A DNA stretch of 64,000 nucleotides from Prosthecobacter debontii. Lineage in GTDB: Bacteria > Verrucomicrobiota > Verrucomicrobiia > Verrucomicrobiales > Akkermansiaceae. Location: positions 1 through 64,000 of the forward strand of contig CAMCBV010000008.1 in the NCBI GenBank assembly GCA_945873125.1, read 5' to 3'. Shown here one piece after another: positions 1 through 64,000 of this stretch. The translations under genes were made by a program, and so were the position numbers. The notes below the pieces were generated by a model that was not told the origin of the DNA, ran no database searches, and worked only from the letters and a program-made list of their open reading frames with translations. How positions within the stretch are numbered: position 1 is the stretch's first letter; every line of letters starts with the position of its first letter.

Positions 1-61
1 TCGCCTCAAGCGCCACGCGGGCCTTGAATTCGGGGTCGTGTCTTCTGCGTTTGCCTTTCAT
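1..61 (-). CDS. IS3-family transposase OrfA, N-terminal fragment cut by window edge
   Basis: Twenty codons are visible, reading MKGKRRRHDPEFKARVALEA. This is the typical start of the IS3/IS911-type OrfA helix-turn-helix protein, which binds the IS ends and is normally fused by frameshift to the OrfB integrase. The start ATG is at 61 on the minus strand and the rest lies outside the window. About 85 bases of IS leader separate it from the methyltransferase fragment. The call rests on the short but characteristic basic start and the PEFKARVALEA motif (family knowledge). The subgroup cannot be decided. Confidence 0.75.
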   Translation of the reverse strand, partial: MKGKRRRHDPEFKARVALEA

Positions 62-152
62 TTTTTTGTGTGTTGGTTTGGTTTACAGTCCGCACCCACA
101 CACCACAATCATAGCTTAGCCTCTGGCCCGATTTTCGGGGTCCTGCTCACAT
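62..152 (-). mobile_element. Left end and leader of an IS3-like insertion sequence
   Basis: Between the transposase start and the point where methyltransferase homology stops there are about 90 bases. On the minus strand they begin near TGTGAGCAGGACCCCGAAAA, and IS3 elements typically begin with TG. The methyltransferase reading frame leaves its family pattern exactly at codons 153-155, so the junction is probably at about 148-152. The other IS end and the target duplication lie outside the window, so the exact boundary is inference. Confidence 0.55.
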
Positions 153-644
153 GGTGAACTCGAGGATTCGCTTTGCCTTTTCCTCGGAGAGACCAGCGAG
201 CCGTTGCAGTTCCTTAACAGTGAATTTCCTATCGTCCTGATAAACAAAACCATCGCTGCCCGTGTTGTAGGGTGGATCAATGTAGATCATTTTCACCTGC
301 TCGAAATAAGCGTGTGAGAGGTGCTTGAGAATCTCCAGATTATCACCCTTCAGCAAAAGATTTTGCGAGTTCACGTTTTCCGGCTTCTGATTGAAAGCTA
401 CATCCTCCTTCAACAGAGTCGTAGCAGCATCACTTGCCAGTAGGTGGGAATAAGAACGCCCCAGCCAGTCCAATCCATAGCTTTCTTTCGAAAAGTTCAA
501 TTCGCCCGCCTCCAGCTCCGCTTTGAATTTTTCCATCTGGAAGTTCCCGTGCTTATCGAAGCAATGCCCAAAATGCGCTTTTAAGACTGCCAGATTATCG
601 TTCGCCGCAGTGATGTTTTGGGTAAGATTTTGCTGAATTTCCAT
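147..644 (-). pseudogene. Type III-like adenine DNA methyltransferase (Mod), 5' part, truncated by an IS
   Basis: The first 165 residues of a site-specific DNA methyltransferase of the Mod/N6-adenine beta class are present. An N-terminal helical region is followed by LLLKGDNLEIL (SAM-binding region) and the catalytic DPPY motif in MIYIDPPYNTGSDGFVY. Family members continue for several hundred residues after the ILEFT segment. Here the frame runs into ATG-TGA inside IS3-like sequence. Both the transposase and this gene read leftwards, so the missing 3' part may lie beyond the IS. As it stands the protein lacks most of the catalytic and target-recognition domains and should be inactive. No restriction subunit is visible. 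Confidence 0.8.
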
Positions 645-816
645 GGAATCGGGTAAGAGATAGGAAAGGATTCAACGTGAATACCATTTTAAAGCAAGTT
701 CCTCTTACCGGCATTTCTAAAAACCTACGCGTCGTTTTCAAAATTGGCGCTATTTCCCAGAATAATAGTAAAAAAATCTTTGCAGAAAGGAAACATGGGC
801 AACGAGTAGAAGTTCA

Positions 817-2286
817 CTATATTCCCGGAATCTTGTCATCCGGTCGTATAACTTTCCCCTCCCAAATCGGAACGCCATCGCGGTATTCAAGGATTCTATC
901 CTTACTTTTCGGGGCGTGCGGGGCTTGGTTTTTCGGGATCCATTTGCTCAAGCGCTCAATTTCCGCAGCGTGCTTGGGATTGCTGGCGAGATTATTGAAC
1001 TCATTTGGGTCGTTTTCCAAGTCGTAGAGCTCTTTGGAGCCATCGACGTATTGGATGTAGCGCCAGCGTTTGTCGCGAACGGAATCGTTGCCGGGGTTGT
1101 GGTTGGTGATCGCCGGCCATTCGCGGGTGGTGGTCGCAACTTTTAATTGCGGAAGAAGCGAGTGGCCTTCGAGTTGTTTGGGCAGAGGCAGATTGGTGAG
1201 TTCACAAAGAGTCGGAAAAATATCTAACAGCTCAACTGGTTCCACGCATTTGACGCCTTTTGTGGAGCCTGGACCAGCGAACATCAGTGGCACGCGGGTA
1301 GATGGTTCCCAGAGAGTGTTTTTTCCAGTGATCAATTTTTCACCAAGGTGCCAACCATGATCCGACCACAGAACGATGATGGTGTTGCTGGCATGTGGGG
1401 ATTTTTCCAAAGCGTCCAACACTCTGCCCAACTGCGCATCCATGAAACTGATCGAAGCGAGGTATGATCTAACAAGATTTTTCCATTGGTTCTGTTCCTC
1501 CAAAAATTTCAGGCGCGGCTCGGGCAAATCCCAATGCAACCACCATGAAGCGCGCGGAGTATCGTCCCGGTCATCTCTGCGAATTTCAGGAAGTATCAAC
1601 GTTTCCTCTGGATAAAGATCCATCCATTTCTGGGTCACGAAGCAAGGAACGTGAGGCAGGAAAAATCCTGCTGATAAGATGAATGGCTGATCCGCTGGCA
1701 TCTTTTCAAGCTTCTCAATCGCCCAACTCGCGACTTTGTAGTCGTCCTTGTCTTCGTCATTGTGCGGAAAAGTCCCCCAGTCGACAGCTTTCATCGTACT
1801 TGGGGTGTTTACTAGTTTTTTAGGAGGATAAGGATTTCCTCCATTTTGTGGTCCCACTCCATCCCAATCTGGACCGTTTGCTTTCCGCCCGTAGCTACCA
1901 TGAAAAACCTTTCCCGCCATGTAGCTGCGGTAGCCATGCTCGCGAAAATATTCCGGAAGTGTTTTTAAATCGGAAAGCTGCGGTGTTTCGCGAATAAACG
2001 GCGACAAGCCATAGATCCCGGTCGAAGTCGCGCGCTTTCCTGTTAGAACACTGGTTCGCGAGGGATTACATAACACGCTTTGGCAATGCGCGTTGGTAAA
2101 GGTGACGCCCATTTTCGCGAGTCGGTCGAAATTCGGAGTCTTCGCCTGTGCGTGTCCACCCAATGGGCTCACCCAATCATTCAAATCATCGACGGCGATG
2201 AATAGAATGTTTGGACGTGTGGTTTGAGCCTCAGCTAAAAGCACGCCACCGAGCGAAATCATGGCTGCGAATAGGATTTTTCTCAT
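817..2286 (-). CDS. Secreted sulfatase, iduronate-2-sulfatase-like
   Basis: Type I formylglycine sulfatase of about 490 residues. A signal peptide (MRKILFAAMISLGG...) is followed by the metal-binding RPNILFIAVDDLND segment. The sulfatase signature CNPSR has its Cys at about residue 73, the residue matured to formylglycine. LWSDHGWHLGEK near the middle supplies further metal and active-site residues. The overall pattern resembles bacterial iduronate-2-sulfatase/choline-sulfatase relatives. It likely removes sulfate esters from host or algal polysaccharide in the periplasm. An ATG five codons upstream (2301) is possible, but the start at 2286 gives the cleaner signal peptide. A second sulfatase lies 114 bases upstream on the same strand. 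The substrate cannot be read from sequence. Confidence 0.9.
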   Translation of the reverse strand: MRKILFAAMISLGGVLLAEAQTTRPNILFIAVDDLNDWVSPLGGHAQAKTPNFDRLAKMGVTFTNAHCQSVLCNPSRTSVLTGKRATSTGIYGLSPFIRETPQLSDLKTLPEYFREHGYRSYMAGKVFHGSYGRKANGPDWDGVGPQNGGNPYPPKKLVNTPSTMKAVDWGTFPHNDEDKDDYKVASWAIEKLEKMPADQPFILSAGFFLPHVPCFVTQKWMDLYPEETLILPEIRRDDRDDTPRASWWLHWDLPEPRLKFLEEQNQWKNLVRSYLASISFMDAQLGRVLDALEKSPHASNTIIVLWSDHGWHLGEKLITGKNTLWEPSTRVPLMFAGPGSTKGVKCVEPVELLDIFPTLCELTNLPLPKQLEGHSLLPQLKVATTTREWPAITNHNPGNDSVRDKRWRYIQYVDGSKELYDLENDPNEFNNLASNPKHAAEIERLSKWIPKNQAPHAPKSKDRILEYRDGVPIWEGKVIRPDDKIPGI

Positions 2287-2400
2287 GACAGCATCCAACA
2301 TCTAACGATCCCTTACAACAAGCCCTTAATCCAACCGCAGGCTAAATTGCTCACCCTTTGGAAAAAGCTGATACGTAACTGGGCGTCAGGCCAAACTTGG

Positions 2401-3723
2401 CTATTTAGCAGGAGCCTGCCACGGCACGAGCTTAGCGGCAGCGAGGTGAGCGTCCATGGCATCTGTCATCTGCTTAAGGCGCTCAGGTTCTTTAGCCGAA
2501 AGGTTATTGGCTTCAAGAGTATCGGTTTTCAGATTGTATAATTCGACTGGGCTTGCGATGTCATCACGGATGATTTTCCAATCGCCGAGACGCATGGCTT
2601 GCTTGGTGGTTTTCTGAAGCCACATGTAATGCTCGGGACGATCGAAGGCAGGTTGCTTTCCTGTTAGAAGTTGCTGTTTGAAAGATTGACCTTCGAGCTT
2701 GGATTCGATGGGCACTTCACAGAGATCCGCAATGGTGGGCAGGATATCCATGGTCAAAGCTCGGAACTGGGTTTTTGCGGCTGGGATTTTTCCAGACCAA
2801 CGAATCGAAGTTGGGACTTTGGTTCCACCATCGTAGAAATGCCCTTTACCATCGCGCAGGGGCCCGTTGTTTGCAGCGTGTTTCAAATCCCCGCCATTGT
2901 CTGAGGTGAAGACGACGATGGTTTTTTTATCCTGACCGGATTTTTCCAAAGCCGTGAGCACCTTGCCAATCCCGTCATCCATGTGCTCGATGAGGGCCAC
3001 GAGAGCTGCGCGCTTGTCGGAAATTCCTGGTTCGCGTTGTTTGACTTTTTCCAACCATTCCGGAGGTGGCTGGATCGGATCGTGTGGGGCATTGTAGGCG
3101 AGAAATTGAAACCATGGCTTGCCTTCCTTGGCGCGACGTTCGATCGAAGCGATCGCCCACTCGGTAAAAAGATCGGTCGCGTGGCCCGTAGGCTGTATTT
3201 TTTCCGCATTCAAACGCATGTAATTTTGTCCCGCACGATTGTGTTTCCAATAGTCATCCATCATGTCGCCAAGCCAACCGTGAAACTCATCGAAGCCGCG
3301 TGAGTTGGGCAAGTTTTCCTCCGTCAGGCCAAGGTGCCATTTGCCGATGAGCGACGTGTGGTAGCCGTTTTTCTGAAACACATTTGTGAGCAGGGTGCTT
3401 TTTGGATCGAGATAACCCCAGTTGCCATTTTCGTAATGGCGGATCACTCCAGGCACACCCACGAGTTCCGGGTAGCGACCGCTGACGAGCGCGGCGCGCG
3501 TGGGTGAGCACACGCAACTGTTCGCATGGAATTCATCGAAGCGCATGCTCTCCGAAATCAGCTTGTCGAGATGTGGAGTCCGCATGTCTTTGGCTCCGTA
3601 ACTCGAGAGATCGCCGTATCCCAAATCATCGGCCATGATGATCAATAGATTCGGGCGCAGCGTTTGCCCGTGGGATGGAACCATCAACATCGAGAGCGAG
3701 AGGAAAGCGCAGAGAATTTTCAT
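2401..3723 (-). CDS. Secreted arylsulfatase-family sulfatase
   Basis: 440 residues with an N-terminal signal peptide (MKILCAFLSLSMLMVPSHGQ). The metal site LLIIMADDLGYGD is followed by the formylglycine motif VCSPTRA with Cys at residue 72. Further conserved pieces are GKWHLG and VVFTSDNGG. Length and motif order match arylsulfatase A-like enzymes abundant in Verrucomicrobiota and Planctomycetota. It has the same orientation as the downstream sulfatase and probably shares its transcript. It is divergent, 74 bases away, from the isomerase-like gene at 3798. No formylglycine-generating enzyme is present in this window, so maturation must come from elsewhere in the genome. Confidence 0.9.
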   Translation of the reverse strand: MKILCAFLSLSMLMVPSHGQTLRPNLLIIMADDLGYGDLSSYGAKDMRTPHLDKLISESMRFDEFHANSCVCSPTRAALVSGRYPELVGVPGVIRHYENGNWGYLDPKSTLLTNVFQKNGYHTSLIGKWHLGLTEENLPNSRGFDEFHGWLGDMMDDYWKHNRAGQNYMRLNAEKIQPTGHATDLFTEWAIASIERRAKEGKPWFQFLAYNAPHDPIQPPPEWLEKVKQREPGISDKRAALVALIEHMDDGIGKVLTALEKSGQDKKTIVVFTSDNGGDLKHAANNGPLRDGKGHFYDGGTKVPTSIRWSGKIPAAKTQFRALTMDILPTIADLCEVPIESKLEGQSFKQQLLTGKQPAFDRPEHYMWLQKTTKQAMRLGDWKIIRDDIASPVELYNLKTDTLEANNLSAKEPERLKQMTDAMDAHLAAAKLVPWQAPAK

Positions 3724-3797
3724 GAATGAGCGAAATCATTACTGGAGTATTTTAAAACACCTTGCCAGCGAAGAATCTGATCCAGATCATACCGACC

Positions 3798-4655
3798 ATG
3801 AAACGATTTGATTCGATTGCAGCTCGGGTTTTCATCTTGCTGCTTTGCATCGGCAAACTTGCTTTTGCCGCCGAGCCGGAAAAAGCCTTCGCCCCGGAGT
3901 TTTATACATTCCAGAACGGGATGGGATTCAAGTCTGCTGAAGACGGCATCAAGCTCATCAAGAATCTCGGTTACCATGGGGTCGGGTCCGCAAAGCCCGG
4001 AGACCTCGCGAATTTCAAAGCGGCTTGTGAAAAGGAAGGGCTAAAAATTTACAGCGTCTATCTGGGCGGAAAAGTGAACGCAGAGAATTTCAGTTATGAG
4101 AAAGAGGTCGACGAGTCGATCGAATCGCTCAAAGGAACCGATGCGTTGATCGAACTCAACGTTCAACGCGGAAAGGAGCCGAGCGATACGCAGGCGATCG
4201 CGATGGTGCGAGAGATAGCAGGCAAAGCGAAAGCAGCGGGGCTCAGAGTGGTGATTTATCCACACGACAAATTTCACATCGAGCGAGTCGATCACGCCGT
4301 AAAAATCGCCAAGGCCACGGGCTGCGACAATGTCGGTGTTGCTTTCAACTTATGCCATTTTCTGAAAGTCCAGCCAACCGATGATCTCGCGGCCACGCTC
4401 GCCGATGCGAGACCCCTGCTCTGGAGCGTGAGTCTTTGCGGAGCGGATGCGGACGGAAAGGACTGGAACACTTTAATCCGTCCCTTGGATGAAGGGACTT
4501 ATGACCCTTCCGTTTTACTGAGGCAGTTGCGCGATAGCGGCTTCAAAGGTGCCATCGGGCTGCAATGCTTTAACATCCGCATTGACGCCAAAGAAAATCT
4601 GACCCGCTCGATGCAGGCATGGAAGAAGCATCTCGGGGCGATTCAGGGAAAATGA
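3798..4655 (+). CDS. Exported sugar phosphate isomerase/epimerase-like TIM-barrel protein
   Basis: About 285 residues, beginning with a signal peptide (MKRFDSIAARVFILLLCIG) and continuing as an AP-endonuclease-2/xylose-isomerase-like TIM barrel. Indicators are YHGVGSAKPGDL, GLKIYSVYLGG, LRVVIYPHDKFHIERVDHAVKIAKATG, the VGVAFNLCHF strand, and a C-terminal GFKGAIGLQCF. Such exported proteins are common next to sulfatases and ThuA proteins in PVC bacteria and are thought to act on sugar derivatives; the reaction is unknown. The start at 3798 was chosen over an in-frame ATG 12 codons upstream because it places the signal peptide at the N-terminus. The stop codon runs into the terminator of the convergent gene. 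Confidence 0.8.
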   Translation: MKRFDSIAARVFILLLCIGKLAFAAEPEKAFAPEFYTFQNGMGFKSAEDGIKLIKNLGYHGVGSAKPGDLANFKAACEKEGLKIYSVYLGGKVNAENFSYEKEVDESIESLKGTDALIELNVQRGKEPSDTQAIAMVREIAGKAKAAGLRVVIYPHDKFHIERVDHAVKIAKATGCDNVGVAFNLCHFLKVQPTDDLAATLADARPLLWSVSLCGADADGKDWNTLIRPLDEGTYDPSVLLRQLRDSGFKGAIGLQCFNIRIDAKENLTRSMQAWKKHLGAIQGK

Positions 4656-4686
4656 AAAAACGGCGACCTCCCTTGGAAGGCCGCCG
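4655..4686 (-). terminator. Rho-independent terminator of the 4707-5762 gene
   Basis: A nine-pair stem (4661-4669 with 4678-4686, one mismatch) encloses a short loop. On the minus strand it is followed by six T (4660-4655). It lies just after the stop at 4707 and overlaps the last base of the convergent isomerase gene. Confidence 0.8.
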
Positions 4687-4706
4687 CTGAATGAAGTGGC
4701 TTTAAA

Positions 4707-5762
4707 TTATTTTTTCAACAGCTTGCTCATGGCATCGCCCATCGCCAGGCCGACATTCATGTAGGTTTTTGCGTTGCCACCATAGTGACCGTTTCCGCTA
4801 CCACCCATCGAAAGCGGATTGGTGTAAACCGTGGAGACACTGCCTTTATATTCAGGGTGCTTGCCGGTTTCGCCATCCACAGCCATGTGAGCATTATAAA
4901 CCGTCAGGGTGTTACCGGTGCTGTCTTTGGTTGCTTCTCCAAGTGTACCTAAAACAAACTTCGCTTTTGGAGATTCGAAATCCTTGCGAAGAGCCGCGAT
5001 GAGATTCACGAGATTCTTTTCATATTGAGCGGAATGTGACGCATCGCCACAATCTTTCTCACCCTGCCACCAGAAAAATCCGGCGACCTCGTATTTCTTG
5101 GCTCCGGGATAATATTTATCGAGTTCGGCCAGAACTTTTTTCGCATTGGCAACATCATCGTCATACTGCTTGCCGGCATACCACGCAATGGGCGCAGGGG
5201 TGGTGCCTTTTTCCCAACGGGCAGGGGATTGTTTGTAGCCCGCGTAAACGTAGGTTTTACCGTCTTTAGGATCGACGAATTCCCATGACTCGCTGCCGGG
5301 AGGCAACAAATCCCAACTCAGACCGCGGTTGCCGATGGAGCTCTTGAGGATCATGACCGGTTCATCAATCGCATCGCCCAGTTTGTGTCCGATGCCGACC
5401 TCGATGCCAATCTCGTTACCGCTGACGGTCAGCCAATCGTTGCGATAGACGTTTCCGCTATCGCGTTTTTGCATGATGCCGACGTTACGGACATCTTTGC
5501 GTACCGTCCAGGCACCGGCCGCATCTACCAAGAAAGGATACATCTTGTCCTTTTTGATGGCGCCTTCCAAGGTGTCGTCTTTATCAGCACCTAGGACCTT
5601 TCCCATTTCGAGGGTGTTGGATTGTCCCATGATGATGAAGACTTTCACGGGTTTGCTGATATCTGCCTCGGCTGCGGGATCGGCAAATACCGAGTGGGAT
5701 AGCAGGCCTAACGAAGCAAGCCCGATGGCGGTTTGCTTGAATAACGGATGATTTGATTTCAT
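4707..5762 (-). CDS. Secreted sialate O-acetylesterase / CE6-like SGNH esterase
   Basis: 351 residues with a signal peptide ending near SVFADPAAE. The start of the SGNH fold is VKVFIIMGQSNTLEMGK, with the GQSN block carrying the nucleophile Ser. Later comes GFFWWQGEKD and a C-terminal GGSGNGHYGGNAKTY segment that probably supplies the catalytic His. This pattern belongs to the DUF303/carbohydrate esterase 6 group, which removes acetyl groups from sialic acid or xylan-type sugars. Its location next to sulfatases and an isomerase suggests a role in deacetylating decorated polysaccharide (inference). It is followed by a clear terminator. Confidence 0.8.
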   Translation of the reverse strand: MKSNHPLFKQTAIGLASLGLLSHSVFADPAAEADISKPVKVFIIMGQSNTLEMGKVLGADKDDTLEGAIKKDKMYPFLVDAAGAWTVRKDVRNVGIMQKRDSGNVYRNDWLTVSGNEIGIEVGIGHKLGDAIDEPVMILKSSIGNRGLSWDLLPPGSESWEFVDPKDGKTYVYAGYKQSPARWEKGTTPAPIAWYAGKQYDDDVANAKKVLAELDKYYPGAKKYEVAGFFWWQGEKDCGDASHSAQYEKNLVNLIAALRKDFESPKAKFVLGTLGEATKDSTGNTLTVYNAHMAVDGETGKHPEYKGSVSTVYTNPLSMGGSGNGHYGGNAKTYMNVGLAMGDAMSKLLKK

Positions 5763-5897
5763 AGGGATAGTTTGTTTTGGATCGCAGGAGTTACTTTAAA
5801 AACTCGCAAGAATGTTACGGGATACACAAATCGGATGTTTCCGGAAATCACAAATTTCGCGCGTTTTGGTCATTTTCCTCTGAAATATGCTGATTTT
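5763..5897. other. Intergenic region before trmD 3' end
   Basis: 135 bases between the esterase start and the trmD stop, oriented so that both genes share this strand. It contains an 8-bp inverted repeat (5878-5885 with 5896-5903) that overlaps the trmD stop codon. No T tract follows on either strand, so a terminator is not convincing. No gene is seen. Confidence 0.4.
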
Positions 5898-6563
5898 TCA
5901 GAGATCCGGGCGATTTTGGCGGGTCCGGGCAATGGCTTGTTGCTTCCTCCACTCGGTGATTTTGGCATGATTTCCGGAAAGCAGGATTTCCGGAACCTTC
6001 ATGCCATCGAATTCGATGGGACGGGTGTAGCACGGCGCTTCCAATAAATTTGGATCGGAAAAGGATTCTTCGATGGCCGACTGCGCATCGCCGAGCGCGC
6101 CGGGAAGGAGACGGATCACCGCATCACACAGCACGGCGGCGGCGATGGCACCGTTGGTCAGGACGTAATCACCGATGGAAATTTCCTCATCGATGAGGGA
6201 TTCGACAATGCGGTGATCAACCCCTTCATAGTGCCCGCAAACGATGAGCAGATGCGTTTCAAGCGAGAGCCGGCGCGCGTGAGCCTGCTTGAAAGGCGCT
6301 CCCTGAGGAGTCATCAAAACCACGCGGGTGCTTTCCTTTTTCAAGGCGGTGATCGCGGCATGCAAAGGCCCGGGCTGCAAGACCATGCCGGGCCCGCCGC
6401 CGCAGGGTGAGTCATCAACGCGTTTGTGTTTGTCCTGCGACCAATCACGGAGGTTGTGCCCATGGATGTCCACCAAACCCGCATCACGAGCACGCTGAAT
6501 GATCGAATCACTCAAGGGAGCGAGTGCGATTTCAGGAAACAAAGTTAGAATGTCGATACGCAT
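5898..6563 (-). CDS. trmD: tRNA (guanine-N1)-methyltransferase TrmD
   Basis: 221 residues matching TrmD over its whole length. TrmD methylates G37 of tRNAs, next to the anticodon, using SAM bound in a trefoil knot. Visible landmarks are MRIDILTLFP at the start, the KRVDDSPCGGGPGMVL block (residues 48-62), CGHYEGVDHRI, and SIGDYVLTNG in the knot, followed by a C-terminal helical domain. TrmD is usually encoded with rpsP, rimM and rplS; none of these is here. Instead a toxin-antitoxin pair lies immediately upstream, with its stop only three bases before the trmD ATG. Confidence 0.97.
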   Translation of the reverse strand: MRIDILTLFPEIALAPLSDSIIQRARDAGLVDIHGHNLRDWSQDKHKRVDDSPCGGGPGMVLQPGPLHAAITALKKESTRVVLMTPQGAPFKQAHARRLSLETHLLIVCGHYEGVDHRIVESLIDEEISIGDYVLTNGAIAAAVLCDAVIRLLPGALGDAQSAIEESFSDPNLLEAPCYTRPIEFDGMKVPEILLSGNHAKITEWRKQQAIARTRQNRPDL

Positions 6564-6566
6564 GAA

Positions 6567-6860
6567 TTACTCGTCTTGAGCTAGCATGAATTGAAAAGTG
6601 GCGATGATGCGCGCAGAGGAATCAGAATCCAAGTGACCCATGGGGCGCAGGACTCTCCGGTTGATGGGACGGATCAGATCACAGGCAACGATATATTCTT
6701 TCTCGGCGATGATGATTTTCTCGCGCAAGGGAGTGTGAGAAATACCTGCACGCAGTGGGCAAACTAACTGCGTAGGCAAGGAAGCGAGAGCAGGATGCTG
6801 AAGTCCGACGAGGTTTGGCTCCGTTCCTTTCTCTATCGAACCATAAAGTGGCAATCTCAT
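6567..6860 (-). CDS. CcdB-like toxin
   Basis: 97 residues. The layout resembles the CcdB family (gyrase poisons). A short N-terminal strand leads to LVGLQHPALASLPTQLVCPL, which corresponds to the LxVDVQxxLxxxLxTRVVxPL pattern. Then come a strand with KEYIVACDLIRPINRR and a C-terminal helix SARIIATFQFML. The start ATG overlaps the antitoxin stop (ATGA), so translation is coupled. The stop is three bases before trmD, so trmD is probably on the same transcript. Assignment is by pattern only; activity and target are unproven. Confidence 0.65.
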   Translation of the reverse strand: MRLPLYGSIEKGTEPNLVGLQHPALASLPTQLVCPLRAGISHTPLREKIIIAEKEYIVACDLIRPINRRVLRPMGHLDSDSSARIIATFQFMLAQDE

Positions 6861-7105
6861 GCCTCGGAAATTGGAAATTGAGCGTTTATTGCCAGTGTTT
6901 CCCTCGATACCTCAGGCGTGTACGCTGCAATGGCAGATGCGTAAAAACTTTGTTTTTTGCGGCGTTCTGCCTCAGCCGCCACCAACTCTCCAATAAAAAC
7001 CGACTTAGGTTTTCCGCCGCGCAAGCGCTCCACAAGCTGAATGGAGGCCTCATTTAACGTGAGTGTACGACGCTGATTTTTTAGCGACTTTTTTACGACT
7101 TTCAT
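6857..7105 (-). CDS. CcdA-like antitoxin
   Basis: 82 residues, first gene of a toxin-antitoxin pair. The N-terminal RRTLTLNEASIQLVERLRGGKPKSVFIGELVAAEAERRK has the short strand plus two helices expected of a DNA-binding antitoxin. The C-terminal part is the likely toxin-binding tail. It overlaps the toxin by four bases. A palindrome and a TTGACA box lie directly upstream, consistent with autoregulation. The family label is inferred mostly from its partner. Confidence 0.6.
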   Translation of the reverse strand: MKVVKKSLKNQRRTLTLNEASIQLVERLRGGKPKSVFIGELVAAEAERRKKQSFYASAIAAYTPEVSRETLAINAQFPISEA

Positions 7106-7110
7106 AACCT

Positions 7111-7141
7111 AAACATGCCTTGATACGTTGTGATGTCAAGG
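7111..7141 (-). promoter_or_regulatory. Promoter and probable operator of the CcdAB-like module
   Basis: On the minus strand a perfect TTGACA (7139-7134) lies 17 bases from a weak -10-like ATGTTT. An inverted repeat CCTTGA(N12)TCAAGG (7118-7123 with 7136-7141) overlaps the -35 box. The antitoxin ATG follows at 7105. This layout suits antitoxin autorepression; binding is inference. Confidence 0.5.
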
Positions 7142-7149
7142 TTTCATAA

Positions 7150-8466
7150 CTACGAGTCCGCTCTAATTTTCCTCCAATGTTCTAGGCGTTCTTTAATGCG
7201 GCTTTCCATGCCTTGGGTTCCGGGTTGATAGTAAGTCCGCCCTTCAGGGAGGTAAGCCTGCGGGATGTAAGCACCTTCGTAGTCGTGCGAGTAAAGATAT
7301 TTCATCGCCTCTTCGGAAACGCCTGTGGTGCTGGTGAGTTTTTTGGAGGTTGGGGTGCGAAGATGAGGAGGAACGGCAAGGGTGCGACCGGACTCGACAT
7401 CATGGATTGCAGCTCCGAGGGCGGCATAGGCGGTGTTCGATTTCGGTGATGTGGCGAGATAGACCGTGGCATGAGCCAGAGGAATGCGACCTTCCGGCAT
7501 GCCGACAAATTCGAGCGCGTGATGTGCATCCAGCGCAACGCGCAACGCTCCGGAATCGGCGAGTCCGATGTCCTCTGAGGCCGCGATGACGAGTCGGCGT
7601 GAAATAAAGCGCGGGTCTTCCCCGGCGTGGAGCATTTTCGCCAGCCAATAGAGAGCGGCGTCAGGATCGGAGCCGCGGATGGATTTGATAAAAGCCGAGA
7701 TCGTATCATAGTGACCATCGTCACCGTAATGCACGGCTTTGCGTTGGATGGATTCCTCGGCATCCGCGAGGGTGATGTGGGGATCGCCGCAAGTGGCGAG
7801 TTCGAGAGCTGTCAGGGCTTTGCGAACATCGCCATCGGAAAGTTTCGCGAGATGCTCGAGCGCGTCAGGATCGGCGGTCATGTTTTGCGTGCCAAGACCA
7901 CGTTCCACATCTATCAGAGCACGTTTTAGAAGACTTACGATGTTTGCAGTAGATACGGGCTCAAGCTGAAAAATCTGGGAACGGGAGACCAATGGCGAGT
8001 TGACGTAGTAGTAGGGATTGTGAGTCGTCGCGCCGATGAAGCGAACCGTGCCGCGCTCGAGGTGGGGAAGCAGGACGTCTTGTTGGGCTTTGTTGAAGCG
8101 ATGAATTTCATCGATAAACAAAATAGTCGTTTCGCCACGAAGATCGCGGTGGATTTTCGCTTGGTCGATCTTCGCGCGGATTTCCGCGACGTTGGATTCC
8201 ACCCCGTTGAGCGCCTCGAAGCGCGATCCGGTAGTCTTGGCAATCACGTTGGCGAGCGAGGTTTTTCCTGTTCCGGGCGGTCCGTAAAAAATCAGTGAAG
8301 CGAAGCGGTCCGACTCGATCGCGCGGCGCAGAAGTTTTCCCTCCGCAAGTATGTGGTCCTGGCCGAGAACCTCATCCAAGGTGCGCGGACGCATCCGTGC
8401 CGCGAGGGGTTCGCGGACTTCCGGTTTATCGGCTTTCGCCTGTGGACTGTTGAAAAGATCAGACAC
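7150..8466 (-). CDS. rarA: Replication-associated recombination protein A (RarA/MgsA)
   Basis: 438 residues, full length for RarA, a clamp-loader-like AAA+ ATPase acting at stalled replication forks. Walker A GPPGTGKTS is at residues 62-70 and Walker B LFIDEIHRF at about 117-124. Sensor 1 is in RFIGATTHNP, and the C-terminal oligomerisation domain ends with YIPQAYLPEGRTYYQPGTQG. The start codon is GTG at 8466 (MSDLFNSPQ). It is preceded, 46 bases away on the same strand, by a methyltransferase-fold gene. Confidence 0.95.
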   Translation of the reverse strand: MSDLFNSPQAKADKPEVREPLAARMRPRTLDEVLGQDHILAEGKLLRRAIESDRFASLIFYGPPGTGKTSLANVIAKTTGSRFEALNGVESNVAEIRAKIDQAKIHRDLRGETTILFIDEIHRFNKAQQDVLLPHLERGTVRFIGATTHNPYYYVNSPLVSRSQIFQLEPVSTANIVSLLKRALIDVERGLGTQNMTADPDALEHLAKLSDGDVRKALTALELATCGDPHITLADAEESIQRKAVHYGDDGHYDTISAFIKSIRGSDPDAALYWLAKMLHAGEDPRFISRRLVIAASEDIGLADSGALRVALDAHHALEFVGMPEGRIPLAHATVYLATSPKSNTAYAALGAAIHDVESGRTLAVPPHLRTPTSKKLTSTTGVSEEAMKYLYSHDYEGAYIPQAYLPEGRTYYQPGTQGMESRIKERLEHWRKIRADS

Positions 8467-8512
8467 GCTGCGGAAACTTTAATTTTTAAACTCCAAACTC
8501 CAAGGGAAGAAA

Positions 8513-9262
8513 TCACCTGATTTTTCGCAATGTGATTTTGCTCCAAAACTTGCGATCTCGCGGATCCGCGAACGCGCTTTCATACTTCGCTATCTGTGAT
8601 CCGCTGGCGACATCCTGGCCGGCGACAAGAACTTCGTTCATGCTGCCCTCGGTGCGCAAGGAACGGATTTTAGGAAAATGTTCGGCGAGAGCGGCACGCG
8701 TGGCGATTTGTTTGGCGCGGTGTCCGGGACCCGTCACCAAATTCAACGCCAGCAATCCGCCGGGCGCCAGAGCGCGCTGGATGAGACCCAGCCATGCTTG
8801 ATCACAGCTTTCGGCACGAAACACATCATCATCACCCGCGAGATATAGGTCATCGATGATCACATCGAATTTCTGCTTGTTTTCAGCCATCCAGGCGTAG
8901 GCGTCCGCAATGATGATTTCCGACCTCGTCTCGCCCAAAGCCATTTCACGGCGGGCTAGTTCGATCAGTTCGGAGTCGAGATCGATTCCTGTAAGCGAGA
9001 CGTCCGGCAAAAGATGGCGCAGGATTCGCAACGCCGTTCCTCCGGCAACGCCGAGCATGAGGATGGATTTCGGTTTACCATCCGGCCGAAGAAGCGCCGC
9101 CGCGGCAAGGAGATCCCATGCGAGACCGGTCAGAAAACGTTTTCGGTGAAACCACGCGTGAATCGCTCCCGTGACGCGGAATTCGGTCGCGAGATCGGAT
9201 TTCCAAAGCGTGATGGTTTGGAAACGGGTGTGAAAATGACCGATTCGTCTCATGGGGTTCAT
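8513..9262 (-). CDS. Spermidine-synthase-like / SAM-dependent methyltransferase-fold protein
   Basis: 249 residues with a Rossmann core. The SAM/dcSAM glycine loop is in ILMLGVAGGTALRIL, the acidic ribose-binding LTGIDLDSELIELAR follows, and then IIADAYAWM and FDVIIDDLY. LALNLVTGPG forms a later strand. The order matches polyamine aminopropyltransferase-like proteins that lack membrane segments, but the aminopropyltransferase active-site pattern is not clear, so the reaction is left open. An alternative start is the ATG at 9253. The stop is 46 bases before the rarA start. Confidence 0.7.
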   Translation of the reverse strand: MNPMRRIGHFHTRFQTITLWKSDLATEFRVTGAIHAWFHRKRFLTGLAWDLLAAAALLRPDGKPKSILMLGVAGGTALRILRHLLPDVSLTGIDLDSELIELARREMALGETRSEIIIADAYAWMAENKQKFDVIIDDLYLAGDDDVFRAESCDQAWLGLIQRALAPGGLLALNLVTGPGHRAKQIATRAALAEHFPKIRSLRTEGSMNEVLVAGQDVASGSQIAKYESAFADPRDRKFWSKITLRKIR

Positions 9263-9456
9263 GGTTTAAGGGTTGAGCCGCCTGAGGGAAAGGAACTAAT
9301 TCTCATCATAAAAAAGAGGATGACAAAGGGACGGTATAGGTGATTTTCCCATGAGTTTGGAGGGAGCCTGCTTGACGGAAGCCCGAACACATTCATAGTG
9401 GTCGCGGTAACGCTTTGAGTTGGCGTTTCGTTTCCATTCCAACTTTCCCTTCCACC

Positions 9457-9894
9457 ATGAAATCCCGTCTTTTGTTTGCCATCCCGCTGATCAGCGGTTT
9501 TTTCTTCGTTTCCTGCCTCCCTATTCCCCGGGAAGCACCCAAGAAAAAACCGAATCAGCCCGCCAACACCCTTACAGGCGAGGAACAGCAGAAGATCGAG
9601 GAGCAGCGTGAACTCATGAAGCAGCGTGATTTGGAAAAACAAGCGCAGCTTACCAATCCTCCAACCCCTCCAACCCCTCCAAAAAACCAGACGGAAAACA
9701 CCGTTGTCGAACCCCCGGCGATCAACAAACCTAACAGTGACTATCCGTTCGGCACTCCGGTTCCCGGCAAAGAAGGTTACGTTTTCAGTCCTTACAACAA
9801 CAAACTGCTCGATGTCCGCGGCATTCCCAGCGGCACATTGGTACAAGACACGACCTACCCTCTCACCGAGAAAAAATATTTTCGTGTGCCATAA
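9457..9894 (+). CDS. Hypothetical lipoprotein with proline-rich linker
   Basis: 145 residues. A lipoprotein signal peptide ends in GFFFVSC (lipidation Cys near residue 20). A basic, glutamate- and glutamine-rich coiled stretch follows (GEEQQKIEEQRELMKQRD), then a PPTPPTPP linker. The C-terminal domain, about 55 residues, includes GYVFSPYNNKLLDVRGIPSGTLV. That domain resembles a short conserved tail found in many Verrucomicrobiota lipoproteins; its function is unknown. The start at 9457 was preferred over an in-frame ATG 14 codons upstream because it begins the signal peptide. Confidence 0.7.
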   Translation: MKSRLLFAIPLISGFFFVSCLPIPREAPKKKPNQPANTLTGEEQQKIEEQRELMKQRDLEKQAQLTNPPTPPTPPKNQTENTVVEPPAINKPNSDYPFGTPVPGKEGYVFSPYNNKLLDVRGIPSGTLVQDTTYPLTEKKYFRVP

Positions 9895-9931
9895 TTCCCA
9901 GATTTAAGCGGCATGTGTTAGAAAAATTTAC

Positions 9932-9966
9932 GACCGGGTCCATGCCCTTGGATCCGGTCTTTTTTT
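9932..9966 (+). terminator. Rho-independent terminator abutting the tyrA start codon
   Basis: A ten-base stem (9932-9941 with 9950-9959, one mismatch) is followed by seven T (9960-9966). The next three bases are the tyrA ATG. It ends the transcript of the lipoprotein gene and may also act as an attenuator if transcription of tyrA begins upstream. Confidence 0.8.
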
Positions 9967-10815
9967 ATGAGCCAGACATTTCAAAAAATCAGCATCTTGG
10001 GAGGCGGCCTGCTTGGCGGGTCGATCGCTCTTGCTTTGCAGGATTCCAGAGAGATCCAGCTTTGGTTTCGCAGGGCGGAGCTGGTGGAAGATGCCAAGCT
10101 TGCAGGATTCCATGGTGCGACAGCGGATCTCGCAGTTGCCGTGGCGGATTGTGATTTGTTGATTCTCGCCGTGCCGGTCGGTGCCATGCCAAATCTGCTC
10201 TCTGCCGCGGTAGAGGCAGGACTTCCGAAGACGTGCCTGGTGACTGATGTCGGCTCCGTCAAACAAACTCCGCATCGGCAACTTGCCGAGATTTTAAAAA
10301 CAAGCGGCAACGCTTTTATCGGCAGTCATCCGATGGCCGGCTCGGAGAAAAACGGCTTGATGGCGGCAAGGGCTGATCTTTTCCGGAATGCGGCTTGCTT
10401 GCTCACCCATGATTCCAACGCACCTGATTCGTTAACCAAGCAGTTAGAAATCTTCTGGCAGAATCTGGGTTGCAGGACTTGTTGGTTTTCCGCTGCGGAG
10501 CATGATCGCATCGTGGCGAGGATCAGTCACTTGCCGCACATCAGCGCGGCAGCCACGGCGTTGAGCGCGCTGAAAACTTGTGCGGAACACGGCGGACTTT
10601 CGGGCGGCGGACTCAAGGACACGACACGTGTCGCCTCAGGAAATCCGGACATGTGGGCGGAGATCCTCATGGAAAACCGCGAGGCTGTCATCACCGGGAT
10701 TCAAGATAACATCTCCCAACTGCATGAAATTCTTGCCTCATTGGAGCAGGGCGACCTAGAAGCTACTCGCCAATGGCTGGCGCGAGCGAAGCAACTCCGT
10801 GACGGCCTGAAATAG
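9967..10815 (+). CDS. tyrA: Prephenate dehydrogenase
   Basis: 282 residues. The NAD(P)-binding motif ISILGGGLLGGSIALAL is at residues 8-24, then LILAVPVG, VTDVGSVK and IGSHPMAGSEKNG. The catalytic His pair region SHLPHIS and the C-terminal GGGLKDTTRVASGNPDMW complete the TyrA family pattern. It makes 4-hydroxyphenylpyruvate (or arogenate products) for tyrosine. No ACT or chorismate mutase domain is present. It heads an apparent operon with aroA (17-base gap) and the cmk-plsC fusion. The ATG sits directly on the T tract of a terminator and there is no ribosome-binding site. Confidence 0.9.
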   Translation: MSQTFQKISILGGGLLGGSIALALQDSREIQLWFRRAELVEDAKLAGFHGATADLAVAVADCDLLILAVPVGAMPNLLSAAVEAGLPKTCLVTDVGSVKQTPHRQLAEILKTSGNAFIGSHPMAGSEKNGLMAARADLFRNAACLLTHDSNAPDSLTKQLEIFWQNLGCRTCWFSAAEHDRIVARISHLPHISAAATALSALKTCAEHGGLSGGGLKDTTRVASGNPDMWAEILMENREAVITGIQDNISQLHEILASLEQGDLEATRQWLARAKQLRDGLK

Positions 10816-10832
10816 AATTTTAACCATCAGAT

Positions 10833-12182
10833 ATGTCCACTTTACGCGTCAAATCCATTACTTCGCTACGTGCCGAATTCAGCGTTCCGGGTGACAAAAG
10901 TATTTCGCACCGCGCGGCAATTTTCGGCGGCCTGTCGAATGGGGTTTGTGAAATTTCCAATTTCCTGCCCAGCGAAGACTGCCTCAACACTCTCAAAGCA
11001 ATGGGATCACTTGGCGCGCGCTACGAGGTGTTGGAAGGGCTCGAGGGCTATGGCCCGATCAAACTCCGCATCCACGGTCAATCGATGCGGCTATCTGCGC
11101 CGGAAGCTCCGATCGATTGCGGCAACTCCGGCACTGGGATGCGTTTGCTGGCTGGATTGCTCGCCGGCCAAACCTTCACCTCCGAACTTTTTGGCGATGC
11201 CTCCTTATCTTCAAGGCCGATGGGAAGAATCACCCTACCTCTCGCGGAGATGGGCGCGAATCTTGAAACCCTCGGTCAAAAGCCCGGCTGCGCCCCTCTG
11301 CGAATCCATGAAGCCAAGCTTCATCCTATCGATTACGAAATGCCCATGGCATCCGCGCAGGTCAAGAGCGCGGTCTTGCTGGCGGGACTTTTCGCAAACG
11401 GCACCACGTCCGTCACCCAACCCTCCGTCACGCGCGATCACACCGAGCGCATGATGGCAGCTTTCAAGCTTCGCTGTGAAACCGTCGGAAACAAAATTTC
11501 CGTGGTGGGCGGCCAGATTCCGCAAGCATGCGATATCAAAGTCCCGGGTGACATTTCATCCGCGGCCTTCTGGTTGGTGGCAGCGGCGGCCATGCCGGGT
11601 TCCCGCCTAGTATTGCAAGACGTGGGGTTGAACCCGACGCGCACCGCAATTCTCAAAGTGCTATCACGGATGGGCGCTCACCTAACAGAAATATCACATA
11701 CTTCTCAGGGAGAGCCAATAGGTCACATCGAAATCCAAGGTGCCGCGCTGAAAGGAACGACTTTGTTAGCTGAGGAAATTCCAAACCTGATCGATGAAAT
11801 TCCGGTGATCGCCGTGGCAGCCGCGCTTGCGACGGGTGAAACGCACATTCGCGGCGCACGTGAATTGCGCGTGAAGGAGACCGACCGTATCACCACCACC
11901 GTGGAAAACTTGCGGAAAATGGGAGTGGATGTGGAAGAATTTGAAGACGGCATGTTGATCCGCGGCGGCAGCCCGCTACATGGTGCGGAAATTGAGTCAC
12001 ACGGGGATCACCGCATCGCGATGGCTTTTTGCATGGCGGGGCTTTTTGCCAAAGGTGAGACCGTTGTACGCGGCACGGATTGCATCAACACCTCCTATCC
12101 GGGATTCTCTCATCACCTGAATGCCATTCAACTTGAGAAAACCAAGCCCGAAGATTTCAACCTTCCGATTGTTTCAAAATGA
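10833..12182 (+). CDS. aroA: 3-phosphoshikimate 1-carboxyvinyltransferase (EPSP synthase)
   Basis: 449 residues, a complete EPSP synthase converting shikimate-3-phosphate and PEP to EPSP. Landmarks are VPGDKSISHRA (residues 19-28), IDCGNSGTGMRLLAG near 95-110, SAQVKSAVLLAG, and the C-terminal RVKETDR and ESHGDHRIAM blocks. It starts 17 bases after tyrA, and its stop overlaps the next ATG (ATGA). The order tyrA-aroA-cmk is a common aromatic/nucleotide operon arrangement. Confidence 0.97.
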   Translation: MSTLRVKSITSLRAEFSVPGDKSISHRAAIFGGLSNGVCEISNFLPSEDCLNTLKAMGSLGARYEVLEGLEGYGPIKLRIHGQSMRLSAPEAPIDCGNSGTGMRLLAGLLAGQTFTSELFGDASLSSRPMGRITLPLAEMGANLETLGQKPGCAPLRIHEAKLHPIDYEMPMASAQVKSAVLLAGLFANGTTSVTQPSVTRDHTERMMAAFKLRCETVGNKISVVGGQIPQACDIKVPGDISSAAFWLVAAAAMPGSRLVLQDVGLNPTRTAILKVLSRMGAHLTEISHTSQGEPIGHIEIQGAALKGTTLLAEEIPNLIDEIPVIAVAAALATGETHIRGARELRVKETDRITTTVENLRKMGVDVEEFEDGMLIRGGSPLHGAEIESHGDHRIAMAFCMAGLFAKGETVVRGTDCINTSYPGFSHHLNAIQLEKTKPEDFNLPIVSK

Positions 12183-13471
12183 GCTTTTACGCCATCGCCA
12201 TTGACGGTCCCGCGGCGTCGGGGAAAAGCACGATGGCTCGTGCCATAGCAAGCCGCCTGGGTATTGTGATGGTGAATTCCGGCGCGATGTATCGTGCCGT
12301 CACTTGGAAGATCCTCTCGGAGGGCATCGATCCAAAAAACACCGCCGCGGTGGTCGCGCTGATGGATAAAACCGTCATCACCTGCGGCGATGACGGTTTG
12401 CTCTCCACGATTTTAATCGATGGCATCAATCCCGCATCGCATCTTCGCAACCCAGAGATCAACGGCAATGTATCGGTGGTTTCCGCCATTCCTGAAGTTC
12501 GCGAGAAGCTGGTCCGCATGCAGCGGGATTATCTCAAACGCACTCACGTTGTCATGGAAGGGCGCGATATTGGATCGGTTGTTTTTCCCGAGACTCCATT
12601 TAAAATTTATATCGATGCAGACCCGGAAGTCCGCAACCGCCGCCGTAGCGGTGATGGTGAAGAAGATTCGGTTGCGAAGCGCGATGCGGCGGACAGCTCA
12701 CGCGCGACCGCACCGCTGAAAATAGCTGATGGGGCAACGGTGCTGGACACCTCGCAACTTTCGATCGAGGGAGCCATCGAAGCCGCGATTGATATTCTCC
12801 GCAAACAAGGCTTTCCCATGCCTCGGCCAGCAGTAGGCGTTGAAAGTGAAGAGCCCGGAAAAATGATGCGCTGGATTTATTGGCTGGGCTGGCTGTTTTT
12901 TGGCGCAGCCTATCGCAGCCTTTTCGGCCTGCGCATCATCGGACGTGAAAACCTGATTCTTTCAGGTCCGGTTTTGATTGCCTCCAACCATCAGAGCTAT
13001 CTCGATCCTCCGTTGATCGGGAATCTCTATCAGACCGAGATGGTTTTTTTCGCACGCAAAACCCTGTTCACAGGTATCGGCAAATGGCTGTATCCGCAGT
13101 GGAATGCCATCCCGATCGATCAGGAAAAACCGGACATGAGCTCGATGAAAACCGTGATCCGCAAACTCAAAGAGGGCTGGCGGGTTTTGGTTTTCCCTGA
13201 GGGTGCGCGAACCTTGGACGGAGAAATCGGACCCGCTGCGCCGGGCATCGGCATGATCGCCGCAAAAGCCGGTGTTCCGATTCAACCGGTACGCATTTTC
13301 GGAGCAGATAAGGCGCTGCCTCGTGGTTCAGGCAAAATGAGCTTGGCGAGAATCACCGTGAAAATCGGCAAACCCATCATTCTTTCGCCCGAGGAATTCA
13401 AAGCCTGCTCCAACAAAGCCGGCTACGAAACATTGACCGAGCGGATCATGCATGCCATCAAGGCGCTTTAA
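12179..13471 (+). CDS. Cytidylate kinase fused to 1-acylglycerol-3-phosphate acyltransferase
   Basis: 430 residues carrying two complete domains. Residues 1 to about 215 are CMP/dCMP kinase: P-loop GPAASGKST at 10-18, then VMEGRDIGSVVFP and the LID region RRRSGDGEE. After a linker with a hydrophobic segment (WIYWLGWLFFGAAYRSLF), residues about 255-430 are a PlsC-like acyltransferase with NHQSYLDP (the H-x4-D catalytic motif, about residue 270) and FPEGARTLDG (about 340). The domains act in nucleotide and phospholipid synthesis respectively. No stop or frameshift separates them. It overlaps aroA by four bases. Confidence 0.92.
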   Translation: MSFYAIAIDGPAASGKSTMARAIASRLGIVMVNSGAMYRAVTWKILSEGIDPKNTAAVVALMDKTVITCGDDGLLSTILIDGINPASHLRNPEINGNVSVVSAIPEVREKLVRMQRDYLKRTHVVMEGRDIGSVVFPETPFKIYIDADPEVRNRRRSGDGEEDSVAKRDAADSSRATAPLKIADGATVLDTSQLSIEGAIEAAIDILRKQGFPMPRPAVGVESEEPGKMMRWIYWLGWLFFGAAYRSLFGLRIIGRENLILSGPVLIASNHQSYLDPPLIGNLYQTEMVFFARKTLFTGIGKWLYPQWNAIPIDQEKPDMSSMKTVIRKLKEGWRVLVFPEGARTLDGEIGPAAPGIGMIAAKAGVPIQPVRIFGADKALPRGSGKMSLARITVKIGKPIILSPEEFKACSNKAGYETLTERIMHAIKAL

Positions 13472-13479
13472 AAAAAGTC

Positions 13480-13668
13480 TCAATACGCCGCTGGCCCGTA
13501 TGGGTCCTCATGGCTATCGGATCCTGCCGGCTCAACCACGCCCACTCCTTCATCCCTCGCGATGTAGCCTGCCGCAGCTCCTGCCGCACCAATTGCAAGA
13601 GGAACGCAGGAACTCATCACTATGCCGATGATGGCCATCACGGAGAATTTTAGAGCCTGATTTCTCAT
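13480..13668 (-). CDS. Small hypothetical lipoprotein
   Basis: 62 residues: a signal peptide with lipobox VMSSC, then a short glycine/alanine-rich stretch (AIGAAGAAAGYIA) that could insert in a membrane, then an acidic tail ending DPYGPAAY. It is convergent with the cmk-plsC gene, 8 bases away. Function is unknown; glycine-zipper-like small lipoproteins often sit in the envelope. Confidence 0.55.
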   Translation of the reverse strand: MRNQALKFSVMAIIGIVMSSCVPLAIGAAGAAAGYIARDEGVGVVEPAGSDSHEDPYGPAAY

Positions 13669-13853
13669 AAGGGTAAAAAGTGAATGAGGGCTTCGGAATT
13701 TACAGTTCGTTTATCGACCGAGCTGCTAACTCGGCAAACTGCATCGTGGACAATGTAACCTGCTACAGAGCCTGCTGCAAGCGGAAGACAAACAAGTGGA
13801 CAAGGGATTCGACGGCTTGGTTGTTTTCGGCAAAGCCGTTCACTCGAAGATCC
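13669..13853. other. Intergenic region, nothing recognised
   Basis: 185 bases between the small lipoprotein and the 416-residue gene. I see no terminator or repeat, and no convincing gene in any frame. Confidence 0.4.
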
Positions 13854-15104
13854 TCACGATTTTCTGCGTTTTACCAGAATCCTCATGTTTCCATAGACAC
13901 TTACGACATCTTTCAACGGGGTAATGGTCCAAGGTTGGTGAGCGCCCCTTCCGTTTTTCGTAAACACCATATCTGCAGCAATATAAACGCAGGAATGAAT
14001 GACTTCGTTGCCATTGGGAGTGAACATTACAATGTCACCGAATTTTTCAGGCTTATCGGCACTCGTATAGTTTTCCTGTAATTCTTTGGCGATTTCGTTG
14101 CTATCCAAATAGCGATCGTTTTTTGATTCCTCAAAGAAATTGATCGTCGTCCAGTGGCAGTCTCTTTTTTCCCCTACCCCGTCCTCTAGCGGATACGTAT
14201 ACGCAAGCTGTCGAGCTACGGGTGGCAACAGATGAATGATATCCAATCGGGAAGTTCGGTCCTGCCGTTTAAGCGATTCCAACAATGGCTGAAAGTCTTT
14301 CAAATTGAATGGTCCGGACCAGTAATTCACCAACGCGGGAATATCCGATTTCCGGTCGATTTCGAGTTTGAGCAATACCGTTTTGGTGCGGGTAAGCAGC
14401 TTCAGCAATTCGGATGACTGGTTGGGATCTTTCACATTAAACATCAGGCAACCGATATCACTCAAACACATTGCCGTACCTTTCGGGTAAAGTAGTTTTT
14501 CAAACAGCTCCCTGTTTTTCCCCTCCATGACGGGATGACTCCTGATTTGCTGGAGCACATCGACTGAGAATAAGTATGGATTCTCCGAAAAGTGATTGAA
14601 GGGATTTTTGGCTAACAGCCCGTGAATCTTTTTTCGGAGCAAGGGTTCCAATCGCGCGATCCATGCCTGGCTCGGATTCAAATAAACACCCTGAGCGTCC
14701 TCTGCGGGGGCCGCAGTCATCAGTTCTTCCGTAGCTTCCTTTGAAAAACCATTCTCCGACATCCATTGGCGGACGCCCGCCTGATTCATATTGGGGAAAA
14801 ACCATTTTTCCTCAGATCGCTGCAGCGGAGCGACATCGATGAAATGAGCGGGTTTTTCCGTATAAATGGTTTCCACCATGAGATTTCCCCAAGGTCCACG
14901 CACATGAAGCGCGTCAGGGCGATCCGTCACGGAAACATCCGGTGAATGATTCGAAACACGCTCTGAGTCACGAAAGTAATTTACAATCAACCAACTCGAA
15001 AGAATCAACCCACACGCCAAGCCCAGACCATGAAAAAACGCGATCCATTTTTTACTGACAAGAGATGAGGAACTGGTGCGTCGATTTGAAAGATTGCCTG
15101 ACAT
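13854..15104 (-). CDS. Unknown membrane-anchored protein with NlpC/P60-like tail
   Basis: 416 residues of no family I recognise with certainty. One N-terminal membrane segment (about 20-42, IAFFHGLGLACGLILSSWLI) suggests a periplasmic body. A central helical region follows. The last 100 residues contain D-C316-H-W-T, then KFGDIVMFTPNGNEVIHSCVY with H370, which resembles the Cys and His blocks of NlpC/P60-type cell-wall hydrolases. That likeness is a pattern impression only. It stands alone: 117 bases separate it from the glutathione peroxidase gene on the same strand. Confidence 0.6.
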   Translation of the reverse strand: MSGNLSNRRTSSSSLVSKKWIAFFHGLGLACGLILSSWLIVNYFRDSERVSNHSPDVSVTDRPDALHVRGPWGNLMVETIYTEKPAHFIDVAPLQRSEEKWFFPNMNQAGVRQWMSENGFSKEATEELMTAAPAEDAQGVYLNPSQAWIARLEPLLRKKIHGLLAKNPFNHFSENPYLFSVDVLQQIRSHPVMEGKNRELFEKLLYPKGTAMCLSDIGCLMFNVKDPNQSSELLKLLTRTKTVLLKLEIDRKSDIPALVNYWSGPFNLKDFQPLLESLKRQDRTSRLDIIHLLPPVARQLAYTYPLEDGVGEKRDCHWTTINFFEESKNDRYLDSNEIAKELQENYTSADKPEKFGDIVMFTPNGNEVIHSCVYIAADMVFTKNGRGAHQPWTITPLKDVVSVYGNMRILVKRRKS

Positions 15105-15221
15105 ATTTTACGGGCGCTGAGTTACTTGTTTTCTTACTTTCAGCAAGTAGAATTTGTTTAGAAAATTCTGCAAGCCTTGCACTGAAAAGGCATCACCCTG
15201 CCATTTATCCCGCATGGGTGC

Positions 15222-15758
15222 TCACCTTCCCAAAGCGGCGATGATGGCATCTGCCAATTCTTTGCTTTCAGGTTTGGTGGAGGAATCAAAACGAGCCAGA
15301 GGCTTGCCGTCTTTGCCGATCAAGATTTTGCCGAAATTCCATTTGATGTCTCCGGGAAACGCGCCGTCTTTGCCTGTTAGAGCAGTATAAAGCGGATGCT
15401 GGTTTTCGCCCTTCACGTCGATTTTATCCATGATCGGAAAGGTGACGTTGAACTTTGTGGAGCAAAAATCCTGAATCTCCGCGATGGTTCCCGGCTCTTG
15501 TCCACCAAAGTTGTTGCAAGGAAATCCGATGATGACCAAGCCCTTTTCTCTATGGTCTTCATAGAGTTTCTGAAGCCCTGTGTATTGCTTGGTGAAGCCG
15601 CATTTGGAAGCGACATTGACCAACAGGATCACTTTTCCCGAATACGCCGACAAGCGGGTTTCTTTTCCCTCTGCCGTTTTGAACGGAATGTTGGAAATGT
15701 CCGTGGCGAAGGCGGAAGCGGTTAAAAGGATAGTCGGGATCAAAATTCGATGGAGCAT
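15222..15758 (-). CDS. Exported glutathione peroxidase-family thiol peroxidase
   Basis: 178 residues with a signal peptide (MLHRILIPTILLTASAFA), so probably periplasmic. The active-site Cys is in VNVASKCGFTKQY. IIGFPCNNFGGQEPG supplies the Gln and possible resolving Cys, and KWNFGKILI the conserved Trp/Asn. Bacterial members usually use thioredoxin rather than glutathione and reduce peroxides. It lies just downstream of the suf genes on the same strand (43-base gap), which fits an oxidative-stress grouping, but co-transcription is not shown. Confidence 0.9.
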   Translation of the reverse strand: MLHRILIPTILLTASAFATDISNIPFKTAEGKETRLSAYSGKVILLVNVASKCGFTKQYTGLQKLYEDHREKGLVIIGFPCNNFGGQEPGTIAEIQDFCSTKFNVTFPIMDKIDVKGENQHPLYTALTGKDGAFPGDIKWNFGKILIGKDGKPLARFDSSTKPESKELADAIIAALGR

Positions 15759-15801
15759 AAGGCAATATGGGTTGCTTTATTTTTTTCGCAAGTTTTCGAG
15801 A

Positions 15802-17052
15802 TTAATTTTTGGAGATCCCGTTGAACTTCTTGTCGATGTAACTCAAAACAAGCGCTTCGATGGATTCGTCATTCAAGCGCGCGACGACTTCCACGGAGAA
15901 TCCACGGGCGATGAGTTGCCGCGCGCGCGACGGATCGATGCCACGTGCCTGGAGATAGAAAATCTCTTCATCGGAAATCTGGGCGGATGTGGAACCGTGC
16001 GAGCACTTGACTTGGTCAGCGTTGATTTCAAGACCGGGCATGGAGTTCGCCTCACAGTCATCGGTCATTAAGAGATTGCGGCAGGTTTGGTAGGCATCCG
16101 TATGATGCGCCTTCTCATCCACGAAAATCAAACCGGAGAATACCGTTTTGGAATGTCCGTAGAGGGTGTTTTTATAAAGCAGATCCGAGTAAGCGCCTTC
16201 TGAAACATGATGCTGGAATGTGCGTTGATCGTATTCTTGCTCACGGTCCGGAATCGACACACTGAGCATGTCGGAATGAGCTCCCGGGCCTTCGAGGCGC
16301 GACAAAGACTCGTTACGTGCCCACGCGGCCCCGGTATTCAGGACAAAACCCTTGGCGCGTGCATCGCGGGCCGTGGAAGTTTCGTTGATCGAAATCATTC
16401 GGCTGACCTCGTTGAGATCCTGGATCGCCACGTAATCCAGACTGGAGTTTTGGCCGGCGCAAAGGTCATTGAACGCAATCGCAAGACCTGCGGTTTCGCC
16501 ATCCACGGAGTGAAAAACATCCACCACACGGACTTGCGAAGACTTTCCGGTCACCACCAGCGTGTGAGGAAAAACGGTCACGCCACCGGAAATCCAGTGG
16601 TGGACTTCGATTGCGCCTTCAACGATTTGATTTTCAGGCACGTGCACAAACAAACCGTTTTTAACAGACGCCTCGTGAAGAGCGGCGTATTTCACGGAAC
16701 CGAGACGGGTCTCTTGTTTCATGAAATGTTTTTCAACCAGGCCGGAATGTTTTTCAAACGCCTCGGCCAAGGGCAGACAGATGACGGAATCCGGAAGCGA
16801 GCTTTCGGAGAAAACTAGCTCGTCGTTCAAAAAAACGAATTTTGCCGCGGGGCTTTCAAGCCCGACCGAACGCGAGATCAGATTCGCGGGATCGGCAGCT
16901 AAAGCGGTGCCGGACAGATTTTCGAAATTGAGTTGTTTGATGTTCGCAAAACGCCAGGCCTCATCGCCGCGTTTCGGCGTGGGGATGGATTCGTAGCGTT
17001 TTTGAGCGGCTTGCTGGCGAGCTTGGAGCCAGGCGGGAAGAACGGAAGTCAT
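15802..17052 (-). CDS. sufD: Fe-S cluster assembly protein SufD
   Basis: 416 residues, SufB/SufD-type beta-helix protein of the SUF scaffold complex. C-terminal signatures include the MPGLEINADQVKCSHGST segment, the QISDEEIFYLQARGID block and the ARQLIARGFSVEVV helix. It is the third gene of sufC-sufB-sufD, 21 bases after sufB. SufD joins SufB and SufC to build Fe-S clusters under iron or oxidative stress. Neither sufS nor sufU follows in the window, so the cysteine desulfurase is elsewhere. Confidence 0.93.
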   Translation of the reverse strand: MTSVLPAWLQARQQAAQKRYESIPTPKRGDEAWRFANIKQLNFENLSGTALAADPANLISRSVGLESPAAKFVFLNDELVFSESSLPDSVICLPLAEAFEKHSGLVEKHFMKQETRLGSVKYAALHEASVKNGLFVHVPENQIVEGAIEVHHWISGGVTVFPHTLVVTGKSSQVRVVDVFHSVDGETAGLAIAFNDLCAGQNSSLDYVAIQDLNEVSRMISINETSTARDARAKGFVLNTGAAWARNESLSRLEGPGAHSDMLSVSIPDREQEYDQRTFQHHVSEGAYSDLLYKNTLYGHSKTVFSGLIFVDEKAHHTDAYQTCRNLLMTDDCEANSMPGLEINADQVKCSHGSTSAQISDEEIFYLQARGIDPSRARQLIARGFSVEVVARLNDESIEALVLSYIDKKFNGISKN

Positions 17053-17073
17053 GGACGTGAAAATATTTTATGA

Positions 17074-18516
17074 TTAACCGACGGAACCTTCCATCTCGAG
17101 GTCGATGAGTCGTTTCAACTCGACCGAATATTCCATCGGAAACTCACGGACGAGGTCGTTGATGAACCCGTTAACGGCAAGCGACATCGCCTGGCCCTGA
17201 TCAAGCCCGCGCTGCTGCATGTAAAACAACATCTCCTCAGAGACTTGTGAAACCGAAGCTTCATGCTGGGTCGCGTGGCGGTTGCCCTTCACGGTGATCG
17301 CCGGATAGGTGTCCGTGCGGGAATTGCTGTTGATCAACAACGCATCGCACTCCGTGTTGTTTTTGCATCCTTTAAGATGCTTCGGAATGTGGACTTGGCC
17401 GCGATAGGTCGAGCGTCCTTGACCGACCGAAATCGATTTTGAAACCACGTTCGATGTGGTGTTGTTCGCGGCGTGAATCATCTTCGCGCCGGTGTCCTGA
17501 TGCTGGCCGGTATTGGCAAGAGCGATGGAAATGACCTCGCCACGGGCGCGCTCGCCTTTCATGACCACACCCGGATATTTCATCGTGAGACGTGAACCGA
17601 TATTGCAATCGATCCAGCGAACCTCCGCGTCTTCCATCGCCAGGCCGCGCTTGGTGACGAGGTTGAAAACATTGGATGACCAGTTCTGAACGGTGATGTA
17701 TTGGATTTTCGCACCTTTCAATGCAACTAATTCGACCACGGCGGAATGCAGGGTCGCGGTCTCGAACTTGGGTGCGGTGCAACCTTCCATATACATCACT
17801 TCGGATCCTTCATCCGCAATGATGAGCGTGCGTTCAAATTGGCCGAACGATTCCGAGTTGATGCGGAAATATGCCTGCAGGGGTTGCTTGAGTTTCACGC
17901 CTTTCGGAATGTAAATGAACGAACCACCGGAAAAAACCGCGCTATTCAAAGCTGAGAATTTGTTATCGCCCGTCGGGATGACTTTTCCAAACCATGGGCG
18001 GAAAATCTCCTCATGCTCTTTGAGGCCTTCCGCGGATGTGACAAAGATGACCCCTTGCTTGGTCAGCTCCTCTTTCATGTTCGAGTAGGCGGCCTCGGAA
18101 TCGTATTGGGCTTCAACGCCGGCGAGGAATGCACGCTCTTGCTCGGGAATTCCCAAGCGCTCGAATGTCTCCAGAATTTCCGCAGGAACTTCATCCCAAG
18201 TCCGTTTCGGCTTCTCGCCATCCGAGAGATAATAACGGATTTTATCGAAATGAATGTTGTTCAAATCCTCAGTCGCCCAGTGGGTCGGCATCGGTTTGCT
18301 TTCGAATACCGCAAGAGCTTTGTGGCGGAATTCGCGAACCCAATCGGGATCTTGTTTCACATCGCAAATGTAATCGACCGTCTTGGAGGAAAGCCCCCAA
18401 CCCGCATCGAACTTATTGCGTTCCGGAAAGGTAAAATCGCCCTTGGTGCGGTCGACATTGATCGCATCATGCGTTTCCTCATCGAGGATGGCAGTGGCTG
18501 TTTCTTGATATGACAT
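17074..18516 (-). CDS. sufB: Fe-S cluster scaffold protein SufB
   Basis: 480 residues, full-length SufB. Landmarks are [16 protein letters not shown], the central [18 protein letters not shown] block, [37 protein letters not shown], and the C-terminal [16 protein letters not shown]. SufB carries the nascent Fe-S cluster, with conserved Cys in the beta-helix. It lies 39 bases downstream of sufC and 21 before sufD. Confidence 0.97.
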
Positions 18517-18555
18517 GGAATAATGTTGGAAGAAGGTTCGGTGAAGCCGGAGTGT

Positions 18556-19308
18556 TTACACGAGGGCTGGCTCCTTGAGGAAATCGTAACCGTTTTCCTC
18601 AAGTTCCAATGCAAGCTCAGGACCACCGGATTTCACGATCCGGCCTTCCGACATCACATGCACATGATCGGGTTTGATATAATCCAACAGCCGCTGATAG
18701 TGGGTGATGAGCAACATCCCTCGGTCCGGTGAACGCATCGCATTGACGCCTTTAGCGACGATTTTCAATGCGTCGATATCGAGTCCTGAATCGGTTTCAT
18801 CAAGGATGCAGTATTTTGGCTCGAGCATCATCATTTGAAGGATCTCGTTGCGTTTTTTTTCACCGCCCGAGAAGCCCTCATTTACCGCACGTCCGGTGAA
18901 CTTGCGATCCATCTCCAGGAGGTCCATTTTTTCATAGAGGGATTTATAATAGCCAACCGCATCGATTTCCTCGCCTTTTGGCAAACGGGCCTGAAGAGCC
19001 GCGCGGATGAAGTTCGCATTCGAAACACCCGGAACTTCGTTTGGGTATTGGAATGCGAGGAAAATACCCGCACGTGAACGCTCATCGATCGACATTTCTG
19101 AAAGATCCACTCCATCGAGAAGGATGTTGCCGGCAGTTACGATATAGGATTCGTGACCGGAAATGACTTTCGAAAGGGTGGATTTGCCAGAACCGTTAGG
19201 GCCCATGATGGCATGAATTTCACCGGCTGGAATCTCAAGGTTAACGCCTTTGAGAATTTCAGTGCCGTTTTCGAGGGTGGCTTGGAGGTTATTGATTTTG
19301 AGGCTCAT
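18556..19308 (-). CDS. sufC: Fe-S cluster assembly ATPase SufC
   Basis: About 250 residues of ABC-type ATPase. Walker A is GPNGSGKST, the signature is [11 protein letters not shown], and Walker B with the [14 protein letters not shown] extension is diagnostic for SufC. ITHYQRLL holds the switch His. The start at 19308 (MSLKINNL) is the usual SufC start; an in-frame ATG ten codons upstream is less likely. It is first of the three suf genes and follows the fur-like gene by about 100 bases. Confidence 0.96.
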
Positions 19309-19319
19309 GTGTTGGGAAA

Positions 19320-19407
19320 ATGGTAGAAAATTTTTCACCGCAGAGGCGCGGAGGTCGCAGTGCTGGGCTTACGGGATTTTTGAGGTTTAAAGTTTAAAAT
19401 TTAAGAT
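19320..19407. repeat. Short intergenic repeat-like sequence between fur-like gene and sufC
   Basis: It contains TTCACCGCAGAGGCGCGGAGG near 19334-19354 and a run of GTTTAAAGTTTAAAATTTAAG-type T/A repeats near 19384-19405. The first string resembles intergenic repeats I know from PVC-group genomes. No second copy is seen here. No gene. Confidence 0.35.
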
Positions 19408-19827
19408 TTAGGCAAGTTGGCCGCGGAGGGTGATTTCGATGTCTTTGATCACGGTGTTGGGTGGAAGATCGAGAATGTCGGTCAGATTGATGCCGGGCTT
19501 GAATTTGACATCGTGAATCGTCCCGGTGGTCTCATCATGAAAATGGCCGTGCTCATCAAGATTTGGGCAATAACGTGAAGGCTCACGGTCAAAGTTCACT
19601 TGGCGGATGATTTTATGCTGAACCAGTGCCTCAAGGCAGTTGTAAACTGTCGCCAAAGAGACACTCGGAAGCGCTTCCTTGATTTTCATGAAAACCTCGT
19701 TTGCGGTTGGGTGCGTCCGCTCCCCCATCAGAAAACGATAAACTTCCTGACGCTGCCGAGTCATACGGAGGCCGTTGATCTCCTCCGGAATGGCCGTTTG
19801 TCGATTTTGTAAGCCGTTGGTCATCAT
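19408..19827 (-). CDS. Fur-family transcriptional regulator of the suf region
   Basis: 139 residues. The winged-helix part shows the Fur pattern: RMTRQRQEVYRFLMGERTHPTANEVF, then PSVSLATVYNCLEALVQHKIIRQV. The dimerisation part keeps HGHFHDETTGTIHDV with possible metal-binding His/Asp but lacks the CxxC pairs of zinc-structured Fur proteins. It is the first gene before sufCBD on the same strand, so it is a likely repressor or sensor for the suf operon (inference). An inverted repeat of PerR/Fur type lies 13 bases before its start. It may sense iron or peroxide. Confidence 0.88.
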   Translation of the reverse strand: MMTNGLQNRQTAIPEEINGLRMTRQRQEVYRFLMGERTHPTANEVFMKIKEALPSVSLATVYNCLEALVQHKIIRQVNFDREPSRYCPNLDEHGHFHDETTGTIHDVKFKPGINLTDILDLPPNTVIKDIEITLRGQLA

Positions 19828-19839
19828 TGCAGCGGCAAA

Positions 19840-19854
19840 TTAGAATCATTCCTA
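19840..19854. promoter_or_regulatory. Candidate Fur/PerR box
   Basis: TTAGAATCATTCCTA is a 7-1-7 imperfect palindrome (five of seven arm positions match) resembling the PerR/Fur consensus TTATAATNATTATAA. It sits 13 bases upstream of the fur-like start and in the divergent gap to rplU. Confidence 0.45.
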
Positions 19855-20050
19855 TTTTGATCAAGAACTATTCCAAATTACTTATATGGATTTCTTCTGA
19901 AGAAGCACAAACCCCCGCTCATCTGGAATCAAATCGATCAGATTTGGAAAGTTTTTTAAAAAGACTCAAAAAATCCTTGCAAGAGAGGTCGATTCATGGT
20001 GCATTCCGCGCCCGCTCCAATAGCGGACAACAACTTTTCCCTAAACGGCC

Positions 20051-20362
20051 ATGGCCTACGCAGTAATCAAAACAGGCGGTAAACAATACCGCGTCAAACA
20101 AGGTGACAAACTCGATGTCGAGAAACTCGAAGCGGCTGTCGATTCAGAAATCACATTCAGCGAAGTTCTGCTTCGCGGCGAAGGTGACAGCGTCACAATC
20201 GGCACCCCATTCATTGCAGGCGGCAGCGTCACGGCGAAAGTGATTGATCAGTTCCGTGGCCCCAAAGGTGTCGCTTTCAAGTTCAAACGCCGCAAAGGCT
20301 TCCATAAGACCAAAGGTTTCCGCCGTCACATGACCAAGTTGGAAATTACTTCCATTGGCTAA
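20051..20362 (+). CDS. rplU: 50S ribosomal protein L21
   Basis: 103 residues, complete bL21: MAYAVIKTGGKQYRVKQGD at the start, KVIDQFRGPKGVAFKFKRRKG and FRRHMTKLEI at the end. It is followed 27 bases later by rpmA, the usual rplU-rpmA pair. Divergent from the fur-suf operon. Part of the large ribosomal subunit, binding 23S rRNA. Confidence 0.98.
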   Translation: MAYAVIKTGGKQYRVKQGDKLDVEKLEAAVDSEITFSEVLLRGEGDSVTIGTPFIAGGSVTAKVIDQFRGPKGVAFKFKRRKGFHKTKGFRRHMTKLEITSIG

Positions 20363-20389
20363 TTCATCCATTTCAACCTATCTACTCTC

Positions 20390-20638
20390 ATGGCCCATAA
20401 AAAAGGACAAGGCTCCGTCAAAAACGGACGCGACTCACGCAGCAAGCGCCTCGGCGTGAAAAAATTCGGCGGACAAGCTGTCATCGCTGGGAACATCATC
20501 ATTCGCCAGCGCGGCACTAAGGTGCATCCAGGTGTGGGTGTTGGCTGCGGCAAGGATCACACGCTCTTCGCTCTGACCGATGGTCAGGTGAAATTCGACC
20601 GCGAAGGCGGCCGCGTCAACGTGATCGCTGCAAACTAA
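20390..20638 (+). CDS. rpmA: 50S ribosomal protein L27
   Basis: 82 residues: [16 protein letters not shown] with the N-terminal tail reaching the peptidyl-transferase centre, [21 protein letters not shown], then [14 protein letters not shown]. There is no cleavable N-terminal extension of the Firmicutes type. It ends in a strong terminator. Confidence 0.98.
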
Positions 20639-20663
20639 GTTTCATACTCGGTTATTTTTGAAA

Positions 20664-20694
20664 AACGCCTCGGGTTTTCCTGAGGCGTTTTTTT
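20664..20694 (+). terminator. Rho-independent terminator after rpmA
   Basis: AACGCCTC pairs with GAGGCGTT around a nine-base loop, followed by seven T (20688-20694). Confidence 0.9.
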
Positions 20695-20724
20695 GTGTCG
20701 CTCACTATCTTGGAAGATGTTTCG

Positions 20725-20866
20725 GGCATTTTTAACAAGGAGGGAGGAGAATGGGGAGAGGAGGAGAATCAACTGAGTAGCTTATTCTTCTGATAGCAAA
20801 GAAATCATATCTCTATTCAATTTGCTCCTCTCCTCCAAAACCTCCTCCCTCCTTGTAAGAAATGCC
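20725..20866. repeat. Large purine-rich imperfect inverted repeat
   Basis: The arms pair in three blocks: 20725-20730 with 20861-20866, 20735-20749 with 20842-20856 (15 bp perfect, ACAAGGAGGGAGGAG), and 20755-20763 with 20825-20833. The loop is about 60 bases. The left arm is almost all purine and the right almost all pyrimidine. It carries repeated GGAGG/CCTCC cores. No coding potential; it could be a degenerate mobile element, a structured RNA or an H-DNA-forming site. Confidence 0.75.
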
Positions 20867-20893
20867 TGACTTATCCGAAAGTTTCGCAAGCTC

Positions 20894-21295
20894 CTAAACG
20901 CCGAACAAAGCTTGCTGATCCAGGTCTTCAGAAATCACCTCCAATTTCCATTGCCTGTCAATATTGAGCCTTACAGTGGCGAGGTGTTTGTGGTGCCACT
21001 GGTCTGGCGCGATCATCGAAAGCAGCTTGCGGCTACGGACCTCATAAAGATGATAGGTTTGGCCAATGATCGGCTCGAAATTGATATCCGCCTCATAGAT
21101 CAGCTTGTTCCAATTGAAATGGTCAATCGCAGCCAGATAGGTCTCACGGATCTCCGTCAATTTCTGCTGCAATTCCCGCTCCACCTCGGAAATACCGCGA
21201 GATTTAAAGGAACTAAGGTCTGTGGGTACGATCCTCGGACTCAGGGTTGAAACCGGGTAAGGCAAAAAGGCTTGGGAAATTTTTTCTGAAGACAT
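20894..21295 (-). CDS. DUF2452-family protein
   Basis: 133 residues. The PYPVSTLSPRIVPTDLSSFKSRG opening, the helical centre, FNWNKLIYEADINFEPIIGQTYHLYE and SMIAPDQWHHKHLATVRLN match the DUF2452 pattern, whose function is unknown. The start at 21295 (MSSEK) is supported by AGAAGGAG eight bases upstream, one of the few clear ribosome-binding sites in the window. A longer frame starting at 21331 lacks one. No membrane or signal segment. Confidence 0.7.
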   Translation of the reverse strand: MSSEKISQAFLPYPVSTLSPRIVPTDLSSFKSRGISEVERELQQKLTEIRETYLAAIDHFNWNKLIYEADINFEPIIGQTYHLYEVRSRKLLSMIAPDQWHHKHLATVRLNIDRQWKLEVISEDLDQQALFGV

Positions 21296-21340
21296 GGTTG
21301 AACTCCTTCTATCTCGACGAGGAACACTCATTCCACAAAT

Positions 21341-21372
21341 AAAAAAACCGGACGACCCGAAAGTCGCCCGGT
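21341..21372 (-). terminator. Rho-independent terminator of the pseudopilin gene
   Basis: A ten-pair stem (21347-21356 with 21363-21372, one mismatch) is followed on the minus strand by six or more T (21346-21341). Confidence 0.85.
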
Positions 21373-21391
21373 TAGAATGAATCTCAAAAGA

Positions 21392-22084
21392 TTACATTTT
21401 AGGTGCTTTGATCGTTGGTGTGACGGTGCCCCAGAATTTGGCGTTTTTCAGTTCTTCACCACCAATCTTGACAGGCCCGAAGCCAGTTGCTGGATCGGCA
21501 GAAATCTTGAGAGCGCTGGCGCTTTGGTCGATCTTAAGGAGAACGGCAAAGCCAGCAAATGGACCTGCATCGAAGTTTTCACCATCTTCCGCCAGAGGAG
21601 TGACAGCAATCACTCGGGAAGGGTTTCCGGATGTGTTCATGGCGTCAGAGCCATTCAGGATGTAGCCAAAGCCGCATTCCTTCTCGTCAAGAGCTTTTGT
21701 CCCTGTCATGTCGCCATCGGGTTTTTTGCTGCCGGCGGCTTTAGCAAAAAACATATCCTCGGACTGAGCGATCCCGGCATGCATCAGTTGCTTGAAGTAT
21801 CCATTGGAATCCTCACCAGCTTCACCAGTGACCTCCGCATCCGGCAAGTCTGCTGTAAGCGTTTCGAGGGTGCTGGCATCCGGGTAGGAACCGTAATCGT
21901 TCTCGAACTGGAACATCGCGAGGCCGATTTGTTTGGAGTTTGAAATCGCTTCCGCTTTAGCTGCTTGCTTCACCTGTCCCATGATCATGGGAGCTGAAAG
22001 CGCGGCCAAGGAGGCGATGATAACAATAACGACCAAGAGTTCCACCAGGGTGAAGCCTTGTCGGAGGGTTGATTTAGTTTTCAT
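21392..22084 (-). CDS. Type II secretion-like pseudopilin (prepilin N-methylation motif)
   Basis: 230 residues. Prepilin leader MKTKSTLRQG is followed by FTLVELLVVIVIIASLAAL, with cleavage after Gly10 and Glu at position 5 of the mature protein. The hydrophobic helix then enters a globular domain typical of type II secretion G-type pseudopilins of Verrucomicrobiota. In this phylum such genes are highly multiplied and often stand alone, as here. No secretion apparatus genes are in the window. A strong terminator follows. Confidence 0.85.
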   Translation of the reverse strand: MKTKSTLRQGFTLVELLVVIVIIASLAALSAPMIMGQVKQAAKAEAISNSKQIGLAMFQFENDYGSYPDASTLETLTADLPDAEVTGEAGEDSNGYFKQLMHAGIAQSEDMFFAKAAGSKKPDGDMTGTKALDEKECGFGYILNGSDAMNTSGNPSRVIAVTPLAEDGENFDAGPFAGFAVLLKIDQSASALKISADPATGFGPVKIGGEELKNAKFWGTVTPTIKAPKM

Positions 22085-22222
22085 ATTATGTATTGGGCTT
22101 ATGTTTTTATGTTCGGCAAATGCCTGATTTGTATATCAGAAGTGAATCAACTGACGTTGTCTCAAGATATGACTTCCGCAGGACGTTGCAAGCTAATTGT
22201 AGGGAACCCCCGCCCCTAGAAT

Positions 22223-22657
22223 TCATTCCGGGTTGAGATCCTCCTCGGCACCGATTTGGAGCCTGTGGAGAATGGCCAATTCGTTTTTTGTGATAGGGTA
22301 GGGGCCGGAAAACTCAACCGCATGGGATGATGCCAAAGCACTGCGGCATGCAAAGGCTTCACGGCTTTCCGGGTAATAAAGGATCAAGTAACGGCTTCCG
22401 CTATTTGAGGTTTCCGCGTAATATCCGGGTTTCCCCACTTTTTTGATAAATTCTCCAAGGTCCGGATAATATCGGGACAGCGCGCGAAGTCTTTCGTAGC
22501 CGAAGGTAGGCGGGCTCTCTTCCACCAGCATGATGTGGTCATGAGCGGTGGCGTCCGTCTGATGAAGATAGCTCGAATTTTCCAGAGACTCGCATGAGCT
22601 TGTGGCAGCAACCATGAGGCAGCCGCAAGCGATGATTGAAAAATAGAGGCGCGACAT
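22223..22657 (-). CDS. Small lipoprotein, partner of trypsin-like gene (copy 1)
   Basis: About 144 residues with a lipobox near ATSSC (Cys 22 from the ATG at 22657). Its core GYERLRALSRYYPDLGEFIKK, PGYYAETSN, SRYLILYYPESREAFAC and GPYPITKNELAIL aligns with the lipoprotein at 23527-23937, so the two are paralogues. An alternative TTG start at 22672 overlaps the upstream protease stop (TTGA), suggesting coupled translation. No known family is recognised. It could be a partner, chaperone or inhibitor of the adjacent protease (inference). Confidence 0.65.
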   Translation of the reverse strand: MSRLYFSIIACGCLMVAATSSCESLENSSYLHQTDATAHDHIMLVEESPPTFGYERLRALSRYYPDLGEFIKKVGKPGYYAETSNSGSRYLILYYPESREAFACRSALASSHAVEFSGPYPITKNELAILHRLQIGAEEDLNPE

Positions 22658-22668
22658 GAAGTTTGCAA

Positions 22669-23436
22669 TCAATGGCTTTTCCGTGAACTCCTGTCTTTTC
22701 GAATGAGTTCCTCAATTCGGTGGGTATTTGGGCGAACTCCTTCTGAATCGATGAATATGGCCGTCTCCATGGGAATGAGAAATTCAACCGCAGAATTGAT
22801 TCCGATCAGGTTTCCATAAGCATCAATCACCGGCCCTCCGCTATCTCCAGGCTCAAGCGGTATATCCATTTTGAATGCACGATTACCCGTTAAGAACCCC
22901 TCTGGTGCCAGGGTGGTCTGCAATACGCCGGAAGTTGATCTGGATCCGGTTGACATTCCGCCATGGATTACGGGATGTCCCTTGAAAATTTTACGGTGCG
23001 AATCCGACCATTGATAATAATAGGGGGTTTTGATCGGAACATGCAGGATCGCAAGATCATCCGCGGAAGAACGCCATACGATCCTTGCCTGATGTGTGAC
23101 AACCCTACCGCCGTTGGCATAGATGACATAAACACTTTTATCACCTGCATCTGCGAGAACGTGATCTGCTGTTAGAAAATATCCATCCTCGCTGATCGGA
23201 GCGGCCGACCCTCCGTCGGCATCTTTGGGTGCACTAGCGATGGCAAACTCTCCATGCGACCACGCGCTGATGTCCTTGCTTTCAGTGACAACCACCGCAC
23301 ACAATCTTTCTTTGGCCATTTGTCTCGTGGTCTTATCTGGCATCTGGCCAGAAAGCTGATGAGGCCCTTGCACAGAACACGCCGCACTCGCGCCCAGCAA
23401 ACACAAGATACCGAAATTTCCCAACCAATCACCCAT
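22669..23436 (-). CDS. Trypsin-like serine protease lipoprotein (copy 1)
   Basis: 255 residues with a lipoprotein signal (GASAAC, Cys20). The S1-type protease domain has catalytic His92 (FLTADHV), Asp127 (DDLAILH) and Ser199 (EPGDSGGP), and the substrate-loop GINSAVEF near the C-terminus. It lacks PDZ domains, so it differs from DegP/HtrA. It is followed directly by a small lipoprotein gene. It is a paralogue of the 24031-24906 protease, sharing the DGGSAAPIS block, IYANG, ARIVWRS and KTPYxYQWS. Confidence 0.88.
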   Translation of the reverse strand: MGDWLGNFGILCLLGASAACSVQGPHQLSGQMPDKTTRQMAKERLCAVVVTESKDISAWSHGEFAIASAPKDADGGSAAPISEDGYFLTADHVLADAGDKSVYVIYANGGRVVTHQARIVWRSSADDLAILHVPIKTPYYYQWSDSHRKIFKGHPVIHGGMSTGSRSTSGVLQTTLAPEGFLTGNRAFKMDIPLEPGDSGGPVIDAYGNLIGINSAVEFLIPMETAIFIDSEGVRPNTHRIEELIRKDRSSRKSH

Positions 23437-23449
23437 CGCACATTATAAA

Positions 23450-23505
23450 AGCACAGGGTGACAAATCCGTCACATAAGTTTTTATCCGTATGATACTTAA
23501 GTGAT
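23450..23505 (-). promoter_or_regulatory. Conserved upstream element, copy R1
   Basis: This stretch before the copy 1 protease aligns with 23948-24003. Both read, on the plus strand, GTCACAT, two bases, G-x-TTTTA-x-CC, then ATG and CTTAAG. R1 holds the inverted repeat GTGAC(N6)GTCAC. It is probably duplicated regulatory DNA. Confidence 0.5.
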
Positions 23506-23526
23506 TGGCGCATGGACGCTCCCTGC

Positions 23527-23937
23527 TCAACGATGGCGTTGTTCGATCGTTTTCAAAATTTCAAACTCTCCGTCCTTGATTGGAAAGGGTCCGATCAAAT
23601 TGGCATGCTGCGGAAATGCTGTTTCACCTTTGCAAACGTAGGCTTTTCGCTCTTTCAGATAATACATGATGAGATACTGGCTGCTGTGGTGGGCGGTCTG
23701 GGCCACGAAACCGGGCAGTCCTCTGGTTTTTAGGAATAAATCGAGTTCGGGATATTTTCCCGACAAGGAGCAAATCATGCGGTAGCCCTGCGTGGATGAT
23801 TCTTGTTGAACCGGAAAAATACCCTCATCCATCCCGGAAAGGCGATGACTGGAGGCAGGGGCAAACCCGACGGAGCATGAGCACAACCCGAACAACATGG
23901 GGAAAATGAAAAAAATTGAAGACCGAAACAAAAACAT
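23527..23937 (-). CDS. Small lipoprotein, partner of trypsin-like gene (copy 2)
   Basis: About 136 residues. A hydrophobic signal ends at a Cys-rich lipobox (LFGLCSC). The body shares GYRMICSLSGKYPELDLFLKT, LPGFVAQT, SQYLIMYYLKERKAYVC and GPFPIKDGEFEIL with the copy 1 lipoprotein. An upstream in-frame ATG at 23955 overlaps the R2 element and seems less likely. It follows the copy 2 protease by 93 bases. Function is unknown. Confidence 0.62.
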   Translation of the reverse strand: MFLFRSSIFFIFPMLFGLCSCSVGFAPASSHRLSGMDEGIFPVQQESSTQGYRMICSLSGKYPELDLFLKTRGLPGFVAQTAHHSSQYLIMYYLKERKAYVCKGETAFPQHANLIGPFPIKDGEFEILKTIEQRHR

Positions 23938-23947
23938 GGGACAGTAG

Positions 23948-24003
23948 CAAAGCATAAGCCCATCCCCCAGTCACATGGGCTTTTACCCAGATGGGGCTTA
24001 AGG
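23948..24003 (-). promoter_or_regulatory. Conserved upstream element, copy R2
   Basis: Aligned with R1 at 23450-23505. It contains the perfect 8-bp inverted repeat AAGCCCAT(N11)ATGGGCTT. It precedes the copy 2 small lipoprotein, whereas R1 precedes the copy 1 protease. Confidence 0.5.
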
Positions 24004-24030
24004 GATCGTCCCATCTGCGTTCGAATTTCG

Positions 24031-24906
24031 TTAAAGCGACTCCCTGTCTCTGTCGATAATGGCTTGAATTCCGCTTATGCTGGGGCGAATCGCTTCCGAT
24101 TCGATAAATATTTCCGTCTGGAGAGAGGTAAGAAATTCAATTTTGGCATTGATGCCGACCAAATGACCGTCGACATCGACTATAGGCCCTCCGCTGTCTC
24201 CCGGCTGTAGCTTTATATCCATGTGGAAAGTGCCACTCTTCGCCATCAGTCCATCAGATTTGATCTTACTGATGACTTTGCCTTGGCCTAGGGTGGCTCC
24301 TGTTACAACTCCGCCCTGCATGACGGAATGACCCAGTATCATGGGAAAATCGAACTCGGACCATTGATAGGAATAGGGCGTTTTTGCAGGTATGTGTAAG
24401 ATCGCCACATCGTCCTTATCCGAACGCCATACGATCCTCGCTCGGCTCGTGATCGTTTTGCTGCCATTTGCATAGATGATGAAAACATGGTTCCCGCCAG
24501 CTCTCGCCAAAACGTGGTTTGCTGTGATGAAATAGCCGTCTTGGGAGATCGGAGCGGCAGAACCGCCATCCAAATTTCTATGGTCTCTGATGACTGAGGG
24601 ATTCACATTTGGAAAATTTTCTAGGTTACTTCGCTTTGTGACCGCCACCGCTGTCAACCTATCCTCGACGATCTGGCGAGTGTGCTCTCGCCATGCCGTG
24701 TGATTCAGCGGCGCTGCGCTTTGTATTGGGGCGCAGCATGGAATCCATGTCACGCATGACAACACGGCAACAAGGCTGATACCCTTGCCGGAAATCTTTC
24801 CCGAAACACAGGGCAAGACGGCCTTGACCAAGCGCCGCATGGGCGAATCGGAAACCGAACGCTCCCGCCGTTTTCCGCAAATCTCTCTGGCGATGGGTTT
24901 GGACAT
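24031..24906 (-). CDS. Trypsin-like serine protease lipoprotein (copy 2)
   Basis: About 291 residues from the ATG at 24906. A long basic leader precedes a hydrophobic stretch ending CVTWIPCC, a likely lipobox. The triad is His131 (FITANHV), Asp166 (DDVAILH) and Ser238 (QPGDSGGP). It is clearly paralogous to the copy 1 protease over about 190 residues. The start is uncertain: ATG at 24840 would give a more ordinary signal peptide, and the frame is open back into mutY. It lies downstream of mutY on the same strand. Confidence 0.85.
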   Translation of the reverse strand: MSKPIAREICGKRRERSVSDSPMRRLVKAVLPCVSGKISGKGISLVAVLSCVTWIPCCAPIQSAAPLNHTAWREHTRQIVEDRLTAVAVTKRSNLENFPNVNPSVIRDHRNLDGGSAAPISQDGYFITANHVLARAGGNHVFIIYANGSKTITSRARIVWRSDKDDVAILHIPAKTPYSYQWSEFDFPMILGHSVMQGGVVTGATLGQGKVISKIKSDGLMAKSGTFHMDIKLQPGDSGGPIVDVDGHLVGINAKIEFLTSLQTEIFIESEAIRPSISGIQAIIDRDRESL

Positions 24907-24952
24907 GGTTTGCAAACATAGTGGAATCGGGCGGTGATGCCACTCATGATTT

Positions 24953-25990
24953 TCAATCCATGCCGACAAGGCGATCGAGCGATCTCCTAAAGGGAGCTGC
25001 CAGGGGCAGCTCATGCAATCGATCAGGATGAATCCACGCATCTCCATCGAGCATACGGACAGAATCTGCGTCCTCGATAAGATAGACGTTCAAGAACACG
25101 CGATAACGGGTGATCGTGTATTCAGATTGATAGGCCGGCTCGATTTTTGCAAAGTCTGAAGCAGAGCGCAGGGGTAATTTCCAAAGTCCGTTGCGACGTG
25201 TTCCCGATTCATGATGCAGCAAAATCCTCCCCGCTGAATCGCGGCAGAATATCGCGTATTCATGGAGATATGTGATCGCCACCGGGGGTTTTTTGATCGG
25301 TAGTTTCTCTGGCTCCGCGCATTCGCAGAACGATGCTAGGGGGCAAATCTCACAAGCAGGGCGACCCGGGCGACATATCGTCTGCCCCAACTCCATGATC
25401 GCCTGATGGTGAATTCTGGGACTCGTGGGATCACATAACTCAAGCGCCCATTGACGATGTCTACGGATCGCCGCATGTTCGTCAATGGGTGAAAAATCCG
25501 CCATGATGCGTGAGAAAACTCGAGAAACATTTCCATCGACTAAGCCGGATGGTTTCCCGAAAGCAAATGCCAACAGAGCTGCCGCCGTGTAATGACCCAC
25601 GCCGGGGAGATCCAGCAAAGCCGCCTCATCATCCGGGAAAACGCCATCGTGATTTGTCAGGATTGCCCTCGCTGTCTCTCTGAGCATGCGCGCCCTGCGG
25701 TAGTAGCCCAAACCTTCCCAGGCTTTCAGCAAACTTTGGTCATCCGCTTTTGCGAGACTCTCCAAATCAGGAAATTTTTCGAGAAACCTCATGTAATAAC
25801 CTTTTCCTAAAACCGTTGCGATCTGCGTCTGCTGCAACATCATTTCCGAAACGAGAATCGGGTAAGCCTCCCGAGTCCGGCGCCACGGATAATCTTTCCC
25901 AACCCTTGCGAACCAATCCCCCAGCGCTTTGCGAAATTGCGTTTTCGCAGCCAAGGGAGATGCTTTGAAACGCGGCTTTAGCCTGTCCAT
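24953..25990 (-). CDS. mutY: A/G-specific adenine glycosylase MutY
   Basis: 345 residues. MutY removes adenine opposite 8-oxoguanine. The N-terminal glycosylase domain has SEMMLQQTQ with Glu49, the helix-hairpin-helix LLDLPGVGHYTAAALLAFAFG, and the catalytic Asp in GLVDGNVSRVFSR. A [4Fe-4S] cluster is predicted from the four Cys in ICRPGRPACEICPLASFC. The C-terminal part is Nudix-like and reads RRNGLWKLPL. Its start overlaps the stop of the upstream fur-like gene by one base (TGATG), so the two are translationally coupled. Confidence 0.96.
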   Translation of the reverse strand: MDRLKPRFKASPLAAKTQFRKALGDWFARVGKDYPWRRTREAYPILVSEMMLQQTQIATVLGKGYYMRFLEKFPDLESLAKADDQSLLKAWEGLGYYRRARMLRETARAILTNHDGVFPDDEAALLDLPGVGHYTAAALLAFAFGKPSGLVDGNVSRVFSRIMADFSPIDEHAAIRRHRQWALELCDPTSPRIHHQAIMELGQTICRPGRPACEICPLASFCECAEPEKLPIKKPPVAITYLHEYAIFCRDSAGRILLHHESGTRRNGLWKLPLRSASDFAKIEPAYQSEYTITRYRVFLNVYLIEDADSVRMLDGDAWIHPDRLHELPLAAPFRRSLDRLVGMD

Positions 25991-26487
25991 CAGCGTTTTT
26001 TACGAAGGCGTTTTCCCGTCAGGCGAGTGGCAATAAGATTTGGGCAACGCCCCTTCAATCTCAGTTGCTCACAATTTGCCTCGATTTTGATCGATTGGCG
26101 GACGGTTTTGAAACCCAGCCGTCGGCTCACGCAACCAGTCTGGATATCGACATTGGGATCCTCAAATTCAACCACTTTCCCACAATCGATGCATACGAGA
26201 TGATTATGGGAGGGTTTGTTCAAAAAATTGGGATCGTAAGTCACCTGATTCTCTCCGAGATCGATCTGCCGCAAAAGATCCGCCTCCACCAGTAATCCGA
26301 GGGTGCGATAGACCGTGGCACGCGAGGTTTCGGTATCCACTTTGCGCACTCGTTCGAAGAGCTCCTCAGCTGTGAAATGCTCGTCGCGAGAAAACACGAC
26401 ATTCACGATTTGCTCGCGCTGCACGGTTCTTCTCAACCCTTTGCGGCGAATAAACTCATCAAGCCGTTGCTTAATTTCAACCTCCAT
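25990..26487 (-). CDS. Fur-family metal-dependent regulator
   Basis: 165 residues with a full Fur layout. The winged helix is RKGLRRTVQREQIVNVVFSRDEHFTAEELF, and the recognition helix lies in TSRATVYRTLGLLVEADLL. Metal and zinc sites are HNHLVCIDCGKVVEF and a C-terminal C-x7-C pair (CEQLRLKGRC). It is a second Fur-family gene next to the DNA-repair gene mutY, with a one-base stop/start overlap. It could be Fur, PerR or Zur; sequence alone does not decide. It is divergent from the ECF sigma operon. Confidence 0.9.
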   Translation of the reverse strand: MEVEIKQRLDEFIRRKGLRRTVQREQIVNVVFSRDEHFTAEELFERVRKVDTETSRATVYRTLGLLVEADLLRQIDLGENQVTYDPNFLNKPSHNHLVCIDCGKVVEFEDPNVDIQTGCVSRRLGFKTVRQSIKIEANCEQLRLKGRCPNLIATRLTGKRLRKKR

Positions 26488-26614
26488 AAGACCCGTTTAT
26501 AGCTTTCAGCCCTGAAATGTAAACCCTGACAACCAGAATGGGACTTTGATTCTTGGATTGCGCATCCAACCAAGACGCGACATGCTCCGATAAGTCTTTC
26601 TCTGAAAAATTCGC

Positions 26615-27271
26615 ATGAATAAACCAAGCGCCACGCCGTCCAACGCACGGCAGGATTCTATTGGATCGCCAAGTGAGGATGCGAAGGCTCCGAACGAGGA
26701 TTTCCAATACGTCGCTCTTGCGCAACAGGGCGACATGGCCGCTTACAACCAACTTGTCATACGCCATCAGGGAAAAATCTACGCAATGATACGCAATATG
26801 GTCAGAAACGATGCCGATGCCTGGGATTTGTCTCAGGATGTCTTCATTAAAGCGTGGAAAGCCCTCCCAAGCTTCGAGAACCGCTCCCGCTTCTCGACCT
26901 GGCTGTTCCGGATTTCCCACAACGTGGTCTACGATTGGGCCCGAAAACGCAAAATCGAAGGCGGTGGCGAGCTGCAAGAAGGGATTCTCGACCGGGAACA
27001 GATCGATCTTTCCGCCAGAACGGCGCCAGCCCTCATCGAATCACCGGATGAGGCGCTCGCCAACTCCGAGCTCCGCATCAAGATCAGCGCCGCTCTGGAA
27101 AAAATCAGCCCGGAACATCGCGAGGTCGTCATCCTGAAAGACGTCCAAGGCCTCTCCTACAAGGAAATCGCCGATGTCATGGAATGCACGCTCGGCACGG
27201 TGATGAGTCGCTTATTTTACGCCCGCCAGAAACTCCAAACTTTGCTCAAAGATGAATATGAATCCCGATGA
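26615..27271 (+). CDS. ECF-type RNA polymerase sigma factor
   Basis: 218 residues. Region 2 is YNQLVIRHQGKIYAMIRNMV with DAWDLSQDVFIKAWKAL, then FSTWLFRISHNVVYDWARKRK. Region 4 is EHREVVILKDVQGLSYKEIADVMECTLGTVMSRLFYARQKLQ. The first 35 residues are a short polar extension. Its 3' end overlaps the downstream gene by 20 bases. That gene encodes a one-pass membrane protein that is the likely anti-sigma factor. The signal and target promoters are unknown. Confidence 0.93.
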   Translation: MNKPSATPSNARQDSIGSPSEDAKAPNEDFQYVALAQQGDMAAYNQLVIRHQGKIYAMIRNMVRNDADAWDLSQDVFIKAWKALPSFENRSRFSTWLFRISHNVVYDWARKRKIEGGGELQEGILDREQIDLSARTAPALIESPDEALANSELRIKISAALEKISPEHREVVILKDVQGLSYKEIADVMECTLGTVMSRLFYARQKLQTLLKDEYESR

Positions 27272-27857
27272 AACCAAACTGGCCTTGTGGCTGGATGACG
27301 AACTCGGCGGCTCCGAGCTCGCCGAGATGAATGCTTGGTCCGCTACCCGGCCCGAGCAGTTAGCAGCCCGCGAGAGGCTGAGAAAATTCCGCGGGATGCT
27401 CGCTGAAAACCTAACCGCCAGTCAAGAACCTCCTTATCCGGATTTTTTTCTCACTCGCATCAATCAAGGCATCCGCGAGATGGAAGCGGCTTCCCCGCCC
27501 TCCGCCAAAACCCGCGCAGGATCCTTTTGGAGATCATGGCTCATGCCAGTCGCCGCCTGCGCCGGCATGGTTCTCGCCTTTTCAATAGGCAGACAAAGCG
27601 GCGTCAGGGAAAATTCGGTTGGGAAAAAAGAGGCCCCGCAAACCATGACCGCTCCCATGGTCTATACACCTGAGGAAGGTGTGTTTGCGGAGTGGATCCC
27701 GAGCCCACAAAACCATACTTCGGTCATTTTGTTGAAAGGCGTTTCCGCCATCCCAGACTCCACCGGTTTTTCCGAAACCGTATACGTTCCTACTTCGCGA
27801 GAATCCGATCGAACCGCGAGATTTGAATCCGGCTCCGCCGAAACATCGACCCAATGA
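27252..27857 (+). CDS. Putative anti-sigma factor, one membrane pass
   Basis: 201 residues. The N-terminal part resembles anti-sigma domains (LALWLDDELGGSELAEMNAW). One hydrophobic helix follows at about 96-114 (WLMPVAACAGMVLAFSIG), then a periplasmic tail of about 85 residues. The zinc HxxxCxxC motif is absent. It overlaps the sigma gene by 20 bases and the next gene by 4 (ATGA), so it is translated in step with both. The anti-sigma role rests on position and topology. Confidence 0.75.
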   Translation: MNMNPDETKLALWLDDELGGSELAEMNAWSATRPEQLAARERLRKFRGMLAENLTASQEPPYPDFFLTRINQGIREMEAASPPSAKTRAGSFWRSWLMPVAACAGMVLAFSIGRQSGVRENSVGKKEAPQTMTAPMVYTPEEGVFAEWIPSPQNHTSVILLKGVSAIPDSTGFSETVYVPTSRESDRTARFESGSAETSTQ

Positions 27858-28390
27858 GATCCGCCGTGTCATGTCTTAGTCATTTTTTGTACGCGATGGC
27901 CCTGCTTGTTTTCTCATCTGCTTGCACACATGCGCAGGATGACCCAGGGCGCAAAAAAATCGGAACGCTCGATGTGGCCGTTTATTATGGGACCGACGGG
28001 GATCCTGCTGCCGCTGGAGCGAACCGCGAACAGGTTTCCGAGACCGTCAAAAACAAACTCCTCGCCACCGCGGAACTGAAGTTCAAGCATTATCGCTCCA
28101 TGGGCGGAGAATCCAAAACCATTTTCCGATCCTACGAAAACTGGGCACAACCCCTCAATCCATCCGACGAAATTTTAATCCGCTTCGAAACCCGCATGGA
28201 GCCCACGAAGCACGAGGTGCCATTGAACATCGAACTCTGGCTGAGCCGGAAAAAAATCCTCAAATCCGATCTCTCCCTCAAATACGGGCAGCCGCTTTAT
28301 GTCCTCGGTCCGGAGTGGAGAGGCGGCAGGTTGATCATTGCCATCGAGCTCGCATCAAGGAATCTCGAAATTGAAAAAGCCAACCCATGA
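27854..28390 (+). CDS. Hypothetical exported protein of the sigma operon
   Basis: 178 residues with a signal sequence and possible lipobox FSSAC (Cys24). No family recognised. The body is beta-rich and polar, with KKIGTLDVAVYYGTDG near the start and GPEWRGGRLIIAIEL near the end. It overlaps both neighbours by four bases. It may belong to the envelope pathway controlled by the sigma factor. Confidence 0.65.
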   Translation: MRSAVSCLSHFLYAMALLVFSSACTHAQDDPGRKKIGTLDVAVYYGTDGDPAAAGANREQVSETVKNKLLATAELKFKHYRSMGGESKTIFRSYENWAQPLNPSDEILIRFETRMEPTKHEVPLNIELWLSRKKILKSDLSLKYGQPLYVLGPEWRGGRLIIAIELASRNLEIEKANP

Positions 28391-29064
28391 ACCGTTTCGC
28401 GCTATTGCTTCTTTCTCTAACAGCCATCTTGCAGGCCGGAGATTTGAAATTTGAAAAAGACATCCACGAAGCCCGCGCTGGCTTTATGGACACTGAAGTC
28501 AGTAGTGATTTCAAATTCACCAACACGGGCAGTAAGTCCATCAGGATCAAACATGTTGAGCCGGGTTGCAGTTGCATCACTGTGGAATTTTTAAACGGCA
28601 AGGCGACCTATGGCGCGGGTGAATCCGGAGTCATGCGTGTGAGGTTCAAACTCGACAATAGCCAGGGGACCGTTGACAAGCCCATAGCCATCTTTCTCGC
28701 TACCGACCCGGACGACAAGCCGTCCACAATAGTCACATTTCGCATTCACATCCCTGTCGCCGTTTCTCTCGAAACAAAAACTTTGAATTGGATTATCGGC
28801 TCCGAACCGGAAACCCAATCCATACGGGTCAATATGAACTATGACAAACCCGTTCATATCACATCGGTCACAACCACGGACACGAACATTTCCACTGAAA
28901 TCGTGACGATCGAAAAGGGCAAATCTTACGATGTTCGCGTCACCCCAAAAAGCACGTCGAAGGGAGGGCTTTCCGCCATTCTCATCCAAAACGATATCGA
29001 AATTGACAGGTTCCGTTCCCAACAGGCCTATGCAAGGATCATGAGCCCTACTGCCAAGCCATGA
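28387..29064 (+). CDS. DUF1573-family exported protein
   Basis: 225 residues with a signal peptide (MNRFALLLLSLTAILQAG). The DUF1573 immunoglobulin-like domain has FKFTNTGSKSIRIKHVEPGCSCITVEF, with the conserved Cys pair, then a second Ig-like segment up to residue 225. Such proteins are periplasmic and common in Bacteroidota and PVC bacteria, role unknown. The GCSC pair next to a rhodanese invites a sulfur or redox role (inference). It overlaps both neighbours by four bases. Confidence 0.82.
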   Translation: MNRFALLLLSLTAILQAGDLKFEKDIHEARAGFMDTEVSSDFKFTNTGSKSIRIKHVEPGCSCITVEFLNGKATYGAGESGVMRVRFKLDNSQGTVDKPIAIFLATDPDDKPSTIVTFRIHIPVAVSLETKTLNWIIGSEPETQSIRVNMNYDKPVHITSVTTTDTNISTEIVTIEKGKSYDVRVTPKSTSKGGLSAILIQNDIEIDRFRSQQAYARIMSPTAKP

Positions 29065-29498
29065 AGTCCGTTTTTCAAATTGCGATTGTGGTCGCGATCG
29101 CTGTTTCGGCGGCAAGCATCACATGGTTTCTGAAAGATCCGAACTCCAAGCCGGCTCTCATTGTGCATTGCGATCCCGCTAAACTCAAACCCGACGAAAT
29201 CTGTTTTGATCAAGTCTCGGGAAAGGTGCTTTGGATCGATGCCCGATCACGCGAGGAATGGCAAAAAAACGGATATCCAAATTCCATCCTGTGGAATCTC
29301 GATCCCAAAGAAGACGCGCTGAAAATGGAAGCCGATGCCGTTTTTAAAATCGCTGAGAGCAACTTAGTGGTCGTTTACTGCGCCAGCCAAGCATGCGGCA
29401 CGAGTCGGCAAATCGCCGAAAAAATTCGCAAGTTGGAACTCGGGCCCATGGTCAAAATTCTGCAGGGCGGATATCCTTCGCTGCGTTTGAAAAAATAG
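29061..29498 (+). CDS. Membrane-anchored rhodanese-like sulfurtransferase
   Basis: 145 residues. An N-terminal membrane segment (IAIVVAIAVSAASITWFL) anchors a single rhodanese domain in the periplasm: VLWIDARSREEWQKNGYPNSI, then active-site Cys107 in VVYCASQACGTS, then a C-terminal LQGGYPSL. It could move persulfide sulfur or reduce disulfides. It is the last of five overlapping genes and overlaps the DUF1573 gene by four bases. Confidence 0.88.
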   Translation: MKSVFQIAIVVAIAVSAASITWFLKDPNSKPALIVHCDPAKLKPDEICFDQVSGKVLWIDARSREEWQKNGYPNSILWNLDPKEDALKMEADAVFKIAESNLVVVYCASQACGTSRQIAEKIRKLELGPMVKILQGGYPSLRLKK

Positions 29499-29630
29499 AA
29501 TGTTATCTCAACGACTCCGAAGAACATGCGAAGGGCATTCGCACGCGGCCATTCAGGAATACGACTCACCATTTTTCACTCACGAGGTCGCGATTAGAAT
29601 TCGCGATTCCTTTCGTTTTGATTATTCCAC

Positions 29631-30026
29631 TCAAAGTGTTTCTGTATGTTCACGCATCCATGTGCAGAATTCAGATTCTGAAATTTCTCCAGCGGCGAGC
29701 GCAAGATAGACTGAATACTTCTCCTCTTCACCGATGGTAAATCCCCGGCCATTGAGAATCAGAAAAGTCTCGCAAGCAATTGCTGCAGTCCGCTTGTTGC
29801 CATCTAGAAATGGATGGTTCATTGCCAATCCATAAGCGTAGGCGGCGGCTAACTGGCAAATATCTGGTGGGGGCGATCCATAATGCCAGAGCTGTTGAGG
29901 CTTTGCTAAAGCGGACATCAACATGTTATCATCTCTGATTCCACGGATCCCTCCATGTTCAGCAAGCTGTCTTTGATGAAAAAAGCGCACAGTCGCTTCC
30001 TCCAGCCATTCAGGTTCATGATTCAT
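29631..30026 (-). CDS. Doc-type Fic-domain toxin
   Basis: 131 residues of the death-on-curing family. The Fic motif HPFLDGNKRTAAI begins at His71. The N-terminal LEEATVRFFHQRQLAEHGGIRG and the LMSALAKPQQ helix match Doc. Doc kinases phosphorylate EF-Tu and inhibit translation (P1 Doc, established); activity here is not shown. It follows the AbrB-like antitoxin gene by 28 bases on the same strand. Confidence 0.88.
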   Translation of the reverse strand: MNHEPEWLEEATVRFFHQRQLAEHGGIRGIRDDNMLMSALAKPQQLWHYGSPPPDICQLAAAYAYGLAMNHPFLDGNKRTAAIACETFLILNGRGFTIGEEEKYSVYLALAAGEISESEFCTWMREHTETL

Positions 30027-30054
30027 CGGATGAGTTCAGGGGGGACTTCTTCAT

Positions 30055-30282
30055 CTACTGAGCTAGCTTCCTTAACATGTTGCGGTTATTGCGCATGACT
30101 TGCTCCGCAATCTCCATCTGACGAGTAACTTTTTCATCATAGGGGCTCAAATTCACGCCGTCTGGGGTTTCTGTGACGGTCAAGATATCGCCTCTTGAGA
30201 CACGCAGTTTTTCCATGAGCTCCTTGGGTAAAATAATACCTGCTGAGTTCCCGATAGAGGTAATTTTTACTGTGGTGACCAT
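30055..30282 (-). CDS. AbrB/SpoVT-type antitoxin
   Basis: 75 residues. The N-terminal swapped-hairpin DNA-binding fold shows VKITSIGNSAGIILPKELMEKLRVSRGD. The C-terminal helix is basic and is the likely toxin-binding tail. The start at 30282 was chosen because the frame opens 16 codons earlier without a sensible start, and a large palindrome lies immediately upstream. It pairs with the Doc toxin gene downstream. Confidence 0.85.
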   Translation of the reverse strand: MVTTVKITSIGNSAGIILPKELMEKLRVSRGDILTVTETPDGVNLSPYDEKVTRQMEIAEQVMRNNRNMLRKLAQ

Positions 30283-30314
30283 GCATGCAGTATAACGGAT
30301 GTTATAACACATGC
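30283..30314. promoter_or_regulatory. Operator palindrome of the Doc/AbrB module
   Basis: A two-tier inverted repeat, GCATG-N3-TATAAC-N4-GTTATA-N3-CATGC, is perfect in both tiers. It ends on the antitoxin start codon, as expected for an autorepressed operator. The TATAAC tier may also serve as a -10. Confidence 0.6.
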
Positions 30315-30326
30315 AAGGCTTTAATT

Positions 30327-31310
30327 TCAAACCATCGAAAGCACTTTTTCCACAATCCGCTTTGGATTCGGGAGTTGCTCGTTTTCGATGTGCGGAGAAT
30401 AGATCGCCGGTGCGTCGATGGTGCAGACACGTTTGATCGGCGCGTCGAGCTCGTCGAAGGCGTGTTCTTGGATGAGGTGGGAAACCATCGCGGAAACTCC
30501 GCCGAAGGGCTTGGACTCATCGACCAAGACCACGCGGTGGGTTTTGGCAACCGTGGCGAGAATCGCATCGACATCCAGCGGACGGATCGAGCGGAGATCG
30601 AGGACCTCAGCACTGATTCCGTGTTCGGCCTGAAGGGTTTCCGCAGCGGCAAGCGCATGAATGACCGAACGACCGTGAGCGATGAGAGAAATGTCTGCAC
30701 CTTCACGTTTGATATCGGCTTTGCCGAGAGGGATCACAAAATCGCCATCGGCTGGATCCGGCACTTCACCGACGTTTCCGTAAAGCAAAGTGTTCTCCAT
30801 GAAGTAAACCGGGTCGTTGTCACGGATCGCAGCTTTGATGAGACCTTTCGCATCTGCCGGAGTGGCGGGAGCGCAAACCTTCAAGCCAGGAAAAGCGGCA
30901 AACAAACCTTCGGGAATATGTGAGTGGGTCGCGCCGACGTTCGTGCCGCCGTTGGCCGGTCCGCGCACTACGATGGGACAGTTGCAGAGACCACCGGACA
31001 TGTAGCGCACGCAGGCGGCGTTGTTGACGAGTTGGTCAAAAGCGACGGAATGAAAGGACCAGAACATCAGTTCCATCACTGGACGCACGCCGAGCATGGA
31101 AGCGCCGATTCCCATGCCGATAAAACCGGCTTCCGAGATCGGGGTATCGACGATGCGTTTGTCGCCCCATTTCGCCCACAGGCCTTCGGTGACTTTGTAT
31201 GCGCCGTTGTATTGGGCAACTTCCTCGCCCATCAGGACGACGTTTTCATCGCGGGCGAGTTCTTCATCGAGTCCTTCGCGGAGGGCTTCACGGTAAGTCA
31301 GGGTGCGCAT
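30327..31310 (-). CDS. pdhB: Pyruvate dehydrogenase E1 component, beta subunit
   Basis: 327 residues from the ATG at 31310 (MRTLTYREALREGLDEE), the standard start; the open frame extends 36 codons upstream. E1-beta landmarks: EEVAQYNGAYKVTEGL, DTPISEAGFIGMGIGA, GGTNVGATHSH, VYFMENTLLYG, and the C-terminal VVLVDESKPFGGVSAM. With the alpha subunit it decarboxylates pyruvate using thiamine diphosphate. The E2 and E3 genes are not in this window. The start codon is 51 bases after pdhA. Confidence 0.95.
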   Translation of the reverse strand: MRTLTYREALREGLDEELARDENVVLMGEEVAQYNGAYKVTEGLWAKWGDKRIVDTPISEAGFIGMGIGASMLGVRPVMELMFWSFHSVAFDQLVNNAACVRYMSGGLCNCPIVVRGPANGGTNVGATHSHIPEGLFAAFPGLKVCAPATPADAKGLIKAAIRDNDPVYFMENTLLYGNVGEVPDPADGDFVIPLGKADIKREGADISLIAHGRSVIHALAAAETLQAEHGISAEVLDLRSIRPLDVDAILATVAKTHRVVLVDESKPFGGVSAMVSHLIQEHAFDELDAPIKRVCTIDAPAIYSPHIENEQLPNPKRIVEKVLSMV

Positions 31311-31360
31311 TTTAGAAAAGAGATTGGAGATTGGGAAATTGGATATTGAGTGCGAAAAAA

Positions 31361-32422
31361 TTAGGCGAAGAAGTGATGGCCGATTTTTGACGCTTCGGTT
31401 TGGTTGTCGGTTTCCCAATACACATCCGTTGCAATGTCCGCGATGGTTGGAGCTGGGGATTCCTCGGCGAATTGGACCGATGCCTCGACTTCTTCTTTGG
31501 CGTGCTGATTGATGCTCTCAATCAACTCATCATTGAGCACGCCTTCAGCAACAAGCTTGCTTCTGAAAACATGGATGGGGTCGTGGTTTTTCTTGTAATT
31601 TTCAATCTCCTCAGGAGTACGGTATTTTTTAAAATTCGCATCCGCGACTGAGTGGCCGTAGTAGCGGTAGGTATCGATCTCAAGAACCGTCGGCTTGTGC
31701 TCTTTGCGGGCACGCTCCATGGCGATGTGGGTTTTCGCACGGACTTCATAGATGTCCGAACCATCGATGACATCCCATTCAATCGCGTAGCCTTCGGCGC
31801 GTTGGGCAAGGCAGCCGGTGTAGGCAGAAGAACGCTTCTGCGAGGTGCCCATCGAGTAACCGTTGTTTTCGATCACATAGACAACGGGGATATCGAAAAG
31901 CGCAGCGAGGTTGAGAGATTCGTGGAAGGCGCCTTGGTTAACCGCTCCATCACCAAGGTAGCAAAGGCAGCAACCTTCCCTGCCGAGATATTTCAGACCG
32001 TAGGCGAGACCGAGGCCGAGCGGAGTTTGACCAGCCACGATCCCATGGCCGCCCCAGAAATTTTTGTCCGGCGCGAAGAAATGCATCGAGCCACCCTTGC
32101 CTTTCGAGCAGCCCGTTTGTTTTCCGAACATCTCCGCCATGCACTCGTTCATCGACATGCCGGATGCGAGCGCGTGGGCGTGGCAACGATACGCTGTGAT
32201 GTTGTGATCATGCTCGCCAGCGAGGGAAAGCGTGCCGACCGCCACGGATTCCTGGCCGATATACAAATGCAGGAACCCCCCCATCCGGCCGGGTTTCTGA
32301 TAGTTCGCCAGGGCAACCTGTTCAAACCGGCGAATGCGCACCATCTGAGTGTAGAGCTCAATTTTTCTCTCAGGCGTGAGGGATTGGTTGATGGGCGATG
32401 CTGCGAAGTTAAGGTCGGACAT
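31361..32422 (-). CDS. pdhA: Pyruvate dehydrogenase E1 component, alpha subunit
   Basis: 353 residues. TPP-binding motif GDGAVNQGAFHESLNLA with the IPVVYVIENNGYSMGT segment, preceded by YRCHAHALASG, GCSKGKGGSMHFF and GHGIVAGQTPLGLGLA. It has the heterotetrameric alpha-beta E1 organisation rather than the single-chain AceE. It lies directly upstream of pdhB. The next gene upstream (32485) is a membrane protein on the same strand. Confidence 0.95.
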   Translation of the reverse strand: MSDLNFAASPINQSLTPERKIELYTQMVRIRRFEQVALANYQKPGRMGGFLHLYIGQESVAVGTLSLAGEHDHNITAYRCHAHALASGMSMNECMAEMFGKQTGCSKGKGGSMHFFAPDKNFWGGHGIVAGQTPLGLGLAYGLKYLGREGCCLCYLGDGAVNQGAFHESLNLAALFDIPVVYVIENNGYSMGTSQKRSSAYTGCLAQRAEGYAIEWDVIDGSDIYEVRAKTHIAMERARKEHKPTVLEIDTYRYYGHSVADANFKKYRTPEEIENYKKNHDPIHVFRSKLVAEGVLNDELIESINQHAKEEVEASVQFAEESPAPTIADIATDVYWETDNQTEASKIGHHFFA

Positions 32423-32484
32423 GTGGAGAGTTCAGTTGGTGAAATCGGGTGCTGCGTAAAGGTAGCGGGGACTGGCGGCAAGTT

Positions 32485-33060
32485 TTATCTTGCTGGGGTC
32501 GCTGACGGAGCCGGAGAAAAACTTGGAAGCGCAAAGCGTGCCGAGAGGAAAATGGCGGTGAAGATCAGATTCGCGCCAACCATGTTGCGCAGAAAAACCC
32601 ACGAGGGAACCGGACTTCCGGCAGGACCCGTCCAGAGAGATTGAATGATACCTTCGAAATTTTTCGCATACATCGGGTTGCCCAACCATGCGGCGAGGTT
32701 GGTGATGAGGTGAAACATCAGCGCGGCGACAACCGCTCCCGCAAGCGTGGCACCGAGGTTTTTGGGTGCCATGAATTTTCCGAAAAAGTATACCGCGGCA
32801 AATGCAACCGCCGTAGTCAGGAATTCCGCGAAACCGAGATCCTGGAAATTTCCTGAAAAAATGGCCGGCACAGGGTAGCTCACAAGCCATGCGGCCATGG
32901 GAATTACCCAGCCCCTCCATCCCGAGGCCATGATCGCGCCACAAAAGAATAAGGCGGCAAGAGGCTGAAAATTCGGCAGCGTTTCCGGAAACGCGCTGCC
33001 CATGCAGCGAAAGATAATCACCAGTAAAGTAAACAATGCCAATGGCAGGAAGCGGTTCAT
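32485..33060 (-). CDS. DUF6580-like integral membrane protein
   Basis: 191 residues, mostly hydrophobic, with five to six predicted membrane segments (for example LPLALFTLLVIIF, NFQPLAALFFCGAIM, FAEFLTTAVAFAAVYFFG, NLIFTAIFLSARFAL). The FQPLAALFFCGA and LFHLITN-like pieces match DUF6580, a family related to vitamin-uptake S components; substrate unknown. It sits upstream of pdhA on the same strand, 62 bases away, and could feed a thiamine-type cofactor, but that is speculation. Confidence 0.7.
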   Translation of the reverse strand: MNRFLPLALFTLLVIIFRCMGSAFPETLPNFQPLAALFFCGAIMASGWRGWVIPMAAWLVSYPVPAIFSGNFQDLGFAEFLTTAVAFAAVYFFGKFMAPKNLGATLAGAVVAALMFHLITNLAAWLGNPMYAKNFEGIIQSLWTGPAGSPVPSWVFLRNMVGANLIFTAIFLSARFALPSFSPAPSATPAR

Positions 33061-33284
33061 GCGGGAAACTAGTCAGTAAGCAGCCTCGGGGGCGAGGCGA
33101 AATTTCCGCATATCGTATTTTCCTGAGCTGGATTTGAGAAAGCCACAAAATGTGGCATATTCCAAAGAACCACCCACATCTTGTGATGCCGACGAAAGAT
33201 TTCTGGAAATCTCGTGACTGAAAGCTTGCCAAGCCAAGGCGAAAAAAGAAACTCATTCCCAGGCACATCCATGCCAATCCACTT

Positions 33285-34382
33285 ATGAAGTTCAGTATCT
33301 CCAAAGAAGTATTCCTGGAAGGTTTGCAAAAAGTTCAGCACGTGGTGAGTTCCCGGACCACCCTGCCCATCCTTTCTAATGTTCTACTCGTCGCAAAAGG
33401 TGGCCGTTTGGTTTTCACCACGACCGACCTTGACGTAGGCATTACCGGTTCGGTTGAGGCAACGATTGAAAAAGAAGGAGCCACAACACTTCCAGCCAAA
33501 CGCCTTGTCAGCATCGTGCGTGAACTTCCATCCAGCGAGGTCGAGGTCACGGTGGATGCGAAAAACTACGCAACGATCAAAAGCGGTCCGTCCACTTTCA
33601 AAATCATCGGACTCAGCGATTCCGAGTTTCCTCCCCTTCCCAACTTCGAAGGCGCGAAGACTTTCAAAATCCCACAAGTGGAATTGAAAAACGGCCTGAA
33701 AAAAACTTCATTCGCCATCTCCACCGATGAGACCCGCTACGTGCTCAATGGAATTTTCGCCTCTTTCCGAGAAGGCAAATTGGCTTTGGTTGCGACGGAT
33801 GGTCGCCGCTTGGCAATGGCGGATATGGATCTCGAGTTTCCTGCTTCACACGAAACGGATGTGATCATCCCTTCCAAAGCCGTTCAAGAAATCCAGCGTT
33901 TGCTAGGTGATTCCGGAGAAGTCGAAGTCAAACTCAGCGACAGTCAAATTTCTTTCACGGTCGGCGATACTCTGCTTGCGAGCAAACTCATTGAAGGCAA
34001 CTACCCGAACTACCGCCAAGTCATCCCTGGCGATAGCAATGAGCGCGTGGTGATTTCCCGTGAGCAACTCCTCGAAACCGTCCGCCGCGTTTCGCTCCTC
34101 TCTTCCGATAAGTCGAATTCCGTGAAATTGATTTTCTCGGAAAACCAAATCGAAGTTTCCGCAAACTCGCCCGATGTCGGTGAAGCCCAAGAAACTCTCG
34201 AAGTTAGCTACAGCGGCCCGGACATGCAGATCGCTTTCAATCCCGAGTTCCTGCAAGCTCCGCTTCGCGCTCTGGATACGGATAACATCTATCTCGATCT
34301 CATCGATGAAATGAGCCCGGGCGTCATCCGCATCGAAGGTTCTTTCCTCTATGTCCTCATGCCGATGCGCGTGACCAACTAA
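33285..34382 (+). CDS. dnaN: DNA polymerase III sliding clamp (beta subunit)
   Basis: 365 residues, full length. Landmarks: MKFSISKEVFLEGLQKVQHVVSSRTTLPILSN, then VATDGRRLAMADM in domain 2, NYPNYRQVIP, and the C-terminal VLMPMRVTN with the clamp-loader and peptide-binding pocket residues. The usual neighbours dnaA and recF are not here, so the gene is displaced from a typical origin cluster. yebC follows after 10 bases. Confidence 0.98.
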   Translation: MKFSISKEVFLEGLQKVQHVVSSRTTLPILSNVLLVAKGGRLVFTTTDLDVGITGSVEATIEKEGATTLPAKRLVSIVRELPSSEVEVTVDAKNYATIKSGPSTFKIIGLSDSEFPPLPNFEGAKTFKIPQVELKNGLKKTSFAISTDETRYVLNGIFASFREGKLALVATDGRRLAMADMDLEFPASHETDVIIPSKAVQEIQRLLGDSGEVEVKLSDSQISFTVGDTLLASKLIEGNYPNYRQVIPGDSNERVVISREQLLETVRRVSLLSSDKSNSVKLIFSENQIEVSANSPDVGEAQETLEVSYSGPDMQIAFNPEFLQAPLRALDTDNIYLDLIDEMSPGVIRIEGSFLYVLMPMRVTN

Positions 34383-34392
34383 GCCTGAAGCC

Positions 34393-35103
34393 ATGGGAAG
34401 AGCGTTTGAGTGCAGACGGCGGGCGAAGGAGTCGCGTTGGGCGACGATGTCGAAAATTTTTCCCAAGTTGGCGAAGTCCATCACGCTTGCCGCGAAAAAC
34501 GGTGGGCCGGATCCGGAATCTAACGCGCCACTCCGCGTAGCCATCCAAAACGCGAAAGCCGCAAACCTCTCCAAAGAGAACATCGAAAACGCGATCAAAC
34601 GCGCCGCCGGCAAAGATGCTTCCGAAATCACCGAGGTGAACTACGAAGCCAAAGGCCCGCACGGCTCGTTGTTTGTCATTGAATGCGCGACTGATAATAC
34701 CAACCGCTCCATCGGAAATCTCAAAGTCATCCTCGGGAAAAACGGTGGTGAAATCGCTCCCAGCGGCTCATTGAATTTCATGTTCGAGCGAAAAACCGTC
34801 ATCGAGTTTCCCGTTCCTGCCGATAGAGATTTGGAAGAGTTGGAACTCGAGCTCATCGATGCCGGACTCGAAGAACTCAACGTCGACGAAGGTGTCGTCA
34901 CCCTTTTCGGCGCATACACCTCTTTCGCAAGTTTGACCTCCGCTCTCGAAGCCCAAGGAATCCACGCCACCAAATCCGGCCTCCAACGCGTCCCCACCCA
35001 ACCCATCGAACTCACCGAAGCTCAGATGGTCGACGTCGAAAACCTGTTAGACAAAATCGAAGACGACGACGACGTCCAAGCGGTTTATACGAATCTCGGG
35101 TAA
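34393..35103 (+). CDS. yebC: YebC/TACO1-family protein
   Basis: 236 residues. The N-terminal MGRAFECRRRAKESRWATMSKIFPKLAKSI, SNAPLRVAIQNAKAANLSKENIENAIKRA and the GPHGSLFVIECATDNTNR block match YebC. The C-terminal MVDVENLLDKIEDDDDVQAVYTN is diagnostic. YebC proteins act in transcription control or in relief of ribosome stalling at proline stretches (family knowledge). It starts 10 bases after dnaN, so it is likely co-transcribed. Confidence 0.95.
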   Translation: MGRAFECRRRAKESRWATMSKIFPKLAKSITLAAKNGGPDPESNAPLRVAIQNAKAANLSKENIENAIKRAAGKDASEITEVNYEAKGPHGSLFVIECATDNTNRSIGNLKVILGKNGGEIAPSGSLNFMFERKTVIEFPVPADRDLEELELELIDAGLEELNVDEGVVTLFGAYTSFASLTSALEAQGIHATKSGLQRVPTQPIELTEAQMVDVENLLDKIEDDDDVQAVYTNLG

Positions 35104-35230
35104 GTTGCTAGTGCCGAGTGATCCGTGCAACTACATGGACCGCGCGACTCTAGTTGCGCGCCAGGTCGCCCGCGTTCGCCATTCTAGCTGCGCCACCCTC
35201 CCTCTATCGCTCACCTCCCTAATTGAATAC

Positions 35231-35265
35231 TTGACGGGCTTAGATTAGGGTATAGATTCTATACC
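35231..35265 (+). promoter_or_regulatory. Promoter and operator of the BrnTA module
   Basis: TTGACG (35231-35236) is 16 bases from TAGATT (35253-35258). A perfect 17-bp palindrome GGTATAGATTCTATACC (35249-35265) covers the -10 region. The brnT ATG begins at 35269, so the transcript has almost no leader. Confidence 0.6.
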
Positions 35266-35268
35266 TAG

Positions 35269-35529
35269 ATGGAGTTCGAGTTTGATCCGCAGAAAAGCAA
35301 ATTGAACAAAGCCAAGCACAACATTGACTTTGAGCAGGCGCAAGCACTGTGGAATGACCCGGACGGCATCGGATTTCCCGCAAAATCAGAAGATGAAGAC
35401 CGTTTCGCCCTTCTGGCGATGCTTAAAGGAAAATTGTGGGTCGCATTTTATACGTATCGGGATGATAAGATACGGATCATTTCAACCCGCAGAGCCAGAA
35501 CCAACGAAAGGAATTTATATGAAAGCTAA
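35269..35529 (+). CDS. brnT: BrnT-family toxin
   Basis: 86 residues of the BrnT RelE-like ribonuclease family. FEFDPQKSKLNKAKHNIDFEQAQALW at the start, then FALLAMLKGKLWVAFYTYRDD and the C-terminal IRIISTRRARTNERNLYE. The order toxin then antitoxin is normal for brnTA. It overlaps the antitoxin by 11 bases. Confidence 0.9.
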   Translation: MEFEFDPQKSKLNKAKHNIDFEQAQALWNDPDGIGFPAKSEDEDRFALLAMLKGKLWVAFYTYRDDKIRIISTRRARTNERNLYES

Positions 35530-35782
35530 GGACTTAGATAAAATTTTCGATGATGGGGAAATCGACATCAATGACTATTTGGATCTCACGAAAGCGTTCC
35601 GGCCCGGCCAGGAACAAAAACGGGTCAATGTGGATTTCCCTGTATGGATGATTGATCGTCTTGATCGTGAGGCTGGTCGTCTTGGTGTGCCTAGACAGTC
35701 CCTCATCAAGGTCTGGATTGGAGAGCATCTCGAACGTGACAAGACCAAACAAACCAAAAAGAAAGCCAACAAGGCAGGATAG
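35519..35782 (+). CDS. brnA: BrnA-family antitoxin
   Basis: 87 residues from the ATG at 35519. The N-terminal acidic part (IFDDGEIDINDYLDL) is the likely toxin-binding region. The C-terminal part KRVNVDFPVWMIDRLDREAGRLGVPRQSLIKVWIGEHLE is a ribbon-helix-helix DNA-binding domain, followed by a lysine-rich tail. It should bind the palindrome upstream of brnT as an autorepressor. Confidence 0.88.
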   Translation: MKAKDLDKIFDDGEIDINDYLDLTKAFRPGQEQKRVNVDFPVWMIDRLDREAGRLGVPRQSLIKVWIGEHLERDKTKQTKKKANKAG

Positions 35783-36072
35783 GCAGCGCATGCGGCGCCC
35801 TAACTTTTGAGATACTACAGAAAAATCCATTGATGCGACGCCTGAGCAGAAAAACAATTTTAGTCGTCGCACTCTATCAGATAGTCCCGCTTTTCCTGAT
35901 CGCAGCTTGGATTATGCCTACATTCTTCGAGTTATTTGGCGTCGATTAGAATGATACAACCTAGCGTAGTTACGCAGCCTGTATCGGTGGATGGATTATT
36001 ATGGAGGTGCCACTTAGTATCTGGCTCATCTTTAAGAAAATAAAAGATAAGAAGAAATCGTGAATGTACGAT
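35783..36072. other. Intergenic region after BrnTA
   Basis: About 290 bases with no recognised gene. A 40-codon frame (35833-35955, plus strand) begins MRRLSRKTIL and has one hydrophobic stretch VALYQIVPLFLIAAW. It lacks a clear ribosome-binding site and homologues cannot be checked, so it is recorded only as a possibility. No terminator is seen. Confidence 0.3.
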
Positions 36073-37575
36073 TCATTCCCCCCTACTCCGGCCATCCGCG
36101 ATGTATTTCTCTAACCGTTCTTTCATTTTCTCTGCAACTTCTGAGTTCCCTTTGATCACGTCGGATTTCTCTGAAGGATCTTTTGCGAGATCGAACAATT
36201 CGAACTTTTGATTTTTGCCGCCGGAGCTAACCAGCTTCCATGAACCGGCACGATAACCAAACTTTCCAGAGCCATTGTCTTGTTGGATCAAATGCTCACG
36301 GCCTTTGGCGTCTGGTTTTCCCAACAGAACATCAGAAAGATCGAAGCTATCGAGAAACTCATTCTCTGGTAAAAGCGTTTCCGTAAGTGCCGCGAAACTC
36401 GCTGCGATATCGATCGTACAAACCACCTCGTCCGACACACCGGGCTGGATTTTTCCCTTCCAACTAGCAATGAACGGCGTGCGCGTGCCGCCTTCGTAAA
36501 CACTATATTTTCCTCCACGCAACGGCCCGCTCGGCTTATGATCGCCAAGTTTTTCAACCGCCCCATCCTTGTAGCCGTCATCCAGTACCGGACCGTTATC
36601 GGAGCAAAGGATCACCAAGGTGTTTTCCGCAATCTTGAGCCGGTCCAGGGTTTTCATCAACTCGCCCACACACCAATCGAATTGCAGGATGGAATCGCCT
36701 CTGAATCCCAGTCCGCTCTTTCCTTGGAAACGTTCATGCGGCATGCGCGGCACATGAATGTCGTGTGCCGCGAAAAATAAAAAGAACGGTTTGTCCTGAT
36801 GCGCTTCGATCCATGAGTTTGATTTTTCAATCCACTTGTCTGCAAGGTCTTCATCTCTGAAGCGTGCTGCTTTTCCACCCGTGTAGAAACCGATGCGGCT
36901 GATGCCGTTATGGATCGTCCCGTTGTGTCCGTGCGACCAATCCATTTTCAGCGTATTGCGATGGGTGATGCCGGTCGGATGGTCTTTTCCGGGAATTTCA
37001 TCGCCCACCCAAAGCGGATCTTTCGGATCAAGGCCGACGACCCGATGATTTTCCACATACACCTGCGGCACACGGTCGTTGGTGGTGGGCAACAGGAAGG
37101 CATGATCGAAACCGATCTCCAGAGGGCCGGGTTTGATCTCTCCGTTCCAATCGGGACCGTTTTTGGCACCCAAGCCCAAATGCCATTTTCCTATCACGGC
37201 CGTATGATATCCGGCTTTCTTGGCAAGGTCCGGAAGCGTGGTCGTTTCCGGATCAATCGTCAGATTGCCATTCGGAGGCGCGATGCCTGTTCCTTTTTTT
37301 CGAAACGCATAAGTGCCGGTCAGCAGGGAAAACCGCGTCGGCGTGCAGGTAGAAGCCGAGCAATAGCCACTGGTGAAACGAATTCCTCCTGCGGCCAAGC
37401 GATCGATGTTGGGGGTTTTCAACGCTGTTGCTCCATAACAGGACGCATCTCCGTAACCCAGATCATCCGCCATGATCACAATCACATTGGGTTTCTCGGC
37501 CGCAACGGGCGAAGTATGAAATGCAAGCGCGATAAGAAGTAGTGGCGCATGAAAAAAAATTGAGCGCGGTGACAT
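36073..37575 (-). CDS. Secreted sulfatase
   Basis: 500 residues. Signal peptide (APLLLIALAFHTSPVAA), metal site VIVIMADDLGYGD, formylglycine motif CTPTR with Cys77, GKWHLG and LVILCSDNGPV. The pattern is arylsulfatase A-like, and a long insertion around 145-235 distinguishes it from the sulfatase at 2401. It likely desulfates polysaccharide outside the cytoplasm. It stands alone, preceded by the saccharopine-dehydrogenase-like gene on the same strand. Confidence 0.9.
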   Translation of the reverse strand: MSPRSIFFHAPLLLIALAFHTSPVAAEKPNVIVIMADDLGYGDASCYGATALKTPNIDRLAAGGIRFTSGYCSASTCTPTRFSLLTGTYAFRKKGTGIAPPNGNLTIDPETTTLPDLAKKAGYHTAVIGKWHLGLGAKNGPDWNGEIKPGPLEIGFDHAFLLPTTNDRVPQVYVENHRVVGLDPKDPLWVGDEIPGKDHPTGITHRNTLKMDWSHGHNGTIHNGISRIGFYTGGKAARFRDEDLADKWIEKSNSWIEAHQDKPFFLFFAAHDIHVPRMPHERFQGKSGLGFRGDSILQFDWCVGELMKTLDRLKIAENTLVILCSDNGPVLDDGYKDGAVEKLGDHKPSGPLRGGKYSVYEGGTRTPFIASWKGKIQPGVSDEVVCTIDIAASFAALTETLLPENEFLDSFDLSDVLLGKPDAKGREHLIQQDNGSGKFGYRAGSWKLVSSGGKNQKFELFDLAKDPSEKSDVIKGNSEVAEKMKERLEKYIADGRSRGE

Positions 37576-37649
37576 ATGAGACGGATTTTTTTGTTAGAAT
37601 TTCAACGATCCGGATGGAGCCGAGCGCCATCCGGACTCCTCATAAATTC

Positions 37650-38873
37650 CTAAGCCACCACAAATCCGGCAGCTTGCTCCGAGGTGAGCTCGATGCACTG
37701 CCAAGGTAAACCGTGGACGTTGAGGTCGGCCATGAAGGTGTCAGGATCGTGTTGTTCCATGTTCCAGACGCCGGGCTTGTTCCAGCCACCTTCTAAGATT
37801 TGTTTCGCACCGATCATCGCCGGGACACCAGTTGTGTAGGAAATTGCTTGGGAGCCGACTTCAGCAAAACATGCCTCGTGATCGCAAATGTTGTAAACGT
37901 AGATGGCTTTCGGTTTGCCGTCTTTGATGCCGGTGATGACGTTGCCGATGCAAGTTTTGCCTTTGGTAGTTTCACCGAGATCGCCGGGGTTTGGGAGAAC
38001 GGCTTTGAGAAACTGCAGCGGGACGATTTTTTGACCTTGGTATTCAACCTCGTCGATGCGGGTCATGCCGACGTTTTGGAGGACTTCCAAATGTTTCAGG
38101 TAGTTCTGAGAAAACGACATCCAGAACTGCGCACGTTTGATCGTCGGGATATGTTTGACGATCGATTCGAGCTCCTCGTGATACATGCGATAAATTTCAT
38201 AGGTGCCAACTTGTTGCGGGCAGGTAAACGGCTGATGTTTCGACATCGGTGCGGTCTCGACAAATTTGCCGTTTTCCCAGTGACGGCACTCGGCGGTGAC
38301 TTCACGAATATTGATTTCCGGATTAAAGTTCGTGGCAAACGCGCGGCCGTGATCTCCGCCGTTCACATCGATGATGTCGAGCGTGTGGATTTCATCGAAA
38401 TGATGTTTCAGCGCCCATGCGGTGAACACATTGGTCACACCCGGATCGAAGCCGGAGCCCAGCAAGGCGGAGAGGCCAGCTTTCTCAAATTTTTCCTGAT
38501 ACGCCCATTGCCAGGAGTATTCGAATTTCGCGACATCGAGCGGTTCGTAGTTCGCGGTGTCGAGGTAGTCGATACCGGCTTTCAAACAGGCATCCATCAG
38601 GTTGAGGTCTTGGTAAGGAAGCGCAACGTTGATAAGCAGGACCGCGCCGGTTTTTTTGATGAGCGCGGCGGTTTCATCGGAGTTGTCCGCATCGACTTTC
38701 GCGGTGGCGATGGTTTTGCCGGTGCGCTGTTTGACGGATGCGGCGATCGCATCGCATTTGGAAACCGTGCGGGACGCGAGGGTGATTTCGCCAAACGTCT
38801 CGGGGAGCATCGCGCATTTGTGAGCGACCACGCTGCCGACTCCGCCGGCGCCGATGATGAGGATATTCTTCAT
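37650..38873 (-). CDS. Saccharopine dehydrogenase family / carboxynorspermidine synthase-like
   Basis: 407 residues. The NAD(P)-binding motif ILIIGAGGVGSVVAHKCA is at the N-terminus. Then DADNSDETAALIKKTGAVLLINVALPY, LDTANYEP, LLGSGFDPGVTNVFTAWAL and IDVNGGDHG, which match the LYS9-like family including carboxynorspermidine synthase. That enzyme condenses aspartate semialdehyde with a diamine in the alternative spermidine pathway. The decarboxylase partner nspC is not in this window. The label is by overall pattern; saccharopine dehydrogenase is the alternative. Confidence 0.85.
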   Translation of the reverse strand: MKNILIIGAGGVGSVVAHKCAMLPETFGEITLASRTVSKCDAIAASVKQRTGKTIATAKVDADNSDETAALIKKTGAVLLINVALPYQDLNLMDACLKAGIDYLDTANYEPLDVAKFEYSWQWAYQEKFEKAGLSALLGSGFDPGVTNVFTAWALKHHFDEIHTLDIIDVNGGDHGRAFATNFNPEINIREVTAECRHWENGKFVETAPMSKHQPFTCPQQVGTYEIYRMYHEELESIVKHIPTIKRAQFWMSFSQNYLKHLEVLQNVGMTRIDEVEYQGQKIVPLQFLKAVLPNPGDLGETTKGKTCIGNVITGIKDGKPKAIYVYNICDHEACFAEVGSQAISYTTGVPAMIGAKQILEGGWNKPGVWNMEQHDPDTFMADLNVHGLPWQCIELTSEQAAGFVVA

Positions 38874-38994
38874 TTCAAGGATGGTTAAAGTTTTGGATCA
38901 GAACGATGGGCGTATCGAGAGCCAGCGAGGGCGAAATGGCAAGTATTTCAAAGTGGCGATTTAGGAAGGATTATTTACCAAAAATGAATTCAAG

Positions 38995-39083
38995 CCACGG
39001 AATGCACGGAGTTCACGGAATGAAAACTGAAGTGGATATTGCGTACGATAGCACCCACTCCGGGTATCCCGTGCATTCCGTGG
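38995..39083. repeat. Intergenic inverted repeat, CACGGAATGCACGG type
   Basis: Arms CCACGGAATGCACGG (38995-39009) and its exact complement (39069-39083) flank a 59-base loop. It lies between the dehydrogenase and the DUF3147 gene and shares the CCACG-A-AT-x-CACG pattern with copies at 42478 and 59895. Confidence 0.7.
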
Positions 39084-39091
39084 TTTTCTTT

Positions 39092-39484
39092 TCACGGCAT
39101 CAGATCGATACCGAATTTCCTCAGGATAATCACCGTTATCCAGAAAAAAACCGTCGTGAGCGCGCAGTTGACGGCGAGGGCGCTCCAGAACGACCAACCG
39201 TGCCGTAACATCCATGGCAAAATGAGAAACATCGGGAGGGTCGGCAGGACAAACCAGAAAGTCCCTTCGGCGTGGCCGGCGATTCTTGAGCTGGATTGCC
39301 CGCCCTGCCACATCCAGATCATGGCCAACAAAGAGGTGAGAGGCAGGGCGATAAGCAGAGCGGAAAGCTTGTCGCTGAAAAGCTGCACTTTGTTAACAAA
39401 CAGGATAATGACCGCGGTCAGCAGGACTTTGACGATGTCAAAGAGCTTGAAGGACAGGAATTCGGACCAAGGCAGGTTGGACAT
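39092..39484 (-). CDS. DUF3147-like integral membrane protein
   Basis: 130 residues, four predicted membrane segments. The signature SALLIALPLTSLLAMIWMW and HAEGTFWFVLPTLPMFL match DUF3147, a small membrane family without known function. It stands alone and is divergent from the KH/R3H gene. Confidence 0.75.
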   Translation of the reverse strand: MSNLPWSEFLSFKLFDIVKVLLTAVIILFVNKVQLFSDKLSALLIALPLTSLLAMIWMWQGGQSSSRIAGHAEGTFWFVLPTLPMFLILPWMLRHGWSFWSALAVNCALTTVFFWITVIILRKFGIDLMP

Positions 39485-39570
39485 GGCTGAAATCTTCCGC
39501 CACTTTCACGAACCAGCAATATAAAATGCACGAAAGTTGACCGTTGGCTGCTTTTCGCTAAAGTTACGCC

Positions 39571-40041
39571 ATGAAAGCTGCAGAACTTGCCCAAAAAATT
39601 CTCGATGCCATGCTGGGTCACCTCGGAATTGTGGCGGAAATTCAAATCCAAGACACGGATGAGGGTCCTTGTTTGCAAATTTTCTCCTCGGAAAAAGAAG
39701 CGATCATTGGCGACCACGGAGATCGCCTCGATGACATCCAATACCTCGTCAACCGCATCCTACGCCGTCAAATGCCAGATGCCGAACGCGTGAAAGTGGA
39801 TTGCGAACATTTCCGCACGATGCAGGAAGATCAGCTCAATCAGGAAATCCGCGATCTGATCGGGTTAGTAAAAACCCAAGGGAAAACCTACCGCGTCAGG
39901 CCGCTCAATGCCTACTACCGCCGCTTGGCATACAACGTGATCGCGGCTGATGATCAGGTTTCCGCCACATCGCCTGCCGGCGAGGATAGGCTCAAGCGCA
40001 TTGCCATCTCTCCGAAAAACAAGCCCGGTTCCCAGCCATGA
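39571..40041 (+). CDS. KH/R3H-type RNA-binding protein (Jag/KhpB-like)
   Basis: 156 residues. The KH-like segment has the IIGDHGDRLDDIQYLVNRIL loop-helix, and the R3H-like part has RVRPLNAYYRRLAYNVIA. It lacks the long Jag N-terminal domain. Small KH/R3H proteins bind RNA and affect cell wall and division in Gram-positives; the role here is unknown. It overlaps the DoxX gene by four bases (ATGA). Confidence 0.75.
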   Translation: MKAAELAQKILDAMLGHLGIVAEIQIQDTDEGPCLQIFSSEKEAIIGDHGDRLDDIQYLVNRILRRQMPDAERVKVDCEHFRTMQEDQLNQEIRDLIGLVKTQGKTYRVRPLNAYYRRLAYNVIAADDQVSATSPAGEDRLKRIAISPKNKPGSQP

Positions 40042-40502
40042 AAAAATTCTTGTTCGATTGCGGCACCCGAGACGACGGCATTTCCCTTGGATTGCTTGTG
40101 CTTCGGGTCGGAACCGGCTTCTTGATGCTGGCTGGCCATGGCCTTTCAAAAATTCAGGGCTTTGCAGAAAAATCCAAAGAGTTTCCCGTACCTGATTTCT
40201 TTCCTCTAAAATACTTGTCTCCCTCCATGAGCTTGACCGCAACGATTGGTGCGGAGGTTGGATGCGCCGCCTTGCTGGTTCTCGGTTTGGCAACCCGCCC
40301 CGCCGCTTTTATCCTCGCCTTCACCATGACCATCGCGGCTTTCAACATCCATGCGGCAGGTCCATGGTTCATGAGCGGTGGCAATGGCGCAAAAGAACCC
40401 GCTTTGTTGTTTTTGATTCCCTGCATCGCGCTCCTGCTCACTGGCGCGGGTTCTTTTTCCATCGATGCGTCGATCCTCAAAGATCGCCGCCGGAATTGGT
40501 AA
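40038..40502 (+). CDS. DoxX-family membrane protein
   Basis: 154 residues with four hydrophobic segments: LGLLVLRVGTGFLMLAGHGLSK, LTATIGAEVGCAALLVLGLATRP, AFILAFTMTIAAFN and ALLFLIPCIALLL. This is the DoxX/SURF4 layout. Function is uncertain; several relatives belong to thiosulfate or quinol systems. It overlaps the upstream KH/R3H gene by four bases, and the next gene follows in the same frame. Confidence 0.85.
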   Translation: MKKFLFDCGTRDDGISLGLLVLRVGTGFLMLAGHGLSKIQGFAEKSKEFPVPDFFPLKYLSPSMSLTATIGAEVGCAALLVLGLATRPAAFILAFTMTIAAFNIHAAGPWFMSGGNGAKEPALLFLIPCIALLLTGAGSFSIDASILKDRRRNW

Positions 40503-40520
40503 TTTCTCATATTTAACATT

Positions 40521-40865
40521 TTGGAAACCCATCGCCTAGTCATGCCGGGAGACTTGAATCATTACGGTTCATTGTTTGGAGGACGCATGCTGGCATGGGT
40601 TGACGAAGCGGCATGGATCGCAGCTTCTACCCAATTTCCACATTGCCAGTTCGTCACGATCGGCATGGATAAAGTCGAATTCCGCCAAGGAGTCGGTGAT
40701 GGGACGATTCTGAAAATCAATTGCACCCTCGTGAAAAAAGGAAATTCATCCGCCACCTACCAAGTCGTCGTGACCGATGCGAAAAACACTTCTGAAATTC
40801 CTGTTTTTCAAACCAAAGTCACTTTCGTTTCGGTGAACGACCAAGGCGAGAAACGAGCCATCTGA
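40521..40865 (+). CDS. Acyl-CoA thioesterase, YciA-type hotdog fold
   Basis: 114 residues. VMPGDLNHYGSLFGGRMLAWVDEAAWIAA is the hotdog active-site helix, with Asn and Asp at the expected places. VEFRQGVGDG and the C-terminal VFQTKVTFVSV follow. The start must be TTG at 40521: only six codons lie between the in-frame DoxX stop and this codon, and none is ATG, GTG or TTG. There is no ribosome-binding site. It is followed 9 bases later by the flavoprotein gene. Confidence 0.85.
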   Translation: METHRLVMPGDLNHYGSLFGGRMLAWVDEAAWIAASTQFPHCQFVTIGMDKVEFRQGVGDGTILKINCTLVKKGNSSATYQVVVTDAKNTSEIPVFQTKVTFVSVNDQGEKRAI

Positions 40866-40874
40866 TTTCTTAAG

Positions 40875-42455
40875 ATGCTTCACACGCTTGATATCGTCCT
40901 TCCGCTTGAGAGTTCTGAAAAAGATGATGCGCGCAAGCTTGCCGCGGCGAGAATGTTAGGGATCGATTCCTCACGGATTCGTGGCATTCGCCTGCGCAAG
41001 CATTCCATTGATGCGCGACAGCGGCAGGTAAAAGTGCAACTACGCATCGAAGTCTCTGTGGATGAAGATTTGCCGGAAGAGCCGAAACCTGTTTGGTCAG
41101 CGCCCGTCCTTTCCACCGATGCCAAAAAAATTCTCATCATCGGAGCCGGCCCTGCCGGATTGTTCGCCGCCCTGCGTTGTCTTGAGCTCGGACAGAAACC
41201 CATCGTCCTCGAACGTGGCAAAGACGCTTCCGCACGCCGCTTCGATCTCGCTCCCATTCTCCGTGAAGGTCGTGTGATCGAGGACTCCAATTATTGCTTC
41301 GGCGAAGGCGGCGCCGGAACATTTTCAGATGGAAAACTTTACACCCGAGCCACCAAACGCGGCCCGGTCGCTGAAGTTTATCGGGTTCTCGTTGCCCATG
41401 GCGCTCCTGAAAAAATCCTGACCGATGCGCATCCCCACATTGGATCGAACCTTTTGCCAAACGTGGTCAAAGCGATACGCCAATCCATCATCGACCATGG
41501 AGGCGAAGTTCATTTTCACGCAAAAGTGAATGACCTCCTTGTCTCCCATGGAAAAATCCACGGCGTCACCACGCTCGACGGACGCGAGTTTGCCGGCGAT
41601 GCGACGATCCTTGCCACGGGTCATTCCGCCAGAGACATGTATCGACTCCTGGCTCAAAAAGGCATTTTGATGGAGCACAAACCCTTCGCTATCGGCTTCC
41701 GCATCGAGCACAGGCAACCGTTTATCGACCGCCAGCAATATCACATTCCCGAAGGCCAACCACGTCCGGATCTGCTGCCCGCCGCGCGTTACCGGCTCGC
41801 CACCAAGATCGAAGATCGTGGCGTGCATTCCTTCTGCATGTGCCCGGGTGGCTGGATCGTTCCGGCGGCGACCGCTGATGAACAAGTCGTCGTCAACGGC
41901 ATGTCGCTTTCCCGCCGAGACTCCCCTTTCGCCAATTCCGGTTTGGTCACCACCATCGAACCCGAGGATGTTGCGAATCTCATTCCCCAACACGGAATCC
42001 TAGCAGGCATTGCGTTTCAAGAAACCATCGAGCACTCAGCAAAACACGCGGGAGGAAACCAAACTCTCGGACAAGTCGCCCCAGCACAGCGCGCCGCCGA
42101 TTATCTGACGGGAAAGATTTCCCAAGACCTACCAGAAACCTCGTACTTCCCCGGATTGAACTCCGCTCCCCTACACGAGCTGCTTTCCAAGCCGATCACA
42201 CGCCGCATCCGCCAAGGACTGAAACTGTTTAACCGCCAGATAAAAAATTACGCTTCATCGGAGGCATTGTTGTTAGGTTTTGAAACCCGCACCTCGTCCC
42301 CCCTACGGATCCCACGCGATCCGGTGAACCTCGAACATCCGGAAATCTCGGGACTCTTCCCTTGCGGCGAAGGCGCAGGCTACGCCGGTGGAATCGTTTC
42401 CGCCGCACTGGACGGAATGAAAGTCGCGGAGGCGACGGCTGCAGTGAGTCGTTAG
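40875..42455 (+). CDS. COG2509-type FAD-dependent oxidoreductase
   Basis: 526 residues. An N-terminal domain of about 80 residues precedes the dinucleotide motif ILIIGAGPAGLFAALRCLELG. The diagnostic FGEGGAGTFSDGKLYTR block follows, then LATGHSARDMY and the C-terminal GLFPCGEGAGYAGGIVSAALDG. COG2509 dehydrogenases are widespread with unknown substrate. It is last in a likely operon with DoxX and thioesterase. Confidence 0.85.
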   Translation: MLHTLDIVLPLESSEKDDARKLAAARMLGIDSSRIRGIRLRKHSIDARQRQVKVQLRIEVSVDEDLPEEPKPVWSAPVLSTDAKKILIIGAGPAGLFAALRCLELGQKPIVLERGKDASARRFDLAPILREGRVIEDSNYCFGEGGAGTFSDGKLYTRATKRGPVAEVYRVLVAHGAPEKILTDAHPHIGSNLLPNVVKAIRQSIIDHGGEVHFHAKVNDLLVSHGKIHGVTTLDGREFAGDATILATGHSARDMYRLLAQKGILMEHKPFAIGFRIEHRQPFIDRQQYHIPEGQPRPDLLPAARYRLATKIEDRGVHSFCMCPGGWIVPAATADEQVVVNGMSLSRRDSPFANSGLVTTIEPEDVANLIPQHGILAGIAFQETIEHSAKHAGGNQTLGQVAPAQRAADYLTGKISQDLPETSYFPGLNSAPLHELLSKPITRRIRQGLKLFNRQIKNYASSEALLLGFETRTSSPLRIPRDPVNLEHPEISGLFPCGEGAGYAGGIVSAALDGMKVAEATAAVSR

Positions 42456-42477
42456 TTCTCGGAAAGACAGAAGAGAT

Positions 42478-42587
42478 TAACTACGAATTTCACGGATAAC
42501 ACAAATGGTTGCTGATAAATCGCCGCTTCGAATGAACATCAACTAATCTGTCTTCGTATTCGTGTTATTCGTGAAATTCGTGGTTTA
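42478..42587. repeat. Intergenic inverted repeat, CACGAATTTCACGAAT type
   Basis: Arms of about 30 bases (42478-42507 with 42557-42587, four differences) read CTACGAATTTCACGGATAAC and its complement. The loop is about 50 bases. It sits between the convergent flavoprotein and ThuA genes. Confidence 0.75.
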
Positions 42588-42609
42588 AAAACTTTGGTGC
42601 GAGTTCGGC

Positions 42610-43563
42610 TCACTTCCCTTTATCCAACTCAACCTTGTAGTCACCGATCGCCCATTGAATCCCAGCCAGGTAGTGACGTAAAATTTCAGGATTCCAATAC
42701 ATCTCGTGATTGTGTCCCAATGAGCAGTAGAAAACCCTGCCCTTTTGCCAGTTTCTTGCCCACGCGACTCCGTAGTCGTTATCCTCACGCTTCATGCCTT
42801 TGACTTGGGCGGATTTCTCAGGATCCAAGCGAAGCAGCATGTGTACTTTCGATGAATCATACGGCGCCTTGAACTGATAGATCTCTTCTTTGAAATCCAA
42901 GCGCTGACCCTTAAACATTTCCACCAGCGGATGTTTCTCCTGACCCGGCTCGACATAAATATTCACCTGAGAACCTGCGGTCCATGGATGACCATTGAAA
43001 TAGCCATTGATCATTTCTCCATACTCCGGCCACTCGTAAAACGTATCGGTCGCGGCATGTATCCCGATGAATCCGCCACCACCCTTGACAAAGGCCATCA
43101 GGCTTTCCTTGAGCTCCAATTCATACTTCGTTGCCGCCTCTTTTTCCTCCGCAGACATCTTCATCCACTGATCCTTGAACGGTGAGAACGGATTCATGGT
43201 CGTGCTCAGAAAACAGATGGCATCAAATTGATGGATCTTGTCTTTCTCAAAATTTGAAAGCTCATCGCTGATCACCGCCTCATAAGCGCCCGTTTTTTTA
43301 CCCATTTCCTCGAGAGCGATTTTACCCGTGACGATGGATTGATGGCGAAAACCATTCGTACGTGAAAACACTAGTAACTTTCTAGGCTTCGTTGGCTTGG
43401 CATAAGCCTCGGCGGGAATCGATGCCGTGATTTTTTCAACCGCACCCGCCGGTGGCTGCTCCTTGGCGGGATTGTAGGCGACGACCAAGGCCGCGATGAC
43501 AGCCAATGTAGATGCAGGAAGAAGTGCTTTCATGTTGATTTGATCCTTGGGTTTCGTATTCAT
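42610..43563 (-). CDS. Exported ThuA-domain protein
   Basis: 317 residues. Signal/anchor (ALLPASTLAVIAALVVAYNP) then ThuA-like glutamine-amidotransferase fold. Landmarks: KLLVFSRTNGFRHQSI, FVKGGGGFIGIHAATDTFYEWPEYGEM, then GRVFYCSLGHNHEMY. ThuA proteins act in disaccharide uptake or modification (established for trehalose utilisation). The start region MNTKPKDQINMKALL may begin at the second Met (43533). It is divergent from the large cytochrome gene. Confidence 0.85.
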   Translation of the reverse strand: MNTKPKDQINMKALLPASTLAVIAALVVAYNPAKEQPPAGAVEKITASIPAEAYAKPTKPRKLLVFSRTNGFRHQSIVTGKIALEEMGKKTGAYEAVISDELSNFEKDKIHQFDAICFLSTTMNPFSPFKDQWMKMSAEEKEAATKYELELKESLMAFVKGGGGFIGIHAATDTFYEWPEYGEMINGYFNGHPWTAGSQVNIYVEPGQEKHPLVEMFKGQRLDFKEEIYQFKAPYDSSKVHMLLRLDPEKSAQVKGMKREDNDYGVAWARNWQKGRVFYCSLGHNHEMYWNPEILRHYLAGIQWAIGDYKVELDKGK

Positions 43564-43721
43564 GTATCACCAGTTATCATCAGATGCCGATCCTAAATTT
43601 ACGGAAAATTCGCTTCTTTGACGGACTGGATGCTGGATAACAGGGCTCTCTTCCATAAAATCACAAAATTAGGAAAGTCCATGTAAAGGCCAGCCATTAA
43701 ATAACGTATCCAAACTTTCCC

Positions 43722-46679
43722 ATGAAAAAACCCACCAACATTTCATCAACAATCCGCCGTTATCTCGCGATTTCATCAGGGCTCGCGGCCATGATTCCCC
43801 TGACTGCAAGCGCACAACTCCCCCTGCAGTCGGGAGATACCATCTGCATCATCGGTAACGGCCTTGCGGATCGCATGCAGCATGACGGATGGGTTGAAAC
43901 GTCACTTCAAAGCGAAATGGCCGATAAGAAACTGTCTTTTCGGAATCTGGCTGTCACCGGAGATACTGTGACTTCTCGGCCAAGAAGCAAGGGCGTGCCG
44001 CTGCCTGAAGATTGGCTGAAACTCTCTCAGGCGGACGTCATCTTTGTATTTTTTGGCTACAATGAGTCCTTCGCCGGTGAAAAAGGACTAAGCAATTTTA
44101 AGAGTGATCTCGGCAAGATGGTCGATCAATACAAGGCCACGAATTTCAATGGTGAGTCAGCTCCGCGATTGGTTCTTTTCTCGCCAATCGCCCATGAGGA
44201 TCATCGCAGTCCCTTGCTTCCGGACGGCAAGGCAAACAATATCAACCTGGCGCTTTACACTGGCGCGATTCATGAAGTGGCCGATGAAAAGCAGGTCGGC
44301 TTCGTCGATCTTTTCAACCCGATGCTGGCACTCTACGCCAAATCGAAAGAAAGGCTCACTTTGAACGGCGTGCATCTCCTTCCTGAGGGTAATCGCCAGC
44401 TTGCCGGTGTGATCGCCTCTGCGCTGACGGGTAAAAAAGTGGAAGTAACCGCCAAGCTGGAGCCGCTCCGCCAAGCCGTGCTGGACAAGAACTGGCATTG
44501 GCACAACCGCTATCGGGCCACCGATGAAAATGACATCTGGGGTAGCCGGGCAGGACTGAAGTTTGTCAAGGGCCAGACCAACCGCGAAGTCCTGGAACAT
44601 GAGCTCACCATGCTTGACGTGATGACCGCCAACCGCGATCCCAAGATTTGGGCCACAGCAAAGGGCAAGGAATATAAGGTGGACGATTCAAACGTCCCCC
44701 AACCTATCGAGGTCATCTCGAACGTCGGCGGCCAAAGCAAGAGCTCGAGTGCTGAAAAAGAAGGCAGCAAGGATTACTTGGGCGGTGAAGAAGCGATCGA
44801 AAAAATGCACATTCCCGAGGGCTTTAAATTGAATCTGTTTGCCGATGAGAAGATGTTTCCCGCTCTGGCAAACCCGGTTCAAATGCAGGTGGATGGCAAA
44901 GGACGCCTCTGGGCCGCTTGCTGGAGCACTTATCCCAAGTGGGAGCCTCTCAAAGAAATGAGCGACAGGATCCTGATTCTTCCTGATGAAAATCGCGATG
45001 GCGTGGCGGACAAGGCGATCGAGTTCGCCAAGGTGCACAACCCGCTCGGATTTGAATTTTGGGGCGGCGGGGTGATTGTCACCTCCCAGCCGGATATCCT
45101 TTTCCTGAAAGATACCGATGGTGATGACGTGGCGGATCTTCGTATCGTATTGGTGCAGGGAATCGGATCGGCAGACACCCACCATGCAGCAAACAATTTA
45201 GTCATCGGACCGGACGGTGCGCTCTACTGGCAAAGCGGAATCTTCTTACAAAACAACTTTGAAAATCCCTGGGGACCTTCGCTCGCCACAACCGCATCCG
45301 GCATGTATCGTTTTGATCCCCGCCGCCACACCCTTACCTTTCACGCCGGCAACAGCCCGAATCCGCACGGCACCAGCTTCGACTACTGGGGTTACCTCTT
45401 CGCAAACGACGGAACAGGCGGCAGATCCTATCAGGTTCGCCCGGACAAAAATGGCTTCAAGATGTTTCCTCTTGTGAAGATGGAAGTTCGCCCAGTCCCA
45501 GCTGATGCGATCGTCTCCAGCTCGAATTTTCCTGATGACATGCAACAGGATTTCCTAGTGTGCAACACGATTGGATACCTGGGAATCAAACGGTATGAAT
45601 TGCATCGTGACGACTACAAGGATGACAAAATTGACTACAAGCAGGGGGAAATATGGGGCACGCCAACTGACAACTTTCTCTTTAGTGATGATAAGAACTT
45701 CCGCCCAACCGATGCGGAATTCGGTGCGGACGGCGCTCTCTACATTGCTGACTGGCAGAACATCATCATAGGTCACATGCAGCACAACATCCGTGATCCT
45801 TATCGTGACAAAAAACATGGACGCATTTACCGGATGATCTGCAAGGATCGCCCGCTTCAAAAACCCGTTGCCATCGATGGCCAGCCTATTGAAGCCTTAC
45901 TTGAAAATCTCAAACATCCGGTTGATGGAGTGCGCCACCGCACCAGAATTGAGTTATCTGAACGTGATCCCGCAGCGGTCATCGCTGCCGTGGACAAGTG
46001 GATAAAGCAACTCGATCCCAATAAAAAAGAGGATGCCCACCACTTGCTCGAAGCTCTTTGGCAATACCAGCAACACGACGTTCGCAACGAAGCACTGCTG
46101 AACGTGGTTCTCAACTCGCCAGAACCTCATGCGCGCATCGCTGCCGCCACGGTCAAACATTTCTGGGGACCTGCCGATCCCACCCAAGGCAAGAAGCCCA
46201 GCCCTGTCGCGCCTCCGGATGAAAAAATCGCAGTGACGGTTCCAAGTCACCTGTCCAAGGAAGATGCAGCGGCCTATCGCCTCGGCGCGGAAGTCTTTCA
46301 CCGTGATGCCCACTGCGCCACATGCCATCAGCCGGATGGTAAAGGCATGGATCCAGTCTACCCCCCACTTGTTGCGAGCCAGTGGGTCACCGGAGATGAG
46401 GAGCGTTTGGCCAAATTGACTCTTCATGGATTATGGGGGAAAATCGAGGTCAATGGCAAAACATATGATCCGACCAAAGGTGTTCCTCCCATGACCGCCT
46501 TCGGCTCATTGCTCGACGACAAGGAAATGGCTGCGGTGCTTACCTATGTTAGAAATTCTTGGGGCAATAAGGCTGATGCCGTGAAGCCAGAGACGATTAA
46601 AAAAGTTCGTGAAGCGACAAAAGACCGGAGCATTTTTTGGAAGCCGGAAGAATTGCTCAAGCAACATCCGATGAAATAG
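43722..46679 (+). CDS. Giant SGNH hydrolase / PVC-type propeller / cytochrome c protein
   Basis: 985 residues, exported (signal peptide ending near TASAQLP). Residues 40-260 form an SGNH/GDSL hydrolase-like domain (IIGNGLADRMQHDGW, VFFGYNESF, NGVHLLPEGNRQLA). Residues about 365-720 are a PVC-type beta-propeller (GFKLNLFADEKMFPALANPV, VTSQPDILFLKDTDGDD, NPHGTSFDYWGYLFANDG). A helical repeat region follows. The C-terminal cytochrome c domain has CATCH at about 865-869. Such proteins are typical of Planctomycetota and Verrucomicrobiota and probably oxidise sugars, passing electrons to the haem. Its stop is 39 bases before a ThuA gene. Confidence 0.88.
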   Translation: MKKPTNISSTIRRYLAISSGLAAMIPLTASAQLPLQSGDTICIIGNGLADRMQHDGWVETSLQSEMADKKLSFRNLAVTGDTVTSRPRSKGVPLPEDWLKLSQADVIFVFFGYNESFAGEKGLSNFKSDLGKMVDQYKATNFNGESAPRLVLFSPIAHEDHRSPLLPDGKANNINLALYTGAIHEVADEKQVGFVDLFNPMLALYAKSKERLTLNGVHLLPEGNRQLAGVIASALTGKKVEVTAKLEPLRQAVLDKNWHWHNRYRATDENDIWGSRAGLKFVKGQTNREVLEHELTMLDVMTANRDPKIWATAKGKEYKVDDSNVPQPIEVISNVGGQSKSSSAEKEGSKDYLGGEEAIEKMHIPEGFKLNLFADEKMFPALANPVQMQVDGKGRLWAACWSTYPKWEPLKEMSDRILILPDENRDGVADKAIEFAKVHNPLGFEFWGGGVIVTSQPDILFLKDTDGDDVADLRIVLVQGIGSADTHHAANNLVIGPDGALYWQSGIFLQNNFENPWGPSLATTASGMYRFDPRRHTLTFHAGNSPNPHGTSFDYWGYLFANDGTGGRSYQVRPDKNGFKMFPLVKMEVRPVPADAIVSSSNFPDDMQQDFLVCNTIGYLGIKRYELHRDDYKDDKIDYKQGEIWGTPTDNFLFSDDKNFRPTDAEFGADGALYIADWQNIIIGHMQHNIRDPYRDKKHGRIYRMICKDRPLQKPVAIDGQPIEALLENLKHPVDGVRHRTRIELSERDPAAVIAAVDKWIKQLDPNKKEDAHHLLEALWQYQQHDVRNEALLNVVLNSPEPHARIAAATVKHFWGPADPTQGKKPSPVAPPDEKIAVTVPSHLSKEDAAAYRLGAEVFHRDAHCATCHQPDGKGMDPVYPPLVASQWVTGDEERLAKLTLHGLWGKIEVNGKTYDPTKGVPPMTAFGSLLDDKEMAAVLTYVRNSWGNKADAVKPETIKKVREATKDRSIFWKPEELLKQHPMK

Positions 46680-46718
46680 GCATTCACATTGCCATAACCC
46701 CAGACCACAACGCATTCC

Positions 46719-47729
46719 ATGAAAAAACTTCTCATCCTAGTTCCACTGCTTTCCTGCATGGCGTTTGCCAATACATCCGTCGTTTACGAGGGCGCTTCCG
46801 GGCCGGGCTTCGGAAAACACATCGTGTTCCTCGCAAGCGATCATGAATACCGCGCCGAAGAAACCTGTCCGGCTCTGGCACGCATTCTCGCCAAGCATTA
46901 CGGCTTCAAATGCACTGTTGTCTTTGGCGTGGATGCAAATGGCTGCATCGAAGCAGGTTCCTCGAAGATCTCCGGATTGAGCGCGCTGAAACAAGCCGAT
47001 CTGTTTTTCATATTTGCCCGCTTTCTCAATCCTCCCGCAGAGGAAATGGCGGAGATCGAAGCCTATCTCCAGCGTGGCGGACCGGTCGTCGGACTACGCA
47101 CATCGTCCCATGCTTTCAAGATACCCGGAAATTCGACCTATGCAAAATATGACTTCAAATCCAAAGCAAACGGTTTTGAAAACGGCTTCGGACATCAGAT
47201 CTTGGGAAATACGTGGGTGGGTCACTACGGACAAAATCACAAACAGGGAACTCGCATACAGATTGATGCGGCGCAAAAACAAAACGTGATTCTCACGGGT
47301 GTAGGAGACAACGCCTTCTGCCATGCGGGCGCTTATGTCGGAAAGCCGGGCCCCGACTTCACCGTGCTGACCCATTCGCAACCGTTGGTTTCGATGGATC
47401 CCAAGGCGGAGCCAGACACCCAAAAGCCGCCCATGCCTTGCGCATGGACTCGCAGCTATGCGGACAAAGATGGAGACAAGCATCGGGTCTTCCACTCCAC
47501 CCAAGGAGCATCCGAGGATATCTTGGACGAAAATTATCGTCGATTGATCATCAACGGCACGCTCTGGGCACTCGGCATGGAAACCATCATCAAAACGGAT
47601 TTGAACATCTCATTCGTTGGACCCTATCAACCCAGCACCTTCTCGTTTGGCGGACATGCCAAAGGGGTCAAACCGGCAGATCTGGCTGGCTGGGAATCCC
47701 CCATCATGCCCGCTCGCAAAGCGGATTGA
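46719..47729 (+). CDS. Exported ThuA-domain protein
   Basis: 336 residues with a signal peptide (MKKLLILVPLLSCMAFA). ThuA-like: HIVFLASDHEYRAEETCPALARIL, ADLFFIFARFLNPPAEEMAEIEAYL, RGGPVVGLRTSSHAF and RLIINGTLWALGM near the end. It follows the giant cytochrome gene on the same strand, so both are likely one transcript. Together with the other ThuA gene it frames the cytochrome gene. Confidence 0.87.
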   Translation: MKKLLILVPLLSCMAFANTSVVYEGASGPGFGKHIVFLASDHEYRAEETCPALARILAKHYGFKCTVVFGVDANGCIEAGSSKISGLSALKQADLFFIFARFLNPPAEEMAEIEAYLQRGGPVVGLRTSSHAFKIPGNSTYAKYDFKSKANGFENGFGHQILGNTWVGHYGQNHKQGTRIQIDAAQKQNVILTGVGDNAFCHAGAYVGKPGPDFTVLTHSQPLVSMDPKAEPDTQKPPMPCAWTRSYADKDGDKHRVFHSTQGASEDILDENYRRLIINGTLWALGMETIIKTDLNISFVGPYQPSTFSFGGHAKGVKPADLAGWESPIMPARKAD

Positions 47730-47822
47730 GCGAACGGCTTGCATCCTGAACCTTGTCGCCGACTATCCACTTGCTGGAGGGATCGTATTTCGTTTAGGAA
47801 TTTGTAGATCCCGATTTATTCA

Positions 47823-48737
47823 ATGACTTCCCATACCACGCCTCTTACTGCCGCGCAGGCCAGAAAACTCCGGGAAATCCTTGAAGAGCAGGGTTTCGAG
47901 TTTGTTGAAAAGGCATACACCCTCTATTCGGCAAAAAAGGGCAAGCTGAACGTAAGCGTTTACGAGAAAGGACCGAAGGTTCTGATTCAAGGCAAGGAGA
48001 CCGAAGATTTCATCCGCTTCACTTTGGAACCGTTGGTCCTTGGCGAGGCGAAGTTGGGCTACGAGGAAATCACCGATCCCGAGCACTTCGCTCCTCACTT
48101 CGGAATCGATGAAAGCGGCAAGGGCGACTTCTTCGGTCCGCTCGTCATCGCTGGCGTTTACACGAATGCGGAAATCACCCGCCACCTCATCAAGGCCGGA
48201 ATCACGGATTCAAAAAAAATCACCACGCCGGCGAAAATCCGCCAGCTCGCAGCGGTGATCAAAACCACACCGGGAATCGAGTTCGACGTGATCGCACTTC
48301 GTCCCGAGAAATACAACGAGCTTTATGCCTCGTTCAAAAACCTCAATCGCATGCTCGCCTGGGGACATGCCACAGTCATTGAAGAACTCGTCAGGAAACG
48401 CCCCGACTGCCCGCGCGCACTTTCCGATCAGTTTGCCAAGCCGGAAGTTTTGCAGCGTGCATTGAAACAAAAAAACATCACTCTCACACTTGATCAGCGC
48501 ACCAAGGGCGAATCCGACACCGCCGTTGCCGCCGCATCCATTCTTGCACGCGAACGATTCATCGATTGGATGGATGCCGCGACAAAAAAGATGGATTTTA
48601 AAATTCCGCTCGGTGCCTCAGCCGCGGTTGTGGCAGCTGGAAAAACCCTCGTAAAAGCACACGGCGCGGAAGCATTGGGCAAATTTGCGAAACTGCATTT
48701 CAAAACCACCGCGCAGGTTGGCGGGGAATTATTTTAA
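47823..48737 (+). CDS. rnhC: Ribonuclease HIII
   Basis: 304 residues. An N-terminal substrate-binding extension of about 85 residues is followed by the catalytic domain beginning FGIDESGKGDFFGPLV (Asp96, Glu97). Then ITDSKKI, LDQRTKGESDTAVAAASILARE with the remaining acidic residues. It degrades RNA in RNA-DNA hybrids and is the HIII type because of the N-terminal extension and the GIDESGKGD pattern. It is convergent with the acyltransferase gene, four bases away. Confidence 0.95.
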   Translation: MTSHTTPLTAAQARKLREILEEQGFEFVEKAYTLYSAKKGKLNVSVYEKGPKVLIQGKETEDFIRFTLEPLVLGEAKLGYEEITDPEHFAPHFGIDESGKGDFFGPLVIAGVYTNAEITRHLIKAGITDSKKITTPAKIRQLAAVIKTTPGIEFDVIALRPEKYNELYASFKNLNRMLAWGHATVIEELVRKRPDCPRALSDQFAKPEVLQRALKQKNITLTLDQRTKGESDTAVAAASILARERFIDWMDAATKKMDFKIPLGASAAVVAAGKTLVKAHGAEALGKFAKLHFKTTAQVGGELF

Positions 48738-48741
48738 AGAT

Positions 48742-49896
48742 TCACATGACGAAAACCGGAATCCCCAGCCTGTCGGCAGCCTTGGCCAGCTCCGTGTTCG
48801 GCTTTGCCGTAAGAATGAAATCTATAGGCAGGGGTTTTGACCGATCGATTTCCTCAAGCTCTTGAGGATGCCTGCCGGTAACGAACTCCCATTCAATATC
48901 AGCATGCAGAAATTTATCTCCGATCTCGGTCTCCTCGGAATCTGAAATCTTCCAGAACAAGGCCCGATGAGGCTTTTCTCCTCTTAATCCATCGTCCCCG
49001 AGCCAACTTCTTGGATTGAGAGATTTACGCATATAAACTTTCCAGCGCTCTTGCAGCCAAAACACATCCGGAAGCGAGACCCTCATCGCCATTTCCAAAG
49101 CATTCATGCAGTTCTCCGAATGATAAGGCTTCTCCACCTTGTGATAACGCGCGCTCCATTTTCCGGGCGCCAGAGTGCGCAGCGATAGAGCCAACACTTC
49201 ACTCTTGCATCTCCTGACCAACAAACTTGGCAGCGGACTCACACGTGTCAGCCGTCCGAAAAAACCAACCACTTCACCTTGCTTGCCAACCCGCTGATCC
49301 GCCAGAATTCCAATCACGCCGTTATCTCTCAAAAATCCGCCGACCTGATGCAAATTGTTTCGCTTGGAAAACAAGCGGGTGCCATCTGCCTCACGCAGCC
49401 TCACGACCCGCCCGTTCAAAATCGGATTGTTAAGCGGCCGGTAGAACGCACCGCTCTTCGTTCCCTTAGGAAAAAAATGATTCATGCGTGTGAGCAGCTC
49501 CCAGTTCCCCATGTGAGCCAGCAAAAGCACCACCCCCCTCCCCTCTGCACACGCGTTTTCTAACAATTCGGGATTTTCAATCACCAACATATCATCGATG
49601 CCGCCTCCCTTTGCTTTGGGCGAGACCGATGAGCTCAGCAAATTCGCCACGGTGCGAACAAACGATTCCTTCGCCATTTTCTCAGCCGTTTCAAACTCCA
49701 GCGGCGCACAGGCGATCCGCAAGTTTCTGATGATGATTTCCCTACGCCCTTTCATGATCGGCCAGAGGAGTTTTCCAACAAACTCACCGATTCGAAACAC
49801 CGTCTCCGCAGGCAAAAGCCGCATCAGAGCCGTCACCAACGCATGCCCGAAAGCCTCCAACCGCCAGCTGATTCTTTTCCCGAAAGTCACAATCAT
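48742..49896 (-). CDS. LpxL/HtrB-like lipid A acyltransferase with C-terminal extension
   Basis: 384 residues. The acyltransferase core has LLLAHMGNWELL with the H-x4-E motif, then GAFYRPLNNP and GVIGILADQRVG, all typical of the LpxL family that acylates lipid A at the inner membrane. Family members are about 300 residues; about 80 extra residues follow here after the WLQERWKVY region. The extension ends IDFILTAKPNTELAKAADRLG and may be a separate domain. The start directly abuts the upstream stop (TAAATG). Confidence 0.82.
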   Translation of the reverse strand: MIVTFGKRISWRLEAFGHALVTALMRLLPAETVFRIGEFVGKLLWPIMKGRREIIIRNLRIACAPLEFETAEKMAKESFVRTVANLLSSSVSPKAKGGGIDDMLVIENPELLENACAEGRGVVLLLAHMGNWELLTRMNHFFPKGTKSGAFYRPLNNPILNGRVVRLREADGTRLFSKRNNLHQVGGFLRDNGVIGILADQRVGKQGEVVGFFGRLTRVSPLPSLLVRRCKSEVLALSLRTLAPGKWSARYHKVEKPYHSENCMNALEMAMRVSLPDVFWLQERWKVYMRKSLNPRSWLGDDGLRGEKPHRALFWKISDSEETEIGDKFLHADIEWEFVTGRHPQELEEIDRSKPLPIDFILTAKPNTELAKAADRLGIPVFVM

Positions 49897-50535
49897 TTAT
49901 TCCGCTTCCTCTCTCCTGCCAAGTGTGATCGCCAAGCCGATCGATCCCACAAAAATAAAATAACATGCCAAGAGCTCCAGATAGCTCTTACAAATCCTCG
50001 GCACTTCAGGCGAAAACGCATCTCCTAAAGAAGCCTGCCAAAATTGCGGTGTGGCAATCACTCGGTTGAAAACATAGATGATCAACAATGCCGCCCCGAT
50101 GAAGCCGGCGCCCGCATGATGTCCCAGAGTGGAAAAAAATTTCAACATCACGGATCTGTGCCGCAGGACGGTGATCAGTGCGCTCAACAAAAGAACGCCT
50201 ATCACCCAGACATCCGGGAAGGGCCATCGCATGATTCCCACGATGAAATCCTCGATCTCACCGACCAACGCCGCCGCCAAGCCAAAAGCCAAAACGCGGC
50301 AGACACTGCGTCGGTAGCCCGAGTGCCCCATCGCTCCTATCATCACCGCGGCGGACGCAGCGAGTAAGGCGGCTTGCAACAACTCAACCGTGCCACGCTC
50401 CAAGGGCGCGCCCGGCTTGTTGGGCAACCATGCGGGCAGTAAAATTGCGACCGATCCAGCACAAACTATCACCACTCGGATGAGGGTTTTTTTCCATGAA
50501 CCCGGATTCAATTTTCGGCTTTGAGTCGTCGGCAC
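49897..50535 (-). CDS. Hypothetical integral membrane protein
   Basis: 212 residues with about six membrane segments (LIRVVIVCAGSVAILLPAWL, LLQAALLAASAAVMIGAMG, VCRVLAFGLAAALVGEIEDFI, WVIGVLLLSALITVL, GAGFIGAALLIIYVFN, ACYFIFVGSIGLAITLG). No family recognised. The segment GEIEDFIVGIMRWPFPDVW is conspicuous. It is directly upstream of the LpxL-like gene, with stop and start adjacent, suggesting an envelope role. Confidence 0.7.
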   Translation of the reverse strand: MPTTQSRKLNPGSWKKTLIRVVIVCAGSVAILLPAWLPNKPGAPLERGTVELLQAALLAASAAVMIGAMGHSGYRRSVCRVLAFGLAAALVGEIEDFIVGIMRWPFPDVWVIGVLLLSALITVLRHRSVMLKFFSTLGHHAGAGFIGAALLIIYVFNRVIATPQFWQASLGDAFSPEVPRICKSYLELLACYFIFVGSIGLAITLGRREEAE

Positions 50536-50642
50536 CCCTTTGCCTAAATCGGTTTACCCTGCTTTTGCAAGGCGGATGAGCAGAAACATCATTTACTCCC
50601 CGAGCTTGCGATCCCCGTTTTTATCGCTAACCTGCGTTCAAG

Positions 50643-50984
50643 GTGAAAACGCTCTTTGAAAAGATCTATGATGGTGAAATTCCCGCGGACATCGTTCACC
50701 GTGATGCGATCTGTTGCGCCTTCAGGGATATTTCCCCACAAGCTCCCACCCATATCCTGATTGTTCCTCGCAAAGCGATCCCCCGGATTGGCGAAGCCAC
50801 CGCCGAGGATCAGGAAATTCTCGGGCATTTGCTGCTTACCGCAGGAAAAATCGCGCGCGATCAGGGAATCGATCAAACGGGTTTCCGCACGGTGATCAAC
50901 CACGGCCCTCACGGTGGCGAGACCGTTCCCCATCTCCATGTCCACCTGCTAGGTGGTAGACCTTTAACCTGGCCTCCGGGCTAG
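50643..50984 (+). CDS. HIT-family nucleotide hydrolase
   Basis: 113 residues. FEKIYDGEIPADIVH at the start, APTHILIVPRKAIPRI, and the histidine triad VPHLHVHLLGG with central His99. It is the Hint/PKCI-like group that hydrolyses adenosine phosphoramidates. The start is GTG at 50643. The lipase-like gene follows five bases later. Confidence 0.93.
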   Translation: MKTLFEKIYDGEIPADIVHRDAICCAFRDISPQAPTHILIVPRKAIPRIGEATAEDQEILGHLLLTAGKIARDQGIDQTGFRTVINHGPHGGETVPHLHVHLLGGRPLTWPPG

Positions 50985-50989
50985 CTCAC

Positions 50990-51649
50990 ATGTTCACTGC
51001 AAGATTCTTTCAACTTTTCACCGGCATCTGCGCGACCGCCGTTTCATGTCATCCCCAACCCGCCAGACCCAAAGTCGAGCGCGTCGTTTTAGTACACGGG
51101 ATTTTCGAGGACGGGAAAGCGTTTGATTCTTTGAAAAAACGCCTGGAATACAACGGTATCGAATGTTATGTGCCCCGATTGAAACCCGCCGATGCGAGGG
51201 ATGGCCTGGAAAATCTGGCCCAGGGCCTTAAGCAGGACATCGATACGAAGTTTGGAAAGGAAGAGCCCGTCGGCATCGTTGCCTTCAGCATGGGCGGCTT
51301 GGTTTCCCGTTATTACCTGCAGGAACTCGGTGGCGCGGAGCGTTGTGAGACGCTCATCACAATTTCCACTCCACACCACGGCACCAAGGTCGCCCACGCC
51401 TACCCATCCAAAGGCGCCCGGCAGATGCGCCCCGGCAGCGAATTCCTCCAAAAACTCAAAACATCGGAAAACACCTTGCAAGATATTCCAATTGTTTCCT
51501 ATCGAACTCCTCTCGATTTGGTCATTATTCCCACTGAATCTTCCTATTGGGAGCGCGCCGAAAACCACTCATACAACGTGGCCCTGCATCCGCTCATGCT
51601 TCACACCAAAGCGGTACTCGATGACATCGAGAAACGCCTCACCTACTAA
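50990..51649 (+). CDS. Exported alpha/beta-hydrolase, triacylglycerol lipase-like
   Basis: 219 residues. A short signal sequence with possible lipobox (ATAVSC) leads to VVLVHGIFEDGKAF (oxyanion His-Gly), the nucleophile elbow FSMGG, ISTPHHGTKVAH, and a late Asp/His region HSYNVALHPLML. It resembles lipases of the PF12697/PGAP1-like type acting outside the membrane. The gap to the HIT gene is five bases. Confidence 0.82.
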   Translation: MFTARFFQLFTGICATAVSCHPQPARPKVERVVLVHGIFEDGKAFDSLKKRLEYNGIECYVPRLKPADARDGLENLAQGLKQDIDTKFGKEEPVGIVAFSMGGLVSRYYLQELGGAERCETLITISTPHHGTKVAHAYPSKGARQMRPGSEFLQKLKTSENTLQDIPIVSYRTPLDLVIIPTESSYWERAENHSYNVALHPLMLHTKAVLDDIEKRLTY

Positions 51650-51669
51650 TCTCCAACATCCACCATTTT

Positions 51670-52476
51670 ATGAAACTCCATTATCCCATCCTCATGATCG
51701 CACTCGGGTTATCCGCGTGCGCTCCCGGCAATCCTCGTGCTGATATTCAAGGCAGTCATCTCACCGCCGCACAGAAGGCCACGATCGGCAAAAAAATCTG
51801 GCAAAACGAATCCGGCGGAAAGATCGATGGCTTGACCGCATGGAACGTGGGAGAGGAATTTCCCTCACTCGGCATCGGACACTTTATCTGGTATCCGGCC
51901 GGCTTCAACGGACGCTTCAGAGAGACCTGGCCGGAATTCATCGCCTACGCAAAAAGCAAAGGAGTCAACCCGCCAACCATCGCCAAAGTCGCCAACTCAC
52001 CATGGAACACTCGGGATGAATTTTTCAAAGATTTCAGATCCCCTGAAATGGTAAGGCTTCGCGACTGGCTCGCCTCAACCGTAAACTTGCAGACAGATTT
52101 TATCGTGGACCGATCACATGCCGCGTTGCCGAAAATACTCTCTGCCGCTCCCGTTCCAGAGCGCTCGAAAATCAAGGCGAACTATGAAAAGGTCGCCACC
52201 ACTCCCCAGGGCACATACGCCTTGATCGACTACGTCAACTTCAAAGGCGACGGCACCAGCCAAACCGAAAAATACAAAGGCCAAGGTTGGGGATTATTAC
52301 AAGTTCTTGGTGGCATGCAGGCCGTCGATTCCGGCGCTGCCGCCGCGAGGGAATTTGCCGCTTCTTCCAAGCGCATCCTCTCGCGTCGCATTGACAATTC
52401 CCCTCCCGAGCGCGGTGAAGCCCGCTGGCTCGAGGGCTGGCACAAACGCTGCGACACCTATGCGAAACCGCTTTAA
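51670..52476 (+). CDS. Hypothetical lipoprotein with lysozyme-like hints
   Basis: 268 residues with lipobox LGLSAC (Cys17). The segment KIWQNESGGKIDGLTAWN followed by FPSLGIGHFIWYP resembles the Glu...GxGH pattern of lysozyme-type cell-wall hydrolases, but no family can be named. Conserved-looking blocks GWGLLQVLGGM and RGEARWLEGWHKRC follow. It begins 20 bases after the lipase gene. Confidence 0.6.
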   Translation: MKLHYPILMIALGLSACAPGNPRADIQGSHLTAAQKATIGKKIWQNESGGKIDGLTAWNVGEEFPSLGIGHFIWYPAGFNGRFRETWPEFIAYAKSKGVNPPTIAKVANSPWNTRDEFFKDFRSPEMVRLRDWLASTVNLQTDFIVDRSHAALPKILSAAPVPERSKIKANYEKVATTPQGTYALIDYVNFKGDGTSQTEKYKGQGWGLLQVLGGMQAVDSGAAAAREFAASSKRILSRRIDNSPPERGEARWLEGWHKRCDTYAKPL

Positions 52477-52482
52477 ATGTTA

Positions 52483-52538
52483 AATCGTGAAGAGTGAATG
52501 ATGAAAAGTTAGAATAGCAACTTTCACTCTTCACGATT
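52483..52538. repeat. Intergenic hairpin repeat
   Basis: Perfect 16-bp arms AATCGTGAAGAGTGAA (52483-52498) and complement (52523-52538) flank a 24-base loop. It lies between the lipoprotein stop and the next gene and may terminate or stabilise the transcript. Confidence 0.65.
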
Positions 52539-52557
52539 CCAATTTCACCTTTTCCAT

Positions 52558-53580
52558 ATGATTCCCGCACGCAAGATCATGTATGAGGTTTCGACCAGCC
52601 TGCGGCAGTATCTTTACCGTTTTGACAGGCTGCGGGAAATTCCGAATCTCTATCAGGAACTTACGCGTTTCACGGGCGCAATGCCCTATGAGGATGTGCG
52701 GGGTCGTGAAACTCTCTGGCTGACGGTCATGTATCCGCAAGAAGTCAGCGATGATTTGCGGCGCGGGCTGATCCGCATCTATAGCGAGTTGAAAATCGGG
52801 CGCGATGCAGCAGCCCAAGAGCACGAGCATCTTTTGGTCGATCGCATCGACTTCGGGGATTTCGGAAACTCAAAACCGTTCCGGATTCGCGTGACAAATC
52901 TTTTCAACGATAACTCCGACTACTTTTACGTGAAGCAGGCGGATGCATCCCGGATCTACGGACTGGAGCTGGAACACATTCTTTCTCCAAACCGCATCAA
53001 CTACATCATGAGTGGAAACACCCTGATCGAAGAACACATCGCCGGAGTTCCGGGTGACATGTTCATGCGGGACTATCTGAATAATCCCTCGCTCAACAAA
53101 GTCCGTATCGCCAAAGAATTCACGAAATTCACGGAGCGGTCTTTCATTCGCTTGTTAGGCGACATGCGCAGCGTGAACTATGTCGTGGATATCACTCCGG
53201 ACTTCGAGGAAGTCCAATATCGCGTCCGACCCATCGATTTTGACCAGCAATCCTATGAGGGAAACGGCAACATTTACCTGGCATTCCGTTTCAACTCAAA
53301 CCGTCCCGTGACACGACTCGCCTTTGAAGTTCTGAACCGGAAATCGATTGATCAATACGTCAATGAAGAACACGCCCAGATGGCAAGAAGGGCAAAGGTG
53401 GAGTCGACCCGCCTTCGTTCGTTACTCGGAATCATGCGCCGCGAGCAGATTGCGCCGGAAGCGCATGTTAGGAGGTTAGCATTTGATCTCAACCGCATGC
53501 ATGGAACCACGGATTTCAGCGATTGCTCATCCATGGGCGAGCTGACCGCCGAACACATTTCTCTCATGTTGGGCGTCTAA
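52558..53580 (+). CDS. Conserved-looking hypothetical protein
   Basis: 340 residues, soluble, no signal or membrane segment. No family recognised. Coding character is clear: RQYLYRFDRLREIPNLYQEL at the start, FRIRVTNLFNDNSDYFYVKQAD, the YIMSGNTLIEEHIAGVPGDM block, YRVRPIDFDQQSYEGNGN and a C-terminal helical stretch. The FDQQSYEG region and charged conserved positions could suggest an enzyme, but nothing catalytic can be named. It is convergent with the PHP gene, overlapping by four bases. Confidence 0.7.
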   Translation: MIPARKIMYEVSTSLRQYLYRFDRLREIPNLYQELTRFTGAMPYEDVRGRETLWLTVMYPQEVSDDLRRGLIRIYSELKIGRDAAAQEHEHLLVDRIDFGDFGNSKPFRIRVTNLFNDNSDYFYVKQADASRIYGLELEHILSPNRINYIMSGNTLIEEHIAGVPGDMFMRDYLNNPSLNKVRIAKEFTKFTERSFIRLLGDMRSVNYVVDITPDFEEVQYRVRPIDFDQQSYEGNGNIYLAFRFNSNRPVTRLAFEVLNRKSIDQYVNEEHAQMARRAKVESTRLRSLLGIMRREQIAPEAHVRRLAFDLNRMHGTTDFSDCSSMGELTAEHISLMLGV

Positions 53581-54386
53581 ACCGGCTCTCCTGTCCGCTT
53601 GCGCTTTTCGAATAACTGGGTTTCTCGATATCCGGCGGCCTTGGCGAGCTCGCGGGCTTTTGTGAATTCCCTCGCGACTTCCCGAGGCGCGTGCGCGTCC
53701 GAGGAAATCACCAAGCCTATCCCAGCTGAGGCAGCGAGCTCTAGAAAACGGGGTGCGGGATATGCCTCCGCACAGGGCTTGTGCAAGCCGGCGGTATTCA
53801 GCTCGATCACCGAGCCATTGGCAGCGATCGCTTCAATGACTGGATCATAAAACCGATCCAGATCGCCTGCTGGAACGTAGGAGAATTTTTTGATCAGATC
53901 CGGATGCGCGAGAATATCGAACAAACCGCTTTCCGCCATTTCCGCGTAAGCCTTCCAATAGGTTTCCCAAGCATCCTCGACATCGGTCTCCGCCCACTTG
54001 CCCAACCAAACCGGATTGTCAAAATCCCAATCCCCAAGGTAATGCACGGAACCGATCAAATAATCCCAATCCGATTTAGCCGCGAGTTCCGCGATGAAAC
54101 TTTCGCAGCCTTTCAACCAATCGCACTCCAGTCCTGAACGGATGGCGATTTTATTCCCAGCTGCTTGTTTCGCCCGCGCGATCCAATCAAAATATTCCGG
54201 TAGCTCGCTTTCCAACATCCGCCAATCATCGAAAGGTTCGGGTCGGCATGGCGCGTGATCGGAAATACCATATTCCGTAAGCCCAGCGGCGATCGCCGCC
54301 GCCACATATTCCTCCGGAGTGCCCGTGGCGTGTTTGCAGAGCGGCGTGTGCGTATGGTAGTCGGCAGGCATGGCTGGAAATTTCAT
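53577..54386 (-). CDS. hisK: Histidinol-phosphatase, PHP family
   Basis: 269 residues. The PHP metal motifs are ADYHTHTPLCKHA (His-x-His) at the start, EYGISDHAPC, RSGLECDW, IGSVHYLGDWDF, ILAHPDLIKKF and the C-terminal ISSDAHAPREVA. This is the HisK-type histidinol-phosphate phosphatase that completes histidine synthesis in organisms lacking HisB-type activity. No other his gene is nearby. It overlaps its convergent neighbour by four bases. Confidence 0.9.
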   Translation of the reverse strand: MKFPAMPADYHTHTPLCKHATGTPEEYVAAAIAAGLTEYGISDHAPCRPEPFDDWRMLESELPEYFDWIARAKQAAGNKIAIRSGLECDWLKGCESFIAELAAKSDWDYLIGSVHYLGDWDFDNPVWLGKWAETDVEDAWETYWKAYAEMAESGLFDILAHPDLIKKFSYVPAGDLDRFYDPVIEAIAANGSVIELNTAGLHKPCAEAYPAPRFLELAASAGIGLVISSDAHAPREVAREFTKARELAKAAGYRETQLFEKRKRTGEPV

Positions 54387-54431
54387 ATGCCGGATTGAAA
54401 GATTTCACAAGGTTCGTAGTGTTTAGTTTCT

Positions 54432-55322
54432 ATGTTGAAACCCATCCTTACTTGTTTGCTTGTGATGACGGGCGCCATTGGCGCTCAGGAAAACTCGCCG
54501 AAACTCACTTTGCCAGAGCAACCAGAACCGAAATTAGGCCCGGATTCCTTGGAGAAACCGGATGTTCCAAAAGGAAAAGTCACGAATTTCATCTTTAAAG
54601 ATTCCAAGGTATTTGCCGGCACATCACGCCAGATCCACCTGTATGTCCCGGCGAATCACGATGCCACCAAGCCGACCGCAGTGATGGTCTTTCAAGACGG
54701 GCATGCCTATGTGAATCCAAAGGGGGACTTCAGAGTGCCGACGGTTTTTGATCATCTCATCGCCGCCAAGGAGATGCCGCCGGTGATTGGGATTTTCATC
54801 GACCCCGGACACAAGGGCGAAGCGCCACCAGAGTCCGCATGGAAGAAAAACAATCGCAGTTTTGAATACGATACCCTGTCCGCGGATTATGCGACGTTTC
54901 TCATCGATGAAATTCTTCCCCTTGTTGAGAAACAATACAAACTCACAAGCGATCCTGAAATGCGTGCAATCTGTGGCGCGAGCTCTGGCGGAATTTGTGC
55001 ATGGACCGTTGCCTGGCAGCGTCCGGATCAATTCCGAAAGGTCGTTTCATCCATCGGCTCCTTCACAAATATTCGCGGTGGAGACGCCTATCCCGGTATG
55101 ATCCGCAAGACGGAGAAAAAACCGATTCGGGCATTTTTCGAGGAAGGGATCGATGACCTCGACAACGAACACGGCAACTGGCCTCTGGGCAACATGCAGA
55201 TGGAGGCGGCACTGAAATTCAAAGGTTACGATTACAAATACGTCTGGGGAAAACACGGCCATAACGGCAAACACATGGGTGCCATTTTCCCGGATGCCAT
55301 GCGCTGGTTGTGGCGGAAATGA
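54432..55322 (+). CDS. Exported esterase, enterochelin esterase-like
   Basis: 296 residues with a signal peptide (MLKPILTCLLVMTGAIGAQ). The alpha/beta-hydrolase esterase D/Fes-like domain has QIHLYVPANHD, AVMVFQDGHAYV, the nucleophile CGASSGG, KVVSSIGSF, and the C-terminal GKHGHNGKHMG with catalytic His. Such secreted esterases commonly act on acylated sugars or feruloyl groups; the substrate is unknown. It stands alone and ends in a strong hairpin. Confidence 0.85.
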   Translation: MLKPILTCLLVMTGAIGAQENSPKLTLPEQPEPKLGPDSLEKPDVPKGKVTNFIFKDSKVFAGTSRQIHLYVPANHDATKPTAVMVFQDGHAYVNPKGDFRVPTVFDHLIAAKEMPPVIGIFIDPGHKGEAPPESAWKKNNRSFEYDTLSADYATFLIDEILPLVEKQYKLTSDPEMRAICGASSGGICAWTVAWQRPDQFRKVVSSIGSFTNIRGGDAYPGMIRKTEKKPIRAFFEEGIDDLDNEHGNWPLGNMQMEAALKFKGYDYKYVWGKHGHNGKHMGAIFPDAMRWLWRK

Positions 55323-55345
55323 GCCGCAAAGCTGTGGAAATCCAA

Positions 55346-55383
55346 AGAAAGGAACCGCGATTTAGAAATCGCGGTTCCTTTCT
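55346..55383 (+). terminator. Strong hairpin after the esterase gene
   Basis: An 18-bp perfect stem (55346-55363 with 55366-55383) has a two-base nominal loop. The T-rich TTCCTTTCT arm replaces a clean T tract, so it is a probable terminator or processing site. It can act in both directions. Confidence 0.6.
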
Positions 55384-55465
55384 GGAAATCACCCTGACGC
55401 CAGCCTTGCTACATCTCCCGTTTTTTGACTAACCTGCCACCCCGCCGCATTTTCCGCATTTCGCC

Positions 55466-57145
55466 ATGAAACCCCAAAGCCTATCAAAATACCGCCCGTT
55501 TCCAGCGGTTTCTCTGCCCGACCGCACTTGGCCGGACCAGATGATTACCCGCGCCCCTATCTGGTGCTCGGTGGATCTCCGCGATGGCAATCAGGCGTTA
55601 CCTCAGCCGATGTCGATCGAGGAGAAACTGGAATTTTTCGATCTCCTGGTAGCGATCGGTTTCAAGGAAATCGAAATCGGTTTCCCCTCGGCGGCCGATA
55701 CGGAATTCAATTTCTGCCGTCGTTTAATTGAGGAAAACCGCATCCCAGATGATGTCACCATCCAGATTCTGGTGCAGACGCGCGAGCCACTCATCCGCCG
55801 CAGCTTCGAAGCCATCGCCGGCGCGAAGCGTGTCATCGTTCACATTTACAACTCCACCTCACCGCTGCAGCGGCGCGTGACTTTTGGCGACGCCTCGCGC
55901 GAGTCGATCAAACAAATCGCCATCGATGGTGCGAAGTTGGTAAAGGAACTCGTCCCAACGATTCCGCAAACCGAAGTGGTGCTGCAGTATTCTCCCGAAT
56001 CCTTCTCCGATACGGAACTCGATTTCTCCGCGGAGGTTTGCAACGCGGTGATCGATGTCTGGCAGCCGACTCCGCAGAAAAAAATGATCATCAACCTGCC
56101 GGACACCGTGCAGTGGACAACACCCAACATTCACGCGGACATGATCGAGTGGATGGGCAGAAATCTCCATAAGCGCGACTCGATCATCCTTTCCCTTCAC
56201 ACCCACAACGACCGCGGCACTGGCGTCGCAGCGACCGAGCTCGGGCTGATGGCCGGCGCGGATCGTGTCGAAGGCACGCTGTTCGGAAACGGCGAGCGCA
56301 CGGGAAATCTCGATATCGTCACCCTCGCGCTGAACATGAACAGCCACGGAATTGCGACCGGCTTAGATTTTTCAGGGCTTACGGACATCCGTTTGAAATA
56401 CGAGACATTCACCCGCCTCGCGATTCCGGAGCGCCAACCCTACGCGGGCGAGCTGGTTTTTACCGCGTTCTCCGGATCCCACCAAGACGCGATCAAGAAG
56501 GGCTTGGACCGACGCCAGAAAGAATCCAAGGAGAATCCGGATCTCACTTGGGGCGTGCCGTATCTAACCATCGATCCCCAAGACATTGGCCGATCCTACG
56601 AAGCAATCATCCGCATTAATTCGCAATCCGGAAAAGGCGGTGTCGCGTATGTGTTAGATCGCGAACACGGTTTCGATCTGCCGAAGTCGATGCATCCGGT
56701 CGTAGGAAAATACATTTACGACCTTGCCGATCAGCACGGTCGGGAGCTCACGGTCGATGAAATCCGCGATGCGTTTTTCGATCACTTTGTGAATCAGAAA
56801 AACCACCTGAGCGTCAAAGAATACGAGCTGATCCACCAACCCGGTGGCGGAAATGTGCATTGCAAGGCGACGATTTCACTTGATGGCAAAACCCAGAAAA
56901 TCGAAGGCGACGGCAACGGTCCAATCAACGCCTTCGTGCATGCATTGGAAACGGTTGGTCTGAAAGACTTCAAAGTCACCGATTACCGGTCCCACGCCGT
57001 TCGCGGCGGATCGGATGCCAGCGCCGCGGCCTACGTCCAGCTTCAACACGATGACAGCCGCATCCTCTGGGGCGCAGGCGTTGATCCATCGATTGAAATG
57101 GCGGGATTGAAAGCTTTGGTCACCGCTTGGAATTTGTTGCGGTAG
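55466..57145 (+). CDS. leuA: 2-isopropylmalate synthase
   Basis: 559 residues, the long LeuA2 type. It joins acetyl-CoA and 2-ketoisovalerate for leucine. APIWCSVDLRDGNQALPQPM opens the TIM barrel, FKEIEIGFPSAADTEF, LSLHTHNDRGTGVAATEL and GADRVEGTLFGNGERTGN carry the metal and catalytic residues. The C-terminal allosteric domain ends with HAVRGGSDASAAAYVQL. No other leu gene is nearby. The stop codon lies inside one arm of an inverted-repeat element. Confidence 0.96.
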   Translation: MKPQSLSKYRPFPAVSLPDRTWPDQMITRAPIWCSVDLRDGNQALPQPMSIEEKLEFFDLLVAIGFKEIEIGFPSAADTEFNFCRRLIEENRIPDDVTIQILVQTREPLIRRSFEAIAGAKRVIVHIYNSTSPLQRRVTFGDASRESIKQIAIDGAKLVKELVPTIPQTEVVLQYSPESFSDTELDFSAEVCNAVIDVWQPTPQKKMIINLPDTVQWTTPNIHADMIEWMGRNLHKRDSIILSLHTHNDRGTGVAATELGLMAGADRVEGTLFGNGERTGNLDIVTLALNMNSHGIATGLDFSGLTDIRLKYETFTRLAIPERQPYAGELVFTAFSGSHQDAIKKGLDRRQKESKENPDLTWGVPYLTIDPQDIGRSYEAIIRINSQSGKGGVAYVLDREHGFDLPKSMHPVVGKYIYDLADQHGRELTVDEIRDAFFDHFVNQKNHLSVKEYELIHQPGGGNVHCKATISLDGKTQKIEGDGNGPINAFVHALETVGLKDFKVTDYRSHAVRGGSDASAAAYVQLQHDDSRILWGAGVDPSIEMAGLKALVTAWNLLR

Positions 57146-57251
57146 GGTCATTTCGATGAAATGACCGCTTCTGCAGCTAAGATCATACGAGTTCAGTCAT
57201 CCATCGCTTGAGCGCATCACTTACCGGTCATTTTATCAAAATAACCCTACC
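57141..57251. mobile_element. MITE-like 111-bp inverted-repeat element at the leuA stop
   Basis: Imperfect terminal repeats of about 27 bases start GGTAGGGTCATTT and end AATAACCCTACC. Each arm is itself a hairpin: the left one (57146-57166) is a 9-3-9 perfect palindrome around GAT, the right one (57226-57246) matches eight of nine. The leuA TAG lies within the left arm. No target duplication is evident, so a structured terminator is the alternative. Confidence 0.6.
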
Positions 57252-57298
57252 AAATTTCTCCGTTTCCAGCACCCTTCAGACATTCTGCGTTCGCTATT
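57252..57298. other. Short gap after the inverted-repeat element
   Basis: No gene or motif seen between the inverted-repeat element and the stop of the 56-codon ORF. Confidence 0.4.
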
Positions 57299-57469
57299 TT
57301 ATAGCGCATCCTTGTAGGGATGTTTAGCGCTCGTTATGATTTGGGTCTCTTGGTTCGATTTCTTGGCCACAATATCAAAGCTGGAAATTCTCCACTTATT
57401 CTTTTCCTGATCCAACTTCTCGATGAGCATTTTCCACTGTTTTGTCTCTTTGCCAGTCGGAGCGTTCAT
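57299..57469 (-). CDS. Small basic protein downstream of the deacetylase-family gene
   Basis: 56 codons starting MNAPTGKETKQWKMLIEKL and ending SAKHPYKDAL. It starts six bases after the stop of the deacetylase gene on the same strand, suggesting one transcript. It is lysine-rich, with a helical first half and no signal or membrane segment. No family recognised. Support is the spacing and the sensible amino-acid composition only. Confidence 0.45.
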   Translation of the reverse strand: MNAPTGKETKQWKMLIEKLDQEKNKWRISSFDIVAKKSNQETQIITSAKHPYKDAL

Positions 57470-57475
57470 TATACG

Positions 57476-58552
57476 TTATTTCTCCATCCCAGCTTCAAGC
57501 GCCTCGACATGCCGTCTCACGCCTTCGGTGATTCCTCCTTTGCTGTAGCCGCCTTCCAACAAGGAAACGATGCGTTCGTGGCCTTGTTCGCGGCAAAGCC
57601 CACGAAGGATTTCTGTGAGTTTCGCATACACCTCGCTCGACCAACCGAGCGCGCCCAAAGGATCGTCTCTGTACGCATCGAAGCCTGCGGAAATAATCAG
57701 CAGCTCCGGTTTGAATTTCCGGAACGCTTCGGCGAGATCGGTCTCGAAGGCTTTGATCACCGCGGCATCACCGCTGCCGGCTTGTAGAGGCACGTTCAAA
57801 TTGAAACCCTCGCCTGCGCCCTTGCCTTTGATGTCCGGTGAGCCGCTAGGTCCTGGATAAAGCGGATATTGATGCACGGAGAAAAAGAACACGGTGGGAT
57901 CTTCAAGAAACATCTCTTGGGTGCCATCACCGTGATGCACATCCCAATCCACAATCATCACGCGCTTGAGTTTGTGATGTTTCTGTGCGTATCGCGCGGC
58001 GATTGCGGCATTTCCGAAAAAACAAAAACCTTTCGCGCGATCCGGCATCGCGTGATGTCCCGGCGGCCGCAGGGCGGCAAAAGCATTCGTTACTTTTTTC
58101 TTCATCACCAGATCCACCGCCGTCAAGGCCCCGGCCACCGCTCGTGTCGCTGCTTCGTAAGTGCCTTTAGAAATGGGCGTGTCACCGCTTTCATGCATGC
58201 GTTTCTCGCCGGCATCGCAAGCCCGCTTCAGCTCAACCACGTATTTCTTGTCATGCATTTCGTGAATCCACGGAATGGGATCGATCTGTTCATCCGGCTT
58301 CACCCATAGCAGGCGCTTGGATATTTCGTTTTCCTTGAGATGTTTCGTCAAACGCCGCAGCCGATCCGGATGCTCCGGAAATCCCGGGCCGGTATCGTGT
58401 TCGAGGAATAGATCATCGTAAATCAACGCCGTGCGAAATCCATTCGGCACAGGCTTTGCCTTCTTTTCATTGTCTGCCGCCATCACGGCAGTCAAAGAAA
58501 GAAACACGGCGCTGCAAAGCAAGAAGGCTGTTAGTCGAGAATGCTTAATCAT
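57476..58552 (-). CDS. Exported histone-deacetylase-family amidohydrolase
   Basis: About 358 residues from the ATG at 58552; earlier Met codons at 58585 and 58558 are possible. The N-terminal HSRLTAFLLCSAVFLSLTAVMA is a signal peptide, so export is predicted. The arginase/deacetylase fold shows ALRPPGHHAMPDRAKGFC, the zinc-site DWDVHHGDGTQEMF, SAGFDAYRDDPLG with further ligands, and LLEGGYS. Most bacterial members are cytoplasmic acetylpolyamine or acetoin-type deacetylases. An exported form suggests an N-acetyl substrate in the periplasm (inference). Confidence 0.87.
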   Translation of the reverse strand: MIKHSRLTAFLLCSAVFLSLTAVMAADNEKKAKPVPNGFRTALIYDDLFLEHDTGPGFPEHPDRLRRLTKHLKENEISKRLLWVKPDEQIDPIPWIHEMHDKKYVVELKRACDAGEKRMHESGDTPISKGTYEAATRAVAGALTAVDLVMKKKVTNAFAALRPPGHHAMPDRAKGFCFFGNAAIAARYAQKHHKLKRVMIVDWDVHHGDGTQEMFLEDPTVFFFSVHQYPLYPGPSGSPDIKGKGAGEGFNLNVPLQAGSGDAAVIKAFETDLAEAFRKFKPELLIISAGFDAYRDDPLGALGWSSEVYAKLTEILRGLCREQGHERIVSLLEGGYSKGGITEGVRRHVEALEAGMEK

Positions 58553-58670
58553 GTTCATGAGGAATGAATCACATTCATTTTTCATCAGCTTTCAGAGACC
58601 GCAACCCCGCATTTGATTTTACAGAGTCTTTACGGACAGGCGTCCGTGTCGGGTCTAAAAAGAGATTGTT

Positions 58671-59867
58671 ATGAAAACAACTCCCATACACACCCTAGCG
58701 CTTGCAGCGACTCTTGCCACCATCGTCACCAGTCAGATGCCAGCATATGCGAAAGTCGCTCATGAACCTGAAGACAAACCAACTGTCGATGCTCCAGCGA
58801 AACCTGTAGTCGATGGCCAAAATAAAATCCAAATCGCTTTGCTCTTGGACACCTCCAGCAGCATGGACGGATTGATCGATCAGGCAAAAACCCAATTATG
58901 GAAAGTCGTCAATACGTTCATCGATGCCGAGCGTGACGGCCTGAAGCCTTTTGTTGAGGTTGCTCTCTACGAATACGGAAACAATGGCAACGCCGTTGGA
59001 AACGATTGGATACGTTTGGTTAGTCCGCTGACTCGTGACCTTGATGAGCTGAGCGGGAAACTTTTCGCCCTGAAAACCAATGGCGGCGAGGAATATTGCG
59101 GTGCGGTGATCCAGCGCGCGCTCGGCGATCTCGCGTGGGATGACAATAAGAAAACCTACAAGGCGATCTTTATCGCGGGCAATGAGCCTTTCACGCAGGG
59201 CCGTGTCGATGCTCGTTCGGTTTCCAAAGAAGCCCTAGCCAAGGGCATCATCATCAACACGATTCACTGCGGAAGCCGCCAAGATGGCATCAACGGTGCC
59301 TGGCACGATGGTGCTGCTCTGGGTGGCGGAGACTTTCTTGTGATCGATCAGGACAAGGTCGTCGCTCACATCGATGCTCCACAAGACAAGCGCATTGCCG
59401 ATCTTAGTTTGAAACTCAACGAAACCTATTTGGGTTATGGTGCGCAGCGTGAGCAGGCTGCAGGCATGCAAATGCAGGCGGATGAGTATGCGACTGCGAA
59501 CAAAGAAAAGGGCGCGCATGTCCAACGCGCCATCACCAAATCCAGCCAAAACTATTCAAATGCCAGCTGGGATCTATGCGATGCGGTGAAAGATAAGAAA
59601 ATCGACATCACCAAATTGAAACAAGAAGAGCTTCCGGAAAATATGCGCGGCAAGACCGCGGATGAGATTAAGCAATTGGTGGCCGATGCCACAGCCAAGC
59701 GCGAGCAGATACAAAAAGAAATCCAGGCTCTTAGCAAAGAACGCGAAGCACACATTGCCGATGCGTTGAAAAAGCAAGCGGACTCCGGTGATAAGTCTCT
59801 CGATCAAGCCATGATCGAAGCGACCCGAGCCCAAGCCTCAAAAGTTGGATATAGCTTCAAAAACTGA
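58671..59867 (+). CDS. Exported VWA-domain protein
   Basis: 398 residues with a signal peptide (ALAATLATIVTSQMPAYA). A von Willebrand factor A domain begins IQIALLLDTSSSMDGLIDQAK; the metal-site residues are Asp60, Ser62 and Ser64. A strand YKAIFIAGNEPFTQG and an IIINTIHCGS strand follow. The last 140 residues are helical with a coiled-coil-like stretch (ATAKREQIQKEIQALSKEREAHIADALKKQ). It is probably a periplasmic adhesion or scaffold protein. A perfect ACGGAC(N4)GTCCGT hairpin lies 24 bases upstream. Confidence 0.85.
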   Translation: MKTTPIHTLALAATLATIVTSQMPAYAKVAHEPEDKPTVDAPAKPVVDGQNKIQIALLLDTSSSMDGLIDQAKTQLWKVVNTFIDAERDGLKPFVEVALYEYGNNGNAVGNDWIRLVSPLTRDLDELSGKLFALKTNGGEEYCGAVIQRALGDLAWDDNKKTYKAIFIAGNEPFTQGRVDARSVSKEALAKGIIINTIHCGSRQDGINGAWHDGAALGGGDFLVIDQDKVVAHIDAPQDKRIADLSLKLNETYLGYGAQREQAAGMQMQADEYATANKEKGAHVQRAITKSSQNYSNASWDLCDAVKDKKIDITKLKQEELPENMRGKTADEIKQLVADATAKREQIQKEIQALSKEREAHIADALKKQADSGDKSLDQAMIEATRAQASKVGYSFKN

Positions 59868-59894
59868 AGCCCGTTTTAGTTAAGAATTTTTTCA

Positions 59895-59990
59895 ACCACG
59901 AATCTCACGAATTGCACGAATGAAACGAATTTTTTGAGTTAAATCTTTGATCCAGAATATATTAGTTCTGAGAATTCGTGAGATTCGTGC
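59895..59990. repeat. Intergenic inverted repeat, CACGAATCTCACGAATT type
   Basis: CCACGAATCTCACGAATT (59895-59912) pairs with 59973-59990 over 17 bases. The motif CACGAAT occurs three times in the left arm. It lies after the VWA gene and upstream of the response regulator. Confidence 0.7.
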
Positions 59991-60132
59991 AATTTGATGA
60001 AGAGATTTAGTGTTCGAGTTCATCTATGTCCGTTACGGTTCCATTGCGGTTCAACTTTTATCAAATAACTCCAGTTTCGTTTTTAATTAGATCATTCTGA
60101 TATAAAAACATTGTGATGGCGTGAAGCCCTGA

Positions 60133-60855
60133 ATGACCTATCTTCCCCAAATCATGATCGACTCTCCCACCATTCTTGTCATCGAGGACGATTCCGCCGT
60201 CCGCACGGGAATTGTTGATACTTTGGAATACGGTGGATATCGTACTTTACAGGCTCCGGACGGCCACGTGGGCATGGAAATGGCGATGAGATCGAATTAC
60301 CGGCTGCTTTTGTTGGACATTGTCATGCCGGGTCCTTCCGGATTTGAAATCCTTGCCGCGTTGAAAAAAGCCCGCCCAGGTCAGGCGGTGATCATGCTCT
60401 CCGCTCGCGGTGAGGAACAAGATCGGGTCAAGGGGCTCGTCGGCGGGGCGGATGACTATGTCGTCAAACCGTTCAGCATGAAAGAACTGCTAGCGCGCGT
60501 CGATGCGGTGCTGCGGCGTACCCATGAGCGCTCCGCTCCATCCGTGAACTTCTCATTTGACGGCACGGAGATCGACCTAACAGAAAACAAAATCAAATTT
60601 CCCAACGGAACCCTCACCGAACTCAGCGATAGGGAGAGCTGTTTGTTGCGTTATCTCATTGAAGCCAACGGCCGCATCCTCACGCGCAACGAAATTCTCC
60701 GCCATGTCTGGAATCTCGATCCGGATAAAATCGAAACCCGCACGATCGACATGCACATGGCGAACTTGCGTTCAAAACTCGGAAACGAACTTGCGCCACG
60801 CCTTGTCACCGAACGTGGCAAAGGCTATCGTTTCATCAAAGCCAAGGACACTTAA
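60133..60855 (+). CDS. OmpR-type two-component response regulator
   Basis: 240 residues. Receiver domain: ILVIEDDSAVRTGIVDTL acidic pocket, phosphoacceptor Asp62 in LLLLDIVMPGPSG, MLSARGEE, VKPFSMKEL with the conserved Lys. The OmpR/PhoB winged-helix ends RTIDMHMANLRSKLG and TERGKGYRFI. ATG at 60154 is an alternative start. Its stop and the kinase start are adjacent (TAAATG), so the two are coupled. Confidence 0.95.
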   Translation: MTYLPQIMIDSPTILVIEDDSAVRTGIVDTLEYGGYRTLQAPDGHVGMEMAMRSNYRLLLLDIVMPGPSGFEILAALKKARPGQAVIMLSARGEEQDRVKGLVGGADDYVVKPFSMKELLARVDAVLRRTHERSAPSVNFSFDGTEIDLTENKIKFPNGTLTELSDRESCLLRYLIEANGRILTRNEILRHVWNLDPDKIETRTIDMHMANLRSKLGNELAPRLVTERGKGYRFIKAKDT

Positions 60856-62553
60856 ATGAACTGGACTCGCTTACAATCCACGACCCTTGTTTGGTTTGCA
60901 TTTATCCTATGCGCAGGCTTGGTCATCGGCGCGATGCTGTGGCTGACGCGTAGCGTAATCCAAACCGAACAAAACCGCGCGCATGCGGAAATCCGTGCGG
61001 AGGAACAGGAGCGAGTGCGTTTGGTTCTCTGGAGGATGGATACACTAGGGACTTCTTTGTTGTTAGAAGAAAACTCTATTTCAAGTGAGAATTTTCTAAC
61101 AAAACTGGATCGCACCCTCCCAGCAACCGTTCGTTTCGAGACTCCGGATGGTGTGGCCATCAATGGCTGGGGAAGCGAGCAGCAACTTCAGATATGCGGC
61201 ACTTGGTTGCCAACTCTGGTAGCGAATCAAGAAGCTGCAGATCATGATTCCGCCGGTCTAAAAAAAGAAGACACGATCAGCCTGGAAAATTTGGAACAGA
61301 CGGGCCAATCAGCCCAAACGAAATACCGCGGCTACAAAGATGAGCAGACCCAAGCATGGTCTAACCGAAACGAGAAGGCGAGTCGGGAGCAGTTGATGAG
61401 CAAGAATGTGCAAAATTCCTATGCGTTTGGACAACAAGAAGTTGTTTTGAATGAGGGCGCGGCAATCTCATCGAGCCTTGAGTTCAACAACCCGCTTTCG
61501 GAGTTCAAGCCCATGTGGTTCAAAGATTCCCTTCTGATGATTCGTAGAGGCATGACTCTAACATCTTTTGCCCAAGCAATCATGGTTGACCAAGCGGCGC
61601 TTGAAAAACTCCTTTTGAACGAGGCGAAATTGTATCTGCCCAATGCCAGATTGAGTCGCCCCATCGAAGATGCGGATGATTCATTCGTGCTCGCATCGTT
61701 TCCATTGAGATTGATTCCCGGAAACATAAACCTAACACCCGAATCCATTCCGAAAAGCATCATGAATTCCCTTCTCGCGGGTTGGTTCGCCGCGCTCATC
61801 GCGGTGGTCACCGCGTTTTTCCTGATCACCAATGTGATGAAACTCAGCGAGCGCCGCGCCTCGTTTGTTTCCGCTGTGACACATGAGCTGCGGACTCCTC
61901 TAACAACTTTCCGGCTCTATTCAGATATTTTACAAAACGATGCGGTCAGCGCGGAGAAACGCCCCGCCTACCTTCGCACTCTGTCCCGTGAGGCGGATCG
62001 CCTCTCTCACCTGGTGGAGAACGTTCTCGCGTTTTCTCAAATCGAACGCGGTAGCGCGCGCAGTTCGGTTTCAGAACACGACATGGGTGAATTGTTAGAA
62101 TCAATGCGCGAGCGTTTCGAAGCGCGTTTGACTTCCGCGCATTTGAAGTTGGAGATGAAAATTGAGAGTCCGATCCGTTGCGCGATCGATTCCAACGCGC
62201 TTGAACACATCTTGTTCAATCTCATCGATAACGCCGCGAAATATACAACGGGCTCGGAGCCTGCCATAGTCAGCATCGAGACAGCTACCCAATCGAATGG
62301 CTTTATAATCAACGTTTCCGACCACGGCCCGGGCATTTCCCAAGCCGAGTGCAAAAAGATTTTCCGTCCGTTTCATAAAACAGCCAAGCAGGCGGCAGAG
62401 ACCAAGCCGGGAGTGGGTCTAGGCCTCGCGCTCTCGAACCGCCTCGCGCGTTCGATGGGCGGCAAGCTCCGTTGCGAAAACCGAACAGATGGGCACAGCG
62501 GCGCGGTGTTTGTCCTGACTCTGCCAGTTTATCCATCCATCGCAAAATCTTAA
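60856..62553 (+). CDS. Sensor histidine kinase
   Basis: 565 residues. Two membrane segments (about 8-31 and 305-325) flank a periplasmic sensor region of about 270 residues that I do not recognise. The dimerisation His343 lies in SAVTHELRTPLTTFRLYSDIL. N box NLIDNAAKYT, G1 DHGPGIS, F box and G2 GVGLGLALS complete the HATPase domain. It is the partner of the upstream response regulator. The 24 codons near 61061-61101 and three later sites use the rare Leu-Thr or Leu-Glu pairs CTA ACA and TTA GAA. Confidence 0.95.
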   Translation: MNWTRLQSTTLVWFAFILCAGLVIGAMLWLTRSVIQTEQNRAHAEIRAEEQERVRLVLWRMDTLGTSLLLEENSISSENFLTKLDRTLPATVRFETPDGVAINGWGSEQQLQICGTWLPTLVANQEAADHDSAGLKKEDTISLENLEQTGQSAQTKYRGYKDEQTQAWSNRNEKASREQLMSKNVQNSYAFGQQEVVLNEGAAISSSLEFNNPLSEFKPMWFKDSLLMIRRGMTLTSFAQAIMVDQAALEKLLLNEAKLYLPNARLSRPIEDADDSFVLASFPLRLIPGNINLTPESIPKSIMNSLLAGWFAALIAVVTAFFLITNVMKLSERRASFVSAVTHELRTPLTTFRLYSDILQNDAVSAEKRPAYLRTLSREADRLSHLVENVLAFSQIERGSARSSVSEHDMGELLESMRERFEARLTSAHLKLEMKIESPIRCAIDSNALEHILFNLIDNAAKYTTGSEPAIVSIETATQSNGFIINVSDHGPGISQAECKKIFRPFHKTAKQAAETKPGVGLGLALSNRLARSMGGKLRCENRTDGHSGAVFVLTLPVYPSIAKS

Positions 62554-62563
62554 TTCTGGCAGT

Positions 62564-62591
62564 TTGACAACCCTGACCCACCCGTCATTCT
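62564..62591 (+). promoter_or_regulatory. Possible promoter of the last sulfatase
   Basis: TTGACA (62564-62569) is 16 bases from CATTCT (62586-62591). The ATG at 62600 would be nearly leaderless. The -10 match is weak. Confidence 0.3.
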
Positions 62592-62599
62592 CAGGAAAA

Positions 62600-64000
62600 A
62601 TGAGAATTCCGTTTTTGTTGTTAGCCATGGCAGCGCTCGCTCACTCTGCGGAGAAATCCCGCAATGTGGTGGTGATCATCGCCGATGATCTGGGCGTCAA
62701 AGACATCAATCCGGACGGAACCCATCCATTTTACGAAACGCCAAACCTTGCGAAATTCGCAAAGACCGCTGTTAATTTCACAAATGGTTACGCGAGTTGC
62801 CCGGTTTGCTCTCCGACACGCTCCGCCATGATGACTGGGCAAGCTCCTGCCCGGACTGGAAACACCGATTATTTCGGCGCTCCCAACGAGTTTTCTGGAG
62901 AAATCCCAGCCGACTACCATCCCGTCCGGGATTTCCTGAAAACCCACAAAAACAACAAGGGTCGCGAAAAATATCCGCTCTGGCCGGCACCCTACTTGGG
63001 ACACCTTCCCAAAGGCACGATGACTCTACCGCAAGCTCTCAAAAACCACGGCTACTCAACGTTTTTCGCCGGCAAGTGGCACCTCGGACACAAGGGAAAT
63101 TTACCCGAAGACCACGGCTTTGATATCAACATCGGCGGCAATCAAAGCGGCGGTCCTTATACCGGAAAAAAATACTTTTCTCCATACGGAAATCCCAAAA
63201 TCAAAGATGGCCCGGACGGCGAATACCTTACAGATCGTCTAGGCAGCGAGACGGCGGGATTCATCAAAGCCAACAAAGACAAACCTTTTTTGGCATACCT
63301 TTCATTTTATGCGGTCCACACCCCCCTGATGGCGCCGGAAAAATTGGTAAAAAAATACGAAGCAAAACGCGAAAAGTTAGGCCTCAAGGATGAATTCGCA
63401 CCGGAGCCGCCGCGCATGAATCGCACCGTATCATCGCACGCGGTCTACGCGGCCATGCTCGAGTCCATGGACTCGGCGATCGGGCAAGTGCTCGATACGC
63501 TGGAAGCGGAGGGTCTTGCCGATGATACCTTGGTTATTTTCACTTCAGACAACGGCGGACTCTCCACCTCCGAAGGCTCTCCGACTTCGAATCTACCCTA
63601 TCGCGCCGGAAAAGGCTGGCTATACGAAGGCGGCATCCGCGTCCCCGTGCTGGTCCGCAATCCTCCAACCGGCAACGGCGGCACGACTTGTGCCGAGCCC
63701 GTCTACACCACGGATTATTTCCCAACCATCCTCGCCGCAACCGGCCATGACCTGCTTCCAGATCACCACAAAGACGGCATGTCGTTTCTAACATATTTAC
63801 AGAAGCCGTCATCACCCCCATCGGGGCGTCCCATGTTCTGGCATTACCCTCACTGGGGCAATCAAGGCGGATCGCCCGGTACCGCCGTGCGTGAGGGTAA
63901 ATGGAAACTCATTCGTTGGGCATGGCCGGAGCGTACGGAGCTTTTCGATCTGGAGTCGGATCCCGGAGAATCCGCGGACTTATCAGCCAGTCAACCCGAG
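62600..64000 (+). CDS. Secreted sulfatase, 3' end beyond window
   Basis: 467 codons are open to the last base with no stop. The protein starts MRIPFLLLAMAALAHSAEKS (signal peptide) at the ATG preceded by AGGAAA. Metal site VVVIIADDLGVKD, formylglycine motif CSPTRS with Cys70, GKWHLGHKGN, LVIFTSDNGGLST and the late LYEGGIRVP follow the arylsulfatase pattern. It follows the histidine kinase after 46 bases on the same strand. Whether the kinase system controls it is unknown. The missing C-terminus is probably short, since the C-terminal ELFDLESDPGE segment is already present. Confidence 0.93.
   Translation, partial: MRIPFLLLAMAALAHSAEKSRNVVVIIADDLGVKDINPDGTHPFYETPNLAKFAKTAVNFTNGYASCPVCSPTRSAMMTGQAPARTGNTDYFGAPNEFSGEIPADYHPVRDFLKTHKNNKGREKYPLWPAPYLGHLPKGTMTLPQALKNHGYSTFFAGKWHLGHKGNLPEDHGFDINIGGNQSGGPYTGKKYFSPYGNPKIKDGPDGEYLTDRLGSETAGFIKANKDKPFLAYLSFYAVHTPLMAPEKLVKKYEAKREKLGLKDEFAPEPPRMNRTVSSHAVYAAMLESMDSAIGQVLDTLEAEGLADDTLVIFTSDNGGLSTSEGSPTSNLPYRAGKGWLYEGGIRVPVLVRNPPTGNGGTTCAEPVYTTDYFPTILAATGHDLLPDHHKDGMSFLTYLQKPSSPPSGRPMFWHYPHWGNQGGSPGTAVREGKWKLIRWAWPERTELFDLESDPGESADLSASQPE

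What the first reader, a model, noticed from the sequence alone, without database searches (positions are those of the whole stretch)
22223..24906. Duplicated protease plus small-lipoprotein array
Reading on the minus strand, the order is protease 2, lipoprotein 2, protease 1, lipoprotein 1. Both proteases have complete His-Asp-Ser triads and lipoprotein signals, and they share long identical blocks. The small lipoproteins share a distinct core (GY...LS..YP.L, PG..A.T, YLI.YY...R.A..C, GP.PI...E..IL). The protease 1 stop overlaps a possible TTG start of lipoprotein 1. A two-gene unit that has been copied in tandem, with coupled translation, suggests a functional pair such as protease plus cognate inhibitor, activator or substrate. 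I know of no described system of this form.
Basis: partly seen in the sequence, partly recalled or inferred. Interest (0 to 1): 0.68.

Follow-up and report, generated by a model that had tools for sequence, protein, structure and literature searches.

The report
Serine protease with dedicated lipoprotein partner
A lipid-anchored serine protease and a small lipoprotein of a previously unnamed family are encoded as an inseparable gene pair in about a hundred Verrucomicrobiales genomes (duplicated only in this one), so the small protein is probably the protease's private regulator, most likely an inhibitor or gate.

Summary
Two tandem copies of a protease plus small-lipoprotein unit lie on the minus strand (proteases 44% identical, lipoproteins 37%). 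In a 145-genome family sample the same 51 genomes hold both genes and 94 hold neither; in the genus, 67 of 73 hold both and 6 neither. In a second family, where the genes are sporadic, the same 7 of 68 genomes hold both. In all 99 loci read the protease lies upstream of the lipoprotein on the same strand; in two genomes the genes are unlinked but both kept. All 103 proteases keep His-Asp-Ser. The protease has the HtrA/DegS fold without a PDZ domain. The lipoprotein matches no Pfam or NCBIfam family at cut-off and no solved structure. A single-chain AlphaFold model of protease plus lipoprotein has pTM 0.80, which I read as confident docking, but no PAE, coordinates or decoy control were available. 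Tandem duplication is not the family's habit: 1 of 103 carrier genomes. The genetic form is not unprecedented (Bacteroides C10 proteases with lipoprotein inhibitors); both protein families here differ. Whether the partner inhibits, gates or activates is not shown. Verdict: new variant of a known kind.

The parts
24031..24840 (-). protease 2: PDZ-less HtrA-fold (S1C-like) serine protease, copy 2, next to mutY; fast-evolving but triad intact
23527..23955 (-). small lipoprotein 2 (partner of protease 2), lipobox LCSC
22669..23436 (-). protease 1: PDZ-less HtrA-fold serine lipoprotein, lipobox SAAC, conserved copy
22223..22657 (-). small lipoprotein 1 (partner of protease 1), lipobox TSSC; TTG at 22672 overlaps the protease 1 stop as TTGA, ATG at 22657
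23423..23513 (-). leader repeat, copy upstream of protease 1
   Evidence: pattern found only twice in the genome
23926..24014 (-). leader repeat, copy between protease 2 and lipoprotein 2 (duplication scar or second promoter/leader)
24953..25990 (-). mutY, conserved upstream neighbour (66 of 77 loci); context, probably not part of the mechanism

Best explanation
The unit encodes a two-protein envelope protease complex. The first gene makes a lipid-anchored serine protease with the HtrA/DegS catalytic fold but no PDZ domain. The second, translated right after it, makes a small lipoprotein that sits in the same compartment and docks on the protease domain as its dedicated regulatory subunit. The most likely sign of the regulation is restraint: inhibition or gating of the active site, perhaps doing in trans what the PDZ domain does in HtrA proteins. 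Shown by computation: the pairing, gene order, conserved triad, PDZ absence and catalytic-domain fold. Inferred: lipid anchoring (lipoboxes), docking (pTM of a single-chain model) and membrane side. Guessed: the inhibitory sign (about 0.45 on its own) and the stimulus. In this genome the unit was copied in tandem; copy 2 diverged fast in both partners together.
For: Co-occurrence: 51/51 of 145 family genomes and 67/67 of 73 genus genomes; in a second family the 7 of 68 genomes with the real protease (139-192 bits) are the 7 with lipoprotein matches of 55 bits or more. All 99 loci have the same strand and order, two with one extra lipoprotein gene between. Two genomes keep both genes unlinked. 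H-D-S invariant in 103/103. HtrA/DegS fold, Z about 20 over 168-196 residues. Single-chain AlphaFold2 model: pLDDT 87.9, pTM 0.80 for 384 residues with about 40 disordered linker residues; by my arithmetic a freely placed second domain would give about 0.6. A helix at the start of the lipoprotein (275-284) appears only with the protease present. Distances correlate beyond mutY (partial r 0.36). Both copy-2 proteins have the longest end branches (protease 1.74 vs 0.32; lipoprotein 3.5 vs 0.34).
Against: No experiment, coordinates or PAE were available, and no decoy pair was folded. The interface position is unknown. Column covariation between the partners is not above near-neighbour shuffles for the top pair. 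Nothing tested separates inhibitor from activator or substrate. Two second-family genomes hold a weak lipoprotein relative (30-34 bits) without the protease, so the fold may be older than the partnership.
Confidence: 0.6

Rival explanations
1. The lipoprotein is an activator, assembly chaperone or substrate adaptor of the protease, as PrcB is for dentilisin PrtP or LbcA for CtpA.
For: The protease is never found without the lipoprotein, as expected if it is inactive alone. Lipoprotein partners that activate or are needed for envelope proteases are known (PMC11021448, PMC8167434). The PDZ domain that recruits substrates in HtrA is missing. HtrA2 rows in the structural comparison align out to lipoprotein residues 334-351 of the model, over the start of the PDZ domain (weak).
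Against: Known adaptors such as LbcA carry helical repeats, while this is a 105-residue alpha+beta domain without Pfam hits. Protease-first, partner-second order with tight coupling is the order of known protease-inhibitor operons (PMC3462683).
Confidence: 0.28
2. The lipoprotein is the dedicated substrate: it is cleaved by the protease, for example to signal or to be released from the membrane.
For: Strict pairing and co-localisation would also fit; the lipoprotein evolves faster than the protease (mean distance 0.87 vs 0.61).
Against: The core fold is compact and conserved to the C-terminal helix, with no shared disordered cleavage segment seen apart from the post-lipobox linker. The model predicts stable docking that orders the N-terminal helix.
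Confidence: 0.1
3. The two genes are merely operon neighbours with separate envelope functions, and co-occurrence is vertical inheritance of a block with mutY.
For: mutY precedes the pair in 66 of 77 loci, presence is clustered on the tree, and many absences are shared by descent.
Against: The pair persists without an adjacent mutY in the eleven loci of genera g11 and g15, is sporadic in the second family yet always joint, and both genes persist when unlinked in G036 and G144.
Confidence: 0.12

Closest known systems
Bacteroides C10 protease / staphostatin-like inhibitor pairs (Btp/Bti, Bfp/Bfi; PMC3462683)
   Same: Exported or lipoprotein protease with a small exported or lipoprotein partner gene, e.g. 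4-5 bp downstream of the protease, co-transcribed, sometimes in duplicated clusters
   Different: C10 papain-like cysteine proteases with staphostatin-like inhibitors; here a serine protease of HtrA fold and a small alpha+beta protein with no detectable relation
DegS/HtrA serine proteases (S1C)
   Same: Catalytic-domain fold (Z about 20) and His-Asp-Ser triad
   Different: No PDZ domain, lipid anchor, about 20% identity; an adjacent partner gene nearly always present
RsgI9 S1C-NTF2 bi-domain of Clostridium thermocellum (PDB 7sjy)
   Same: PDZ-less S1C domain joined to a small alpha+beta domain; among Foldseek matches of the fused model
   Different: One polypeptide, a sensor whose S1C domain is reported to bind polysaccharide (PMC12203970); rmsd 20 over 366 columns, so mutual placement is not shown to be shared
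LbcA-CtpA and dentilisin PrcB-PrtP
   Same: A lipoprotein partner needed for or activating an envelope protease (PMC11021448, PMC8167434)
   Different: Other protease families; LbcA has TPR repeats, PrcB lies first in its operon
Staphopain/staphostatin and SpeB/Spi
   Same: Protease gene coupled to a small cognate inhibitor gene (described in PMC3462683)
   Different: Cytoplasmic inhibitors of secreted cysteine proteases; here the partner carries an export signal

Membership tests
HtrA/Deg serine proteases | trypsin-type domain with His-Asp-Ser | tested here: met
   103/103 keep the triad; Trypsin_2 in 78/78
HtrA/Deg serine proteases | HtrA-type catalytic fold | tested here: met
   model residues about 18-236 vs DegS, MucD, HtrA: Z 19-20, rmsd 2.2-3.8, 168-196 aligned
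HtrA/Deg serine proteases | one or more PDZ domains (most members) | tested here: not met
   no PDZ hit in any of 78 members; PDZ-less Deg5 exists in plants (PMC3473262)
HtrA/Deg serine proteases | trimeric assembly | not tested
   no multimer modelling
Staphostatin-like inhibitor operons (Btp/Bti type) | small exported partner gene directly downstream, same strand | tested here: met
   99/99 same strand and order, 97 of 99 with no gene between
Staphostatin-like inhibitor operons (Btp/Bti type) | papain-like cysteine protease | tested here: not met
   serine protease
Staphostatin-like inhibitor operons (Btp/Bti type) | staphostatin fold of the partner | tested here: inconclusive
   no Pfam hit; Foldseek/VIA found no convincing relative
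Staphostatin-like inhibitor operons (Btp/Bti type) | partner inhibits the protease | not testable with these tools
   needs an enzyme assay
Cystatin/monellin fold | helix wrapped by antiparallel sheet | tested here: inconclusive
   cystatins, stefins and monellin at Z 4.0-5.0, rmsd 3.5-4.7, within the noise the tool warns of
SmpA/BamE/BLIP-like lipoproteins | profile match | tested here: inconclusive
   only 3 of 79 members touch DUF3192 (best E 0.0054); relation of DUF3192 to BamE/BLIP is from memory; BLIP-like 3d4e at Foldseek E 1.0
LbcA-type TPR adaptors | TPR superhelix | tested here: not met
   no TPR hit; model is alpha+beta

The most novel reading that the evidence does not exclude
The small lipoprotein is a new family of dedicated, membrane-anchored regulators (inhibitor or gate) of an HtrA-fold protease, acting in trans in place of the lost PDZ domain.
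Probability: 0.35. Interest if true: 0.68.

Novelty: new variant of a known kind. Interest (0 to 1): 0.52.

Why it matters
HtrA-type proteases usually carry their control element (PDZ) on the same chain. Here a bacterial lineage appears to have split catalysis and control into two lipoproteins that never part. That offers a testable two-component model of protease control in the little-studied Verrucomicrobiota envelope, an unannotated protein family with a likely function, and in this genome a natural specificity experiment with two co-diverged pairs.

Tried and rejected
Gene fusion as Rosetta stone: G156 has both domains in one frame, but the protease C-terminus is frame-shifted there and the lipoprotein keeps its own signal peptide and lipobox, so I read it as a frameshift, not a fusion. 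Second tandem copy in G157: a contig-overlap variant. Known fold for the lipoprotein: Foldseek PDB and BFVD gave nothing with E <= 0.001; VIA top rows (ShyA 5.6, cystatin A2 5.0) are in the noise. Sequence relatives of the lipoprotein in the PDB: none. Mutual-information coupling: top pair within the shuffles, tenth-ranked value slightly above them; treated as no evidence. First related-loci scan with the two-row alignment found nothing. Promoter and terminator scan: at chance level. Literature: no paper on this pair in Verrucomicrobiota found.

Full report
What is there. On the minus strand of 22223-24840 lie, in order, protease 2, lipoprotein 2, protease 1 and lipoprotein 1, between mutY and a prepilin-like gene. 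The proteases are 44% identical and the small proteins 37% identical. Pfam sees Trypsin_2 and no PDZ in the proteases, and nothing in the small proteins. NCBIfam gives only sub-threshold HtrA-type hits.

Is the pair real elsewhere. Searching 145 genomes of the family with each two-row alignment gave the same 51 genomes for both. In the genus, 67 of 73 genomes have both and the same six lack both; several of those six are incomplete. Other serine proteases in the genus genomes score at most 64 bits against more than 230 for the family. In a second family of the same order only 7 of 68 genomes carry the real protease, and exactly those seven carry the lipoprotein at 55 bits or more, in the same gene neighbourhood. 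Outside these two families a sample of the phylum held neither. Named carriers include Luteolibacter marinus and Haloferula species, which NCBI places in Verrucomicrobiales. I read 99 loci with both genes: all have protease then lipoprotein on one strand, two of them with one extra lipoprotein gene between. In G036 and G144 the genes are in distant places, mutY-protease staying together, and both are kept. In 30 of 99 loci an NTGA start-stop overlap is available.

What the proteins are. All 103 aligned proteases keep His, Asp and Ser, and the lipobox Cys is nearly invariant. The catalytic domain superposes on DegS, MucD and HtrA at Z about 20. The lipoprotein core (consensus AA.D.IMLVR..PPTFG..RL...PDL..FL...G.PDFLAET...YLILYYL..R.AFACR...EFAGPYPIT..E...L) is predicted as strand, two helices, four strands, helix with pLDDT above 90 in most of the core. 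Its G.PDF and GP.PI motifs persist in the second family. No library gave a convincing relative.

Do they bind. In 23 loci the lipoprotein frame follows the protease stop in the same frame, so reading the stop as glycine gives a linked chain with naturally paired rows; this is a modelling device, not a claim of read-through. An alignment of 22 such rows plus unpaired rows gave a model of 384 residues with pLDDT 87.9 and pTM 0.80, both domains above 90 in most blocks and a linker below 50. With d0 of about 7 A, a protease domain of about 220 residues plus a freely placed 100-residue domain should give about 0.6; 0.80 needs an inter-domain error near 4 A. That is my inference, because PAE and coordinates are not returned and no decoy was run. 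The segment just after the lipid anchor forms a helix only in this model. HtrA2 rows of the structural comparison extend to residues 334-351 of the model, over the beginning of the HtrA2 PDZ domain, a weak hint that the lipoprotein sits near where the PDZ packs. Distances in lipoprotein and protease correlate beyond mutY (partial r 0.36 against 0.23 for lipoprotein-mutY). Column covariation is inconclusive.

The duplication. It is found only in the window's genome among the carriers. Copy 1 is the conserved one (end branches 0.32 and 0.34); copy 2, next to mutY, has the longest branches of both trees (1.74 and 3.5) yet an intact triad. A leader of about 90 nt upstream of protease 1 recurs between protease 2 and lipoprotein 2 and nowhere else in the genome. 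It is a duplication scar or a second leader.

Mechanism and rivals. The best reading is a lipid-anchored, PDZ-less HtrA-fold protease whose regulatory subunit is a separate, co-translated lipoprotein. I lean to inhibition or gating because protease-then-small-partner with tight coupling is the form of known protease-inhibitor operons, including Bacteroides Btp/Bti where the partner can be a lipoprotein (PMC3462683). Activator or chaperone (LbcA-CtpA, PrcB-PrtP) is the main rival; substrate and mere neighbourhood are less likely.

Novelty. No paper on this pair was found in the library searched. The kind, genetically coupled protease plus small exported partner, is known; the protein families and the pairing with an HtrA-fold enzyme are, to my knowledge, new.

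Noticed in passing
L189, L190, L192 (second-family genomes G584, G583, G580): The pair is followed by a PDZ-bearing trypsin-like protease and then by a PDZ protein with a partial trypsin domain, making a four-gene envelope protease cluster.
   Followed up: partly
L191 and L193 (G582, G601), between protease and lipoprotein: An additional predicted lipoprotein gene, overlapping both neighbouring frames; the copy scanned (from L191) has no Pfam match.
   Followed up: partly
L145 and L194 (G368, G572): Weak lipoprotein relatives (30-34 bits) without the protease, each beside another small lipoprotein gene.
   Followed up: partly
window 23423-23513 and 23926-24014, minus strand: A leader repeat of about 90 nt found only twice in the genome, before protease 1 and before lipoprotein 2.
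   Followed up: yes
window 24953-25990 and orthologous loci: mutY lies directly upstream of the pair in 66 of 77 loci; in ten other loci a Dus-like gene lies upstream instead.
   Followed up: partly
L054 (G156): Apparent protease-lipoprotein fusion, read as a frameshift near the protease C-terminus.
   Followed up: yes
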